NCBI GenBank assembly: GCA_947448685.1
Contig: CANFOP010000005.1
Coordinates: 1-51,099 of the forward strand
Direction of reading: 5' to 3'
DNA: 51,099 nt
Origin: Chitinophagaceae bacterium
GTDB lineage: Bacteria > Bacteroidota > Bacteroidia > Chitinophagales > Chitinophagaceae
Shown here: positions 1 through 51,099 of the stretch, piece after piece
Layout of the letters: each line of letters starts with the position of its first letter
How positions within the stretch are numbered: the first letter of the stretch is position 1
Made by a program: the position numbers and the translations under genes
The notes under the pieces: generated by a model
Told to the model about the DNA's origin: nothing
Databases searched by the model: none
Seen by the model: the letters and a program-made list of their open reading frames with translations, nothing else

Positions 1-53
1 GTTTCACAAATATTACTGTCGTTTTATTTGCAGCGTTTTCATATTAAACAAGA

Positions 54-1664
54 ATGTTTATGAGATATCTTTTTATCTATTTGTTTGTTTTGCCTTCTTT
101 TGTTGTTGCTCAGTCCAATAATAAAATTATTAAAGACCTTAAGAAGCATGTTTATTTTTTAGCAAACGATAAACTTGAGGGTAGAAGAACAGGAACTGTA
201 GGTGAAAAAAAAGCTTTCGGATACCTTTCAAAACAGTTTAAAAAAAACAAGATTAGTCCTCTATTCGAACAATTAAATGGCTTTGTACAACCATTTATTA
301 TTAATGAGGGCGTTGAAAATGCGTCTAATAATTTTATTAAAAATGCAGACAGAGCGTTTAAAAACGGAACCGATTTTTTTCCTTTGCCCTACAGTAACAA
401 CAGCAACGCTCTCACAATAAATAATAATGAAACATTGGGCTATTTGGATATCGCTGACTTTGTCAAAGACAGCAGCAACAATCCGCACTTCGACTTAGAT
501 GAATCGATTTATCAAAAATTAACCTCTATTGCTGTAAACAAAAACAAAACCATTGTTTTTATTTACAACAGCATTGATTCTGTTATTCAGTTCAAGTTTG
601 ATAGTAAAAACAAGCGAGAACAATTACCTTTTATCGCAATCTATTGTAATAGCAATATTATTGGTTCTATAAAAAATTCTTCTGAACTTTTCTTGTCAAT
701 AAATATCCTACAAAAAAGCCGAACAGGACTAAATGTTGCCGGCTGGATTAATAACAATGCTTCTAAAAATATTATCATTGGTGCCCATTATGATCATTTG
801 GGTTACGGAGAAGACCACAATTCATTATACACAGGAAAAGAACCAATGATACATAATGGTGCAGATGACAACGCCAGCGGAACCGCCGCTTTGTTAACCC
901 TAATGAAAATAATCAGAAAAAAAGGAGACAAACATTTCAATTATATCTTTGTTGCTTTTTCCGGAGAAGAGATGGGGCTATACGGTTCTAAATATTTTAC
1001 CGAACACTGTCCGGTTGAAATCAACTCCATTGATTATATGATCAATATGGATATGATTGGAAGATTAAACGATAGTACACACGGACTAACCATTGGCGGA
1101 TTCGGCACATCTCCTTCTTGGGGAAAAATAATTGATATAAACGATGCTTATTTTAAAATAAAAGTTGACAGCTCCGGTAGCGGCCCCAGCGACCATACTT
1201 CTTTTTACAAAATGAATATACCTGTATTATTTTTCTTTACGGGTGTTCACAGCGACTATCACAAGCCTTCAGACGATGCAGACAAAATAAACTTTAGTGG
1301 CGAAGCTAAAATCTTACAATACATTTTATCAATTATTGATAAAACAAAAGAAATGGATAAACTTGTTTTTTCTAAAACAAAAGAAAATGTAAACTCAGGA
1401 AAAAGTTCTTTTAAAGTAACCATGGGTATAATGCCCGACTATACTTTCGGTGGAAATGGTGTGATGGTAGACGGGGTCAGTGATAATAGACCTGCGCAAA
1501 AAGCGGGGGTCAAAGTGGGGGATGTCATTTGCCAATTAGATGACCTCATTGTAAGTGATGTTCAGTCTTATATGGAGGCACTTAGCAAATTCAAAAAAGG
1601 AGATGCTGTAAAAGTGAAAATAAAAAGAGGGAACGATCAATTGGTATTGGATGTTGTATTTTAA
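54..1664 (+). CDS. Secreted M28-family zinc aminopeptidase with C-terminal PDZ domain
   Basis: A 536-residue exported peptidase. A signal peptide occupies about residues 1-20 (hydrophobic run ending VVAQ). The M28 catalytic core is at about residues 225-435: GAHYDHLGYG carries the first zinc histidine, GADDNASG the bridging aspartate, FSGEEMGLYGS the catalytic and metal-binding glutamates, NMDMIGRL a later metal aspartate, and HSDYHKPSDD the last histidine. Residues about 455-536 form a PDZ domain (PAQKAGVKVGDVI). This M28 plus PDZ arrangement is common in Bacteroidota and is probably periplasmic or outer-membrane associated. An alternative ATG at 60 leaves the signal peptide intact. Substrate unknown; family assignment is firm. 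Confidence 0.93.
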   Translation: MFMRYLFIYLFVLPSFVVAQSNNKIIKDLKKHVYFLANDKLEGRRTGTVGEKKAFGYLSKQFKKNKISPLFEQLNGFVQPFIINEGVENASNNFIKNADRAFKNGTDFFPLPYSNNSNALTINNNETLGYLDIADFVKDSSNNPHFDLDESIYQKLTSIAVNKNKTIVFIYNSIDSVIQFKFDSKNKREQLPFIAIYCNSNIIGSIKNSSELFLSINILQKSRTGLNVAGWINNNASKNIIIGAHYDHLGYGEDHNSLYTGKEPMIHNGADDNASGTAALLTLMKIIRKKGDKHFNYIFVAFSGEEMGLYGSKYFTEHCPVEINSIDYMINMDMIGRLNDSTHGLTIGGFGTSPSWGKIIDINDAYFKIKVDSSGSGPSDHTSFYKMNIPVLFFFTGVHSDYHKPSDDADKINFSGEAKILQYILSIIDKTKEMDKLVFSKTKENVNSGKSSFKVTMGIMPDYTFGGNGVMVDGVSDNRPAQKAGVKVGDVICQLDDLIVSDVQSYMEALSKFKKGDAVKVKIKRGNDQLVLDVVF

Positions 1665-1693
1665 TGTTATTTTTAGAACAGGAAATTAATTGG

Positions 1694-2128
1694 ATGAAAC
1701 TAAAAATTGATAACGATTTATTGATTGAGGAATTTTTCGAAAATACTCACCTGATGGGCATTGTTGCCCCAATAAAAAATTACCACTTTGTTTGGCAAAT
1801 CAATCAATGTCTTGGTTTTCATTTTTTAATCAATCACGCTATTGAAATAGTTGTTGCAAAAAAAAGCAGAAAGTATTATTTTTCTATTTATGAATATCGG
1901 GTTCCGGGATCCTGCCTCTCCCATTATTTATACCATAACCAACATGACGGTGAATATCTTTTGCCAGAATTTAAGCACTTGGATTTTTTATGGTTGACAA
2001 AGGGGGATGATATGAGCAGAGATGATATCAATTCTCTTCAACAAACAATCAGAACAATTCCATCTGTGCAATTGGTAAATGAAATGACCAACGAAAAAAT
2101 AAAACACAAACAACACCTGGTGTTTTAA
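1694..2128 (+). CDS. IPExxxVDY family protein
   Basis: A 144-residue small cytoplasmic protein of the Bacteroidota IPExxxVDY family, recognised from the family-like stretch LMGIVAPIKNYHFVWQINQ followed by a mixed alpha/beta body with many aromatic residues and no signal peptide. Function is unknown for the family. I chose the ATG at 1694 because family members begin close to MKLKID; a longer reading from 1664, overlapping the previous stop as TAATG, would add ten residues. It sits directly behind the M28 peptidase and 10 bases before the pterin dehydratase, so co-transcription is likely but says little about role. Confidence 0.75.
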   Translation: MKLKIDNDLLIEEFFENTHLMGIVAPIKNYHFVWQINQCLGFHFLINHAIEIVVAKKSRKYYFSIYEYRVPGSCLSHYLYHNQHDGEYLLPEFKHLDFLWLTKGDDMSRDDINSLQQTIRTIPSVQLVNEMTNEKIKHKQHLVF

Positions 2129-2138
2129 AACAATAAAT

Positions 2139-2369
2139 ATGTGGGAAGAAAAAGATAATTGTTTATATAAAAAATTTGAATTCAAAGACTTTGAAGAGGC
2201 CTTTTCCTTTATGAAAAAAGTGGCACAAATTGCCGAAAGGGTCCAACATCACCCGAATTGGACAAATATTTATAATACTGTAGAATTTCGTTTAAATACA
2301 CACGAAGCAGGCAATTCAATAACTGAAAAAGACTACCAACTAGCTTCATTAATTGATACTGTTGCCTAG
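2139..2369 (+). CDS. phhB: 4a-hydroxytetrahydrobiopterin dehydratase (pterin carbinolamine dehydratase)
   Basis: A 76-residue protein of the PCD/DCoH family, which dehydrates 4a-hydroxytetrahydrobiopterin during recycling of the cofactor of aromatic amino-acid hydroxylases. The core VQHHPNWTNIYNTVEFRL holds the two adjacent histidines and the PNW element of the active site, and THEAGNSITEKDYQLA matches the conserved C-terminal helix. It is shorter than the usual 95-110 residues because the N-terminal segment is trimmed. No hydroxylase is visible in the window, so the cofactor partner is unknown. Its TAG stop shares the palindrome CTAG with the convergent selD stop. Confidence 0.88.
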   Translation: MWEEKDNCLYKKFEFKDFEEAFSFMKKVAQIAERVQHHPNWTNIYNTVEFRLNTHEAGNSITEKDYQLASLIDTVA

Positions 2370-3439
2370 CCCTTTACCACTATCGTTTTCTCTGATTGTT
2401 TTACAAATCTTCCAATAGGATGAATAAAGTCTGAATATCCGTTCTCCTTCAATAATTCAATAACCTCTTTAATTGATTTTTCTTTTACACTGAACAACAG
2501 GCCTCCGTTTGTTTGGGGGTCGGGTAAAAGATTGAACGCCTCCATTACATTAACCCCTTTTTCAAAAGACGTTTTAGCGCTGTAGCTGTTCCAGTTCCTG
2601 TACGTTGCATCTGGAACAATTCTTTGAGACAGATAATCTTTCGCGCCATTTATTACAGGAATAGCATCATAATATAATTCTATGGTAAGACTTGATCCGT
2701 CAGCCATCTCTATGGCATGGCCTAGCAATCCAAATCCCGTTACATCTGTCATTGCAGTAACAGGTTGCAGCATTCCGAGCTTTTCCCCAACACTATTTAA
2801 TTGCGACATTTGACTAATTAAATCTTGAACGTGAGCCTGTTGAATAAGTCCTCTCTTTTGAGCGGTAGATAATATCCCTACGCCTATCTGCTTTGTAATA
2901 AAAAGAAAATCTCCTTCCTGAGCGGTATTGTTTTTCTTGATGTTTTCTTTTTTAATAATGCCTGTTACTGCCAAGCCAAATATTGGCTCTTGAGAATCAA
3001 TGCTGTGTCCGCCCGCCAAAGGTATTCCTGCTTGAGAACAGATTTCTCTTGCGCCATCCATAACCTGCTTGGCAATTGCAGGAGAAAGTTTTTCCAAAGG
3101 CCAGCCCAAAACAGCAATGGCCATTAATGGTTTTCCTCCCATCGCATATACATCACTGATAGCGTTTGCTGACGCAATTTTTCCAAAATCTGTGGCATCG
3201 TCAACTATAGGCATAAAGAAGTCTGTAGTGGAAATGATTGCATTCCCATCTCCAATATCATAAACGGCCGCATCATCGTTGGTATTATTTCCTATAATTA
3301 ATTTATCGTTTGAATAATGATGATTGGTTTGTAAAATTTCGTGTAATACCGATGGTGCTATTTTACAACCACAACCCGCTCCTTTGGAATATTGGGTGAG
3401 TTTAATCGGTTGTGTTGCTTGATTATGCTGTTCCGTCAT
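2366..3439 (-). CDS. selD: Selenide, water dikinase (selenophosphate synthetase)
   Basis: SelD, 357 residues, makes selenophosphate from selenide and ATP. The glycine-rich N-terminal loop GAGCGCKIAP (residues 20-29) has the catalytic cysteine at 23 followed by Cys25, and the PurM-like ATP-binding and C-terminal domains are full length (DDAAVYDIGDG, GGHSIDSQEP, VTAMTDVTGFGLLGHA). Catalytic residue is Cys, not selenocysteine. It lies downstream of and overlaps selU by 17 bases, so the two are translationally coupled. No selA, selB or tRNA-Sec is visible here; the context points to selenium use for tRNA 2-selenouridine. Confidence 0.96.
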   Translation of the reverse strand: MTEQHNQATQPIKLTQYSKGAGCGCKIAPSVLHEILQTNHHYSNDKLIIGNNTNDDAAVYDIGDGNAIISTTDFFMPIVDDATDFGKIASANAISDVYAMGGKPLMAIAVLGWPLEKLSPAIAKQVMDGAREICSQAGIPLAGGHSIDSQEPIFGLAVTGIIKKENIKKNNTAQEGDFLFITKQIGVGILSTAQKRGLIQQAHVQDLISQMSQLNSVGEKLGMLQPVTAMTDVTGFGLLGHAIEMADGSSLTIELYYDAIPVINGAKDYLSQRIVPDATYRNWNSYSAKTSFEKGVNVMEAFNLLPDPQTNGGLLFSVKEKSIKEVIELLKENGYSDFIHPIGRFVKQSEKTIVVKG

Positions 3440-4481
3440 TATTGTTTTTTAAATGAGCAAGTAATTGAAGTATATTGTTTGCGGGGTTAGTTGATGCTAA
3501 TTCAATTTTATATAATTGTTTATCTGCGTGTTCTCTTGTATAAAGCGCTTTGAGATAAGTTTTATCATAGTATTTCAATAATATGGCAAATGCTTCTCGA
3601 ATTCTGTTTTCGCTTAATAGGTTAATGGTTGTTTGGGTTTCAAGAGGACCTAATCTTTTTTGAATTCTTAATACCGCTTCGATTAGTTTTTCTTTATCCA
3701 ACACACCGTAACTTTTTTCTATAAAGGATAGCCTTTCTAAAAAGGGAATATCTATAAAATAGACAGGGGCTTTTCGAATTGTTTTCCAAAATGAATGAGG
3801 AATATTAATTTTTCCAATTCTTTGGCTTTCATCTTCCAGCCAGAAACAGGTGGTGGTTAAAAAAAGTTGTACCGCCAGTTTATTTTCAAACATTTCCTGC
3901 GATGGCTGCGGGTCTTGACCAATACCCCCAAACGCAGATCCCTTGTGATTTGCCAATGCTTCAAGGTCTATTACCTTTTGCTTTGAATCTTTAAGCGATT
4001 GCAAGAGTTCTGTTTTACCGCTACCCGTAAATCCTCCCAGAATTTTTATTTCGTACTCTTTTTCAAATTGTTCCAGCACCCAGTTTCTATATGTTTTGTA
4101 TCCTCCTTCCAATACAAAAACCTCAAAGCCATACAAATCAAGCAACCATGCTACTCCGGCGCTTCTCATTCCACCGCGCCAACAATGCAACAGTATTTTG
4201 TTTGAATCGTATTTGATTTTTTTTAGTGTAGTTTCCACATCTTCAATCATTGCCTTCATCTTCTTTCCAAAAAAATCTACCCCTATTTTTATTGCCTTTT
4301 GCTTGCTTTGCTGTTTATAGGCCGTTCCGACTTCTTTTCTTTGTTCATCAGTAAATAATGGTAAATTAAACCCTCCGGGTATATGCGCATGATTATACTC
4401 TCCAGGGCTTCTTACATCAAAAACAGGAAGTGTAAATGATAGATTGATAAACTCGTTGATGGAAATCTTTTTAACTGACAT
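3423..4481 (-). CDS. selU: tRNA 2-selenouridine synthase
   Basis: SelU (also MnmH/YbbB), 352 residues, converts 2-thiouridine at the wobble position of certain tRNAs to 2-selenouridine through a geranylated intermediate, using selenophosphate. An N-terminal rhodanese domain (residues 1-135; FDVRSPGEYNHAHIPGG) carries the catalytic cysteine at 100 in LLHCWRGGMRSAG. The C-terminal P-loop domain has GGFTGSGKT at 149-157. Length is typical. It is the first gene of the selU-selD pair, and the enzyme supplying its substrate is the second, which strongly supports the assignment. Confidence 0.95.
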   Translation of the reverse strand: MSVKKISINEFINLSFTLPVFDVRSPGEYNHAHIPGGFNLPLFTDEQRKEVGTAYKQQSKQKAIKIGVDFFGKKMKAMIEDVETTLKKIKYDSNKILLHCWRGGMRSAGVAWLLDLYGFEVFVLEGGYKTYRNWVLEQFEKEYEIKILGGFTGSGKTELLQSLKDSKQKVIDLEALANHKGSAFGGIGQDPQPSQEMFENKLAVQLFLTTTCFWLEDESQRIGKINIPHSFWKTIRKAPVYFIDIPFLERLSFIEKSYGVLDKEKLIEAVLRIQKRLGPLETQTTINLLSENRIREAFAILLKYYDKTYLKALYTREHADKQLYKIELASTNPANNILQLLAHLKNNNDGTA

Positions 4482-4510
4482 TTTTTATATCGGTGCGAAC
4501 CTGATGTTTT

Positions 4511-5572
4511 TTATACTCTACCAGAAATACTTTCATAAATCTGTAACAACGTTGTGTCTAAATCATATTTCCAATACCAATCCGGGTAATGACTCCTAAA
4601 CTTAGTCAGGTCGCTGATATACCAGATATGATCTCCGATTCGGTTTTCATCTGTATAAGATATATTCATTTTGTTGCCTGTTATTTTCTCACATAACACG
4701 ACCGCCTCTTTCATAGAACAGTTGGCAAATCTTCCTCCGCCCGCATTATACACCTCGCCCTGTTTTGGGTTTTGATAAAAGTGCCAGAACATATTTACAA
4801 GGTCGCTGCTATGAATATTGTCTCTTACCTGTTTGCCATTATAACCAAAAACAGTATACTGCTGTTTCGTAATAGCACACTTCATTAAATAAGCGAGAAA
4901 GCCATGGAGTTGAGTTCCGGAATGATTCGGTCCTGTTAAACATCCTCCGCGGAAAACGCCCGTTTTCATACCAAAATATTTGCCATATTCTTGTACTAAA
5001 ATATCAGCAGCCACTTTTGATGCGCCAAACAAAGAATGTTTGCTTTGGTCTATTGTCATTTCTTCATTTATTCCTTCTTTGAAATATGGATGAGAAGAGT
5101 CTATTTCCCATCTTGTATCCTGTTGAACCAGCGGAAGCTCGTTGGGTTTATCTCCATATACTTTATTGGTAGAAGTGAAAATAAAAACAGACTGGGGACA
5201 AAACTTTCTAGTCATTTCAAGAAGGTTCATGGTACCATTTGCATTTACAGAAAAGTCTGTCAGCGGCTCTTTTGCAGCCCAGTCATGGCTTGGTTGTGCT
5301 GCCGTGTGAACGATTAACTTAATATCAGAATTGTATTTTTCAAAAACGTGCTGTATATCTTTAATATCTCTGATATCTATATTGCAGTGTTCGTAATTGG
5401 TATATTTTTCTGTCAGATTTTTTCTATTCCAATCTGTTGAAGCATCTTCTCCGAAAAAATATTGACGGAGATTATTGTCTATTCCCACAATTTTATCAAA
5501 CTTATTTGAAAAAAACGCTACGGCTTCGCTGCCTATTAAACCGGCAGAACCTGTTACAATAGCTACATTCAT
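4511..5572 (-). CDS. NAD-dependent sugar-nucleotide epimerase/dehydratase, CDP-paratose/tyvelose-epimerase-like
   Basis: An extended short-chain dehydrogenase of 353 residues. The Rossmann nucleotide loop TGSAGLIG is at residues 7-14, followed by an acidic IDNN (NAD preference), [12 protein letters not shown], and STNKVYG at 134-140. The usual YxxxK catalytic pair reads FGASK (Phe182, Lys186), so the tyrosine position is Phe. [12 protein letters not shown] and the long insert after the Rossmann loop resemble CDP-paratose 2-epimerase-like proteins. Start chosen at the ATG before the Rossmann strand; an in-frame extension to 5626 would add 18 residues with no family support. Substrate unproven; surface polysaccharide sugar is the natural guess. 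Confidence 0.82.
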
Positions 5573-5640
5573 TGTACTGATATTTTTTGTTGAACAGATG
5601 GATTTATGTTTGACGAAATTAAACAAAATAAGCCTTTCTA

Positions 5641-5672
5641 AATAAAAAACAGCCCGTTAAATAACAGGCTGT
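5641..5672 (-). terminator. Intrinsic terminator downstream of rho
   Basis: Ten-base stem with a four-base loop (acagcccgtt, aaat, aacaggctgt at 5649-5672, one G-T pair) followed on the minus strand by TTTTTTATT. It sits 24 bases beyond the rho stop codon, as expected for a rho-independent end of that transcript. Confidence 0.85.
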
Positions 5673-5695
5673 ATGATTTTAATTGTAAACTAGAT

Positions 5696-7189
5696 CTATC
5701 CGTTCATTGAAGTTAGAAACTCTGCATTGTCTTTTGTTCCTTTCATGTTTTTTAATAACATGTTTATCGCTTCTTCGGGATTCATGTCTGCAATATGCTT
5801 GCGCAATACCCACATTCTTTGGAAAGTGTCTTTATCTTGTAATAAATCATCTCTTCTTGTTGAGGAAGAAACAATATCAATGGCAGGATAAATTCTTCGA
5901 TTAGACAATTTCCTTTCCAGTTGCAGTTCCATATTACCCGTTCCCTTAAACTCCTCAAAAATCACTTCATCCATTTTACTGCCTGTTTCTACCAGTGCTG
6001 TTGCAATAATAGTAAGCGAGCCGCCATTTTCAATTTTACGCGCCGCACCAAAAAACTGCTTTGGTTTTTGCATGGCATTTGCCTCCACCCCGCCCGACAA
6101 TACTTTTCCGCTGGATGGCGCTACAGTGTTATGGGCGCGCGCTAATCTGGTAATTGAATCAAGCAGTATAACCACATCATGACCACACTCCACCAATCTC
6201 TTCGCTTTTTGTAATGCTATAGTTGATACTTTCACGTGCTTCTCTGCCGGCTCATCAAACGTAGAGGCAATGACTTCTGCCTTTACGCTTCTTTCCATAT
6301 CGGTAACCTCTTCTGGCCTTTCATCCACCAGCACAATCATTAAATAACATTCAGGATGATTTTCGGCAATTGCATTCGCAAGCTCCTTCAACAACATCGT
6401 CTTTCCTGTCTTTGGTTGTGCTACAATCAAACCTCTTTGCCCTTTGCCAATCGGAGTAAAAAGATCCATGATGCGCGTGCTAAAGTTGTCCGACTTTGTA
6501 GTTAAATTTAATTTTTCAAAAGGAAATAATGGTGTCAAATAATCAAAGGGAACCCGGTCTCTGACATCTTCCGGACTTTTTCCATTTATTGTTTCCACTT
6601 TTAAAAGAGCAAAATATTTTTCTCCTTCTTTGGGTGGTCTTACTGATCCATAAACCGTGTCTCCTGTTTTTAAACCAAATAATTTTATTTGAGACGGTGA
6701 AACATAAATATCATCGGGGCTGGATAAATAATTATAATCACTGCTTCTTAAAAATCCATATCCATCAGGCATCATTTCTAATACACCCTCCCCCAACACA
6801 ATACCATCGAATTCAATATTGAAAACAGGCTGTTCTCTTCTTTGGGTTTGATAGTTTTTGTTTTCTTTGATGGGGGAATTTATAACAGGTAACTCTTGTT
6901 CGTTTTGTTGAACATCCTCTTCTTGCAACATCTGAGCAATGGCAGGAGGAATGGTGGTTTCTTGATTTGTTATTGGTTGCAAACCTTCTTCTTCCAAAAG
7001 CTCAAGTTTGGTTTTTTTAACGATTTGTTTTTTTTCTGAATCAGCTTTTTTGCCCTTTGTATTTTTCTTTAGTTCTGGTTCTGTAGATATAGTTGTGACA
7101 GTATCTTCGCGGGGGGCTTCTTCTTCCTTCTTAATGATTCTTTTGCGTTTAGGCTTTTCCGTTTGATCAGACTTCTTTTCTGTTGCCAT
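5696..7189 (-). CDS. rho: Transcription termination factor Rho with extended N-terminus
   Basis: Hexameric RNA helicase ending transcription. Of 497 residues, about 1-115 are a Lys/Glu-rich, low-complexity extension ([28 protein letters not shown]) absent from E. coli Rho (419 aa) but usual in Bacteroidota. The RNA-binding cold-shock-like domain follows ([29 protein letters not shown]), then the ATPase core: Walker [22 protein letters not shown], Walker [16 protein letters not shown] and the Q-loop/R-loop region [22 protein letters not shown] strong intrinsic terminator follows the gene. No TAnnTTTG element is visible upstream, so the promoter is unassigned. Confidence 0.97.
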
Positions 7190-7781
7190 ATTTTAATTGA
7201 TGGGTTTGATAATTATTTGTTAGAGCAAGGTTGGTTGATAAGATTTCGGTTGCTGTTTTTTTAAATTCCTAGATTTTCACTTTGTTGGGCTGCATTAAAT
7301 CATACTTCAGAAACTGCGTTTGAAAAAATTACGCTCTTAAATAAATTGTAGTTGAAATTTTGAATTGATGGATTTGGTGTAAACAATGAAGCGATTTGAA
7401 AAGGATGATGTTTTAAACCATTTCCGATGCAATATTAGGTTGTTTTTTTAAAACAAACGAATTTTTTAGAATAAAATATTTACGTTTAACATTGTATTTA
7501 ATGTCATATTATTGACAGCTGTTTATTTTTTTAATGCTTTTCTGCTTTTGCTATTACACATTATTTTTACAATAGGGATGATGGGTTTTTAATAAATAAA
7601 GGAAATATTAAACAATTAAAGTTACCTTTGTGATAGTTCGTAATATTATTCTGCGGCGCAAAGCCGGTTATATTGATTATATAAAATTGTGTTCATACAC
7701 ATAGATTTCATCAAATAATAGCCTTGTTTTTGATGATGGAGACACTCTTCATTTCCGCACTCATTTTTTAATTATCTAGTT
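7190..7781. other. 592-base non-coding divergent region between rho and the DEAD-box helicase
   Basis: AT-rich and without a credible reading frame. It must contain the divergent promoters of rho (minus) and the helicase (plus). One good -7 match, TACCTTTG, occurs at 7623-7630 on the plus strand, which would give the helicase mRNA a leader of roughly 145 bases. Within that leader a small hairpin cggc-gcaaa-gccg lies at 7654-7666. I see no tRNA, recognised riboswitch or repeat. Confidence 0.5.
7623..7630 (+). promoter_or_regulatory. Candidate promoter -7 element for the DEAD-box helicase
   Basis: TACCTTTG matches the Bacteroidota -7 consensus TAnnTTTG. No clear TTTG -33 element is present at 19-21 bases upstream, and the start codon is about 150 bases away, so this is a tentative assignment. 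Confidence 0.35.
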
Positions 7782-9044
7782 TTGTTATTTTCAGATTTAC
7801 AAATTATTGAGCCCATTTTGCATGCGCTCAAAGAAGAAGGATACTCTTCGCCAACACCCATTCAGGAAAAAGCCATTCCTTTTATTTTATCAGGCAGGGA
7901 TTTGTTGGGTTGCGCTCAAACAGGTACCGGCAAAACAGCCGCATTTGCTATTCCTATTTTACAACGACTAAGCAAACCTCACGCAGTTAAAACAGGAGAC
8001 AAGCCCATTCGTGCTTTAATTCTTACTCCAACCCGAGAATTAGCTATTCAAATTGAAGAGAGTTTTCGCGCTTACGGCAAAATGCTAAGATTAAAACACC
8101 TGGTTGTTTTTGGTGGAGTAAGCCAAGTTCCTCAAACCAGCGCTCTTGAAAGAGGAACCGATATATTGGTAGCAACACCAGGAAGACTGCTAGACCTGAT
8201 TAACCAAGGTTATATCAACTTAAAGGATATTGAAATTTTTGTGCTGGATGAAGCAGACCGAATGCTGGACATGGGGTTTGTTCATGATGTAAAAAGAGTT
8301 ATTACCAAGCTTCCTCAAAAAAGACAAACCCTTTTCTTCTCGGCTACTATGCCCGATGAAATAAAATCATTGGCAAACGCAATTTTAATCAATCCTGAAA
8401 AAGTAGAAGTAACGCCCATTTCCTCTACCGCCGACACGATTAATCAATCTTTGTTTTTTGTTGAAAAGGCAAATAAAAAATTATTACTGGCTAATATTCT
8501 CAAAGATCAGGAAATTAAGTCTGCACTTGTTTTCACGAGAACCAAACACGGTGCGGATAAAGTCGTAAAAGACCTGATTAAAATTGGTATAAAGGCAGAA
8601 GCAATTCATGGCAATAAATCTCAAAATGCCAGGCAAAGGGCATTGAATAATTTTAAAGATAGGTCCACCAGAGTTTTAGTGGCTACAGATATTGCCGCAA
8701 GGGGAATTGATGTGGATGAATTAACTCATGTTATTAATTATGAACTTCCGAATGTCCCCGAAACATATGTTCACAGAATTGGTCGAACGGGAAGGGCTGG
8801 ATTAAGTGGCGTGGCTTTATCTTTTTGTGAACAGGAAGAGTTGCCCTATCTGAAAGATATTCAAAAGCTGATCGGAAAAAAAATCAACATCAATAGCACG
8901 CACGATTTCCACATTGATCTGAATATTGAGATAAATAAAAACCACACCCCCCAACATAATCAACAGAAAGGAAACTCATCAAACAACAAAAAAAGGAATT
9001 TTAATCAACCCAAAAGAAATTTTTCAAGACAAAAACCGCAATAA
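7782..9044 (+). CDS. DEAD/DEAH-box ATP-dependent RNA helicase (RhlE/CshA-like)
   Basis: A 420-residue DEAD-box helicase for RNA remodelling. Q motif TPIQEKAIP, motif I AQTGTGKTAAF, Ia PTRELAIQ, Ib TPGRLLDL, motif II DEAD, motif III SAT, motif IV LVFTRTK, V TDIAARGIDV and VI YVHRIGRTGRAG are all present. The C-terminal 40 residues are basic, Asn/Gln-rich and probably unstructured, typical of RhlE-like proteins. Translation appears to begin at a TTG codon; the frame is open upstream only to a TGA at 7734 and contains no ATG before the conserved FSDLQIIEP. The long leader suggests post-transcriptional control, perhaps by cold, which is inference. Confidence 0.93.
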   Translation: MLFSDLQIIEPILHALKEEGYSSPTPIQEKAIPFILSGRDLLGCAQTGTGKTAAFAIPILQRLSKPHAVKTGDKPIRALILTPTRELAIQIEESFRAYGKMLRLKHLVVFGGVSQVPQTSALERGTDILVATPGRLLDLINQGYINLKDIEIFVLDEADRMLDMGFVHDVKRVITKLPQKRQTLFFSATMPDEIKSLANAILINPEKVEVTPISSTADTINQSLFFVEKANKKLLLANILKDQEIKSALVFTRTKHGADKVVKDLIKIGIKAEAIHGNKSQNARQRALNNFKDRSTRVLVATDIAARGIDVDELTHVINYELPNVPETYVHRIGRTGRAGLSGVALSFCEQEELPYLKDIQKLIGKKININSTHDFHIDLNIEINKNHTPQHNQQKGNSSNNKKRNFNQPKRNFSRQKPQ

Positions 9045-9068
9045 TTCAATTATCATTCATTCCGTTTT

Positions 9069-9076
9069 TATATTTG
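9069..9076 (+). promoter_or_regulatory. Promoter -7 element for asnS
   Basis: TATATTTG, an exact TAnnTTTG match, 19 bases before the asnS ATG, giving a short leader. No TTTG is seen at the -33 position. Confidence 0.6.
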
Positions 9077-9095
9077 TAGAATAAATATTAATAGC

Positions 9096-10538
9096 ATGTT
9101 CCATAAGCGCATACGAATCAAAGATTTATTACAATCAGATAATGTTAATTACCAGGCAACTGTAATGGGTTGGGTAAGAACTTTTAGAAACAATCAATTC
9201 ATTGCATTAAATGATGGCAGCACCAACAATAATCTACAAATTGTAATTGCATTGGGGTCGCTTGATGAACAAACACTCAAAAGAATAACAACGGGTGCCT
9301 GCATAAAGGCCAGTGGTGAAATTATTCCTTCATTGGGAAAGGGACAAAAAATTGAACTGAATGCAATCAATGTTGAAATTTTGGGTGATAGCGACGCAGA
9401 GAAATTTCCACTTCAACCCAAAAAGCATAGTTTAGAATTCTTAAGAGAAATTGCACACCTCCGTTTTCGTACAAATACATTTGGTGCGGTCTTCAGAATA
9501 AGACACTCTCTGGCTTTTGCCATACATGAGTTCTTTAATAAAAAAGGATTTATTTATTTACATACCCCCATCATTACTGCAAGCGACGCAGAAGGTGCTG
9601 GTGAAATGTTTAAAGTTACCACGCTTCCATTAGATGGAACTGCTCCTAGAAACGACGATGGCTCTATCAATTTCAAAGAAGATTTTTTCGGCAGAAGTAC
9701 AAATCTGACCGTGAGCGGTCAACTGGAAGGAGAATTGGCTGCGATGGCTTTCAGTGATATTTATACTTTTGGTCCTACTTTTCGTGCAGAAAACAGTAAT
9801 ACCACCAGACACCTCGCTGAATTTTGGATGATAGAACCCGAAATGGCATTCTATGATTTGGAAGACAATATGAACCTTGCTGAAGAATTCATTAAGTATA
9901 TCATCCGTTATGCCATGGATAATAATAAAGAGGATTTAGATTTTTTAACGCAGCGACTCGAAGAAGAGGAAAAACAAAAACCTCAAAACGAAAGAAGCGA
10001 AATGAGTTTACTTCAAAAATTGGAATTCGTAGTAAACAATGATTTTGAAAAAATTACTTATACTGACGCGATTGAAATTTTAAAAGAATCAAGCCACAAC
10101 AAGAAAAAGAAATTTCAATACATCATTGATAAATGGGGTATAGATCTTCAAAGCGAACATGAGAGATATTTAGTGGAGAAACATTTTAAAAAACCTGTTA
10201 TTCTCACCAATTATCCAAAAGAAATCAAAGCGTTTTACATGCGTCAAAATGATGACGGCAAAACTGTTGCAGCGATGGATATCCTTGCTCCCGGTATCGG
10301 AGAAATTGTGGGTGGGTCTCAAAGAGAGGAACGTTTGGATAAACTAACACAAAGAATGGAAGAAATGCATATACCAACGGAAGAACTGGATTGGTATTTG
10401 GATACAAGGAGATTTGGGGCGTGTCCTCACGCTGGATTTGGACTTGGTTTCGAAAGAATCGTTCAGTTTGTAACAGGTATGGGAAATATCAGAGATGTAA
10501 TACCTTTTCCAAGATACCCAAAAAGTGCTTCATTCTAA
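9096..10538 (+). CDS. asnS: Asparaginyl-tRNA synthetase
   Basis: Class II synthetase charging tRNA-Asn, 480 residues. The N-terminal OB-fold ([18 protein letters not shown]) binds the anticodon; class II motif 2 appears in [19 protein letters not shown] and motif 3 in [15 protein letters not shown] with PFPRYPKSA at the C-terminus. An insert around residues 285-345 (Glu/Lys rich) between motifs 2 and 3 is normal for this family in Bacteroidota. The gene has its own promoter-like element and stands 49 bases ahead of corA. Its cognate tRNA-Asn lies at the other end of the window. Confidence 0.97.
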
Positions 10539-10587
10539 TTTAATTAACCAGCCTGCATTGGGTTGAGCGCTTTCTTAATCTTTTAAA

Positions 10588-11679
10588 ATGATTAAAAAAA
10601 GTTACATCAGTTATCTTTTAAATCCACTGGCTTCTTTAAGTACTAAAAAAGTGCTACAGGTTAATCCTACTATTGCATCCAATAGAAAGGAGGCAACCGA
10701 TATAGCTGTTTTTTTGGTTGAATACAATAACGAAAACTGTATTTTTAAAAAACTCGAAAATATTGAACAAAGCTATAATCATCTTCATACAAAAGAAATT
10801 AGCTGGATTAATATTGATGGTATCAAGAAAACTGAAGTTGAAAAAATTTCGGGGCATTTTGGAATTCATCCCCTAATTGTTGAAGATATTTTAAGCACCG
10901 GACACAGACCCAAAACAGATCAAATAAATGGTTTGCTGTTTTGTGTATTAAATATGCTTTATTTCAACGAAAAAGACTGTTCAGTTGAAACAGAACAAAT
11001 CAGTATCGTGTTAGGAAAAGATTTTGTAATTAGTTTTCAGGAAGACGCTTCTAGAGATGTGTTCAACTCTCTCAGAGAAAAAATAAAAATTCCCAATAGT
11101 AAAGTAAGACAAAACGGCGCCGACTTTTTGTTTTATACATTGCTTGATTCCATTGTCGACCACTATTATATCGTGATGGAAAAATTAGCCGAGAAAATTG
11201 AAGAACTGGAAGAAGACATCATTAAACATGCAGACAACAGAACGCTTATCAAAATCAATATGCTTCGAAAAGAAATGATTTTATTAAAGCGTAGTATCGG
11301 TCCGGTAAGGGACTTAATAAACGGAATTTTAAAAAGCGAGAACGAACTGATTGAACTAAAAACAGAAAAATATTTTAAAGACGTTTTTGATCATATCATT
11401 CAGGCAAATGACCTTGCCGAAAATTATCGCGATATGATGATCAACTTACAGGATTTATATATGAGCCATGTGAACTTAAAACAAAATGAAGTGATGAAGT
11501 TAATGGCGATTGTTACTTGCCTGCTTGCGCCAGCCACCGTAATTGGTGCCATTTTTGGAATGAACTTTGAGCAAATTCCTATGCTTCACAATAAATGGGG
11601 TTTTGGAATATCTGTTGCTTTAATGATTTTTATTCCAATATGGATGATATCTTTTTTTAAAAGAAGGAAATGGTTTTAA
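10588..11679 (+). CDS. corA: CorA-type magnesium/cobalt transporter
   Basis: Pentameric inner-membrane divalent-cation channel, 363 residues. A large cytoplasmic N-terminal domain (WINIDGIKKTEVEKISGHFG, HPLIVEDILSTGHRPK) and a long stalk helix (about residues 190-300) lead to two C-terminal membrane segments. The signature GMN appears as FGMNFEQIP between them, followed by the final membrane helix and the basic tail FFKRRKWF. Length and order are typical. Its TAA stop shares the tetranucleotide TTAA with the stop of the convergent DUF2480 gene. Confidence 0.96.
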   Translation: MIKKSYISYLLNPLASLSTKKVLQVNPTIASNRKEATDIAVFLVEYNNENCIFKKLENIEQSYNHLHTKEISWINIDGIKKTEVEKISGHFGIHPLIVEDILSTGHRPKTDQINGLLFCVLNMLYFNEKDCSVETEQISIVLGKDFVISFQEDASRDVFNSLREKIKIPNSKVRQNGADFLFYTLLDSIVDHYYIVMEKLAEKIEELEEDIIKHADNRTLIKINMLRKEMILLKRSIGPVRDLINGILKSENELIELKTEKYFKDVFDHIIQANDLAENYRDMMINLQDLYMSHVNLKQNEVMKLMAIVTCLLAPATVIGAIFGMNFEQIPMLHNKWGFGISVALMIFIPIWMISFFKRRKWF

Positions 11680-12188
11680 TTTTTAGACTGCTTATAAACC
11701 GGCACCGTACTGCATGGTTCTCCATACATAATACTTTTTGCTACCGGCCTAAGTAGTTTTGTCATTTCCAGGTAAGCTTCTTCCGGTATTGATTTTTCTC
11801 CGCAACCTTTAATAACCACCCTTTTATCTGTATACTCTACCATATGGATAGCGCGCAGATTTTTTAATAATATTTTTTTTGCTGCTTCTTCCTCGTTTCC
11901 AAAAACGACTTCTTTAACCATGGGTTGTAACAGGCTTGTAACTAACATATAAGCCCACATGGGTATAATGGCATCTGTACTGCATGTTACTGCCACAATT
12001 TTATTTTTGAATTTTTCTGTGTCCAGTTCTTTCAATGATTGCCTGAAATCTTTTTCTTTTAATATTAATCCCATAAAAAGAAAGTCCTTCAAATCAAAAA
12101 CGGCTATTTCTTCTTTTGGAAAATAATTTTCCAAATCAATAGTGATGATGCCGCTTTCCGCAACTTTGTTTGTAAATAATTCAGACAT
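11676..12188 (-). CDS. DUF2480 family protein
   Basis: A 170-residue cytoplasmic protein of unknown function, family DUF2480, restricted largely to Bacteroidota. The family signature is visible at both ends: NKVAESGIITIDLENYFP near the N-terminus, FLFMGLILKEKDFR, and VAKSIMYGEPCSTVPVYK at the C-terminus. Cysteines in AVTCSTDA, IKGCGEK and GEPCSTV sit in conserved blocks, so metal or redox chemistry is possible, but nothing here proves it. The -7-like element lies only a few bases before the ATG, which suggests a leaderless or nearly leaderless transcript. Confidence 0.88.
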   Translation of the reverse strand: MSELFTNKVAESGIITIDLENYFPKEEIAVFDLKDFLFMGLILKEKDFRQSLKELDTEKFKNKIVAVTCSTDAIIPMWAYMLVTSLLQPMVKEVVFGNEEEAAKKILLKNLRAIHMVEYTDKRVVIKGCGEKSIPEEAYLEMTKLLRPVAKSIMYGEPCSTVPVYKQSKN

Positions 12189-12192
12189 ACCA

Positions 12193-12200
12193 CAAAATTA
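12193..12200 (-). promoter_or_regulatory. Promoter -7 element for the DUF2480 gene
   Basis: Minus-strand TAATTTTG (TAnnTTTG) ends four bases before the ATG at 12188. If used, transcription would begin at or next to the start codon. It abuts the terminator of the upstream ppiD gene. Confidence 0.5.
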
Positions 12201-12233
12201 AAATAAATAACCGGTCTCAATGAGACCGGTTAT
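12196..12233 (-). terminator. Intrinsic terminator downstream of ppiD
   Basis: Near-perfect palindrome ataaccggtctc-aat-gagaccggttat (12207-12233), then T-rich sequence TTATTTTAATTTTG on the minus strand, about 30 bases beyond the ppiD stop at 12263. Confidence 0.85.
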
Positions 12234-12262
12234 GAATAATTATTTACGAGAAATAGAAAAAA

Positions 12263-14395
12263 TTAAAAATGTTTACTTCTGTTATCAACAATATCTGCTT
12301 GTTTTTTTAATCCTTCATACCATCCATTCATTTGACTGCGTATCGTTCCTAATTTACTAGCGGCAGCAGCAGCAATTGTTTCTGGACTTTCTGCCGGTTT
12401 GTTTTGAATGCTGTTAACTTTAATCAAGAAAACACCACTGTTTCCTTCAATACATGGTGACACTTTTGATTGATAAGATTTATTAAATGAAGCACCAATA
12501 ACCTTTGCTTCCATTCCAACTCCATTAATGATTGAAGATGTATATGTCAATGTCGAATCTGCCCCTGCATTTTGAATAGACTTTCCGTACGCCGCTGATG
12601 AAGATTCTAACGTTGGGCTGCTTCCTAGTTTCTTTTTAATAATGTCAGCTTTCTTTTTATTTCTGATGATTACCTCACATCCCGATCTGGCTGTTGCGGC
12701 ATCCTGTACCCCTTTATCATTTATTTTATCTACCACCGCAACCACAAATTGATCGCCGATACTAAATGGTTCACTTACCTCTCCTTTTTTAGCTTCAAAA
12801 ACCCAACGAATTAACGATCTGGCATCTTGTAATACACCAACAGTGTAATCATTTTCTTTTATTAAACCTGGAACAGCAGTTAAACTTAATCCGTTTTTAG
12901 CAATATATTTTTCCAAACTTGCTCTTGTTTTTTCTGCCGATGCCTTCGTTGCATCAAGACTTGCTTTGTTTATTGTAAGTTCTGAAGCAACTATATCTTT
13001 TGCAACAAAAGCAATTTTATATGCGGGCTTAGGATTTTTTTGACTTATCAGGTCGATTACGTGATATCCAAATTGTGTTTTTACAACACCTTTAGAACCC
13101 GCTGTTTTAGTAAAACAAAATTCATTAAACTCAGAAACCATCGCCCCGTAAGCAAATGTACCAAGGTCTCCTCCTTTAATTTTACTTCCTTGATCTGCTG
13201 AATACATCAATGCCAGTTGAGTAAAATCAGCCCCTTTCAATATAGCATTATATATACTGTCCGCTAATTTCTTGGCTGAAGAATCAGGTCTTACTTGTTG
13301 TCCTGTTTGAAGATCATTTACACTGATTAATATATGTCTTGCTTTGGCGCTGTCTGGAATTTGTTTATTTGATAATACTTTTGCCAATACATAACTTCCA
13401 TTATCTACATATGGACCATAAACTGTTCCAAAACTTAACTTTGAAATTGTATCAGCAATAACAGGCGATAATTTTGATGTAGGAATATATTCATCTCTAA
13501 ATTCAATGGTGGATGAATTTCTTGCTACAAAAGCTTTTGCATTTGAATCCGTTTCAAAGGAGGGTTTTATAAAATCCAACATCTCTTTTGTTTTAGAACT
13601 ATCCTCTTTACTTGGAAGTTGACTGAATGCTACATAAGATATATTTCTTCCTGCCTCTTGTTTAAATAAATCTTTATTCTTGCTTACATAATCATTCACA
13701 TCTTCATCTGTTACTTTTACAGCGCTGTCAGATATTTCTGAATACGGTATGCTAACGTAAGAAATATTTGAAAATGAACTATTGTCAGCAGCATCTTTTT
13801 CTTTCATCCATGATGGATAATAGGCAGCGCCGTTTAATAATGCAGCATATTTTGAAACTGTTTTATTTAATTTAAGCGGGTCAACGATCTGTGTATTAAC
13901 CGCTTCTCTTTGCTCTCCTTTTAATTTTTTTATATTGTTTAGTGCGTCCTGAGCTTTCTTGATATCTAATCTACCAGTTGAAGAATCTTTTAATGATTGT
14001 TCCTGTAAAAAAGGATTAGATGGATCATTGCTCAACAGTATATAGGATAATTCTTTTGCAGTAAAATCTATTCCTAATTTTTTACTTTCTGCAAAAAATA
14101 TTTTTTCGGCTACAAGCTGATTCCACATCTGATCTCTTAACTGGTAAGTTTGCATACCACCAGGTCTTTGACCCGTTCTTTGCTCCTGTAAATCTTCCGC
14201 ATCTTTAACTTTTTTATTAAATTCAGATAACTCAATAACTTCTCCATTTACTTTTCCAACTCGCGTTGAATTAGATCCGAAAAGCCTGCTGCCTCCCTGC
14301 TTGGCATCCATTAAAATAAATCCAATCAAACTTAAGGCAATAACAACAATTACAATTGCTGCACCTTTTTCACGAATACTTTGAATAATTTGCAT
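12263..14395 (-). CDS. ppiD: Membrane-anchored peptidyl-prolyl isomerase, PpiD/SurA type
   Basis: A 710-residue periplasmic folding factor. A single N-terminal membrane anchor is at about residues 11-31 (AAIVIVVIALSLIGFILMDA), followed by a SurA_N-like chaperone helical region (WNQLVAEKIFFAESKKLGI). A parvulin rotamase domain begins at ARHILIS near residue 350 and ends QFGYHVIDLI; its core GGDLGTFAYGAMVSEF is intact. A second, degenerate parvulin-like stretch may follow. Architecture and length match Bacteroidota PpiD-like proteins that help outer-membrane protein biogenesis. It has a very good promoter match upstream and an intrinsic terminator downstream, so it is probably monocistronic. 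Confidence 0.92.
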   Translation of the reverse strand: MQIIQSIREKGAAIVIVVIALSLIGFILMDAKQGGSRLFGSNSTRVGKVNGEVIELSEFNKKVKDAEDLQEQRTGQRPGGMQTYQLRDQMWNQLVAEKIFFAESKKLGIDFTAKELSYILLSNDPSNPFLQEQSLKDSSTGRLDIKKAQDALNNIKKLKGEQREAVNTQIVDPLKLNKTVSKYAALLNGAAYYPSWMKEKDAADNSSFSNISYVSIPYSEISDSAVKVTDEDVNDYVSKNKDLFKQEAGRNISYVAFSQLPSKEDSSKTKEMLDFIKPSFETDSNAKAFVARNSSTIEFRDEYIPTSKLSPVIADTISKLSFGTVYGPYVDNGSYVLAKVLSNKQIPDSAKARHILISVNDLQTGQQVRPDSSAKKLADSIYNAILKGADFTQLALMYSADQGSKIKGGDLGTFAYGAMVSEFNEFCFTKTAGSKGVVKTQFGYHVIDLISQKNPKPAYKIAFVAKDIVASELTINKASLDATKASAEKTRASLEKYIAKNGLSLTAVPGLIKENDYTVGVLQDARSLIRWVFEAKKGEVSEPFSIGDQFVVAVVDKINDKGVQDAATARSGCEVIIRNKKKADIIKKKLGSSPTLESSSAAYGKSIQNAGADSTLTYTSSIINGVGMEAKVIGASFNKSYQSKVSPCIEGNSGVFLIKVNSIQNKPAESPETIAAAAASKLGTIRSQMNGWYEGLKKQADIVDNRSKHF

Positions 14396-14935
14396 AATAA
14401 TTAATTAAATTTAGGGTTGGCAAAAATAGTATAAAAAAAAGGTATTAACAAACTGTGGAAAACCTATAAAATAGAAATATTATAACAATTACTATTTTAA
14501 ACCGGCGACTTTTTACACTTAACATTAGTTATGTTAATAACTATATTTTTAGTGGATATCTCTATTTTTTAATGCTTTCGACATGAATAATTTGTGAAAT
14601 AAAATTTGTTATATTAAATTATATATAATACATGCTTACTTTATTACATTTTTTCCAATGTCTGTTAACATCGGTTTTTTAAAAAAGTGATTTTTTATTA
14701 TCTACACTATTTTTTTTCCACCCATGTTTATTTTTAATATCTAAAAATCACAAAACAATATAATTATTGACATTTTTTCAAAATATTTAATTTTAAAAAA
14801 TGTTAGTTAACTGTTTATATCTGTTAATAAAACAACTTTTTTAATTTTACAAACAATAAAATTTTATTTTTTCCACTTATTAACATCCCTAATAGTAATA
14901 GGTCTTTATTTAAATAAAATGTATTAATACTTATT
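14396..14935. other. 540-base extremely AT-rich intergenic region between divergent ppiD and nadA
   Basis: About 13-15% GC in the segments I counted (14581-14640, 14761-14880). It holds the ppiD promoter at the left edge. Repeated TGTTAA/TTAACA words occur (14519, 14534, 14661, 14802, 14806, 14823, 14880), and several one-mismatch DnaA-box-like 9-mers: TTATCTACA at 14698-14706 and TTTTCCACA (complement of 14454-14462), with looser forms at 14713 and 14870. No reading frame is credible. It could be a replication-origin-like unwinding region or simply an AT-rich spacer. Confidence 0.45.
14421..14452 (-). promoter_or_regulatory. Promoter for ppiD (TTTG-N20-TATTTTTG)
   Basis: On the minus strand TTTG (14449-14452) and TATTTTTG (14421-14428) are separated by 20 bases, matching the Bacteroidota -33/-7 consensus. 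The ATG is 26 bases further on. Confidence 0.8.
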
Positions 14936-15949
14936 ATGGCAGATATCAACAATCAAATAATTAATCAACAGGCAATTATTTCGAAAGGTTTTTATGACAT
15001 TCAAATAGATCCATCTTTGGATTTGTTTTTTGAAATCGAAAAATTAAAAAAAGAAAAGAATGCGATTATACTTGCCCATTATTATCAGGAACCTGATATA
15101 CAGGATATAGCTGATTATATTGGCGATAGTCTAGGTTTAGCTCAGCAGGCCGCCAAAATTAAAGCAGAAATGATCGTTTTTGCCGGTGTACATTTTATGG
15201 CTGAAACTGCTAAAATTTTAAATCCCCACAAAAAAGTTTTATTACCCGATTTAAATGCTGGTTGTTCTTTAAGCGATTCTGCTCCTCCACAAGTATTTAA
15301 ACTTTTTAAGGATAAATATCCCGATCATACAGTCATTACTTATATAAACTGCAGTGCCGGAATGAAGGCATTAAGTGATATTATATGTACTTCCTCTAAT
15401 GCCAGACAAATTGTAGAAAGCCTGCCTGAGAACCAACCCATAATTTTTGCACCGGATAAAAATTTAGGTGCATATATCAATAAAATTACAGGTAGAAATA
15501 TGTTGTTATGGAATGGTGCTTGTATGGTTCATGAAATTTTTAGTTTGGAAAAAATTACAAAACTAAAAATTCGTTATCCTGATGCCAAATTCATTGCTCA
15601 TCCTGAATGTGAAGAATCTATATTAGCGATTGCAGACTATATAGGGAGCACCACTGGACTTTTAAAATATTCTGAAGATAGTACCTCACAAACTTTTATT
15701 GTGGCAACAGAGACGGGAATATTGCATCAGATGCAAAAAAATTCTCCCAATAAAACTTTCATTCCTGCACCGCCCAATAACTCTTGTGCTTGTAATAATT
15801 GTCCATACATGAAATTAAACACATTGGAAAAATTATATATTTCTATAAAATACGAACTTCCTGAAATTATGATGGATGAACAACTTCTAAATGCTGCCAA
15901 AAAACCAATTGATAAAATGCTGGAAATAAGTTATTCCCTTGGTTTATAA
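14936..15949 (+). CDS. nadA: Quinolinate synthase A
   Basis: NadA condenses iminoaspartate with dihydroxyacetone phosphate to quinolinate in de novo NAD synthesis, using a [4Fe-4S] cluster. Of 337 residues, three conserved cysteines that bind the cluster are visible in [22 protein letters not shown] and the C-terminal [34 protein letters not shown] near the N-terminus and HPECEESI are family hallmarks. nadB and nadC are not in the window, but nadD lies 2.3 kb away. The 3' end overlaps the convergent DUF3089 gene by 19 bases. Confidence 0.96.
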
Positions 15950-16995
15950 TTTTTCTCATTTATAAAATAATTTATTCTGCATTTTACATTTTCCCTGATA
16001 TTAATATAAAATAAATTTATATCACCAATATGGTAGTTTTTTTTATGTATAAATATTTTTCCCATTATATTGGGTTTACACGTCCACAAAATATTATTAT
16101 GGATTTTAGCATCAACTACTTGTGGAATGATTTTATTGTATCTGAATAATATTCCTCCTTTATTCATTTTTTTTGAATTATATTCATTTGTTATTTTCCA
16201 CGACAATGGGTTTACAACTACTGATTCGAAATTTTCTTTTTTAACAAATGCAGGCTCATAATTTTTCTTGAATGTTCTCCAACCAACATAACATCCGGTT
16301 TGAGAAGAATCTGAACAAGGTTGTAATGATGTAAAATAATTTTTAGGAATCGGCATTCCTATTATATATGCGCAAACAAGTTGGTTTATTAAATTTTTAT
16401 TTTCAAAAAATTCTTTCAAAAGTCTGCCTGCATGTAATGTTCCCTGGCTATGTGATGCAATTATTATTGGTCTTCCATGATTAAAATTTTCTAGATAATA
16501 AACAAATGCTTTTCTTATATCATTATATGCCGTATCAAAATATTTTTTTGATTCTTCATCCTTAATGTAAAATGCTTTGATATGTGCTTGCCTGTATCTA
16601 GGTGCAAATATTCTACATGATGCATTAAATACACTAGCTTGATATAAAATTGTTGATTCATCTGTTTTTTTATTTAATTCTTCATTTGATATACTTGCAT
16701 TCCAATCAATAAATTTTTTATCAGTGTATGTAGTAGGATGAATAAAAAAAACATCCACCATTGAATCCCTGCTTTCATTTTTTAGAATATTTGATACACT
16801 ATCAGCATTATCTTTTTTCCAAGGATGAGCTGCCCACATGTTTACATTTCTATAATCTATGGTATTGTATATTTTATTTTTATCTGACAATGGTTGTGCC
16901 TGTAATATTTTTACATTTAATATCATACTTATTCCAATCAGAATAATGGTTTTAAAACAATTAGTCCATATACAAATTCTTTCGTAATTTTTCAT
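15931..16995 (-). CDS. DUF3089 family alpha/beta-hydrolase, exported
   Basis: A 354-residue predicted secreted hydrolase. A hydrophobic N-terminal segment (about residues 12-32, ending LQAQ) acts as signal peptide or anchor. The DUF3089 core begins [12 protein letters not shown] and includes the nucleophile elbow [14 protein letters not shown] (Ser in SHSQG) and [10 protein letters not shown]. The final 50 residues after the hydrolase core are basic and Asn-rich. Substrate unknown. The ATG at 16995 is preferred: an upstream TTG at 17001 lies within the predicted -7 element. GC content is low, like nadA and the chromate transporter next to it. Confidence 0.82.
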
Positions 16996-16998
16996 TCT

Positions 16999-17006
16999 CA
17001 AATCTA
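16999..17006 (-). promoter_or_regulatory. Candidate -7 element for the DUF3089 hydrolase
   Basis: Minus-strand TAGATTTG (TAnnTTTG) ends three bases before the ATG at 16995, which would imply a leaderless transcript. No -33 TTTG was identified. Confidence 0.4.
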
Positions 17007-17048
17007 CCGTTCAATTATTGAAAGAAAAAAAATATCAATGTATTATTT

Positions 17049-18299
17049 ATGTTTTTTGAAAAGCATAAACTTTTTTTAAAAGATGTACTGTTGTATACTT
17101 TAACAGCTTTTGGTGGCCCTCAAGGTCATTATGGAATGATGTATAAGATATTTGTAAGTAAAAGAAAAGATTTAAGTGAAGAAGAATTTATTGAATATAA
17201 TTCTTTTTGTCAATTACTTCCAGGTGCAAGCAGTACACAATTAATCAGTTTAATAGGATATAAAAAAGGCGGTTTTAAACTCGCCGTAATCACATTTTTT
17301 ATTTGGATTTTTCCTGCGTCTTTACTCATGGGTTTATTATCATTGTTGATCACTAATAATAATCAGACTAATATAGGTATATCTCTGTTTAAATTTATTC
17401 AACCCATGGCAATAGGTTTTCTATTGTTTGCCTCTTATAAATCCTTTTCAACATCAGTTAAAAATACCATAACACGTATAATTATGTTTGTTGGAATGAT
17501 TTTTATGTTGTTGTTTTTTAAAACACCATGGATACTTCCAATTTTGATTATTGGTGCCGGTTTAGCTACCAATTTCAGCAGTAAAAGAATACCAAAAAAA
17601 TCTGATGTAAAACCGCGAGAGATAAAATGGACAAATATTTTAATCTTTGTTTTAATTTTTATGTTTGCTGGTTTACTAAGTGAATCAGCAAGAAAAAATG
17701 ATTGGAACAATAGAAAATTATACAATGTATTTGAGAATTTTTATCGTTTTGGAAGTTTTGTTTTTGGTGGAGGTGATGTTCTATTGCCTATGATGCTTGA
17801 TCAATATGTGGAGCGTCCTGATAATAATAAAATTGTACAGAGAAATCCAGGAATTATTAAAGTGGATAAAACAGAATTGATAACCGGTTACGGATTAGTT
17901 AAAGCCTTACCCGGACCAGTTTTTTCAATTGCTTCATATACAGGTGGTTTAGCTGTAAAAGAAAAAGGGAAAAAAATTCAAATCTTTGGTTCAATTGTAG
18001 GAACAATCGCTATTTTTCTACCAAGTGCTTTGTTGTTGTTTTTTTTCTTTCCTGTATGGCAAAATTTAAAAAAATATGTAGTTGTCTTCAGGGCTCTTGA
18101 AGGAATTAATGCAGTAATTGTAGGTGTTATGTTAGCAACGGCATTTTATTTGTTAAGATTTGTTTCTATAGATTTTACTAATTTATTTTCAGTCCTGAAT
18201 ATTGCTATTATTTTAACTACTTTTCTACTGCTTAATAAAACAACAATTTTACCTACATTTATTGTCTTAGGATGTCTATTACTTGGCTGGATTCTCTAA
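17049..18299 (+). CDS. chrA: Chromate transporter family protein (two-domain ChrA)
   Basis: A 416-residue polytopic membrane protein with the duplicated CHR domain of the CHR superfamily. The first half carries AFGGPQGHYGMMYK and CQLLPGASSTQLISLIGY; the second repeats the pattern as FGSFVFGGGDVLLPMML and GLVKALPGPVFSIASYTGG. About ten to twelve hydrophobic segments are visible. Characterised members export chromate, but many chromosomal homologues have unknown anion substrates, so resistance should not be assumed. It stands alone between two minus-strand genes and overlaps the 3' end of nadD by 21 bases. Confidence 0.92.
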   Translation: MFFEKHKLFLKDVLLYTLTAFGGPQGHYGMMYKIFVSKRKDLSEEEFIEYNSFCQLLPGASSTQLISLIGYKKGGFKLAVITFFIWIFPASLLMGLLSLLITNNNQTNIGISLFKFIQPMAIGFLLFASYKSFSTSVKNTITRIIMFVGMIFMLLFFKTPWILPILIIGAGLATNFSSKRIPKKSDVKPREIKWTNILIFVLIFMFAGLLSESARKNDWNNRKLYNVFENFYRFGSFVFGGGDVLLPMMLDQYVERPDNNKIVQRNPGIIKVDKTELITGYGLVKALPGPVFSIASYTGGLAVKEKGKKIQIFGSIVGTIAIFLPSALLLFFFFPVWQNLKKYVVVFRALEGINAVIVGVMLATAFYLLRFVSIDFTNLFSVLNIAIILTTFLLLNKTTILPTFIVLGCLLLGWIL

Positions 18300-18872
18300 T
18301 GAAGAATGATAGTATAGTTGTTCATTAATAATTTTCTCAACAGCATCTGGTACTAGATATCGAATTGATTTTTTTCTCTTTATTAAATCTCTTATATAAG
18401 TAGATGAAATATGTAGGAGTGGTGCATTGGTAATTCTAATTTTTTTATTTTCTATATTTTTAATTTCAAATCCCGGTCTTTCATATACGTATATTTCATA
18501 GTTTTTAAGTATGAAATCTGCGTTTTTCCATTTGTCAATATTTTGAAATCCATCACTTCCCATCAATATAACAAACTTGTATTTTGGATATCTCTCCGAA
18601 AGGTAAACTAATGTATTTACTGTATAAGAAGGCTTTGGTAAATTAAATTCAATATCACTACATTTAATTTTCTGGTCTTCTTCTGTTGCTGCTTTTATTA
18701 GATTTAATCGGTGTTGTTCGTTTAATAAACCTATATTATTTTTAAAAGGGTTCTGTGGAGAAACGATAAACCATAACTGATCAATATCTGTTTCATTTAT
18801 AAAATGATTGGCAATCATTAAATGTCCATTATGAATCGGATTAAACGATCCAAAATATAAACCAATCTTCAT
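18279..18872 (-). CDS. nadD: Nicotinate-nucleotide adenylyltransferase
   Basis: NadD adenylates nicotinate mononucleotide to deamido-NAD. Of 197 residues, the nucleotidyltransferase motif GSFNPIHNGH is at 8-17, and the second signature ISSTYIRDLI is near residue 155; KPSYTVNTL and MGSDGFQNIDKW are family specific. It is downstream of and 9 bases from the FeoA-like gene, forming a two-gene minus-strand unit. Together with nadA this gives two NAD-synthesis steps in the window, though in separate units. Confidence 0.94.
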   Translation of the reverse strand: MKIGLYFGSFNPIHNGHLMIANHFINETDIDQLWFIVSPQNPFKNNIGLLNEQHRLNLIKAATEEDQKIKCSDIEFNLPKPSYTVNTLVYLSERYPKYKFVILMGSDGFQNIDKWKNADFILKNYEIYVYERPGFEIKNIENKKIRITNAPLLHISSTYIRDLIKRKKSIRYLVPDAVEKIINEQLYYHSSLENPAK

Positions 18873-18881
18873 ATATTAAAA

Positions 18882-19112
18882 TTAAATTATTTCTTCAACA
18901 ATGATTCCTTCTGCTTCATTGATCCTTAAACTTAATCTATAACCTGCCACTAATATAGAAATGGGATCATTAAATGGGGCAATTTTATCTATTGTAATAA
19001 TTTCACCAGGAATTAATCCCATTTCCATTAATTTTATATAGAGTTCATCATTTTCAAATGATCGAATGATTACTTTTGTTCCTATTTTTATTTCAGATAA
19101 TTTTTTATACAT
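18882..19112 (-). CDS. FeoA-domain protein (orphan)
   Basis: A 76-residue SH3-like FeoA protein: IGTKVIIRSF, LYIKLMEMGLIPGEIITI and LVAGYRLSLRINEAEGIIV follow the family pattern from start to end. FeoA normally works with the ferrous-iron permease FeoB at the inner membrane, but no feoB is adjacent; the partner here is nadD. It may serve a distant FeoB or be a stand-alone regulatory SH3 protein. A minus-strand TACCTTTG precedes the start codon by 16 bases. Confidence 0.85.
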   Translation of the reverse strand: MYKKLSEIKIGTKVIIRSFENDELYIKLMEMGLIPGEIITIDKIAPFNDPISILVAGYRLSLRINEAEGIIVEEII

Positions 19113-19128
19113 TTTAAAAACTGATTAA

Positions 19129-19136
19129 CAAAGGTA
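19129..19136 (-). promoter_or_regulatory. Promoter -7 element for the feoA-nadD unit
   Basis: Minus-strand TACCTTTG matches TAnnTTTG, 16 bases before the ATG at 19112. The nearest TTTG upstream (19162-19165) is 25 bases away, longer than optimal. Confidence 0.55.
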
Positions 19137-19179
19137 CTTTAATCTTAAGTATTTTATTTCCCAAATAAGAAACATCAAT

Positions 19180-19602
19180 ATGCTGGTTAATTTTCATTTT
19201 TTACACTCAATTACATTAACAGAAAGACAAAAGTTAAAAATATTTTTAACTCAAATTATTAAATCTGAAAAAACGAAAGTAGAAAAACTTGATATTATTT
19301 TTTGTTCGGATGATTATTTGCTTCAAATCAATAGAAGTTTTTTAAACCATGATTATTTTACTGATATTATTACTTTTGATTTAACTCCAAAAGAAAGTGT
19401 TGCAAAAATAGGTGAAATATATATTAGTGCAGAATGTATAATTAACAACGCAAAAGAATTTAACACTACGATAAAAGAAGAAATCCATAGAGTGATTTTT
19501 CACGGCCTTTTACATTTATGTGGCTACAAGGACAAAACCAAGATCGAAAAAACACGCATGACCCTAAAAGAAAACGAATACCTTTCAAAATATTTCATTT
19601 AG
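19180..19602 (+). CDS. ybeY: Endoribonuclease YbeY (rRNA maturation factor)
   Basis: A 140-residue UPF0054/YbeY protein, a metal-dependent RNase for 16S rRNA 3' end processing and ribosome quality control. NRSFLNHDYFTDIITFDL and GEIYIS match the family, and the metal site appears as HGLLHLCGYKD. The first two histidines (108, 112) are present but the third of the classical HGxxHLxGYDH is Asp118; from memory this YKD form is usual in Bacteroidota. The gene is followed immediately by two parS sites and then mnmG. Confidence 0.93.
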   Translation: MLVNFHFLHSITLTERQKLKIFLTQIIKSEKTKVEKLDIIFCSDDYLLQINRSFLNHDYFTDIITFDLTPKESVAKIGEIYISAECIINNAKEFNTTIKEEIHRVIFHGLLHLCGYKDKTKIEKTRMTLKENEYLSKYFI

Positions 19603-19603
19603 C

Positions 19604-19619
19604 TGTTTCACGTGAAACA
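19604..19619. promoter_or_regulatory. parS: parS centromere site 1 (ParB-binding)
   Basis: tgtttcacgtgaaaca is a perfect 16-base palindrome identical to the chromosomal parS consensus TGTTNCACGTGAAACA bound by ParB/Spo0J. It starts two bases after the ybeY stop codon. parS sites cluster near replication origins in most bacteria. Confidence 0.9.
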
Positions 19620-19644
19620 CAAGTAGATACTTTTCGGTTTCCAT

Positions 19645-19660
19645 CGTTTCACGTGAAACA
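19645..19660. promoter_or_regulatory. parS: parS centromere site 2 (ParB-binding)
   Basis: cgtttcacgtgaaaca matches the parS consensus at 15 of 16 bases (first base C). Its centre is 41 bases from that of site 1, about four helical turns, so ParB dimers would lie on the same face. Confidence 0.88.
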
Positions 19661-19716
19661 TAATATTAAACATAATAAAACAAACGAATTATTATAGTTT
19701 CAAAAAACTTGTTTAG

Positions 19717-19724
19717 TATCTTTG
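19717..19724 (+). promoter_or_regulatory. Promoter -7 element for mnmG
   Basis: TATCTTTG (TAnnTTTG) seven bases before the ATG at 19732, implying a very short or absent leader. It lies 57 bases downstream of the second parS site. Confidence 0.6.
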
Positions 19725-19731
19725 CGCTAAT

Positions 19732-21600
19732 ATGTTTCAACAATATGATGTTATTGTAGTAGGTGCAGGCCACGCAGGCTGTGAGGCTGCCGCTGCTGCT
19801 GCCAATATGGGTAGTAAGGTATTGCTTATTACTATGAATATGCAAACCATTGCCCAAATGAGTTGTAATCCTGCGATGGGCGGAATCGCAAAAGGACAAA
19901 TCGTTAAAGAGATAGACGCCCTGGGTGGATATAGTGGAATTGTAACCAATAGAAGCATGATTCAATTTAGAATGCTGAATCGTTCAAAAGGACCCGCAAT
20001 GTGGAGCCCCAGAGCACAAAGCGACAGAATGCTATTTGCTGCTGTATGGAGAGAAATGCTGGAAGAAACCCCCAACCTCGATTTTTATCAAGACACGGTA
20101 CATCAATTAATCATTGAAGATAATATAGTAAAAGGCGTTGTGACAGGATTAGGTCACCAAATCTATGCGAAATCAGTAGTACTGACCAATGGAACTTTTT
20201 TAAACGGAATAATACATATAGGTGAAAAAAACTTTCAAGGAGGACGAGTAGCAGAGAAAGCAGCAACCGGCATTACTGAGCAACTGGTTTCTTTGGGTTT
20301 TGAAAGCGACCGATTGAAAACCGGAACACCTCCAAGAATAGATGGAAGAAGTTTGGATTATTCGAAAATGGAAGAGCAAAAGGGTGATGAGGAAATAATT
20401 GGATTCAGCTATTTGGAAAAACCATTGTTAAAACCCGAAAATCAAAGAAGTTGTTATATTACCTATACAAGCAACGAAGTACACGATATATTAAAGCAAG
20501 GTTTTGAAAGTAGCCCTATGTTTCAGGGGAGAATTCAAGGAACAGGACCAAGATATTGTCCGAGCATTGAAGACAAAATAAACAGATTTGCAGAAAGAGA
20601 CAGGCATCAATTATTTGTGGAGCCCGAAGGGTGGAATACTGTTGAGATTTATGTGAATGGGTTCTCAACCTCTTTATCCGAAGATATTCAATATCAAGCA
20701 CTTAGGAAGGTTCCGGGCTTTGAAAACTGCAAAATGTTCCGTCCCGGCTATGCAATTGAGTATGATTATTTTCCACCAACCCAGTTAACGTTCAGTCTTG
20801 AAACCAAACTTATCAGCGGTTTGTTTTTTGCGGGCCAAATTAATGGTACAACAGGATATGAAGAAGCCGCTTGCCAGGGATTAATGGCCGGCATTAATGC
20901 GCACCAAAAATCAACAAATCTCGAACCACTGGTTCTAAAAAGAAGCGAAGCATATATTGGAGTGCTGATCGATGATTTGATAAATAAAGGAACCGATGAG
21001 CCATACAGAATGTTTACAAGTAGAGCAGAATACAGAACGTTGTTAAGGCAGGATAACGCAGACATAAGATTAACAGAATTAAGTTATAAATTAGGGTTGG
21101 CTTCTCAAGAAAGAATGGACAACCTGATGAAGAAAAGAGAAAAAGTAGAAATGCTGAAAGATGTTATTGCTGTTAAAAATATTGAACCGGATCATATAAA
21201 TGAATATTTAAAAAGCGTTTACTCGTCACCGTTAGTAATAAAACAGAAGATAGCACAGGTATTGCTGAGGCCGGGAATAGACTTAAAAAGTATGATACTA
21301 AACTCATCATACTTACAGGAAATACTTGGTGAATACGAAAACGATATTATAGAGCAGGCTGAGATTCAAATAAAATATGAAACCTATATTCAAAAGGAAA
21401 AAGAATTGGTGGAAAAAATGAATCAACTTGAAAACTTGCTGATTCCGGATAATTTTAATTACAATAAACTGGTGTCCTTAAGTAATGAAGCAAGACAAAA
21501 GTTTATTAAAATTCAGCCAAGAACACTGGGTCAGGCATCCAGAATTTCAGGCGTGAATCCAAGTGATGTACAGATTTTAATGGTATATATGGGAAGATAA
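19732..21600 (+). CDS. mnmG: tRNA uridine-5-carboxymethylaminomethyl modification enzyme MnmG (GidA)
   Basis: FAD-dependent enzyme that, with MnmE, installs cmnm5 on U34 of tRNAs. All 622 residues of a normal family member are present: the FAD dinucleotide loop GAGHAGCEAAAAA at 11-23, SCNPAMGGIAKGQIVKEID, GTFLNGIIHIG, the second motif LKTGTPPRI, GYAIEYDYFPPTQL and the C-terminal GIDLKSM and SRISGVNPSDVQIL. selU in the same window acts on the same wobble uridine in some tRNAs. mnmG is a classical origin-proximal gene, in line with the adjacent parS pair. A cupin gene follows after 17 bases. Confidence 0.97.
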   Translation: MFQQYDVIVVGAGHAGCEAAAAAANMGSKVLLITMNMQTIAQMSCNPAMGGIAKGQIVKEIDALGGYSGIVTNRSMIQFRMLNRSKGPAMWSPRAQSDRMLFAAVWREMLEETPNLDFYQDTVHQLIIEDNIVKGVVTGLGHQIYAKSVVLTNGTFLNGIIHIGEKNFQGGRVAEKAATGITEQLVSLGFESDRLKTGTPPRIDGRSLDYSKMEEQKGDEEIIGFSYLEKPLLKPENQRSCYITYTSNEVHDILKQGFESSPMFQGRIQGTGPRYCPSIEDKINRFAERDRHQLFVEPEGWNTVEIYVNGFSTSLSEDIQYQALRKVPGFENCKMFRPGYAIEYDYFPPTQLTFSLETKLISGLFFAGQINGTTGYEEAACQGLMAGINAHQKSTNLEPLVLKRSEAYIGVLIDDLINKGTDEPYRMFTSRAEYRTLLRQDNADIRLTELSYKLGLASQERMDNLMKKREKVEMLKDVIAVKNIEPDHINEYLKSVYSSPLVIKQKIAQVLLRPGIDLKSMILNSSYLQEILGEYENDIIEQAEIQIKYETYIQKEKELVEKMNQLENLLIPDNFNYNKLVSLSNEARQKFIKIQPRTLGQASRISGVNPSDVQILMVYMGR

Positions 21601-21617
21601 AATAAGCAGGATAGTAA

Positions 21618-22109
21618 ATGAAAAACAGACAGGAGATATTTACAGAAACGCAAAATTTCTTAGAAAGCCACCAGATTCATATTTGTTCAAAAGATGACAA
21701 TAGGCCCTGGGGAGGTTTTTTTGTGATAGATGATAAGTCAACGGATAAATTTCTTGAATTTTTTTTTCCTTCTCTGGATAAAACACTCTTGCTAAAAGAT
21801 AAAATAAGCCCTAAAATTTTATTGGTTGAACCCCAAAAAAAACTAAGTTGGCAATACCACTACAGACGGTCTGAAATCTGGAAATTAATTGAAGGAGAAT
21901 GCGCAATTATAAGAAGTAAAACAAACGAAGAAACCCCGCCTCAAAAGTTAATTCAACATGAAATTATAATACTTGAGCAAGAAGAGCGACATAGGCTAAT
22001 CGGATTGAGCGATTGGGGTAAAATAGCCGAATTGTGGATACATTCAGATTCTGCTAATCCAAGTGATGAAAATGACATTGTAAGACTGGTGGATGATTTT
22101 GGCCGTTAA
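21618..22109 (+). CDS. Cupin of the mannose-6-phosphate isomerase type II-like family
   Basis: A 163-residue single-domain cupin resembling the C-terminal isomerase domain of bifunctional ManC/AlgA enzymes. NRPWGGFFVID begins the fold; LLVEPQKKLSWQYHYRRSEIWKLIEGE is the metal-binding cupin strand pair (here cited in two parts: KKLSWQYHYRRSEIW and KLIEGE), and ERHRLIGLSDWGKIAELW plus DIVRLVDDFGR are the conserved end. A metal-dependent sugar-phosphate isomerase or sugar-nucleotide role is likely, not proven. It is 17 bases behind mnmG and presumably co-transcribed. Confidence 0.8.
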   Translation: MKNRQEIFTETQNFLESHQIHICSKDDNRPWGGFFVIDDKSTDKFLEFFFPSLDKTLLLKDKISPKILLVEPQKKLSWQYHYRRSEIWKLIEGECAIIRSKTNEETPPQKLIQHEIIILEQEERHRLIGLSDWGKIAELWIHSDSANPSDENDIVRLVDDFGR

Positions 22110-22166
22110 AATAAATTCATTGAAAGTTCGTTATTATAATATCCGCCATTTTATAAAATGTATTTT

Positions 22167-22895
22167 ATGAAAAAATTGCTATTGTTTATTGTCATTTTTC
22201 CAGCCCTTTTATCTGCCCAAAAAAAGAATGTTTTAAAAACCAATCTTTGTGGCTTAGCCATCAATAACTACAATTTGATTTATGAGACATCAATAAGCAA
22301 AAAGTTTTCTGTATCATTTGGTTTTAGAAATATGCCCAAAGCAAAACTTCCATATCTTAATGAGATACAAAAACAGTTTAATCAAAAAGAGGTAGACTTA
22401 AATATTTTTAAATTAGGAAATACAGCGGTTACCACAGAATTCCGCTTGTATCTTGGAAAGCACAAAATGAAGGGTTTTTATTTTGCACCGTATGGAAGAT
22501 ACGCAAATTTCAATCTTACTTTTCCTATAGAGTATCCCGACACAACCCAAAGTAAAGGAATAGCACCTATTCAAATGGACGGAAAAATTTCTTCTTACAG
22601 CGCAGGATTAATGATGGGGGTTCAATTTAATCTTTCTAAACGAGTGGTTTTTGATTTATGGATTTTAGGAGGGCATTATGGGAAATCGACAGGGGTTTTA
22701 AGAGCCTCAAACATAAGCCCCGAACTATCACCAGACGACCAAAATTCACTACAAAACAGTTTGAACGACCTTAAAAATCTTGGTCCATTTTCTTTTAAAG
22801 GAAAAGTAAACTCCTCCACCTCTGCAGAATTAGCAACAACCGGGCCTTGGCTTGGACTAAGAACGCTTGGCCTAACTGTGGGATACAGATTTTAA
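22167..22895 (+). CDS. Outer-membrane beta-barrel protein, DUF3575-like
   Basis: A 242-residue exported protein. Signal peptide at residues 1-18 (KKLLLFIVIFPALLSAQ), then alternating hydrophobic strands with aromatic girdle residues (FSVSFGFR, TTEFRLYLG, GFYFAPYGRYANFN, SAGLMMGVQFNLSKRVVFD) and a final strand ending GLTVGYRF, with a C-terminal Phe as in barrel proteins. I place it with the DUF3575-type Bacteroidota outer-membrane proteins of unknown function. ATG at 22167 is preferred over 22158 because it starts the signal peptide. A bidirectional terminator follows. Confidence 0.75.
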   Translation: MKKLLLFIVIFPALLSAQKKNVLKTNLCGLAINNYNLIYETSISKKFSVSFGFRNMPKAKLPYLNEIQKQFNQKEVDLNIFKLGNTAVTTEFRLYLGKHKMKGFYFAPYGRYANFNLTFPIEYPDTTQSKGIAPIQMDGKISSYSAGLMMGVQFNLSKRVVFDLWILGGHYGKSTGVLRASNISPELSPDDQNSLQNSLNDLKNLGPFSFKGKVNSSTSAELATTGPWLGLRTLGLTVGYRF

Positions 22896-22899
22896 AAAG

Positions 22900-22934
22900 G
22901 TAAAAGAGGATTTTTTAAAAAAATCCTCTTTTAC
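22900..22934. terminator. Bidirectional terminator between the DUF3575-like gene and ssb
   Basis: Inverted repeat gtaaaagaggattt (22900-22913) and aaatcctcttttac (22921-22934) around an AT core. It follows the plus-strand stop at 22895 and the minus-strand ssb stop at 22943, so it can end both transcripts. Confidence 0.85.
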
Positions 22935-22942
22935 AAGTTCAG

Positions 22943-23290
22943 TTAAGCGGCATTGTTTTTTCCTCCCAACAAAAGCAATTCATTTACCTGAATTTCGGTT
23001 ATGTAACGTTTGTTTCCATCTTTGTCAGTATAATCTTTTGTGATCAGTTTTCCATCTATAGCCACTTCCGCACCCTTGTTTAGATATTTTTCGGCTATAT
23101 CAGCAAGTTTACCCCACGCAACAAGATTATGCCACTGGGTTTCTTTTACTTTTTCTCCTTTAGCATTGGTATAGATTTCATTTGTTGCAACAGAAAATTT
23201 CACCAGTTTTTTTCCGGTGTCTGTTGTTTTTATTTCCGGTTGTTTTCCAAGGTTTCCAATTAATTGAACCTTGTTTCTTAAAGAGTACAT
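22943..23290 (-). CDS. ssb: Short single-stranded DNA-binding protein (SSB paralogue)
   Basis: A 115-residue OB-fold SSB: LRNKVQLIGNLGKQPEIK, KLVKFSVATNEIY, ETQWHNLVAWGKLADIAE and KGAEVAIDGKLITKDY are family standard. It ends GGKNNAA and lacks the disordered tail and acidic DDxPF tip that recruits SSB partners, so it is probably the secondary SSB found in many Bacteroidota rather than the essential one. A possible role in recombination or competence is inference. It is divergent from the zinc-ribbon gene. Confidence 0.9.
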   Translation of the reverse strand: MYSLRNKVQLIGNLGKQPEIKTTDTGKKLVKFSVATNEIYTNAKGEKVKETQWHNLVAWGKLADIAEKYLNKGAEVAIDGKLITKDYTDKDGNKRYITEIQVNELLLLGGKNNAA

Positions 23291-23475
23291 AGGGATGTTT
23301 TTAAATGTTAACGATTAATATTTCAGTAAAAGGAGGCGCCTTCTTTTTACGGAACAAAGATGAAGTAGTTAGCCCTTCAATTAATAGCATTAAGCATTTA
23401 TTGTTGAAAAAAAACAGTTACAAACGTTTAAATCACATTAGCAATCAACAACTGTATTTTATTTTAGTGAAAAAA

Positions 23476-23841
23476 ATGGAACCATTAAATTACCCTTCCA
23501 AACTTTGCCATTATTGTAAAAAAGAAATCAGAGGCCGTTCTGATAAAAAATTTTGTAATGATTATTGCAGAAATATCTACAATAATCAACTGCATTCGAT
23601 TGAAAATAATTTAATCAGAAATATAAATTATGCTCTGGGAAAAAACAGAAGAATATTAGATGAATTGGCATCAGCGGAAAGAATAGTGAAAATAAAAAAA
23701 GAAGAACTTCTTTATTTAGGCTTTCATTTTAAGTATCATACGCATAATTATAAAAGCAAAACGGGAACAGTCCTTTATGGGTGCTATGATTTTTTTTATT
23801 TTACAATTAATGACGAATGGTGTGTATTTATAAGAAATTAA
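23476..23841 (+). CDS. Small zinc-ribbon protein of unknown function
   Basis: A 121-residue protein with an N-terminal zinc-binding knuckle: CHYCKKEIRGRSDKKFC then NDYC gives C-x2-C-x12-C-x3-C at about residues 10-29. The remainder (NLIRNINYALGKNRRILDEL, then a beta-rich end KYHTHNYKSKTG, YGCYDFFYFTINDEW) has no recognised domain; proteins of this pattern recur in Bacteroidota. The ATG at 23476 is chosen since sequence before it back to 23305 has no family resemblance. The stop is one base from the stop of the convergent ABC-type gene. Confidence 0.6.
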   Translation: MEPLNYPSKLCHYCKKEIRGRSDKKFCNDYCRNIYNNQLHSIENNLIRNINYALGKNRRILDELASAERIVKIKKEELLYLGFHFKYHTHNYKSKTGTVLYGCYDFFYFTINDEWCVFIRN

Positions 23842-23842
23842 A

Positions 23843-24778
23843 TCAGGCCGAAAGCTTTAACTTTCCTTGAATGTAGTTTATTTCTTTGTTGTTTAATTCG
23901 TTTTCTGATGGCGAATTTGATTCTTCCATTTCAGAGGTTATTCTTTTTACAATATCCTTTAAAGAAGATATTTTTTGAATAGCATATGGAATGGTATCCA
24001 AGCCAGATACAAATTTTAAAACATAGTTGTAAATCCCAATTAGGCTGCCCACAAGAAGTGTTGCACCAAACATACTCGACGAAATAATCAATGAACTCGC
24101 AATGATTATTAATACAAGCATTTCCATAATACCAAAATTAATAGCCTCTTTGTCAGAAATCTTTATTTGCCACTTTTTCAAATTTGAGTAATGTTGTTTA
24201 ACGGAAACTTCATTGCCAAAGGCAATCACACTAACCTGTTTTTCCAACTCATCGTTTTTCAAACGATTTAATTTACTGACTTTTTTTCCGTAAAAAAAAC
24301 TGATAATTACTACCGGAATCAACATTAATAAACAAAGCAACACGACATTTCTATTATAGAAATAAAGCAGCACCAATGAACCGAATATATTAAAGACAGC
24401 TTCGATTATATAGGTCAGATCAGACTCCAGAAAATCTACGACCTCTCGAGAAAGTGTACTGTGTGCACTGAGTTTGGAAATGTCTTTATTAGCACCCCTT
24501 TTGGTTAAAAATCGTGTAACCAAGGATGTATAAATTGCTGTGTAAGTTCTGGTATCGTACATGTGCCTCAGCGTACCAATTATCAGCCATGCAAAATGAA
24601 TGGCTGATAATAAAATTAAACCACGGTAACTTCCTTTTATAATATCATTCACGGCCACACCCAAAAAATAAGGCCTAAGAAGAGCCCCCAACATTTCTAC
24701 AGAATAAAGGGAATAGGTAATAGATAGTTTTAAATAATATTTTTTCACCAGCCGCTCAATAACATCAATTGCAGACAT
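23843..24778 (-). CDS. ABC-exporter-type six-transmembrane protein lacking an ATPase domain
   Basis: A 311-residue membrane protein with the fold of an ABC exporter transmembrane domain: about six hydrophobic segments, including LILLSAIHFAWLIIGTL, IFGSLVLLYFYN, LLCLLMLIPVVIISFFYG and MEMLVLIIIASSLIISSS, separated by long cytoplasmic helices. It stops after the sixth segment region with a short acidic tail; no Walker A, LSGGQ or Walker B is present and none is encoded next to it. This matches the ABC six-TM (ABC_membrane_3-like) stand-alone group. The ATG at 24778 is preferred to an upstream TTG at 24811. It is the last gene of the fabG-to-ABC array, suggesting movement of the cluster product. 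Confidence 0.75.
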   Translation of the reverse strand: MSAIDVIERLVKKYYLKLSITYSLYSVEMLGALLRPYFLGVAVNDIIKGSYRGLILLSAIHFAWLIIGTLRHMYDTRTYTAIYTSLVTRFLTKRGANKDISKLSAHSTLSREVVDFLESDLTYIIEAVFNIFGSLVLLYFYNRNVVLLCLLMLIPVVIISFFYGKKVSKLNRLKNDELEKQVSVIAFGNEVSVKQHYSNLKKWQIKISDKEAINFGIMEMLVLIIIASSLIISSSMFGATLLVGSLIGIYNYVLKFVSGLDTIPYAIQKISSLKDIVKRITSEMEESNSPSENELNNKEINYIQGKLKLSA

Positions 24779-24870
24779 ACTTTTTTCTTTTATTAATAAA
24801 TAATATTCCAATTGACATAATTGTCAATTCAAGCAGAAATAAATGGGTTAGAGGTAAACAATCTTATTGA

Positions 24871-26319
24871 TTAAACATTTCTGTTTTGTTCTCTCAAACT
24901 AACAGAATTGTTTTTTATACCTTTTATAAGTCCTTTGCAAGAAGGGGTGCCGCAAGAACAAGTGAAAGACTCCATGGTATCATCTAAAAACTGAGCATAA
25001 TCAAGCGTAAACTCTTCATTTTTTCTGATTGTTCGAGTTGCTATTACATCGAGTCCTTTATAAACGGTGTTGGCTTCACAACTATGGTTTTGGGGAGCCC
25101 ATTCAGCAGGATTGTTATCCCACAGCAAAAATACTTCATTGCTGACGGGATAAGCATATTTTCTAAAATTTTCAAGTTCTTTAACAGACCAGTTATCTCT
25201 TATATATGAGTGCGTGGCAATTCGCTGAGAACGCCCTTCTCCTTTGAAAATAATTTCCCCTTTTTCTATATCTCTTACGGCGTAAATTCCATAGCCACTG
25301 ATGGAATTACCCCTCATGGTATATTTTTTTTGTTTTTGTTGGTGTCTCTCAATTCCCTCCTCAATTATTTTTTGTAAGAAATCAGATTTACTGATACCAC
25401 TGTATTTTAATATATAGTCAGCAGAACCCTCATAACCATTATCATAGAATACAGAACAAGTAAAATTTATTTCAAGAAAAAACAATTCTCCCTTACCATT
25501 CATGCGGAAATCCAGTCGCGCATAACCTACGCCGCCAAATCCATTAAAGACGGCCGCGGAAGCATCTTTTAATTGTTGAGCAAGCGCGTTGTCTTCAACG
25601 GGAATATTTGCATTTGGATGCAGCTCCGAAGTTTTTAATGAATAGGTTTTAAAAGCATTTCCCATACGAAAGCGATATTCAACAGGAGTATAAACGGTTA
25701 TTTTTTTATTTTGTTTGTTACCTGCAACAAGCATGACGGTGAACTCTCTTCCATCAATATATTCTTCCACCAAAATGGGACCATATTCATCAAAAATGGC
25801 TGCTACTTTTTCTAATAGCGCCTCCTTGTCATTAACCAGCGAAGATGAATCAATGCCCAAACTATCTCCTGCTTTGCAAGGTTTTACAAATAAAGGATAA
25901 CGCAAATGCCTACACGAAAATTCTATTTCTTCAATGGTTTCTATTATTGCATATGCCGGGGTATTAACACCGACTGTATATGCAACATACTTCATCAAAT
26001 CTTTTGGCGGGTCATATAATACAGACGTGGGTCCGGTAAAGGGAAGATTTAGATTTTCTAGAAAATAAATTACATCTATGGAGGGAATTTCCCAATCCAG
26101 ATAACCTTCACAAAGATTTACAAAAATATCATAGTTTTTTTTACGTAAGTTCTTTAACTGTTTGTATGTGGTAAGTTTATTTAAAAAGACATGGTCAACC
26201 GTGCTATTGGCAATCAATCCTGAAAGATTTCTTGGCGGGTCGTAATGCTGATAGTCGACAGCCGATGTTGAGTAGTCGGGTTGTAAAACACATATTTTCA
26301 ATTCTTTTTGATTTGACAT
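24871..26319 (-). CDS. Fusion of D-Ala-D-Ala-ligase-like ATP-grasp and SET-domain methyltransferase
   Basis: A 482-residue two-domain enzyme. Residues 1-325 form a Ddl-like ATP-grasp ligase: FVKPCKAGDSLGID (Lys146), VEEYIDGREF, YARLDFR (Asp270) and LEINFTCS (Glu283, Asn285) supply nucleotide and Mg contacts. Residues 335-470 form a SET domain: GYGIYAVRDIEKGE binds S-adenosylmethionine, NHSCEANT (411-418) is the pseudoknot motif, EEFTLDY has the catalytic Tyr441, and CSCGTPSC (Cys454, 456, 461) is a post-SET CxCx4C zinc site. The union implies that the ligated product, a peptide tail or a lysine-like amine, is methylated. Twelve bases behind the second ATP-grasp gene. Substrate unknown. Confidence 0.88.
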   Translation of the reverse strand: MSNQKELKICVLQPDYSTSAVDYQHYDPPRNLSGLIANSTVDHVFLNKLTTYKQLKNLRKKNYDIFVNLCEGYLDWEIPSIDVIYFLENLNLPFTGPTSVLYDPPKDLMKYVAYTVGVNTPAYAIIETIEEIEFSCRHLRYPLFVKPCKAGDSLGIDSSSLVNDKEALLEKVAAIFDEYGPILVEEYIDGREFTVMLVAGNKQNKKITVYTPVEYRFRMGNAFKTYSLKTSELHPNANIPVEDNALAQQLKDASAAVFNGFGGVGYARLDFRMNGKGELFFLEINFTCSVFYDNGYEGSADYILKYSGISKSDFLQKIIEEGIERHQQKQKKYTMRGNSISGYGIYAVRDIEKGEIIFKGEGRSQRIATHSYIRDNWSVKELENFRKYAYPVSNEVFLLWDNNPAEWAPQNHSCEANTVYKGLDVIATRTIRKNEEFTLDYAQFLDDTMESFTCSCGTPSCKGLIKGIKNNSVSLREQNRNV

Positions 26320-26331
26320 TTTTTACGGGCT

Positions 26332-27471
26332 TTAAACAATTGATTTTATTTGAGCTCTTATAATTGCATCAACAATAATTTCCTCAATCAGTGTATAAAA
26401 ATGTTTGTTTGAAAACTTTAAAATTGCGCCAATGGATGTGTAATTTTCATCTTCGCTGAGGCCGCACTGAGCATTTATCTCTAACACAAACAGTTTATTT
26501 GTGTTTAGGTCTTTTCTGATATCTACCCTTGCATATCCCATTCCTTTATTTGAAACAAAGGCGCTCCAAGATATATTTTTTAAGGGCTCTATTAATTCTG
26601 TTTGGGGTAAGCCGTATTCATAAAAATTTTCTTGATGGGGCATAGAAGTTTCAGTTTCATAAATTTCCCATAGTCTGTCAAAACTCAAAAACCTTTCTTT
26701 TTCCGGCAATGACGGGTGAAAAACCCTTTCAACCGGTGTGTAAATGATTGCATCTTCGGGCCTGTCATATGAACCCGAAATGAGAACCGTGTATTCCGGA
26801 CCTGATATAAATTTTTCAGCAATTAAACCGTCGGTTGTGAGATTCCAGCCCTTATAGCCATTAAACAACTCTTCCAACAAGCCAAGCATTTCATCTTTTG
26901 TTTCCACTACATTTTTAATACCAACTCCCATGCTACCACCCGATACAGAGGGCTTGATAATAATGGGTGGCTCAATGATCTCAAGTATATGTTGAGCATT
27001 AATTTCCGGGGAGTTTATTGCTATCCATTTTGCATTTGATACCCCGTACTCATCAAACGCTTTCTTCATGGGTATTTTTGATGTGGTGATTGAATAAAAA
27101 TATTCATCAGCACCCGTATAGATAAGATTCAATTCTTCGAGTTTTCTTATAACCGAAATGCCGGGTGTTCCATTTTTTTCGTCACCATCACACAGATTTA
27201 AAACAATAGGAAAAAGATGACTGTCTTTTTTTTCGAGGGAAATAGTATGGAGTATTTCTTGAAAAGTATTGATTGCAACCGGCTGCCAAACCCATTGAAT
27301 GCCCAATTCTTTAAATACCCTTGTATATTCTTCAATGCTTTGTGAGAAGTCGTAATAGTAATTAATATTATCATCTGCTGATTCAATGTAAGGGGCAAGA
27401 ACCCATACTTTAATTGTATGCTTATCTGGTATTGTTGGATTTATATCTAAAAAATTTTGTAGCAGAGACAT
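26332..27471 (-). CDS. D-Ala-D-Ala-ligase-like ATP-grasp amide ligase
   Basis: A 379-residue ATP-grasp protein. LNLCDGDEKNGTPGIS, IIKPSVSGGSMGVGI (Lys173), AEKFISGPEYTVLISG, GYARVDIRK (Asp317) and VLEINAQCGLS (Glu331, Asn333) match the Ddl fold, with catalytic metal ligands in place. It shares YTPVE (244-248) with the neighbouring fusion protein (210-214), so the two ligases belong to one subfamily that differs from true Ddl; the usual Ddl ending with N-x-PG is here NAQCG. It likely forms an amide between a carboxylate and an amine, one step in a two-ligase pathway. Three bases behind the SET gene. Confidence 0.87.
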   Translation of the reverse strand: MSLLQNFLDINPTIPDKHTIKVWVLAPYIESADDNINYYYDFSQSIEEYTRVFKELGIQWVWQPVAINTFQEILHTISLEKKDSHLFPIVLNLCDGDEKNGTPGISVIRKLEELNLIYTGADEYFYSITTSKIPMKKAFDEYGVSNAKWIAINSPEINAQHILEIIEPPIIIKPSVSGGSMGVGIKNVVETKDEMLGLLEELFNGYKGWNLTTDGLIAEKFISGPEYTVLISGSYDRPEDAIIYTPVERVFHPSLPEKERFLSFDRLWEIYETETSMPHQENFYEYGLPQTELIEPLKNISWSAFVSNKGMGYARVDIRKDLNTNKLFVLEINAQCGLSEDENYTSIGAILKFSNKHFYTLIEEIIVDAIIRAQIKSIV

Positions 27472-27474
27472 GTA

Positions 27475-27975
27475 TTAAGATGGTTGTTTCGACAGGGTAA
27501 TTTTTACAAAAGAGTTTAATTGATAATTCTGTAATGCTGCATTTGACAGAAACATTGCACCCTTGATGTTTTTTAAACAATTGACAGTTCTGCAGTTGCA
27601 TTCAAATGGTTGTGACATGTTTAGTTCTGTTGAAGGATAAAAAAAACACAACTCATCATTTGTGTTTATATTTTTTAATGCTATTAAACGCATGCTGTCT
27701 GTGTTAAAAAAAACGTTGGGCTCGCAACTGTGATTGGTGTATTGTAAGAATTCGGGAAAAAGAGAAATGTGCTGGCTGCCGGAAATTTGTATGGTTAAGT
27801 AATTGGGTTCTGCAAATGTTTCCTTTGCAGAAAAACAACAAATTTCATCCCCCGCATTAAATGAAAGTAAAGCAAACAAGCCATATTGTTGCAGCTTTTC
27901 ATTAAACAACACTTTAGCAAACGAGTGTTTACTTATTTCAATGAAAGAAGCGCTTATTTGGGAATCATGAGACAT
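27475..27975 (-). CDS. Stand-alone SET-domain protein (putative lysine/amine N-methyltransferase)
   Basis: A 166-residue compact SET protein: YGLFALLSFNAGDEI at the S-adenosylmethionine end, TNHSCEPNVFF (NHSC 81-84), NDELCFFYPS with Tyr113 as the catalytic tyrosine, and CNCRTVNC (Cys126, 128, 133), the same CxCx4C post-SET zinc site as in the fusion protein. SET proteins methylate lysine side chains; here the context suggests a small peptide or protein made by the adjacent ligases. The ATG at 27975 is preferred over an upstream TTG at 28020. No signal peptide. Confidence 0.83.
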   Translation of the reverse strand: MSHDSQISASFIEISKHSFAKVLFNEKLQQYGLFALLSFNAGDEICCFSAKETFAEPNYLTIQISGSQHISLFPEFLQYTNHSCEPNVFFNTDSMRLIALKNINTNDELCFFYPSTELNMSQPFECNCRTVNCLKNIKGAMFLSNAALQNYQLNSFVKITLSKQPS

Positions 27976-28034
27976 GAAAGTGGTTTGGGATATCTTTTTA
28001 AAGATACAACTAACCAACAAAAAAACACGAGAGG

Positions 28035-28538
28035 CTATGAATTTTTACAAAGAGATAAAACAATATCCTTATGAGAGGGAAAGCTTTTATATAATCTTTC
28101 AGCATCAGCCATTTCGAAATCATTAAAGTCAAAACCCGGAGCAACAGTACATCCTACAAAAGAGAACTGGCTATCCTTGGCAGGACAGCTTGCAAACCAA
28201 CAGTTTGCCGGAACAACATACTGAAACACCTCCCCATTTTTAATGTCTGAACCAAGGCGCACAATTTCTAAATTTCCGGATGGAAAAATAATATAAATCA
28301 ATAAGCATCCACCTGAATAGAAGTGCCAGCATTCGTCACTTTTAATTCTATGAAAGGCAGAAAACGAACCTTGTTCCAGCAAGAAATATATAGCAGTGGC
28401 AAAGCTTCGGGGTCCATTGAACCTGTCGGGTAACGAATCTCCTGGAATATATTCAGCACTTTTATAAGTTTCACAAAACCAACCACCTTCAGGATGGGGC
28501 AATAAACCGTAATGTTGAATAAGTTCTGCTGGGGTCAT
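28035..28538 (-). CDS. DUF985 family cupin
   Basis: A 167-residue cupin_5/DUF985 protein: LIQHYGLLPHPEGGWFCETYKS at the N-terminus (quoted in part as LLPHPEGGWF), AIYFLLEQGSFSAFHRIKSDE and WHFYSGG in the barrel, and GCTVAPGFDFNDFEMA at the end. The histidines in FHRIKSDECWHFY are plausible metal or substrate ligands. Function of the family is unproven, with sugar or small-molecule binding likely. It is seven bases after the carbonic anhydrase stop region and 59 bases ahead of the SET ATG. Confidence 0.88.
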   Translation of the reverse strand: MTPAELIQHYGLLPHPEGGWFCETYKSAEYIPGDSLPDRFNGPRSFATAIYFLLEQGSFSAFHRIKSDECWHFYSGGCLLIYIIFPSGNLEIVRLGSDIKNGEVFQYVVPANCWFASCPAKDSQFSFVGCTVAPGFDFNDFEMADAERLYKSFPSHKDIVLSLCKNS

Positions 28539-28545
28539 TTATTAG

Positions 28546-29181
28546 TTATAAATTATCATATTGATAAATAGGGTCAATTTCAAAACCCGGACCCATTTCA
28601 CAAACCGGATTAATGATTCCGTCGTGTAATCCATATACCCACCCATGTAAATGTGGCCTTTGTTCATGTTTCCATGATTTTTGAATAATGGATGTTTTGG
28701 CAAGATTCATGATTTGTTCTTTCACATTTAATTCAGTGAGCCTGTTTGCTTTTTCTTCAATACTACTTTTGTTGTCTATCTCGGCCTGATGAATTCTATA
28801 AACGTCTTTAATATTTCTGAGCCATTTATCAATGATACCTAAAGAGTGATTCTCCATGGCGGCTCTAATACCGCCACAACCATAGTGACCGCAAACAATA
28901 ACGTGTTTTACTTTTAGCACTTCAACTGCATATTCGAGCACACTTAAAAGATTTATATCGGTATGAACAACCAGGTTGGCAATGTTTCTGTGAACAAAAA
29001 TTTCACCCGGTTGTGTTCCTGTTATTTTATCAGCGGGAACACGACTGTCGCTGCAGCCAATCCATAAAAACTCAGGAGTTTGAATGTGCGATAGTCGTGA
29101 AAAAAAACCAGGGTCGGCTTTAATTTGTTCGGTTGCCCAGGACTTATTTTTTTCTAACAGCGTTTCATAAGCATTTGCCAT
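28546..29181 (-). CDS. can: Beta-carbonic anhydrase
   Basis: Zinc enzyme interconverting CO2 and bicarbonate. All ligands of the beta class are visible in 211 residues: CSDSR (Cys, Asp-Arg dyad) in WIGCSDSRVPADKITG, and H-x2-C in VCGHYGCGGI. HRNIANLVVHTD is another signature. In the array context, bicarbonate supply could serve fatty-acid synthesis (with fabG) or a ligase; equally it may be a housekeeping neighbour. Seven bases separate it from the DUF985 gene and 26 from fabG. Confidence 0.95.
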   Translation of the reverse strand: MANAYETLLEKNKSWATEQIKADPGFFSRLSHIQTPEFLWIGCSDSRVPADKITGTQPGEIFVHRNIANLVVHTDINLLSVLEYAVEVLKVKHVIVCGHYGCGGIRAAMENHSLGIIDKWLRNIKDVYRIHQAEIDNKSSIEEKANRLTELNVKEQIMNLAKTSIIQKSWKHEQRPHLHGWVYGLHDGIINPVCEMGPGFEIDPIYQYDNL

Positions 29182-29207
29182 AATTTCTTAGTCCGTTTAC
29201 ATACTAA

Positions 29208-29963
29208 TTAAATATTCATACCGCCACAGGCGCTGATTGTTTGCCCGGTGATATAATTTCCTAAATCACTTCCCAAAAAAAGACACACGTTGGCGATGTC
29301 TTCAGCACTTGCAAATCTACCAAGAGGAATCAGGGATTTATATTTATCGGCGCTGTCTCCATCTTTTAAATAACTTGTCATATCTGTTTCAACAAATCCG
29401 GGGGCAACAGCATTGCAACGAATATTTCTGCTTCCCAACTCTTTCGCAACGCTTTTTGTAAATCCGATAACACCCGCTTTACTTGCAGCATAACTACTTT
29501 GTCCTGCGTTTCCCATTTCTCCAATAACACTGCTCATATTGATGATGCTCCCCTGCTTTGCTTTCATCATTGGCTTGATTACCTGTTTGGTCATATTGAA
29601 CACACTATTCAAATTAACCTGAATTACCTCGTTCCATTGCTCTGGGGTCATTCGTAAAAGTAAATTATCTTTAGAGATGCCGGCATTGTTAACACAAACA
29701 TCAATTTGACCAAAGGTTGACAATACATCATTAATAAAAGTTTCGCATGCAACATAATCAGAAGCATTGCTTTGAAAGGCTTTTGCCTTTACACCCATTG
29801 CTTCAATTTTATTTACAAGTGCATTCGCCTTTTCCTTACTGCTGTCGCTAACAAAAGAGAACGCCACATTAGCGCCATTTTCTGCAAATTTTAACGCTAC
29901 GGCTTCACCAATGCCTCTGGCAGCGCCGGTAACAACTACTGTTTTTCCTTTTACCAAGTTCAT
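29208..29963 (-). CDS. fabG: 3-oxoacyl-[acyl-carrier-protein] reductase-type short-chain dehydrogenase
   Basis: A 251-residue classical SDR. Cofactor loop TGAARGIGEAVA (11-22), NNAG, catalytic Ser in NMSSVIGEMGN, YAASK, and the C-terminal GRFASAEDIANVCLFLGSD with ISACGGMNI match FabG closely. It reduces 3-ketoacyl-ACP with NADPH in fatty-acid elongation; a paralogous role for another ketoreduction is possible. First gene of the seven-gene minus-strand array, preceded by a good promoter match. Confidence 0.9.
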   Translation of the reverse strand: MNLVKGKTVVVTGAARGIGEAVALKFAENGANVAFSFVSDSSKEKANALVNKIEAMGVKAKAFQSNASDYVACETFINDVLSTFGQIDVCVNNAGISKDNLLLRMTPEQWNEVIQVNLNSVFNMTKQVIKPMMKAKQGSIINMSSVIGEMGNAGQSSYAASKAGVIGFTKSVAKELGSRNIRCNAVAPGFVETDMTSYLKDGDSADKYKSLIPLGRFASAEDIANVCLFLGSDLGNYITGQTISACGGMNI

Positions 29964-30022
29964 GAGTTAGTTTTTATATAGATGACTAAAAAAGTTTTTA
30001 AAAACCATTTTTATATTGAGCA

Positions 30023-30053
30023 CAAAAGTAGTCAGGAGGTGGAGATTAACCAA
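30023..30053 (-). promoter_or_regulatory. Promoter for the fabG-to-ABC seven-gene array (TTG-N20-TACTTTTG)
   Basis: On the minus strand TTG (30051-30053) and TACTTTTG (30023-30030) are 20 bases apart, close to the Bacteroidota consensus. Expected start near 30016, about 50 bases before fabG. It is the only good match I found ahead of the array. Confidence 0.65.
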
Positions 30054-30061
30054 TAAATACA

Positions 30062-31573
30062 TTAAGAAATAATTTCTTCAAGAATTTCCTCAACAATTTT
30101 TCTTTCGTTGCTCAATCTTGGTATTTTATGTTGACCCCCTACTTGTTCTTTTTTTTGTAACCATTTTGAAAAAGTTCCTTTTGGCAAAGAGTGTATTTTG
30201 GGTGGACCGAGTGCGATGTCTTTGAATCTCTTTGCTTCATAGTCGCTGTTTATATTTTTTAAAGCTGTATCCAATTCATTTTTAAATTCATCCAATGAAG
30301 AGGGTTGTTGATCAAATTCAATCAGCCATTCGTGGGCGCCGTTTTGTTGTTTAGAAAAATAAATTGGCGCGGCGGTATAATCTGAAACGATAGAATTGGT
30401 TTTTTGAGCGGCCACAGCAATGGCTTTATCGGCGTTATCCACAATCACTTCTTCACCGAATGCATTCATATAATGCTTTAATCTGCCGGTTACCTTAATC
30501 CTGTATGGATTTAGGTGAGTAAACAAAATAGTATCTCCTACCAAATACCTCCAAAGCCCACCGGTTGTACTAATGATCAATGCATAGTTTTTGTTTACTT
30601 CAACATTATTCAAACCAACCGTTTTAGGGAATCGTTTACCGTATTCTTCAACGGGCATAAACTCATAAAATACTCCATGCTCGGTGAAAAGCGTCATTCC
30701 ATCGTCTTCGGGGCTTTCTTGTCCGGCAAAAAATCCTTCACTGGCATTGTATATTTCCAGGTAGTTAATAGGCTTGCCAATAATTTTTTCAAAATGCTCA
30801 CGGTAAGGAATAAACGAAACGCCACCATTAATATATAGTTCTAAATTGGGCCACACTTCATGAATGGTTGACTTGCCGGTGATTTCGAGAATTCTTTTTA
30901 AAAGAATCAGCGTCCATGTGGGTACTCCAGCAATGGAAGTTACATTTTCGTTTGCTGTGGACTGCGCAAGCGTTTCAATTTTTTCTTCCCAATCATCCAT
31001 CAATGCCACACTTAGTTCGGGGGTTCGAAGCCATTGTCCCCAAAAGGGAGTGTTTTGCATTAATACGGCACTCAGGTCACCATATTGAATTTCGTCATTG
31101 ATGACATTGATTTGATGAGAGCCGCCTATTACCAAACCTTTGCCAGTGAGCAAGTCGCTTGATGGGAAGTTCTTATAATAATTGGAAAGCACGTCTTTGC
31201 TTGCTTTAAAATGATTTTCTTTCAAGCTGTCCTCGCTGATAGGGATAAATTTACTTTTGTTATTAGTTGTACCGCTACTTTTGGCAAACCATTTAACTGG
31301 TGTATTCCAAAGAATATTATCTTCTCCTTCCAGCATTTTTTCAATATACGGAAACAACTGTTCATACTCATGAACGGGAACCCTGCGTTTAAATTCTTTA
31401 ATTGAAAAAAGATTTGAAAATTGGTATTGTTTTCCAAATGCCGTGTATTGAGCAGAGGAGACCAAATTTTGCAATACATCTCTTTGTGCCTCCATTGGAT
31501 GATCGGTCCAGTTTTTAATGCGCCACAGACGCATTCTCGCCAACTTTGATATGGTGGAGGAAAGCAACTTCAT
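30062..31573 (-). CDS. GH3-family acyl-acid amido synthetase
   Basis: A 503-residue member of the GH3 (auxin-responsive promoter) family, whose plant members adenylate carboxylic acids and join them to amino acids. Motif 1 is SSGTTNNKSKFIP (ATP phosphate binding), motif 2 IYNASEGFFAGQE, motif 3 around YLVGDTILF, and the C-terminal domain ends KWLQKKEQVGGQHKIPRLS. Bacterial GH3 proteins are widespread in Bacteroidota and uncharacterised mostly; the bacterial substrate is unknown. It ends 98 bases before the fabG array and could belong functionally with those amide ligases, but it has a separate position and may simply be core. Confidence 0.92.
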   Translation of the reverse strand: MKLLSSTISKLARMRLWRIKNWTDHPMEAQRDVLQNLVSSAQYTAFGKQYQFSNLFSIKEFKRRVPVHEYEQLFPYIEKMLEGEDNILWNTPVKWFAKSSGTTNNKSKFIPISEDSLKENHFKASKDVLSNYYKNFPSSDLLTGKGLVIGGSHQINVINDEIQYGDLSAVLMQNTPFWGQWLRTPELSVALMDDWEEKIETLAQSTANENVTSIAGVPTWTLILLKRILEITGKSTIHEVWPNLELYINGGVSFIPYREHFEKIIGKPINYLEIYNASEGFFAGQESPEDDGMTLFTEHGVFYEFMPVEEYGKRFPKTVGLNNVEVNKNYALIISTTGGLWRYLVGDTILFTHLNPYRIKVTGRLKHYMNAFGEEVIVDNADKAIAVAAQKTNSIVSDYTAAPIYFSKQQNGAHEWLIEFDQQPSSLDEFKNELDTALKNINSDYEAKRFKDIALGPPKIHSLPKGTFSKWLQKKEQVGGQHKIPRLSNERKIVEEILEEIIS

Positions 31574-31619
31574 TTATGGAAAGATAAATAAATTATTTTT
31601 AAAAAAGAGAGGGATTTGA

Positions 31620-32387
31620 TTACTGCCTGGCTGCTTGTTCGTGTAAATAATCTTTTCTTTTTAGTTCAAAATTTCTACCCAGATATAATCTTCTCACCTG
31701 CTCATCTCCCGCGAGTTCTTCAGCAGACCCGTGCTTGAAAATTTTACCGTCAATTAACAGATAAGCGCGGTCACAAATAGACAAGGTTTCGTTTACATTA
31801 TGATCGGTGATCAGGATTCCTATGTTTTTAAACTTAAGCTTTGCAATGATTTCCTGAATATCTTCTACCGCAATTGGATCAACGCCTGCAAAGGGCTCAT
31901 CCAATAAAATAAATTTAGGATCTACGGCTAATGCTCTGGCGATTTCAGTTCTTCTTCTTTCTCCACCACTCAGTGTATCTCCATTATTTTTTCTTACATG
32001 CTGAAGGCGGAATTCATTTATTAATGATTCAAGTTTGTTTTGCTGTGCCGCTTTATCAAGTTTTGTCATCTCCAACACTGCTTTAATATTGTCTTCCACA
32101 CTTAGTTTTCTGAAAACACTTGCCTCTTGCGGAAGATAGCCGATTCCCAATTGGGCTCTTTTGTACATCGGCATTTGGGTGATATCTTTTTCATTTAATA
32201 AAACCTGTCCGCTGTCAGGTTTTACAAGCCCCACCACCTGATAAAAGGATGTGGTTTTGCCTGCACCATTTGGTCCAAGCAGACCAACGATTTCGCCTTG
32301 ACGAACATCAAATGAAACATCATTCACAACGGTACGACTTCCATAGCGCTTAGTCAGATTGTTTGTATGAATGGAAAGCGGGATCAT
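31620..32387 (-). CDS. lptB: LPS export ABC transporter ATP-binding protein LptB
   Basis: The 255-residue ATPase that powers LptFG extraction of lipopolysaccharide. Walker [11 protein letters not shown], signature [15 protein letters not shown], Walker [15 protein letters not shown] and the H-loop LITDHNV are intact. [13 protein letters not shown] and [12 protein letters not shown] are LptB specific. A minus-strand TATTTTTG sits 12 bases before the ATG, giving a near-leaderless mRNA. GH3 gene follows after 46 bases. Confidence 0.95.
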
Positions 32388-32398
32388 TAGATTTTTTA

Positions 32399-32406
32399 CA
32401 AAAATA
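32399..32406 (-). promoter_or_regulatory. Promoter -7 element for lptB
   Basis: Minus-strand TATTTTTG (TAnnTTTG) 11 bases before the ATG at 32387; no TTTG at the -33 spacing. Confidence 0.5.
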
Positions 32407-32478
32407 ACAGAAGTTGATTAGCCGATATAAAATAAATTCAAATTTTTCAAAAGAAAGCCAGCGCATAATTAAACAAAG

Positions 32479-32508
32479 TTTGATAAAAAATGAATAGGTA
32501 GTATCTTT
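32479..32508 (+). promoter_or_regulatory. Candidate promoter for metF (TTTG-N18-TATCTTTA)
   Basis: TTTG at 32479-32482 and TATCTTTA at 32501-32508 (7 of 8 to the TAnnTTTG pattern including the fixed last G missing) are 18 bases apart. The start codon is 98 bases downstream, leaving a leader of roughly 90 bases with no riboswitch that I recognise. Confidence 0.4.
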
Positions 32509-32606
32509 AACACAATTATTATTGAGTATTAAAAATAAGTCTTAGATAATAGTTTCCAATAACGAAAGTCAATAATTGTAATGTTAAAAGGCAAAAAAAA
32601 GTTAAA

Positions 32607-33560
32607 ATGAAAGTAATAGACCATATTAACCAATCAGATAAAACGCTCATATCATTTGAAATTTTGCCTCCCCTTAAAGGAAAGGGAATACAATCATTGT
32701 ATGATCATTTGAATCCACTGATGGAATATAGTCCGGCATTCATTAATGTTACTTATCACAGAAGCGAGCATATTTTCAAAAAAAAATCAGATGGGTCATT
32801 TGAAAAAGTGGTGGTGAGAAAAAGGCCGGGCACAGAATCTATTTGCGCTGCCATCATGAACAAGTACAATGTTGATACCGTTCCGCATTTGATTTGCGGT
32901 GGATTTGGAATTAATGAAACCGAAGATGCATTGATAAATCTGAATTATTTAGGAATTGACAATGTGCTGGTATTGAGAGGAGATGCAGCCAAAAACGAAT
33001 CAACTTTTGAGCCAGAACCAGGGGGGCATCAATATGCCATAGATTTATTAAAGCAAGTGGTAAATTTAAATGAAGGTGTTTATCTGGAAGAAAACCTAAA
33101 AAATACTTCCAAAACAAAGTTTTGTATTGGAGTAGCCGGCTATCCTGAAAAGCATTTTGAAGCGCCCAATATGGAAAGCGACTTAAGGCACTTAAAAGCA
33201 AAAGTAGATGCCGGGGCAGATTATATAATAACCCAGATGTTTTTTGATAATGCCAAGTATTTCAGTTTTGTAAAATCCTGCAGAGAAATTGGAATAACGG
33301 TTCCAATAATTCCCGGATTAAAACCCATTTACTCAAAAAAACAACTGACTATTTTACCCAAAACATTTCATATAGACCTTCCTACACCATTATCTGAGGC
33401 TGTTGCTGCATGTAAAACAGATACAGATGTCGAAAAAATTGGCCAGGAATGGCTGTTGCACCAATCTCAGGAGTTAAAGGCTTCGGGTGTACCAGTGCTG
33501 CATTACTATACACTTGGCAGGCCTCATGTAGTAGCCAATGTGGTTAAAGAGTTGCTTTAA
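32607..33560 (+). CDS. metF: 5,10-methylenetetrahydrofolate reductase
   Basis: Flavoprotein reducing 5,10-methylene-THF to 5-methyl-THF for methionine synthesis. Of 317 residues, the catalytic glutamate is in SFEILPPLKGKG, TYHRSE and HLICGG follow, LVLRGD binds FAD, GYPEKHFEAPN and ITQMFFDNAKYF are family signatures, and IPGLKPIYSKKQL is present. Length normal. Methyl-THF feeds methionine and thus S-adenosylmethionine, a general need of the SET enzymes nearby, but no direct link is visible. Confidence 0.96.
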   Translation: MKVIDHINQSDKTLISFEILPPLKGKGIQSLYDHLNPLMEYSPAFINVTYHRSEHIFKKKSDGSFEKVVVRKRPGTESICAAIMNKYNVDTVPHLICGGFGINETEDALINLNYLGIDNVLVLRGDAAKNESTFEPEPGGHQYAIDLLKQVVNLNEGVYLEENLKNTSKTKFCIGVAGYPEKHFEAPNMESDLRHLKAKVDAGADYIITQMFFDNAKYFSFVKSCREIGITVPIIPGLKPIYSKKQLTILPKTFHIDLPTPLSEAVAACKTDTDVEKIGQEWLLHQSQELKASGVPVLHYYTLGRPHVVANVVKELL

Positions 33561-33659
33561 TCAGATAAAAAATAAATTAACTATTATTGCCACTTTTAGC
33601 TTAAAGCAGGGTTTAATTCTCGTAAATTGAATAAAAAGAGCAATAAATATCACCCAAAA

Positions 33660-33682
33660 GCGTTTTAAAATATGTAAAACGC
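33660..33682. repeat. Inverted repeat next to the start of the 33688 gene
   Basis: gcgtttta - aaatatg - taaaacgc, a perfect 8-base inverted repeat ending five bases before the ATG. It could be a protein operator or, in RNA, a hairpin at the translation start. Confidence 0.55.
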
Positions 33683-33687
33683 ACAAA

Positions 33688-34008
33688 ATGAATAAGAGGT
33701 ACAGTTCTCAGGAAGTAGTTGTTAACTTCAATACAAGGTTTATCAAAAGCAAAAACTATCTATTACAAGGAATAAATTTCAAAAAAAACAATATAGCCTC
33801 ATTTAAAGAAGCTTGTTGGAATAATCTATTGCCGGATATTTTGCCTGAGCTTTTTCAGGATTTTGATGAAATTTCATGTTTAAATACATGGCAAATAAGA
33901 AACAACCCCCATCTATTATTATTGGAAATGTCTGAAAGACCTTCAGCTATGGATTTTTCAAAATCCATAGATCCGAATATTTTTTTGGCCTTATCCAATT
34001 TAAACTAG
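33688..34008 (+). CDS. Conserved hypothetical protein
   Basis: A 106-residue soluble protein that I do not recognise by domain. It has no signal peptide or membrane segment; it begins RYSSQEVVVNFNTRFIKSKNY in a strand/helix pattern (first part quoted: SSQEVVVNFNTRF) and ends in an acidic, aromatic segment LFQDFDEISCLNTW then LLLLEMSERPS. Similar small proteins appear to occur in Chitinophagaceae, by memory only. Base composition matches neighbours. Stands alone between metF and the TM2 cluster, with an inverted repeat hugging its start codon. Confidence 0.6.
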   Translation: MNKRYSSQEVVVNFNTRFIKSKNYLLQGINFKKNNIASFKEACWNNLLPDILPELFQDFDEISCLNTWQIRNNPHLLLLEMSERPSAMDFSKSIDPNIFLALSNLN

Positions 34009-34153
34009 TCCTTTTTATTCAATCATTAATCTTGCTGATAATGTAATCAGGTCATATTATAGTAGCCCCCTTTTATTTTGCATTCGAGCTCACTCTCCTC
34101 AATAGTAGCGGCTGTAAAAAGTATTTTTTATATTTCCTTTTAATTTATTTCAA

Positions 34154-34161
34154 TATCTTTA
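34154..34161 (+). promoter_or_regulatory. Candidate -7-like element for the TM2 cluster
   Basis: TATCTTTA, one mismatch to TAnnTTTG, 31 bases before the TM2 gene ATG, followed by a small inverted repeat tagttt-att-aaacta (34166-34180). Confidence 0.3.
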
Positions 34162-34191
34162 ATATAGTTTATTAAACTAAAAAAAAGAAAA

Positions 34192-34530
34192 ATGGATACG
34201 CAAAAAGTAGACATGTTTATATTGTCAAATGGAAAGTTTTTTGAAAGCCACCATATCAATATGATCAGAGAAAGATTATTGGCTATTGATGATTCAAAGT
34301 GGGTAGCGATATCTACCATTCAATTCAAAGATCCTACGACTTCGCTGATTGTATCAATTTTGGCGGGAAGCATGGGAATTGACAGATTTATTATTGGAGA
34401 TAGCGGACTTGGAGTTGGAAAGTTGCTCACGTGTGGAGGTTTTGGTATTTGGACAATTGTTGACTGGTTTCAAATACAAAAAGCTACCAGAGAGAAAAAC
34501 CTAGAAAAAATCCAACAGTTTTTATATTAA
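34192..34530 (+). CDS. TM2-domain membrane protein
   Basis: A 112-residue protein with a soluble N-terminus and a C-terminal TM2 domain: SLIVSILAGSMGIDRFIIGD, then GKLLTCGGFGIWTIVDWFQI, the paired hydrophobic helices with the conserved G-x-DRF turn and the D-W of helix 2. Function of TM2 proteins is not known in bacteria. Its stop overlaps the ATG of the DUF2752 gene as TAATG, indicating coupling. Confidence 0.85.
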   Translation: MDTQKVDMFILSNGKFFESHHINMIRERLLAIDDSKWVAISTIQFKDPTTSLIVSILAGSMGIDRFIIGDSGLGVGKLLTCGGFGIWTIVDWFQIQKATREKNLEKIQQFLY

Positions 34531-34946
34531 TGTCATTTAGCAGGAATAAGTTATACGGAATAATATTAACTGCCTGTATTGCTGGATATACCTGGATTTA
34601 CTTATCCTGTTTGTGGGGCATCAAAGGAAGCCGTTCCGTCAATATGTGCTTTATAAAAAGTATTACCAATATCCCTTGTCCCTCTTGTGGTTCAACAAGA
34701 TCTGTTCTGGCATTGATAAATGGTCGATTTTTAGAATCATTATACTTGAATCCAATGGGCTTTTTAATTGCAATCATTATATTCTTTGCGCCTATTTGGA
34801 TTATTTCGGACATGGTTACAAAAAGCAGTTCTTTTTTAATGTTTTATTCCAAAATGGAACGCTATCTTAAAAAGCCCGCGTTTTCAATTCCTTTAATATT
34901 GCTTGTGATAATTAATTGGATTTGGAATATAAAAAAGGGAATATGA
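34530..34946 (+). CDS. DUF2752 family membrane protein
   Basis: A 138-residue membrane protein with the DUF2752 signature CPSCGSTRSVLALINGR and the following SLYLNPMGFLIAII segment. Three to four hydrophobic stretches are visible (residues about 6-22, 66-88, 115-132). Function unknown; the CPxCGxTR turn suggests a metal or thiol site. It overlaps the next gene as ATGA. Confidence 0.85.
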   Translation: MSFSRNKLYGIILTACIAGYTWIYLSCLWGIKGSRSVNMCFIKSITNIPCPSCGSTRSVLALINGRFLESLYLNPMGFLIAIIIFFAPIWIISDMVTKSSSFLMFYSKMERYLKKPAFSIPLILLVIINWIWNIKKGI

Positions 34947-35377
34947 TACAACCCAAAAAATTCATGTATAGTCCTGGTGAACATGAAGCAGAAACGGCTT
35001 CCAGCAGTTATCTAATGTCTTTAATTGCAATTATAGTTGGGGCGCCTCTGCCAATATTAAATCTTCTCGCAACAATTATTTTTTATCTGAGTAATAGAAA
35101 ATCCACCTATTTCGTAAGATGGCACTGTACACAAGCGTTGCTTTCACAACTATCTATGCTATTTATCAACAGCATTGGTTTTTGGTGGACCATTTCAATT
35201 TTTTTTACGAGTGAAACAATAACGAACAAATATATTGCTTACATGATTTCAGCTATCATCTTTAACATCGCTGAGTTTTTTGTAACTCTTTATGCGTTAA
35301 TTCAAACAAGAAAAGGGCTACATGTGGAGTGGTGGTTTTATGGTAGTCTTACAAATATTCTTTGCAAAAGCGTCTAA
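34943..35377 (+). CDS. DUF4870-like (Tic20-type) membrane protein
   Basis: A 144-residue protein with a short acidic N-terminus (SPGEHEAETASSSYLMSL) and three or four membrane helices. IVGAPLPILNLLATIIFYL, STYFVRWHCTQALLSQ and a final helix ending LYALIQTRKG follow the pattern of the DUF4870/Tic20 group, where an early HxxQAL-like motif (here HCTQALL) is typical. Start set at 34943 by the ATGA overlap with DUF2752. Function unknown. Confidence 0.7.
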   Translation: MIQPKKFMYSPGEHEAETASSSYLMSLIAIIVGAPLPILNLLATIIFYLSNRKSTYFVRWHCTQALLSQLSMLFINSIGFWWTISIFFTSETITNKYIAYMISAIIFNIAEFFVTLYALIQTRKGLHVEWWFYGSLTNILCKSV

Positions 35378-35448
35378 ATAGCTGGAGTTGTTTTTATAAA
35401 TAAAATGCGACGCATGATACATTCTCTCCCAATAAAAAAATAGTTTAC

Positions 35449-36252
35449 ATGAAGAAAATTCTTTTACAGGGAACTTTATTAACGGTATTGTTTTTTGGAA
35501 CATGGTTTTTGTTCGCACAAATAAATTGGATGACAATTTTTAAAGTTCAAAAAGCAACAGAAAACACCGAACAAAAACTGGGTAAACTTTTCTGGGATGT
35601 GTTTAAAAAAACGGAAAAAGAAAATACTAATAAGCATCTAAAGTGCAACATAGACAGTATGGTATCATATATATGTGAAGCCAATGGCATTAACCGAACA
35701 AAAGTAAAGGTGCAGATTGTAGAAAAAGATGAAATCAACGCTTTTGCATTGCCAAATGGATATTTAATCATTTACACCGGACTAATTTCAAACTCAGCCA
35801 GTCAAGAAGAGTTGGCGGGTGTTATAAGCCACGAATTAGCCCACATTGAACTTAATCATGTAATGAAAAAGTTGATTCAGGAAATCGGATTTTCTGTAAT
35901 TAGTTCCATGACCAGCGGAAGCGGGGGTGCAACCATAATAAAAGAGGCAACCAAGTTGTTGTCTTCTTCGGCATATGAAAGAAAATTAGAAAAAGACGCT
36001 GACATCAAAGCAGTTGACTATTTGGTCAAAGCAAACATAAACCCTCATCCCTTTGCAAATTTTCTTTTTAAAATGTCGGAAAAGGAAAAGGATAAAACAA
36101 AACAATTAACATGGATTAGCACACATCCCGATTCAAGGGAAAGAGCAGATTATATTGTCGCTTATTCTAAAAATATAATCAACAACTATCGCCCTGTGTT
36201 GTCAACAGAAAGCTGGAAAAAAATACAATCGGAAATCAAAAAAGACCAATAG
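35449..36252 (+). CDS. M48-family zinc metallopeptidase
   Basis: A 267-residue protease with an N-terminal membrane segment or signal (residues 4-24, LLQGTLLTVLFFGTWFLFA) and the M48 active site HELAHIELNH; the third zinc ligand glutamate is in ERKLEKDADIKAVDYL, and STHPDSRERADYI is the conserved C-terminal histidine motif. Related to periplasmic BepA/HtpX-like proteases. It follows the DUF4870-like gene by 71 bases and may act with the three small membrane proteins before it, an inference from order only. Confidence 0.92.
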   Translation: MKKILLQGTLLTVLFFGTWFLFAQINWMTIFKVQKATENTEQKLGKLFWDVFKKTEKENTNKHLKCNIDSMVSYICEANGINRTKVKVQIVEKDEINAFALPNGYLIIYTGLISNSASQEELAGVISHELAHIELNHVMKKLIQEIGFSVISSMTSGSGGATIIKEATKLLSSSAYERKLEKDADIKAVDYLVKANINPHPFANFLFKMSEKEKDKTKQLTWISTHPDSRERADYIVAYSKNIINNYRPVLSTESWKKIQSEIKKDQ

Positions 36253-36306
36253 AAAAAGGACCGATTCCCAGATAGAAAAACCACTATTAAATTCTAAACG
36301 AATAAA

Positions 36307-38220
36307 TTACTGTAGGTTTTTTTTGAACAGCAGTATTCCAAAAGAGGACATATCTATCAGTTGGTAATTTTTTATCAAAGAGTTGTTTAGGTGATCATTA
36401 ATCAATTTCCCATCTAGAATTATATAATCAAGCGCGGGTATTTGTTGGGTAATGTTACGTGATAGGTTATTGATGTTCCCCACAAAAAAATATTTGTTTT
36501 TCCATTTTCTATTGTTCCACATATAAGGAAATACCCCCGCATCGTTTTTGCATATAAATCCAATGTTTAATCCACCCACTTCCAGCCATTGATTAAACTC
36601 GCGATATTTATAAATTACATTCTTGTTGTTAGGCAAGGAGTTGTAAAAGGTTCTATTTAAGGCACCTTCATTGAATGTGCGGGTATACTTTCCAAATGGT
36701 ATAACCGGCCTTTGATTATTGAAAACAATCCCCCAAAAACTTATCAATACCGTTAAATGAATCCAAGCGCGATAATAAGGCATGTTTTTTATAACAAACA
36801 AATTAGATAAAGAAAGGATTATGAATGCGGGAATTAACAATCGGGTATGCCAAATCTGCCACTTGAGCAATGCAGAAAAAATTATAATGGTTAATAAAAA
36901 AACAAACAGCCCACCCGCCCAAATTGTAAAACCATTTTTTTTATAGATGAAAAATGCAGAAAAAAATACGAGTATAGAAGTAAAAAAAAGCAAGAAATTA
37001 GGAACAGAATCCTCTTCAAAATAATTTTTAATTTTCATTTCGGGTATTGAAAATTTAAAGCCACCGAAATTTAATTCAGGATCATCAACAGAAGGAAGAT
37101 TAAAATAACGATGAATTTTTTCAACAGTTTGGTAAACCGGTAAAATATTGAAAGGAGGACAAAGTTGTACGGAAATGTTTTTAACGGCATTTGAAACAAT
37201 TGATTTGGTATTGATTATTTCATTCTGATAAAAAAATTTTTCTTTTTGGTCCTGACAATAGATGTTTCCGGATAAAGAGATGTTTCGGTATACAAAAGGA
37301 AATAAAATCACGATGATTAGAATTGCTGATAATAAAAGAGCCTTAATGTTTTTCTTAATGAACAGCGATTTTATCAAATTTTTATTTAGAACAAAAATTA
37401 TCAAAAAGCCAATTGTAATGGATGTGATAAAAATATAAGAAGTCCCCTTTGTAAGAACCGCTAAAGCAATGCTTGAAACAAAACCAAAAACATTCACCCT
37501 CCCATCTTTCATTAACACCACCCAGCAATAAATATAATTAAGAATGAAGTACGTAACAATAATATCGTTTTTGGTGTTGCTTGCTTCCAATACGGCAGAA
37601 CTTACCGAAAGCAAAGCAATGGCAACATCTGTAAACTTCACCTTATTGTTTACAAAAAGTCTCTTTAAAATAATATATCCAACAATCATGGAAAATATAA
37701 AATAAAAAAACTGTTGAAGGTTTAATATATTAACGGGTCCGAAAGTAGCATACACCCAAGTCAACTGCACTTCCGAAAGAATTGGCTGATAGATTTGTCT
37801 GAAAATATGCGTTGGGTAATGGTATATGTTTTTATTTTGAAGCCATATAATTATTCTTGGCAAATGATAGGTATTAGAGTCCCAGTTGTTTGGTGTGTAT
37901 AATAGGGCCGATGCGCCTATTCCCAAAAGCATTATCAGAACATATATTTGAATGAGTGTCGGAGTTTTTGTAATAGACGTTAGAATTAACCAGGCTCTTT
38001 CTCGTTGAGTCCATAAACGAAATGAGAAATAAACAAAACAACCCAAAGAAATAAATCTCAAAATATCAATAGAGAAAAAGCCTCCGATACTCAACGCTTC
38101 GGATAATATATAAGTGGTTAAAGAGAACCCCAAAACAAAATTGTTTCCAGCAAACAGTCGATTCCGCGGTTTAAGAAAACAAGTTAAAACCCCAAAAATT
38201 AATATTAAAAGATAAATCAT
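36307..38220 (-). CDS. Polytopic GT-C-type glycosyltransferase-like membrane protein
   Basis: A 637-residue protein with roughly 11-13 hydrophobic helices. The first large loop has NNWDSNTYHLPRIIIWLQNK and then HYPTHIFRQIYQP, the sort of acidic loop that coordinates metal and lipid-linked sugar in GT39/ArnT-like enzymes. The C-terminal 150 residues form a soluble periplasmic-type region (GVFPYMWNNRKWKNKYFF). Likely transfers a sugar from a polyprenyl carrier; acceptor unknown. No TAnnTTTG element was found upstream. Family level assigned, exact activity not. Confidence 0.72.
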   Translation of the reverse strand: MIYLLILIFGVLTCFLKPRNRLFAGNNFVLGFSLTTYILSEALSIGGFFSIDILRFISLGCFVYFSFRLWTQRERAWLILTSITKTPTLIQIYVLIMLLGIGASALLYTPNNWDSNTYHLPRIIIWLQNKNIYHYPTHIFRQIYQPILSEVQLTWVYATFGPVNILNLQQFFYFIFSMIVGYIILKRLFVNNKVKFTDVAIALLSVSSAVLEASNTKNDIIVTYFILNYIYCWVVLMKDGRVNVFGFVSSIALAVLTKGTSYIFITSITIGFLIIFVLNKNLIKSLFIKKNIKALLLSAILIIVILFPFVYRNISLSGNIYCQDQKEKFFYQNEIINTKSIVSNAVKNISVQLCPPFNILPVYQTVEKIHRYFNLPSVDDPELNFGGFKFSIPEMKIKNYFEEDSVPNFLLFFTSILVFFSAFFIYKKNGFTIWAGGLFVFLLTIIIFSALLKWQIWHTRLLIPAFIILSLSNLFVIKNMPYYRAWIHLTVLISFWGIVFNNQRPVIPFGKYTRTFNEGALNRTFYNSLPNNKNVIYKYREFNQWLEVGGLNIGFICKNDAGVFPYMWNNRKWKNKYFFVGNINNLSRNITQQIPALDYIILDGKLINDHLNNSLIKNYQLIDMSSFGILLFKKNLQ

Positions 38221-38539
38221 TTAAACGAAGTTATAGTCAGTTAAAGGGTATTAATTGTATTTTGTAAAGCCATTATATTCTTTGTCTTTTAGCAATTAAA
38301 TAAGTTAAAATTAATCGATTTTTAATTACCGAAAAGTCGTTTATATAATTTTAGTTATTAAGCTGAATTTTGTAAAAAAATTCTGAATTACGATTTGCTC
38401 GAATTATTAATAGCTTACTCAGAGAAGCACCCTCGAAGAAAATCATTAATAAAAATTGATTGTGGTTGATTAAAGTTCAAATTTGGAAAAGTATATAAAC
38501 AAAGATGATGATCTTTTATTAAACAGAAGATTGACTGTG
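38221..38539. other. 319-base intergenic region between the two glycosyltransferase-like genes
   Basis: AT-rich, no reading frame of note, no tRNA, no consensus -7 element on the minus strand. I see only weak AT palindromes near 38309-38330. Confidence 0.4.
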
Positions 38540-40054
38540 TCAATGAGGCTGTAAGGGAGCCTCTACCCATAGTTTATTTTGCCTAAAACTTTGTAAAGAA
38601 TCAATTATTTTAAACCCCGAATCAAAACGTTTAGTTAGTATAAAATAAGATTTAACATTGTTGGGCTTGGTTTTCATTCCCCAAAACAAAACCTTCGGTT
38701 TTTTTGTAACAATATAATTTGCGAGTATTAACTCTCCCATATACCAATCATAATCATATGTATCAAAAACCATATTGTCATATTGATTTAAATAAAGAAA
38801 TGCTTTCTCCAATTCAAAAGATGAAGACAAATCCCCCTTTTTGTGTATGTTATTAAAATAATATACTGAAAAGAGACAAAAAAAAGCCAAAAACAATAAA
38901 TCATATTGCATTTTAAATAAGGGCCGAGCAGATTCTCTAATTAAATTCGATAAGTGATTAAATACAGCGTTGCAAACAAAAACAATGATCAATATTCCTA
39001 TTGGCAAAAACACTCTTAAAAAGGGTAGTTGTTTAAATGCTGCCATTAATACAAAAGGAACAACGAAAAGGAAAAAATTATACCATTTTTTTTCTTTTAT
39101 TGAAATGGTAATGAATAAAAGCAATATCACCCCTCCTAGAAAAAAGGGAAGAGAAAAATAATCAACAAACTTTAAACCCCGAATTATTATTGAAAAAAAG
39201 TTAAATCCTACAATAGGTGTTACATAATGGTTTGAAATAATTTTATCAACACCTTGATATATAATTATAGGTGAGTACAGCAATAATAATGATAATCCAA
39301 AAAAAACAATCATTATACATGTAAACAATTTGTTTTTCTTAATTTCTTCATAAAAGTTGAATAAAAATATTGCACCAATGGAAACAGCAGTATAGAGATA
39401 TGCAGGACTAGTATATAAGCCAATTGTTGAAAGTAAAAGTAAAAGAACAAGTTTATGTTTAAATTGAATTCTTCGAGCTACAAAGGGATTTGAAATGAAG
39501 TAAGATACAAGGCTAAAAAAGATTTGAATTGAATACCCCCTGGCCTGAAATGTATATTCTATAAGGTTGGGTGAAAACAAGAATATTATCGTAAATACAA
39601 AAGATTTCACATAGTTATTTCTGAAACAGCAGTTGAATACAAAAGCAATTGAAACAAAACTAAATAGCAATGCGGGGGCCCGAACAGAAAATGCGGTATT
39701 TGTAAATCCCAATAGATACCAACTAATATTAGTTAAAATTGAATGAAACACATGATTGTTAGGAGCGGGGTAAGTAAATATTGAATAAAAGAGACCCCTT
39801 GAGGTAAAATTGTTGAATGTATAAGACTCATCATAACTTAAAGGAAGTTGAATTGAGTGATAAATCAAAACCATCATAATTCCAATAGTTAATAACATAC
39901 AGGATTTAGATTTTTTGATATTGATACAACGTAAAACTTTATGAAAAAACAATTTTAAATTTTTAATTCCGGAACCCTTGTTGGGTTTTTTATAGTAATT
40001 CACGATAACCAACCAGCCAATAACAGATAATAGGATTAAAAATTTAACACTCAT
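38540..40054 (-). CDS. Polytopic GT39/ArnT-like glycosyltransferase
   Basis: A 504-residue protein with about 11 hydrophobic segments. PLSYDESYTFNNFTSRG in the first loop holds the DE pair typical of GT-C enzymes, and YPAPNNHVFHSILTNI and VRAPALLFSF match the PMT/ArnT_like pattern; the C-terminal soluble stretch (about residues 410-504) ends LWVEAPLQPH. Starts at the ATG 40054; a TTG at 40075 adds seven residues without support. Together with the neighbouring 637-residue protein it suggests polyprenyl-linked sugar transfer to surface glycan or protein. Confidence 0.75.
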   Translation of the reverse strand: MSVKFLILLSVIGWLVIVNYYKKPNKGSGIKNLKLFFHKVLRCINIKKSKSCMLLTIGIMMVLIYHSIQLPLSYDESYTFNNFTSRGLFYSIFTYPAPNNHVFHSILTNISWYLLGFTNTAFSVRAPALLFSFVSIAFVFNCCFRNNYVKSFVFTIIFLFSPNLIEYTFQARGYSIQIFFSLVSYFISNPFVARRIQFKHKLVLLLLLSTIGLYTSPAYLYTAVSIGAIFLFNFYEEIKKNKLFTCIMIVFFGLSLLLLYSPIIIYQGVDKIISNHYVTPIVGFNFFSIIIRGLKFVDYFSLPFFLGGVILLLFITISIKEKKWYNFFLFVVPFVLMAAFKQLPFLRVFLPIGILIIVFVCNAVFNHLSNLIRESARPLFKMQYDLLFLAFFCLFSVYYFNNIHKKGDLSSSFELEKAFLYLNQYDNMVFDTYDYDWYMGELILANYIVTKKPKVLFWGMKTKPNNVKSYFILTKRFDSGFKIIDSLQSFRQNKLWVEAPLQPH

Positions 40055-40391
40055 ACAATAACTTTTATAACACAATGCAATGCTCTCCTAAAAATAATTG
40101 TTTTATTTAAAAAATCATCCATTAAATTATTTACCCTGCTTGATTTTTCGGTATAAAAAATCGGTTGATTAAAACCAATACTGTAATAATTTTTGATTTT
40201 AAGGTAGTTGCCTAAGCATCAAAAAACACAAGTAAAACAACAATGGTTAATAGATGAACAAACAAATAGATTATTATAAAGCAATAAACAAAATATGCGA
40301 TCACCAACATAAAAATTAATCTTGCTAAAATTATTCTTTGCTTTGTAACTTAGTAGTCAACACATTTTGTTAATTCAAACAATCTAAAAAG
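40055..40391. other. 337-base divergent intergenic region upstream of the DUF2721 gene
   Basis: AT-rich and without coding potential. It includes a small inverted repeat gattttt-(7)-aaaaatc at 40142-40162. No exact TAnnTTTG element on either strand. Confidence 0.4.
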
Positions 40392-40793
40392 ATGACCTTA
40401 AACATAGAAACGCCCGCTTTATTGTTTTCCGCAACAACTTTGATTCTTTTAGCCTATACCAATCGATTTCTTACGATTGCCCAATTAATCCGGTCTTTAA
40501 AGAAAACATATAAAAAAGAAGAAAACAAAAATATCCTCCTTGAGATAAAAAACCTCAACCTTCGGTTGACGCTTATACGTTACATGCAATTGATGGGCGT
40601 CTTGTGTCTTTTTCTTTCAGTATTGGCGATGTTGATGTTGTTTATAGAGAAACACGAAATGGGAATTTATCTCTTTGCGACCAGCATTGTTGCGCTTTTG
40701 ATTTCGCTGGGAATTTCATTTTGGGAAATCAGCATTTCGGTGAATGCGCTTAAATTACACTTAAAGGATTTAAAGGAAGAGGATGAAATGTAG
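40392..40793 (+). CDS. DUF2721 family membrane protein
   Basis: A 133-residue protein with three membrane helices. The family pattern is clear: IETPALLFSATTLILLAYTN, the RFLTIAQLIRSLK helix, and the paired helices LMGVLCLFLSVLAMLMLFIE and YLFATSIVALLISLGISFWE, ending in an acidic tail. Function unknown. Probably monocistronic, closed by the bidirectional terminator. Confidence 0.88.
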   Translation: MTLNIETPALLFSATTLILLAYTNRFLTIAQLIRSLKKTYKKEENKNILLEIKNLNLRLTLIRYMQLMGVLCLFLSVLAMLMLFIEKHEMGIYLFATSIVALLISLGISFWEISISVNALKLHLKDLKEEDEM

Positions 40794-40878
40794 ACTTTTC
40801 AGGAACCGTGAGCCTATTCGTTCATTCAATTGTAAACTCACTTTAACGGTATAGCTGTAATAATCAGTAATACAACAA

Positions 40879-40899
40879 AAAAGGGCCCATAGGGCCCTT
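40879..40899. terminator. Bidirectional terminator between the DUF2721 and lipoprotein genes
   Basis: aaagggccc-ata-gggcccttt, a perfect nine-base stem with flanking A and T tracts, 85 bases past the DUF2721 stop and 24 before the lipoprotein stop on the minus strand. Confidence 0.85.
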
Positions 40900-40922
40900 T
40901 CTATCAAATTATTTAAAAACGA

Positions 40923-41360
40923 TTATTGTTTTGTCATGGTAATTGAAAAACTACCCGTAGAATTAGCCATATTTAATTTAAAAGACGCGCACGAATAATC
41001 TGATATAGCGAATACTTCAGTTGATGTGCTGTCTACAATAGTAAAATTATTTCCACTCAAAGACCAGTTTCCTATAGTGCCACCAGTTGTTGGAGGGTCG
41101 CAGCTGATTGCTCCTTCAGCTTCGGAAAATATTCCGTTTGAGTTAATTGAATAGATGTTGTCGCGTTGACAAAGAGGAGTATAATTAGTATCTGATAACA
41201 TATCAATAGTTTGGCCGCCCGAAGTCATCATGTAGGAAGTAATTTTGTAATTACCTACTATGGAAGATGAGCTTAATGAGCAGGATGTGTTATTACTGCT
41301 CTTTTTACAGCTAATGAAAATCATTGAAACTAAAATCGAGAAAAGAAAAAGCTTTTTCAT
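40923..41360 (-). CDS. Lipocalin-like-domain lipoprotein
   Basis: A 145-residue lipoprotein with a lipobox at FISC (Cys18) after the hydrophobic stretch LFLFSILVSMIFI. The mature part (SIVGNYKITSYMM, DNIYSINSNGIFSEAEGA, GNWSLSGNNFTIVD, FSITMTKQ) has the eight-strand, polar/aromatic repeat of small lipocalin_4/lipocalin-like domains common in Bacteroidota. Ligand unknown. The ATG at 41360 is right because an upstream in-frame ATG at 41393 falls inside the -7 element. Confidence 0.82.
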   Translation of the reverse strand: MKKLFLFSILVSMIFISCKKSSNNTSCSLSSSSIVGNYKITSYMMTSGGQTIDMLSDTNYTPLCQRDNIYSINSNGIFSEAEGAISCDPPTTGGTIGNWSLSGNNFTIVDSTSTEVFAISDYSCASFKLNMANSTGSFSITMTKQ

Positions 41361-41390
41361 AAATATGTGTTTTTGGTTATAAAATTTGTG

Positions 41391-41398
41391 CAAATATA
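41391..41398 (-). promoter_or_regulatory. Promoter -7 element for the lipoprotein
   Basis: Minus-strand TATATTTG (TAnnTTTG), 30 bases before the ATG at 41360, about 25 bases of leader. It lies back to back with the TonB-receptor promoter. Confidence 0.6.
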
Positions 41399-41416
41399 GG
41401 TTAAAAATTAAAAGGC

Positions 41417-41424
41417 TAATTTTG
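41417..41424 (+). promoter_or_regulatory. Promoter -7 element for the TonB-receptor gene
   Basis: Plus-strand TAATTTTG (TAnnTTTG), 25 bases before the ATG at 41450. Confidence 0.6.
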
Positions 41425-41449
41425 CTGCTTATTCTTTCAAATCAATTTA

Positions 41450-43891
41450 ATGAAAAAACAGCTTTTCTTATTTCTCCTCGTTATTTATTCCGCCGCTATT
41501 TTCGCTCAAACAACACCTAACAACAAAATAGTTGGAAAAGTGGTAAGCTCCGACAGTAAATCCCCGTTGGAATATTCAACGATTTCTATTTTTCTTCCCG
41601 ATGAAAAAAAGCCATTTACAGGGTGTACCAGTGACAAATCCGGCAACTTTTTATTAAAAGAAATTCCTACTGGTGTTTATACAATTTTAATTGAGAATAT
41701 CGGATACAAACCAGTTAGCGTAAAAGGCGTTTCGGTAAACGAATCTACGGGTACTATTAATCTTAAAACCATTTCCCTTTCTATATTAAATACAGAAATG
41801 TCGGGCGTAACTGTTATTTCCCGTTCAAAGTTAATAGACAATAAAATTGACAAACTGGTATTTAATGCTGAAAAAGATATTACTTCTCAATCGGGTGATG
41901 CAACCGACCTTTTGAAAAAAATACCGCAGGTGTCAGTTGATGTAGATGGTAAGGTTGAACTGGCGGGTAATTCAGAAGTAAGGTTTTTAATTAATGGAAA
42001 ACCTTCTGCGGCATTTGGCAGTAATGTAGCAGATGTGCTTCAATCAATTCCGGCCAGCCAAATTAAAAGCATTGAAGTGATTACAAGTCCCGGTGCCAAA
42101 TATGATGCAGAAGGCATGGGAGGAATCATCAACATCATCATGAAATCAAATACCACAAAGGGTTACAGCGGAAGCATTTCTGCAACCGCAGGTACCAGGA
42201 TGGAAAATACGGCCCTAAATTTTGGAATAAGAAAAAAGAAAATAAGCGTCAATACATTTTTTAGCGGCAATAAAAAACTTCGCGCCACCAATTTAATCAA
42301 CAGTAATCGTTTTACTTATACAGACACCTCAACAAACAAACTTGTTCAGCACTCTGAAAACGATTACGAAAGACATGGTTTTCAGTCAGGCATTGGTTTG
42401 GAATTTAATCCTGACAAATACAATAGCCTTTCAACTAATTTAAATTTCAATAATTTCGGAAACAGTTATACGAGCGAAATGAATCAGTCGCTTTTTAACA
42501 CCGATCATACGGGCATTACAAATATTTTGTCCTTATTAAATACCGCAAATAAAGTAGCGGTCAATACACTTGAATATGCAATACTTTACAAAAGAAAATT
42601 TAAAAAAGAGGAGGAGACCCTTGATGTTAAAGCCAATACCAGCAGTAGCGACAATAAAACAAAGGCAACTACAGAACAGCAAACCATTCCGGATAATAAC
42701 ATAAATTTTGGAACTAAAAACGATAACCCCGCTACCATTAAAATAACAGAACTTGCTGTTGATTATGCCAACCCTCTTAGAAAAGACGTTAGGGTTGGAT
42801 TGGGAACCAAGTTGAGTATAGTCGATATAAACAGCCATTCAAATACCCAAAGTTATTTCCCCCAATTGAATACCTATCAACCAAATGAAAATTTATCAAC
42901 CAGTATTCATTACAAACAAAAGGTTTTTGCCGGATACGGAGAAATTAATTTTCCGGTTGCTCATTTTTTTGAAACAAAAATAGGCGGACGATTTGAGCGT
43001 ACGGAAATCAATAGTATTTATTCGGGCGAATTTGCCCAAATACCATCTTACAATGCTATTGTTCCGTCCATTTATTTTTCCAAAAAAATAAAAGAAAAAA
43101 TCACCCTGAAATTAACCTACACCAAAAGAATTCAGCGGCCGGACTACGAGTCACTAAATCCATATGTTTTTACAATTGATCCTAAAAACTTTACCACCGG
43201 AAACCCCTATTTAAAACCCGAAAAGGCGCATCGATTTGAGTTTAGTTATAATAGAGATATAGGAAAAACAGGATCATTTATGATTACGACATTCTATCGT
43301 GTAAATATTGATGATATTCAGCCTTTTGTTACCTATTATCCAACGTATAAAGTTGGAGATTCTTCTTATTCAAATGTTGCGGTAACGGGTAAGGTAAATA
43401 TAGGTGAAGAAAGAAATATGGGTGTCGATTTATTTGAAGATGTACGCTTTTCTTCTAAGTTGAATTTTAGAAGCAATATTTCACTTTATTACAGAAACAC
43501 CCTTGATTCTGAAATCGATTCAAAAAGTTTTAATTACAGGCTTAATGTGAATGCCACCTATCAGTTAAGCAAAACATTTACAGCCGAGGTGTTTGGAAAC
43601 ATCAATTCTCCCCGAAATGAGGCACAAGGTCGCTACCCTTCTTTTTCAACATATAATATTGGCTTGAGAAAACAAATATGGAATAAAAAAGGCAGTATTG
43701 CTCTAACGTCAAACAGTTTGTTTAGCAAGTATTTGAATATGAATACAAGTGTTTCCGGAGATGGTTTTAATGTAGAGAGTCAAAGAAAAATTATTTTCAG
43801 ATCTATAGGCATCAATTTTGTATGGAAATTCGGAAAAATGGATTTTAAAAAACCATCTGTAGAAAGTGATATGGGTGCGATGATGCAATAA
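41450..43891 (+). CDS. TonB-dependent receptor-like outer-membrane beta-barrel protein
   Basis: A 813-residue outer-membrane protein. Signal peptide at 1-19 (LFLFLLVIYSAAIFAQ); a carboxypeptidase-regulatory-like domain follows (IVGKVVSSDSKSPLEYST, GNFLLKEIPTGVYTI). The plug domain is at about 125-225 (EKDITSQSGDATDLLKKIPQ; VRFLINGKPSAA; GAKYDAEGMGGIINI), then a barrel of about 550 residues resembling OMP_b-brl_3 (RPDYESLNPY, LKPEKAHRFEFSY). This Bacteroidota receptor class includes importers of small ligands of unknown identity. A free plug-like protein follows. Confidence 0.93.
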   Translation: MKKQLFLFLLVIYSAAIFAQTTPNNKIVGKVVSSDSKSPLEYSTISIFLPDEKKPFTGCTSDKSGNFLLKEIPTGVYTILIENIGYKPVSVKGVSVNESTGTINLKTISLSILNTEMSGVTVISRSKLIDNKIDKLVFNAEKDITSQSGDATDLLKKIPQVSVDVDGKVELAGNSEVRFLINGKPSAAFGSNVADVLQSIPASQIKSIEVITSPGAKYDAEGMGGIINIIMKSNTTKGYSGSISATAGTRMENTALNFGIRKKKISVNTFFSGNKKLRATNLINSNRFTYTDTSTNKLVQHSENDYERHGFQSGIGLEFNPDKYNSLSTNLNFNNFGNSYTSEMNQSLFNTDHTGITNILSLLNTANKVAVNTLEYAILYKRKFKKEEETLDVKANTSSSDNKTKATTEQQTIPDNNINFGTKNDNPATIKITELAVDYANPLRKDVRVGLGTKLSIVDINSHSNTQSYFPQLNTYQPNENLSTSIHYKQKVFAGYGEINFPVAHFFETKIGGRFERTEINSIYSGEFAQIPSYNAIVPSIYFSKKIKEKITLKLTYTKRIQRPDYESLNPYVFTIDPKNFTTGNPYLKPEKAHRFEFSYNRDIGKTGSFMITTFYRVNIDDIQPFVTYYPTYKVGDSSYSNVAVTGKVNIGEERNMGVDLFEDVRFSSKLNFRSNISLYYRNTLDSEIDSKSFNYRLNVNATYQLSKTFTAEVFGNINSPRNEAQGRYPSFSTYNIGLRKQIWNKKGSIALTSNSLFSKYLNMNTSVSGDGFNVESQRKIIFRSIGINFVWKFGKMDFKKPSVESDMGAMMQ

Positions 43892-43986
43892 TTGACTATT
43901 ATAATCACCATTTTCTAGACGAACCTGGAAATTGATTTATTAATGTTAAAATGTAGTGTCCACAACAAAATAAAACTTCATTGAAA

Positions 43987-45147
43987 ATGAATAGGTGCGT
44001 TTTAATTTTTAACAGAGGTGTTTTATTGTTTCTCTTTGTTTTTATTTTGTCTCGTGCCATTTCCCAAACCTCTGATTCATTGGTCGTTTCTATCGACAGA
44101 GACTTTTATACCGCCGAAGACACCATTAATTTAGATGTGAGCCTTTATAAATACACACACCTTTCTAACGCATCTACCCTTCATTTATGGATTGAAGAAA
44201 TTAAAACCGGAAGAAAGTGGCATTACAGATATCCATTATTAAACGGAATGTTCAGTTCTAGTTTGATCATCAACAATACTATAAAGAATGGTAGTTATGC
44301 ATTTAACTTTCAACTTCAAAAATCATTTTTTAATTTGTCGGGATTTGTGAAAAATGCAGACTACAAGGACAATAGTTTAAATTATGTGTTGATTACAAAA
44401 AACATGCAAACCATTGCAGATGCTGTATATTTAAACCAAGACAAATCTTTTTCAATAGGCAGGCTTTTGTTTCAGGATTCGGCGTTTATCGTTTTTTCCA
44501 AACCAAAACACAACCGGAACGAACTTGTTATCAACATTTCAACTCCGCTTGATTCAGCGTTTACACCTTCTGTCACTATAACAAAGTTTATTACAATAGG
44601 AAGTGTAAATGACAGCAGCAAAAAAGGAGATATTCCATCCACTTATTCTTTTAACGAAGACGGGCAATTGTATAAAACCATTTTACCGGAAGTGGTTATA
44701 AAAGCGAAAGCCAAAAAATTAATAGATGATTTTGAAAAAGATAATGTAACCGGTTTTTTTGCTGGCGTAGACGCTACGGTATTGGATGGATTGGAATCTA
44801 ATGAAATAAGTAATTCACAAGATTTGTTTACTTATTTAACAGGAAAAATTGCCGGTCTCACCCAGCAGATAGGAGAAAACGGCATACCACAATTGAAATG
44901 GAGAAACCACCGAACAGACATATTTATAAATGAAATAAAATCTGACGAAGACTTGTTGCTCGACATAAACCCTTCAGATGTAGCCATGATAAGAGTCTAT
45001 CAGCCTGGTATTCCTATTGCCACCAGTAATAGTGACGGGGGAGCAATCGCTATCTATACCAAAATAGGCAGTTATAATAAATCAAACAATACAAGTTATA
45101 GCTTTTTCATTAATGGCTATAGCGGGCTAGAGTCTTTTTGGAAATAA
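43987..45147 (+). CDS. Exported protein with TonB plug-like domain but no barrel
   Basis: A 386-residue exported protein (signal ending LSRAISQ). Its N-terminal part (SIDRDFYTAEDTINLDVSLY; YALL-type strands) resembles the MG2-like beta-sandwich common in Bacteroidota surface proteins, and the C-terminal 120 residues mimic a TonB receptor plug: SQDLFTYLTGKIAGLTQQIG, WRNHRTDIFINEIKSDED, INPSDVAMIRVYQPG, SDGGAIAIYTKIG. No barrel follows, so it cannot form a receptor alone. The ATG at 43987 is preferred over a TTG at 43981. Ninety-six bases behind the complete receptor, so the two probably cooperate. Confidence 0.72.
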   Translation: MNRCVLIFNRGVLLFLFVFILSRAISQTSDSLVVSIDRDFYTAEDTINLDVSLYKYTHLSNASTLHLWIEEIKTGRKWHYRYPLLNGMFSSSLIINNTIKNGSYAFNFQLQKSFFNLSGFVKNADYKDNSLNYVLITKNMQTIADAVYLNQDKSFSIGRLLFQDSAFIVFSKPKHNRNELVINISTPLDSAFTPSVTITKFITIGSVNDSSKKGDIPSTYSFNEDGQLYKTILPEVVIKAKAKKLIDDFEKDNVTGFFAGVDATVLDGLESNEISNSQDLFTYLTGKIAGLTQQIGENGIPQLKWRNHRTDIFINEIKSDEDLLLDINPSDVAMIRVYQPGIPIATSNSDGGAIAIYTKIGSYNKSNNTSYSFFINGYSGLESFWK

Positions 45148-45196
45148 ATTATCATACAAATTTCTCGTATTAAAATCCTTATCAACTGTTCTTTAA

Positions 45197-45204
45197 TATC
45201 TTTG
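45197..45204 (+). promoter_or_regulatory. Promoter -7 element for cysS
   Basis: TATCTTTG (TAnnTTTG), 32 bases before the cysS ATG at 45237. Confidence 0.6.
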
Positions 45205-45236
45205 AGAATATTTTATATAATCAATCTTTGTTAATA

Positions 45237-46745
45237 ATGCCCTTATCTATTTATAATTCTTATTCCCGCACCAAAGAGGTTTTTGAGTCTGTTATACCTG
45301 GACATGTAGGGATGTATGTTTGCGGACCAACAGTGAGCGGAGAAAGCCATTTGGGCCACGCCAGACCTTATATCACATTTGACATTGTGTATAGATATCT
45401 GCTTCATAAAAAATTCAAGGTTCGTTATGTGCGCAATATTACCGATGCGGGTCATTTTGAGGAAGAAGGAAGAGAAGCAGAAGATAAGGTGAGTAAAAAA
45501 GCACAGCTTGAAAAGTTAGAGCCAATGGAAATGGTACAAAAATATACCAATCTTTTTCATTGGGCCATGAAGCAATTCAACTGTATAGAACCCAGTATTG
45601 AGCCTACCGCAACCGGACATATTGTTGAACAGATTGGAATGATAGAAGACATCATCTCTAAGGGATACGCTTATGAAGTAAACGGCTCTGTTTACTTTGA
45701 TGTAAAAAAATATGCCGCAAGTTATGATTATGGAAAATTGAGCGGAAGGGTCATTGATGAATTATTGGATGCAAGTAATAGAGAAGAAGTTACACGCGAT
45801 TTGGAAGGGCAGCATGAAAAAAGAGATGCCGCAGACTTTGCATTGTGGAAAGCGGCTCCGCCAGAACACATCATGCGCTGGAAAAGCCCATGGGGAGAGG
45901 GTTTTCCTGGTTGGCACATCGAGTGTTCGGCAATGGCAACAAAATATTTAGGCAGTCAATTTGATATTCATGGTGGGGGGATGGACTTATTGTTTCCTCA
46001 TCATGAAAGTGAGATAGCCCAAAGCACTATTTGCAATCATGTTTCGCCTGTAAAATACTGGATGCATAATAACATGATTACTATCAATGGCAGAAAGATG
46101 GGAAAAAGTTATAACAACGTAATCAAACTTACCGAACTTTTTTCAGGCAATCATCCATTATTGAGCCAGGCTTTTCATCCAATGACCGTTCGCTTTTTTA
46201 TTTTACAAAGCCATTATAGAAGTACCCTTGATTTTAGCAATGAAGCATTGATGGCAAGCGAAAAGGCTTTCAAAAGATTGTGGGAGGCCTATGAAGTGTT
46301 GAAAAAAATAGATGCATCAGACAATTCAACTCCTGGCGATATAGAATTAGATACCAAAATCAATACATGGCTTGACGAAATGGAAGTGTTTATGGATGAT
46401 GATCTGGGAAGTCCGCGCGTCATTGCCAATATGTTTGAAATGGCTCCAATCATTAATTCATTAAAAGACGGCATTATTCAACCCAATGCATTGAGCCATC
46501 AAACAATAGAGTCAATGAAAAAACAATTCAAAGTTTTTTTGGAAGACATTTTTGGTTTAACGAGTACTAATAACGAAAATACCGAAATACTAAAACCGGT
46601 GATGCAGCTTTTATTGGAAATCAGAAAAGAAGCGAAGATTAAAAAAGACTTTGCAACATCAGATAAAATCCGAAATCAACTAACGGCCATGGGGATTGTA
46701 ATTAAAGATGAAAAAGATGGTAATAGTAGTTGGACTGTAGGATAA
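45237..46745 (+). CDS. cysS: Cysteinyl-tRNA synthetase
   Basis: Class I synthetase charging tRNA-Cys, 502 residues. The HIGH motif reads HLGHARPYI with the zinc cysteine in [11 protein letters not shown], zinc histidines and cysteine in [10 protein letters not shown] and HHESEIAQS, and KMSKS is KMGKSYNN. The helical anticodon domain is complete, ending [10 protein letters not shown]. The ATG at 45237 is used; a TTG at 45228 would add three residues. Convergent with the sulfoxide reductase gene, seven bases apart. Confidence 0.96.
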
Positions 46746-46752
46746 AAAATTT

Positions 46753-47232
46753 TTATCCAAATTCCGGAATACATTTTACAATCTTTTCAAGGTATTTTTT
46801 ATCCACTTCATCAAAGTGATCTAAATGTTCACTGTCTACATCAAGCACTCCAATAATGTTTTCATTCTTGAAAATGGGTACCACTATTTCAGATTTTGAA
46901 AAACTACTACAGGCAATATGGCCGGGGAATAAAGAGACATCGGTTACGATGATGGATTTCTTTTCTTTCCAAGCAGCACCGCAAACACCTTTTCCGTATT
47001 GAATTCTTGAACAGGCAACGGGTCCCTGAAAAGGCCCTAATACCAACTCGTTGTTATTAACAAGATAGAACCCCACCCACCACCAATTGAATTGGTGTTT
47101 GAGAACTGCGCATATATTAGCGAGATTGGCAATCAAATCAGTTTCGTATTCTACCAATCCTTTTATTTGTTGGAGAAGTTGAATGTATTGCTCTTCTTTG
47201 CTGCCTTCTATTTTATTTATATCAGCCGACAT
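46753..47232 (-). CDS. msrC: Free methionine-(R)-sulfoxide reductase (GAF-type)
   Basis: A 159-residue GAF-domain enzyme that reduces free Met-R-sulfoxide. FNWWWVGFYLVNNNELVLGPF begins the fold (first part quoted: NWWWVGFYLV), the three catalytic-region cysteines are in PVACSRIQYGKGVCGAAW and GHIACSS, and GVLDVDSEHLDHFDE closes the domain. Matches the fRMsr family in length. Downstream of recX by 12 bases. Confidence 0.93.
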   Translation of the reverse strand: MSADINKIEGSKEEQYIQLLQQIKGLVEYETDLIANLANICAVLKHQFNWWWVGFYLVNNNELVLGPFQGPVACSRIQYGKGVCGAAWKEKKSIIVTDVSLFPGHIACSSFSKSEIVVPIFKNENIIGVLDVDSEHLDHFDEVDKKYLEKIVKCIPEFG

Positions 47233-47244
47233 AATAACAGGTAA

Positions 47245-47712
47245 TTAAAATTCTTTTAGCAAGTTGTGTATTAAAAAAGATTCGTAACCCTTTTGTTGTA
47301 AGTAACTCATTATTTTTTTATTCCTTGTAAAATGGTTTTTTTCTGTAGGAAGTTTTTGAGATTTCTCAATAAATAATTTTTTTAATTTTTCAAGATACTC
47401 TTCCTCATCAATTTCTGTGAGGGCTTTTTTAATGCAGTATTCGCTAACCTGAAGTTGTTTTAATTCGTATCTTATTTTTATACGACCCCAGGATTTCATT
47501 CTGAACTTGCCGCCGGCAAAAGCCATGGCAAATCTTTCTTCGTTTAAGTAGTTTTCGGCAATCAGATAAGAAATCAATTCTTCTATCTGCTCCTTGTATA
47601 ATCCAAAACTGTACAACTTTTCTCTGACTTCTGCATGACATCGCTCCTGATAAGCACAATAATGAAGAATCTTTTCCAACGCCTTTTCTTTGCCCAAATT
47701 CAGTGGTTGCAT
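47245..47712 (-). CDS. recX: Regulatory protein RecX
   Basis: A 155-residue helical RecX: it modulates RecA filament stability. LHYCAYQERCHAEVREKL, YLIAENYLNEERFAMAFAGG, KSWGRIKIRYELKQL and IMSYLQQKGYESFLIHNLL show the three-helix repeat units. recA itself is not in the window. It is the first gene of a recX-msrC unit, divergent from dnaN. Confidence 0.9.
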   Translation of the reverse strand: MQPLNLGKEKALEKILHYCAYQERCHAEVREKLYSFGLYKEQIEELISYLIAENYLNEERFAMAFAGGKFRMKSWGRIKIRYELKQLQVSEYCIKKALTEIDEEEYLEKLKKLFIEKSQKLPTEKNHFTRNKKIMSYLQQKGYESFLIHNLLKEF

Positions 47713-47762
47713 GATATGTTGATAAAAAAATTGATTTGAAACATGAAATTATGAATAATAAC

Positions 47763-47794
47763 TTGCTTTCATTAAACGCAATATTTTATCTTTG
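47763..47794 (+). promoter_or_regulatory. Promoter for dnaN (TTG-N21-TATCTTTG)
   Basis: TTG at 47763-47765 and TATCTTTG at 47787-47794, 21 bases apart; the ATG is 20 bases further on at 47815. Confidence 0.65.
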
Positions 47795-47814
47795 ACCCGA
47801 ATTAAAACATTAAT

Positions 47815-48930
47815 ATGAAGTTCATAGTATCATCATCCGCGCTGCTTAAACAACTCCAACAAATCAGTGGGGTTATCAATGCAAATACCGTTCTTCCTAT
47901 TTTGGAGGATTTTCTGTTTGAGATTGACAAAAATAAATTAACCGTAGTTGCTACAGATTTAGAGACGGTAATGAAAATTCATATGGAAATCGAGGCAAAA
48001 GACAGCGGCAAAGTTTGTATTCCTGCTAAAATTCTGATTGATTCTTTAAAAAATACAGCAGAACAGCCACTCACCTTTAACATTGATAAAAACTATGGTA
48101 TTGAAATAACCAGCGACAATGGTAAATATAAATTGATGGGTGAAAATCCCGATAATTTTCCTCGTGAACCCAAGGCAGATGAGGCCAGCTCATTTACGAT
48201 GACCTCCAGTGCGCTTGTAACAGCCATCAATAAGTCTATTTTTGCTGTGAGTACCGATGATCTTCGCCCGGCCATGACAGGTGTTTATTTTGAGTTGGAT
48301 AAAAAAGGTATGACATTTGTGGCAACGGATGCACATAGATTGGTTCGTTATACCCGAAAGGATATTAAATGTCCACAAAAAGATTCATTCATAGTTCCTA
48401 AAAAACCCCTCTCTTTATTGAAAGGAGCTCTTCCAGACAACGAAGATGAATTAACTGTTTCTTATAACAGCAATCATCTTTTTGTTACACACGGCAGTAC
48501 GGAATTGGTTTGTAGGCTAATTGACGCAAGGTTTCCCGATTATAAAGTAGTAATACCAGCAGACAATCCTTATAAAATGCTGGTAAACAAAAATGATTTT
48601 CAGAATGCATTACGCAGGGTGAGTGTATTCAGCAATAAAAGCACCAATCAGATTGCTTTGCATATCAGTGGAAATCAATTGCATATTACAGCTCAGGATG
48701 TTGATTTCAGTAATGAGGGAAATGAAAGAATGAGTTGTCAATACGACGGGGAAGATTTGCAAATTGCTTTCAATGCAAAGTTTTTAATTGAAATGCTAAA
48801 TGGTGCAGATACTACAGACGTTGTAATGGAATTAAGTACCTCTACCAAAGCAGGTATCATAAAACCCAGCGAACAGCCGGAAGGAGAAGAGTTATTGATG
48901 CTGGTAATGCCATTGATGCTGAACAATTAA
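47815..48930 (+). CDS. dnaN: DNA polymerase III beta sliding clamp
   Basis: Processivity clamp, 371 residues with the three usual repeated domains (MKFIVSSSALLKQLQQISG; TDDLRPAMTGVYFEL and TDAHRLVRYTRK; MLVNKNDFQNALRRVSVFS) and the ending LVMPLMLNN, which matches the partner-binding C-terminus. Not linked to dnaA or recF in this window, contrary to the classic origin layout, as often in Bacteroidota. Own promoter and terminator, so monocistronic. Confidence 0.97.
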   Translation: MKFIVSSSALLKQLQQISGVINANTVLPILEDFLFEIDKNKLTVVATDLETVMKIHMEIEAKDSGKVCIPAKILIDSLKNTAEQPLTFNIDKNYGIEITSDNGKYKLMGENPDNFPREPKADEASSFTMTSSALVTAINKSIFAVSTDDLRPAMTGVYFELDKKGMTFVATDAHRLVRYTRKDIKCPQKDSFIVPKKPLSLLKGALPDNEDELTVSYNSNHLFVTHGSTELVCRLIDARFPDYKVVIPADNPYKMLVNKNDFQNALRRVSVFSNKSTNQIALHISGNQLHITAQDVDFSNEGNERMSCQYDGEDLQIAFNAKFLIEMLNGADTTDVVMELSTSTKAGIIKPSEQPEGEELLMLVMPLMLNN

Positions 48931-48966
48931 AAAAGACCATTTAAATACTTCTTACGCCAATTTTCG

Positions 48967-48990
48967 AAAGCCCCTTATTGGGGCTTTTTT
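48967..48990 (+). terminator. Intrinsic terminator downstream of dnaN
   Basis: aaagcccc-ttatt-ggggctttttt: eight-base stem, five-base loop and a T run, 37 bases beyond the dnaN stop. Confidence 0.9.
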
Positions 48991-49138
48991 ACGATTTAGA
49001 GATCGATTTTACCTGTTCATTTGAATTGAAAATCAGCTTTTATGTTAAAGTGATTACATTCATGTAAGTGGTTAACTGGATTAGCGTATTTAAATTAATT
49101 ATGAATTAACTTTACGACTTAAAATTAACGAACACACT

Positions 49139-50332
49139 TTGATAGAAAAAAAGAAAGCGGTTGGTAGTGAGGAAAATGCCATACTTGTTGGCCTTATTCA
49201 AAAAGATCAGACAGAACAACAGGTAAATGAGTATTTGGATGAACTATCTTTTCTTGCGGAAACAGCCGGTGCACAAACAATCAAGCGATTTACACAAAAA
49301 ATGTCGCACCCCGACAGTAAAACATTCCTTGGCAAAGGAAAGTTGGAAGAAATCAAAAACTATATACAGTTAAAAGGAAATATCAGCATCGTTATTTTTG
49401 ATGACGAGTTGACGGGTGCGCAAATCATCAATATAGAGAAGGCGCTTGGAATGAAAACCATAGATCGAAGCGATCTTATTTTGGATATTTTCGCAAGCCG
49501 CGCAAAAACTGCACAGGCAAAAACACAGGTAGAGCTCGCTCAATATCAGTATATATTACCTCGATTGAAAGGGATGTGGAAACACTTGGAAAGACAAGGG
49601 GGTGGTGTAGGAACAAGAGGTCCGGGAGAAACAGAAATAGAAACAGACAGAAGGATTGTAAAAGACAAAATCGCTTTATTACGGAAACGCCTATCCGAAA
49701 TAGACAAACAGGCCTTTACACAAAGAAAAGAGCGAGGAGAATTTATTAGAGTGGCATTGGTAGGCTATACAAACGTTGGTAAGTCAACACTCATGAATAT
49801 TTTGAGCAAAAGTGAAGTGTTTGCCGAAAATAAATTATTTGCCACGCTGGATACAACTACGAGAAAAGTAGTATTTGAACAAACGCCTTTTTTGTTGAGT
49901 GACACCGTAGGATTTATCAGAAAGTTGCCCCATCATTTAGTAGAAAGTTTCAAGAGTACGTTGGATGAAGTTAGAGAAGCCGACATTTTACTGCATGTGG
50001 TAGATATTTCACACAACCGTTATGAAGAGCAACTAATGGTTGTAAACAAAACACTTGCCGAATTGGGGTCTGCGGAAAAGCCTACGATTACTGTGTTTAA
50101 TAAAATGGATAAATATGAATCCGACACTTTTGACCAATGGCTGGAAGAAGATGTGAAACAAGATATTTTAAGAGAGTTGAAAGAAAGGTGGCAACAGGAA
50201 ACAAAAGGTAATTGTGTTTTTGTATCTGCCATTGAAAGAAAAAATTTAGATGGATTAAGGCAAACTGTTTTAAATAAAGTGAGGGATATGTATCAAATCA
50301 GGTATCCTTATAGGGCGGAGTTTTTTTATTGA
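49139..50332 (+). CDS. hflX: GTPase HflX
   Basis: Ribosome-associated GTPase of 397 residues. The N-terminal HflX domain (FLGKGKLEEIKNYI, FDDELTGAQIINIEKALG, DRSDLILDIFASRAKT, GGGVGTRGPGETEIETDRR) precedes the G domain: G1 GYTNVGKST, G3 DTVGF, G4 NKMD and G5 SAIERKN. It rescues or splits stalled ribosomes, particularly after stress. Start appears to be TTG (no ATG lies in frame upstream before a stop), which gives MIEKKKAVG. No -7 element is convincing, but TAACTTTA is near 49107. Confidence 0.94.
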   Translation: MIEKKKAVGSEENAILVGLIQKDQTEQQVNEYLDELSFLAETAGAQTIKRFTQKMSHPDSKTFLGKGKLEEIKNYIQLKGNISIVIFDDELTGAQIINIEKALGMKTIDRSDLILDIFASRAKTAQAKTQVELAQYQYILPRLKGMWKHLERQGGGVGTRGPGETEIETDRRIVKDKIALLRKRLSEIDKQAFTQRKERGEFIRVALVGYTNVGKSTLMNILSKSEVFAENKLFATLDTTTRKVVFEQTPFLLSDTVGFIRKLPHHLVESFKSTLDEVREADILLHVVDISHNRYEEQLMVVNKTLAELGSAEKPTITVFNKMDKYESDTFDQWLEEDVKQDILRELKERWQQETKGNCVFVSAIERKNLDGLRQTVLNKVRDMYQIRYPYRAEFFY

Positions 50333-50443
50333 AAAGTAAAAATGTAAAAAGAGATCTTTTAGAAGTCAGCATAAAAACTATATTTTAAAAAACAATTACG
50401 GGCTTAATAATTTTTACTTTTAACTTTTTCATTTTGAACTATC

Positions 50444-50761
50444 ATGATCTGGCATAAAATAGCAGAAAGCAAGGCTGAGTTGCTTTCAGGATTTAATGGT
50501 GATTTAGTAGAGTTGGAAGTTGCAGGAAAAAGCATCTGCCTGGTGAAAAATCAGGATATAATACATGCTTGTGTGGCTAAATGTCCTCACGCGGGTGGCA
50601 AAATGGTAGAAGGTTACATAGATGCTTTGGGAAATATTGTTTGTCCTTTGCATCGATATAAATTCAATATAAAAAATGGCCGAAATACCAGCGGAGAAGG
50701 ATATTTCTTAAAAACATACCTTGTTGAAGAACGAGAAGATGGTATTTTTGTTGGTATTTAG
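50444..50761 (+). CDS. Rieske-type [2Fe-2S] ferredoxin
   Basis: A 105-residue soluble Rieske protein. Ligands are the Cys/His pairs in KCPHAGGKM and CPLHRYKF, spaced as in Rieske ferredoxins (C-x-H ... C-x2-H), with the bulge sequence GNIVCPLH. The whole protein is one domain and has no signal peptide, so it is a cytoplasmic electron carrier for an oxygenase or related enzyme not in view. It follows hflX by 111 bases. Confidence 0.92.
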   Translation: MIWHKIAESKAELLSGFNGDLVELEVAGKSICLVKNQDIIHACVAKCPHAGGKMVEGYIDALGNIVCPLHRYKFNIKNGRNTSGEGYFLKTYLVEEREDGIFVGI

Positions 50762-50800
50762 AGAAAAATAGCCGTTTCTGTAAGATTTTTTTGAAATCAA

Positions 50801-50831
50801 TTTGTTGAAACATTTAAAAACATTATTTTTG
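50801..50831 (+). promoter_or_regulatory. Promoter for tRNA-Asn (TTTG-N19-TATTTTTG)
   Basis: TTTG at 50801-50804 and TATTTTTG at 50824-50831 are exactly 19 bases apart, the textbook Bacteroidota spacing. A short leader with an inverted repeat ccggtt (50836-50841) / aaccgg (50868-50873) precedes the tRNA. Confidence 0.8.
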
Positions 50832-50882
50832 CGGTCCGGTTTAATTATAATCTAATTATAACGTACTAACCGGCAATTAAAT

Positions 50883-50950
50883 TCCTCCTTAGCTCAGTTG
50901 GTTAGAGCATCTGACTGTTAATCAGAGGGTCGCTGGTTCAAGTCCAGCAG
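50883..50950 (+). tRNA. trnN: tRNA-Asn(GUU), acceptor 3' strand missing
   Basis: Acceptor 5' strand tcctcct, D arm gctcagttggttagagc, anticodon arm tctga-ctgttaa-tcaga (anticodon GTT), T arm gctggttcaagtccagc. The 3' acceptor should read aggagga but is agg followed by ccaagac, so only three of seven pairs remain. The tRNA body is standard; the sequence changes to GC-rich DNA at this point. As written it is not a functional gene. Confidence 0.9.
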
Positions 50951-50952
50951 GC

Positions 50953-51099
50953 CAAGACATCACGGTCAAGCGCACCGACAAGGGTGCCTACGCCAGCGCA
51001 GACCGCCTGATCAATATGGACAAGGCTTATGACATCGCATCACCGCTGCGTCAGACGACATGGCGGCATGAGTTCGGCCACATCTTCGACTATCGTGCA
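50953..51099 (+). CDS. Partial GC-rich reading frame with HExxH motif, foreign to the window
   Basis: Forty-nine codons open to the window end, running in from the tRNA without a start: the frame includes KRTDKGAYASADRLINMDK, SPLRQTTW and RHEFGHIFDYRA, with HEFGH at residues 39-43 as a likely zinc-metallopeptidase HExxH site. GC is about 57% against roughly 36% for the neighbouring genes, and codon endings are mostly C or G. It resembles phage or element proteins with a metalloprotease domain, but that is only an impression from a short fragment. Neither end of the gene is present. Confidence 0.6.

Follow-up and report, generated by a model that had tools for sequence, protein, structure and literature searches.

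Before BurB was described, the methyltransferases known from natural-product pathways all belonged to classes I and III (as stated in the part of PMC7496086 drawn on here). BurB is a free-methionine S-methyltransferase (PMC12542666, also cited from part of the source), and the methionine S-methyltransferases BurB and MSMT, known from the DMSP and malleicyprol pathways, have a SET fold without the GxG motif of the histone-type enzymes. The second described protein that invites comparison is human TTLL12, in which SET-like and TTL-like (ligase) domains are found in a single protein (PMC3520985, in part). Open-access literature combining the terms “ATP-grasp” and “SET domain” deals with TTLL12 and with drug side effects; among the matches listed in our search of that literature, neither the pairing of these domains in bacteria nor the gene system reported below is described. 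SET enzymes are not mentioned in the part of PMC4431377 drawn on here.

A three-gene core

The window, by which we mean the whole stretch of 51,099 nucleotides analyzed from a Chitinophagaceae bacterium (contig CANFOP010000005.1), has five minus-strand open reading frames at 23843–28538, which an earlier note had read as one putative system for making a methylated, amide-linked product. All five are present, the claimed domains were recovered by Pfam for every protein, and the intergenic gaps of 3–92 bases are borne out given ATG starts; the stand-alone SET gene probably starts at the ATG at 27975 and not at the TTG at 28020, and the membrane protein gene probably at the ATG at 24778 and not at the TTG at 24811. 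Down the minus strand, the genes encode a DUF985 cupin (28035–28538; Cupin_5/DUF985, E 1.5e-52); the stand-alone SET protein (27475–27975; E 3.9e-9); GRASP, a Ddl-fold ATP-grasp ligase (26332–27471; Dala_Dala_lig_C, E 2.7e-9); GSET, a fusion of an ATP-grasp ligase with a SET domain (24871–26319; Dala_Dala_lig_C, E 3.7e-20, and SET, E 6.2e-9); and TM, an ABC_membrane_3 protein without an ATPase domain (23843–24778; E 2.9e-41).

The conserved system is smaller than these five genes: its core consists of SET, GRASP and the GSET fusion, which together run from 27975 to 24871 on the minus strand. A full-length fusion is found in 20 of 198 sampled genomes of the order Chitinophagales; GRASP is found in the identical 20 genomes and adjoins the fusion in every one of them, and the stand-alone SET is present in 17, beside the core in 15. 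No SET was found in three of the 20 fusion-bearing genomes, and a strong SET match occurs alone in 2 of the 178 genomes of the order without a fusion. The adjacency of fusion and GRASP spans several families, with varied flanking genes, and all three core genes are present in Terrimonas ginsenosidimutans NA20 and Ginsengibacter hankyongi BR5-29; in one genome (G397) the fusion and a GRASP and SET pair co-occur on different contigs. This grouping is far beyond chance. Scattered homologues had been named as an outcome that would make a single system doubtful; the co-occurrence counts tested this and the core genes are not scattered. The co-inherited system of ligases and SET proteins, its catalytic residues kept, is real. 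Its distribution is patchy (10 of 105 genera in the order carry the fusion), which is what accessory metabolism would predict; across the phylum, full-length relatives of the fusion are present in 17 of 395 sampled genomes.

The two outer genes are less constant. Among the 31 Chitinophagales loci (19 + 12) with sufficient upstream DNA, DUF985 accompanies the core in one (L023), the flanking genes of which also match those of the window; DUF985 is common only to the window and L023, and it lies outside the conserved system to which it had been assigned. TM is directly downstream of GSET in only 7 of the 20 genomes and in 6 of 21 named loci, and is an optional partner, not the fixed part that had been supposed.

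A second arrangement is found in the green sulfur bacteria, where full-length fusions (nine genomes) are located beside a SET gene and an ABC exporter. The exporter directly follows the fusion in eight of the nine loci, and the ninth locus ends at the fusion. Both membrane and ATPase domains were confirmed in the green sulfur exporter of one locus (L088), whereas the window gene represents the membrane part only; TM could not be recognised as a fragment of the exporter in green sulfur bacteria (best local E 0.012). The export proposed earlier is made plausible by the full ABC exporter that adjoins the fusion in those bacteria. GRASP is absent from all seven green sulfur genomes searched and, given this absence and that of SET from three Chitinophagales genomes, the gene set is not fixed.

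Ligases and SET domains

Both window ligases have the Ddl fold and are closest to amino-acid ligases. They have in common with Ddl-fold ligases, including those of BacD type, the fold and the nucleotide and catalytic residues: DdlB K97, K144, E180, E187, R255, D257, E270 and N272, which we take to be the nucleotide and metal residues, are all eight aligned in both, and K97 is replaced by Arg in the fusions of green sulfur bacteria and of two other genomes (G396 and G521). They differ from Ddl in being fused to or adjoining a SET domain, in their identity of only ∼20% to the best Ddl structures, and at E15, S150 and Y216 of DdlB, presumably the residues for D-Ala-D-Ala specificity; in the window ligases these are changed to Ser/Ala, Asp/Gly and Thr/Trp, respectively, the E15 column being the least certain, and Ser is retained at position S150 in the fusions of G396 and G521. 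The window genome has a separate Ddl that keeps all three residues, and an identity as D-Ala-D-Ala ligases is not supported for the window ligases. The motif YTPVE, which had been noted as common to the ligases, is literally present in both window proteins, but among their relatives the invariant part shrinks to V-E (GRASP) or P.E (fusion).

In GSET, the ligase occupies residues ∼1–325 and the SET domain residues ∼333–470, and both domains were found in 12 of 12 diverse members. Foldseek searches with an AlphaFold model gave Ddl enzymes as top matches; confidence in the model is moderate (pLDDT 77), so we make no claim on the mutual orientation of the domains. The Cys, His, Asn and Tyr positions of NHSCxxN/Tyr/CxCx4C are invariant in the fused SET (22 fusions), as is GxG (G342, G344). 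With the KMT2/MLL histone lysine methyltransferases the fused SET shares these canonical motifs, and they are its best PDB matches by single sequence (KMT2D, 2e-9 versus 5.4e-6 for BurB); it differs from them in being bacterial and joined to a ligase, and in the profile comparison these enzymes outrank BurB only narrowly (1e-11 for histone-type enzymes versus 3.4e-11, the BurB match spanning positions 405–463 only).

The stand-alone SET, by comparison of sequences and predicted folds, appears clearly BurB-like. BurB is its nearest solved relative by profile (5.4e-18 versus 5.8e-9), its nearest PDB entry by single sequence (1.3e-9 versus 9e-4), and its nearest predicted fold, the last at a moderate level (28% identity, TM 0.64–0.69, rmsd 5 Å or more); BurB also ranks first for the green sulfur homologue (9.6e-13 versus 4e-5). 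An alignment of 19 sequences shows no variation in NHSCxPN, Tyr or the CxCx4C cysteines, and the GxG SAM-binding motif was not found in it; alignment with BurB matches the Tyr, the cysteines of the zinc site and an S-T-E stretch that follows the Tyr. The cysteines of CxCx4C, a site that the earlier note had seen in both window SETs, are invariant in both SET alignments. The note's description of the two SETs as being of matching kind does not hold, the stand-alone one being clearly BurB-like and the fused one not. Lysine, which it had considered as the methylation target, becomes less likely for the stand-alone SET, given that free methionine is the substrate of its closest relative of solved structure. 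The context of the two enzymes is not the same: the bur locus has decarboxylase, transaminase and dehydrogenase neighbours (PMC7496086, in part), whereas the SET gene here adjoins ATP-grasp ligases.

Proposed function and rival explanations

We propose, with a probability of about one half, that the module is one of NRPS-independent biosynthesis, in which amino acids are joined and methylated and the product is probably exported; a small methylated amino-acid compound is the probable product of the three-gene unit, and the amide-plus-methyl product suggested previously is plausible. With co-inheritance, catalytic residues, likeness to BurB and the green sulfur exporter observed, we infer a small-molecule substrate, export and the following order of steps. 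The BurB-like SET would methylate, with SAM as donor, a side-chain nucleophile of a free amino acid or of a small derivative; both ligases, GRASP and the one within GSET, would each convert a carboxylate into an acyl-phosphate for coupling to an amine, so that an amide resembling a di- or tripeptide is formed; the SET domain of GSET would methylate in cis, acting on the substrate or the product of the ligase in its own chain; and the ABC-type protein would probably carry the product across the inner membrane. A small-molecule product would provide a second natural-product setting for SET enzymes, and the three genes are a compact target for which the substrate is searchable with in vitro pools. 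More tentatively, ligase-methyltransferase fusions may build an unrecognised class of small molecules in Chitinophagales and green sulfur bacteria, with amide formation coupled to SET methylation in one polypeptide; if so, SET enzymes, viewed as lysine methyltransferases of proteins, would be ordinary tools of secondary metabolism beyond BurB and MSMT.

Protein tagging is the main rival to a small-molecule pathway, though we consider it unlikely: the ATP-grasp enzymes would attach amino acids to a protein, in the manner of tubulin tyrosine ligase and RimK, and the SETs would methylate the tagged site, in a bacterial counterpart of TTLL12. TTLL12 joins the same two enzyme kinds (PMC3520985, in part), and both it and GSET have a SET-like domain and an ATP-grasp-type ligase in one chain, but TTLL12 is eukaryotic and TTL-type whereas GSET is Ddl-type; histone methylation activity is, moreover, denied for TTLL12 in the part of that source drawn on here. 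The proximity of the fused SET to histone lysine methyltransferases by single sequence speaks for tagging, while the relation of the Ddl-fold ligases to amino-acid ligases, and of the stand-alone SET to a free-amino-acid enzyme, speaks against it; an ABC exporter, too, fits poorly. In G396, a distant genome, the fusion is accompanied by a gene of the MATCAP/DUF1704 family, that of the tubulin tyrosine carboxypeptidases, but within the order this association was rejected, as such a gene is present in only 1 of 198 genomes and the fusion is absent there. Were protein modification the function, the system would offer a bacterial model of the TTLL12-like domain pairing.

Cell-envelope chemistry, in which Ddl/Van-like ligases would make an unusual peptidoglycan or lipid-linked dipeptide to be methylated by the SETs, is improbable: it accords with the Ddl fold and with the association of the genes with membrane proteins, but the genome's own Ddl retains E15, S150 and Y216 whereas both window ligases have other residues there, and presence in 20 of 198 genomes is patchy. 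A pathway like those of RiPPs, with the ligases cross-linking or extending a ribosomal precursor peptide and the SETs methylating it, has a precedent in the graspetides, in which ATP-grasp ligases modify ribosomal precursor peptides, but is more improbable still. Around the core (up to 1 kb away) in 34 loci of Chitinophagales and 6 of green sulfur bacteria, the nine largest clusters inspected per group include no conserved precursor-like open reading frame, a search that could miss precursors if very short or remote; an antisense gene (6 of 34 loci) forms the largest true gene family, and the other large clusters are small open reading frames overlapping MnmG or ABC genes. That the genes have no common function and are neighbours through shared synteny only holds for DUF985, but for the core this very improbable reading is refuted by the co-occurrence counts, the unbroken adjacency of fusion and GRASP across families with varied flanks, and the second arrangement in green sulfur bacteria.

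Mobile and defensive contexts were rejected: 58 phage stretches matched the search pattern with no relative among them, the other phage matches being partial or stand-alone ligases only; none of 56 matching plasmid records covered over 80% of the fusion; and a search for defence systems gave one weak match, to the fusion (E 0.0023). The distances of the three core proteins are correlated, and shared ancestry alone could explain this. A Bacteroidota-type promoter pattern matches once on the minus strand near the genes (position 30053, upstream of the SDR gene), which is uninformative because there are 10 minus-strand and 6 plus-strand matches across the window. In base composition the core is not distinct, with a GC content of 34–36% compared with 34% for the window.

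The locus in the window and its conserved core

The window derives from contig C5 of a draft genome (82% complete, 181 contigs), and ORF calls recovered five minus-strand reading frames across 23843-28538, as the earlier note had described, with Pfam bearing out the domains claimed for each. Besides a DUF985 cupin, these encode a stand-alone SET-domain protein (SET, 27475-27975), an ATP-grasp ligase (GRASP, 26332-27471), a ligase fused to a SET domain (GSET, 24871-26319) and an ABC_membrane_3 protein with no ATPase domain (TM, 23843-24778). The intergenic gaps are 3-92 bases, given ATG 27975 and ATG 24778, the probable starts of the stand-alone SET and of TM, respectively. A small ORF opposite TM (23305-23841) has no Pfam match and is kept beside a single-strand binding protein gene in 13 of 22 loci; a GH3-family protein is encoded at 30062-31573, scoring 411 bits against the lyso-ornithine lipid synthetase OlsH model, under the cut-off of 620.

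The ligase-SET module exists as a conserved unit. When named genomes were scanned with GSET, a search that detects only close relatives, 21 loci (59-83% identity) were recovered in Bacteroidota records, among them Ferruginibacter, Terrimonas, Ginsengibacter and Segetibacter. GRASP is immediately upstream of GSET in all 21, and SET is upstream of GRASP in 18; a contig break truncates the region in one of the three loci with no visible SET (L013), and in the other two (L009 and L022) flanking DNA is present, yet there is no SET upstream of GRASP. Co-occurrence across genomes was checked in 198 sampled genomes of the order Chitinophagales: the full fusion was found in 20, the same 20 have GRASP (E 1e-50 or better), always adjoining the fusion, and 17 of them have SET. 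It sits beside the ligases in 15, counting one genome (G047) where it is downstream of TM; in G113 and G135 it is elsewhere in the genome, away from the ligases, and in G042, G055 and G185 it was not found. The ligase loci of G113 and G135 have a kynureninase-like gene directly upstream of GRASP (L095:10035-11315, by Pfam, and L114:10205-11482, by resemblance). Among the 178 genomes of the order without the fusion, SET gave strong matches in G041 and G128 and weak ones in G008 and G013. The triad persists while flanking genes vary from locus to locus, and the pairwise distances of its three members are correlated (r 0.84-0.88 across 19 loci; permutation test, 0 of 2000), although shared ancestry alone could also produce such values.

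The earlier note had proposed a five-gene system, of which the SET-GRASP-GSET core stands. Membership of DUF985 was not borne out: the gene is present in one of 31 loci having enough upstream DNA (L023), where the other flanking genes match the window too. TM is optional rather than a fixed part, being downstream of GSET in 6 of the 21 named loci (the L009 contig stops within an apparent seventh copy, and that of L005 at GSET) and adjoining GSET in 7 of the 20 fusion-bearing genomes of the order. The system is best redefined as SET-GRASP-GSET plus an optional membrane partner.

Relatives elsewhere in the phylum

A full-length fusion (E 3e-130 or better) was found in 17 of 395 sampled genomes of the phylum. 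Five of these belong to the order and nine to a single genus of family f38; the remaining three are G396, G397 and G521. Pfam detects both fusion domains in 12/12 diverse members. Family f38 is taken to be the green sulfur bacteria, because the FMO bacteriochlorophyll protein was detected in all seven of the nine f38 genomes examined versus 0/3 others. There the genes run SET, GSET, then an ABC exporter combining membrane and ATPase domains (both confirmed on one locus, L088) and lastly a third, short SET. SET and the exporter ORF are each present in 8/9 loci, both misses being contig ends, and the short SET in 5/5 wide loci; in L088 (7348-11612) a BurB-like SET flanks the fusion, with the exporter and then a 118-aa third SET after it. 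GRASP was not found in seven green sulfur genomes, beyond cross-matches to the fusion itself. Only in green sulfur bacteria, with their complete transporter, is the ABC link firm; the window TM lacks an ATPase domain and was not detectably part of this exporter in sequence comparison (best local E 0.012).

In G397 the parts co-occur without linkage, as contig 31 carries the fusion and contig 18 carries GRASP and SET; G396 and G521 have the fusion, with no separate GRASP or SET found. The G396 fusion (7817-9295 within L086:4638-11602, all on one strand) has a gamma-glutamyltranspeptidase on one side and an N-formylglutamate amidohydrolase-like protein and a MATCAP/DUF1704-family (QEGLA) protein on the other, placing ligase, SET and carboxypeptidase family side by side in a manner that recalls the tubulin tyrosination enzymes. 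It is possible that the ligases and SETs tag proteins: TTLL12 unites SET-like and ligase-like domains, according to PMC3520985, and this one fusion adjoins a MATCAP-family gene, but MATCAP is found in only 1 of the 198 genomes of the order, a fusion-free one.

SET domains, ligases and a proposed pathway

The best solved relative of the stand-alone SET is BurB, a SET-domain methyltransferase acting on free methionine, whether by profile (E 5.4e-18 versus 5.8e-9 for the next) or single sequence (1.3e-9 versus 9e-4). BurB structures also take ranks 1-3 for its AlphaFold model (pLDDT 89), with moderate overlap (TM-score 0.64-0.69), and BurB likewise ranks first for the green sulfur homologue. The stand-alone SET shows NHSCxPN, Tyr and CxCx4C in its alignment but no GxG, a motif that the fused SET carries together with NHSCxxN, Tyr and the CxCx4C site. 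For the fused domain, KMT2 histone enzymes are the best solved relatives by single sequence (KMT2D 2e-9, BurB 5.4e-6), and KMT2 and BurB are nearly tied by profile (1e-11 and 3.4e-11). BurB converts free methionine to S-methylmethionine and holds methionine mostly via main-chain contacts (PMC12542666); its discoverers state, in PMC7496086, that natural-product methyltransferases were previously known only from classes I and III.

In the likeliest scheme, with reaction types drawn from the enzyme families, the stand-alone SET would prepare or finish a methylated amino acid, amide bonds would be formed by GRASP and GSET through acyl-phosphate chemistry, the fused SET would methylate in cis, and an ABC-type protein would transport the product; we infer the substrate, the order of the steps and export. 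Action on a ribosomal precursor peptide, as in a RiPP pathway, is unlikely because searches extending 1 kb from the core at 34 Chitinophagales and 6 green sulfur loci found no conserved precursor. No description of the ligase-SET module was found in searches of open-access papers, and as far as those papers show it is undescribed.

Aligned with the E. coli D-Ala-D-Ala ligase DdlB, both window ligases retain K97, K144, E180, E187, R255, D257, E270 and N272, which we take to be the nucleotide and catalytic residues. They differ from DdlB at E15, S150 and Y216, presumably the specificity residues, all three of which are preserved in the Ddl encoded by the same genome; of these alignment columns, that of E15 is the least secure. 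Because the catalytic residues are kept and these three positions changed, the window ligases look like active ATP-grasp enzymes with a substrate other than that of Ddl, and the same specificity residues make a Ddl/Van role unlikely. K97 is replaced by Arg in the distant fusions. On viral contigs, close alignment found no relative; a wider alignment gave three stand-alone IMG/VR ligases of about 318 aa (L117:513-1466, L118:4902-5855 and L119:4998-5957), which have no SET but closely resemble the fusion's ligase half, scoring 169-195 bits against its profile.
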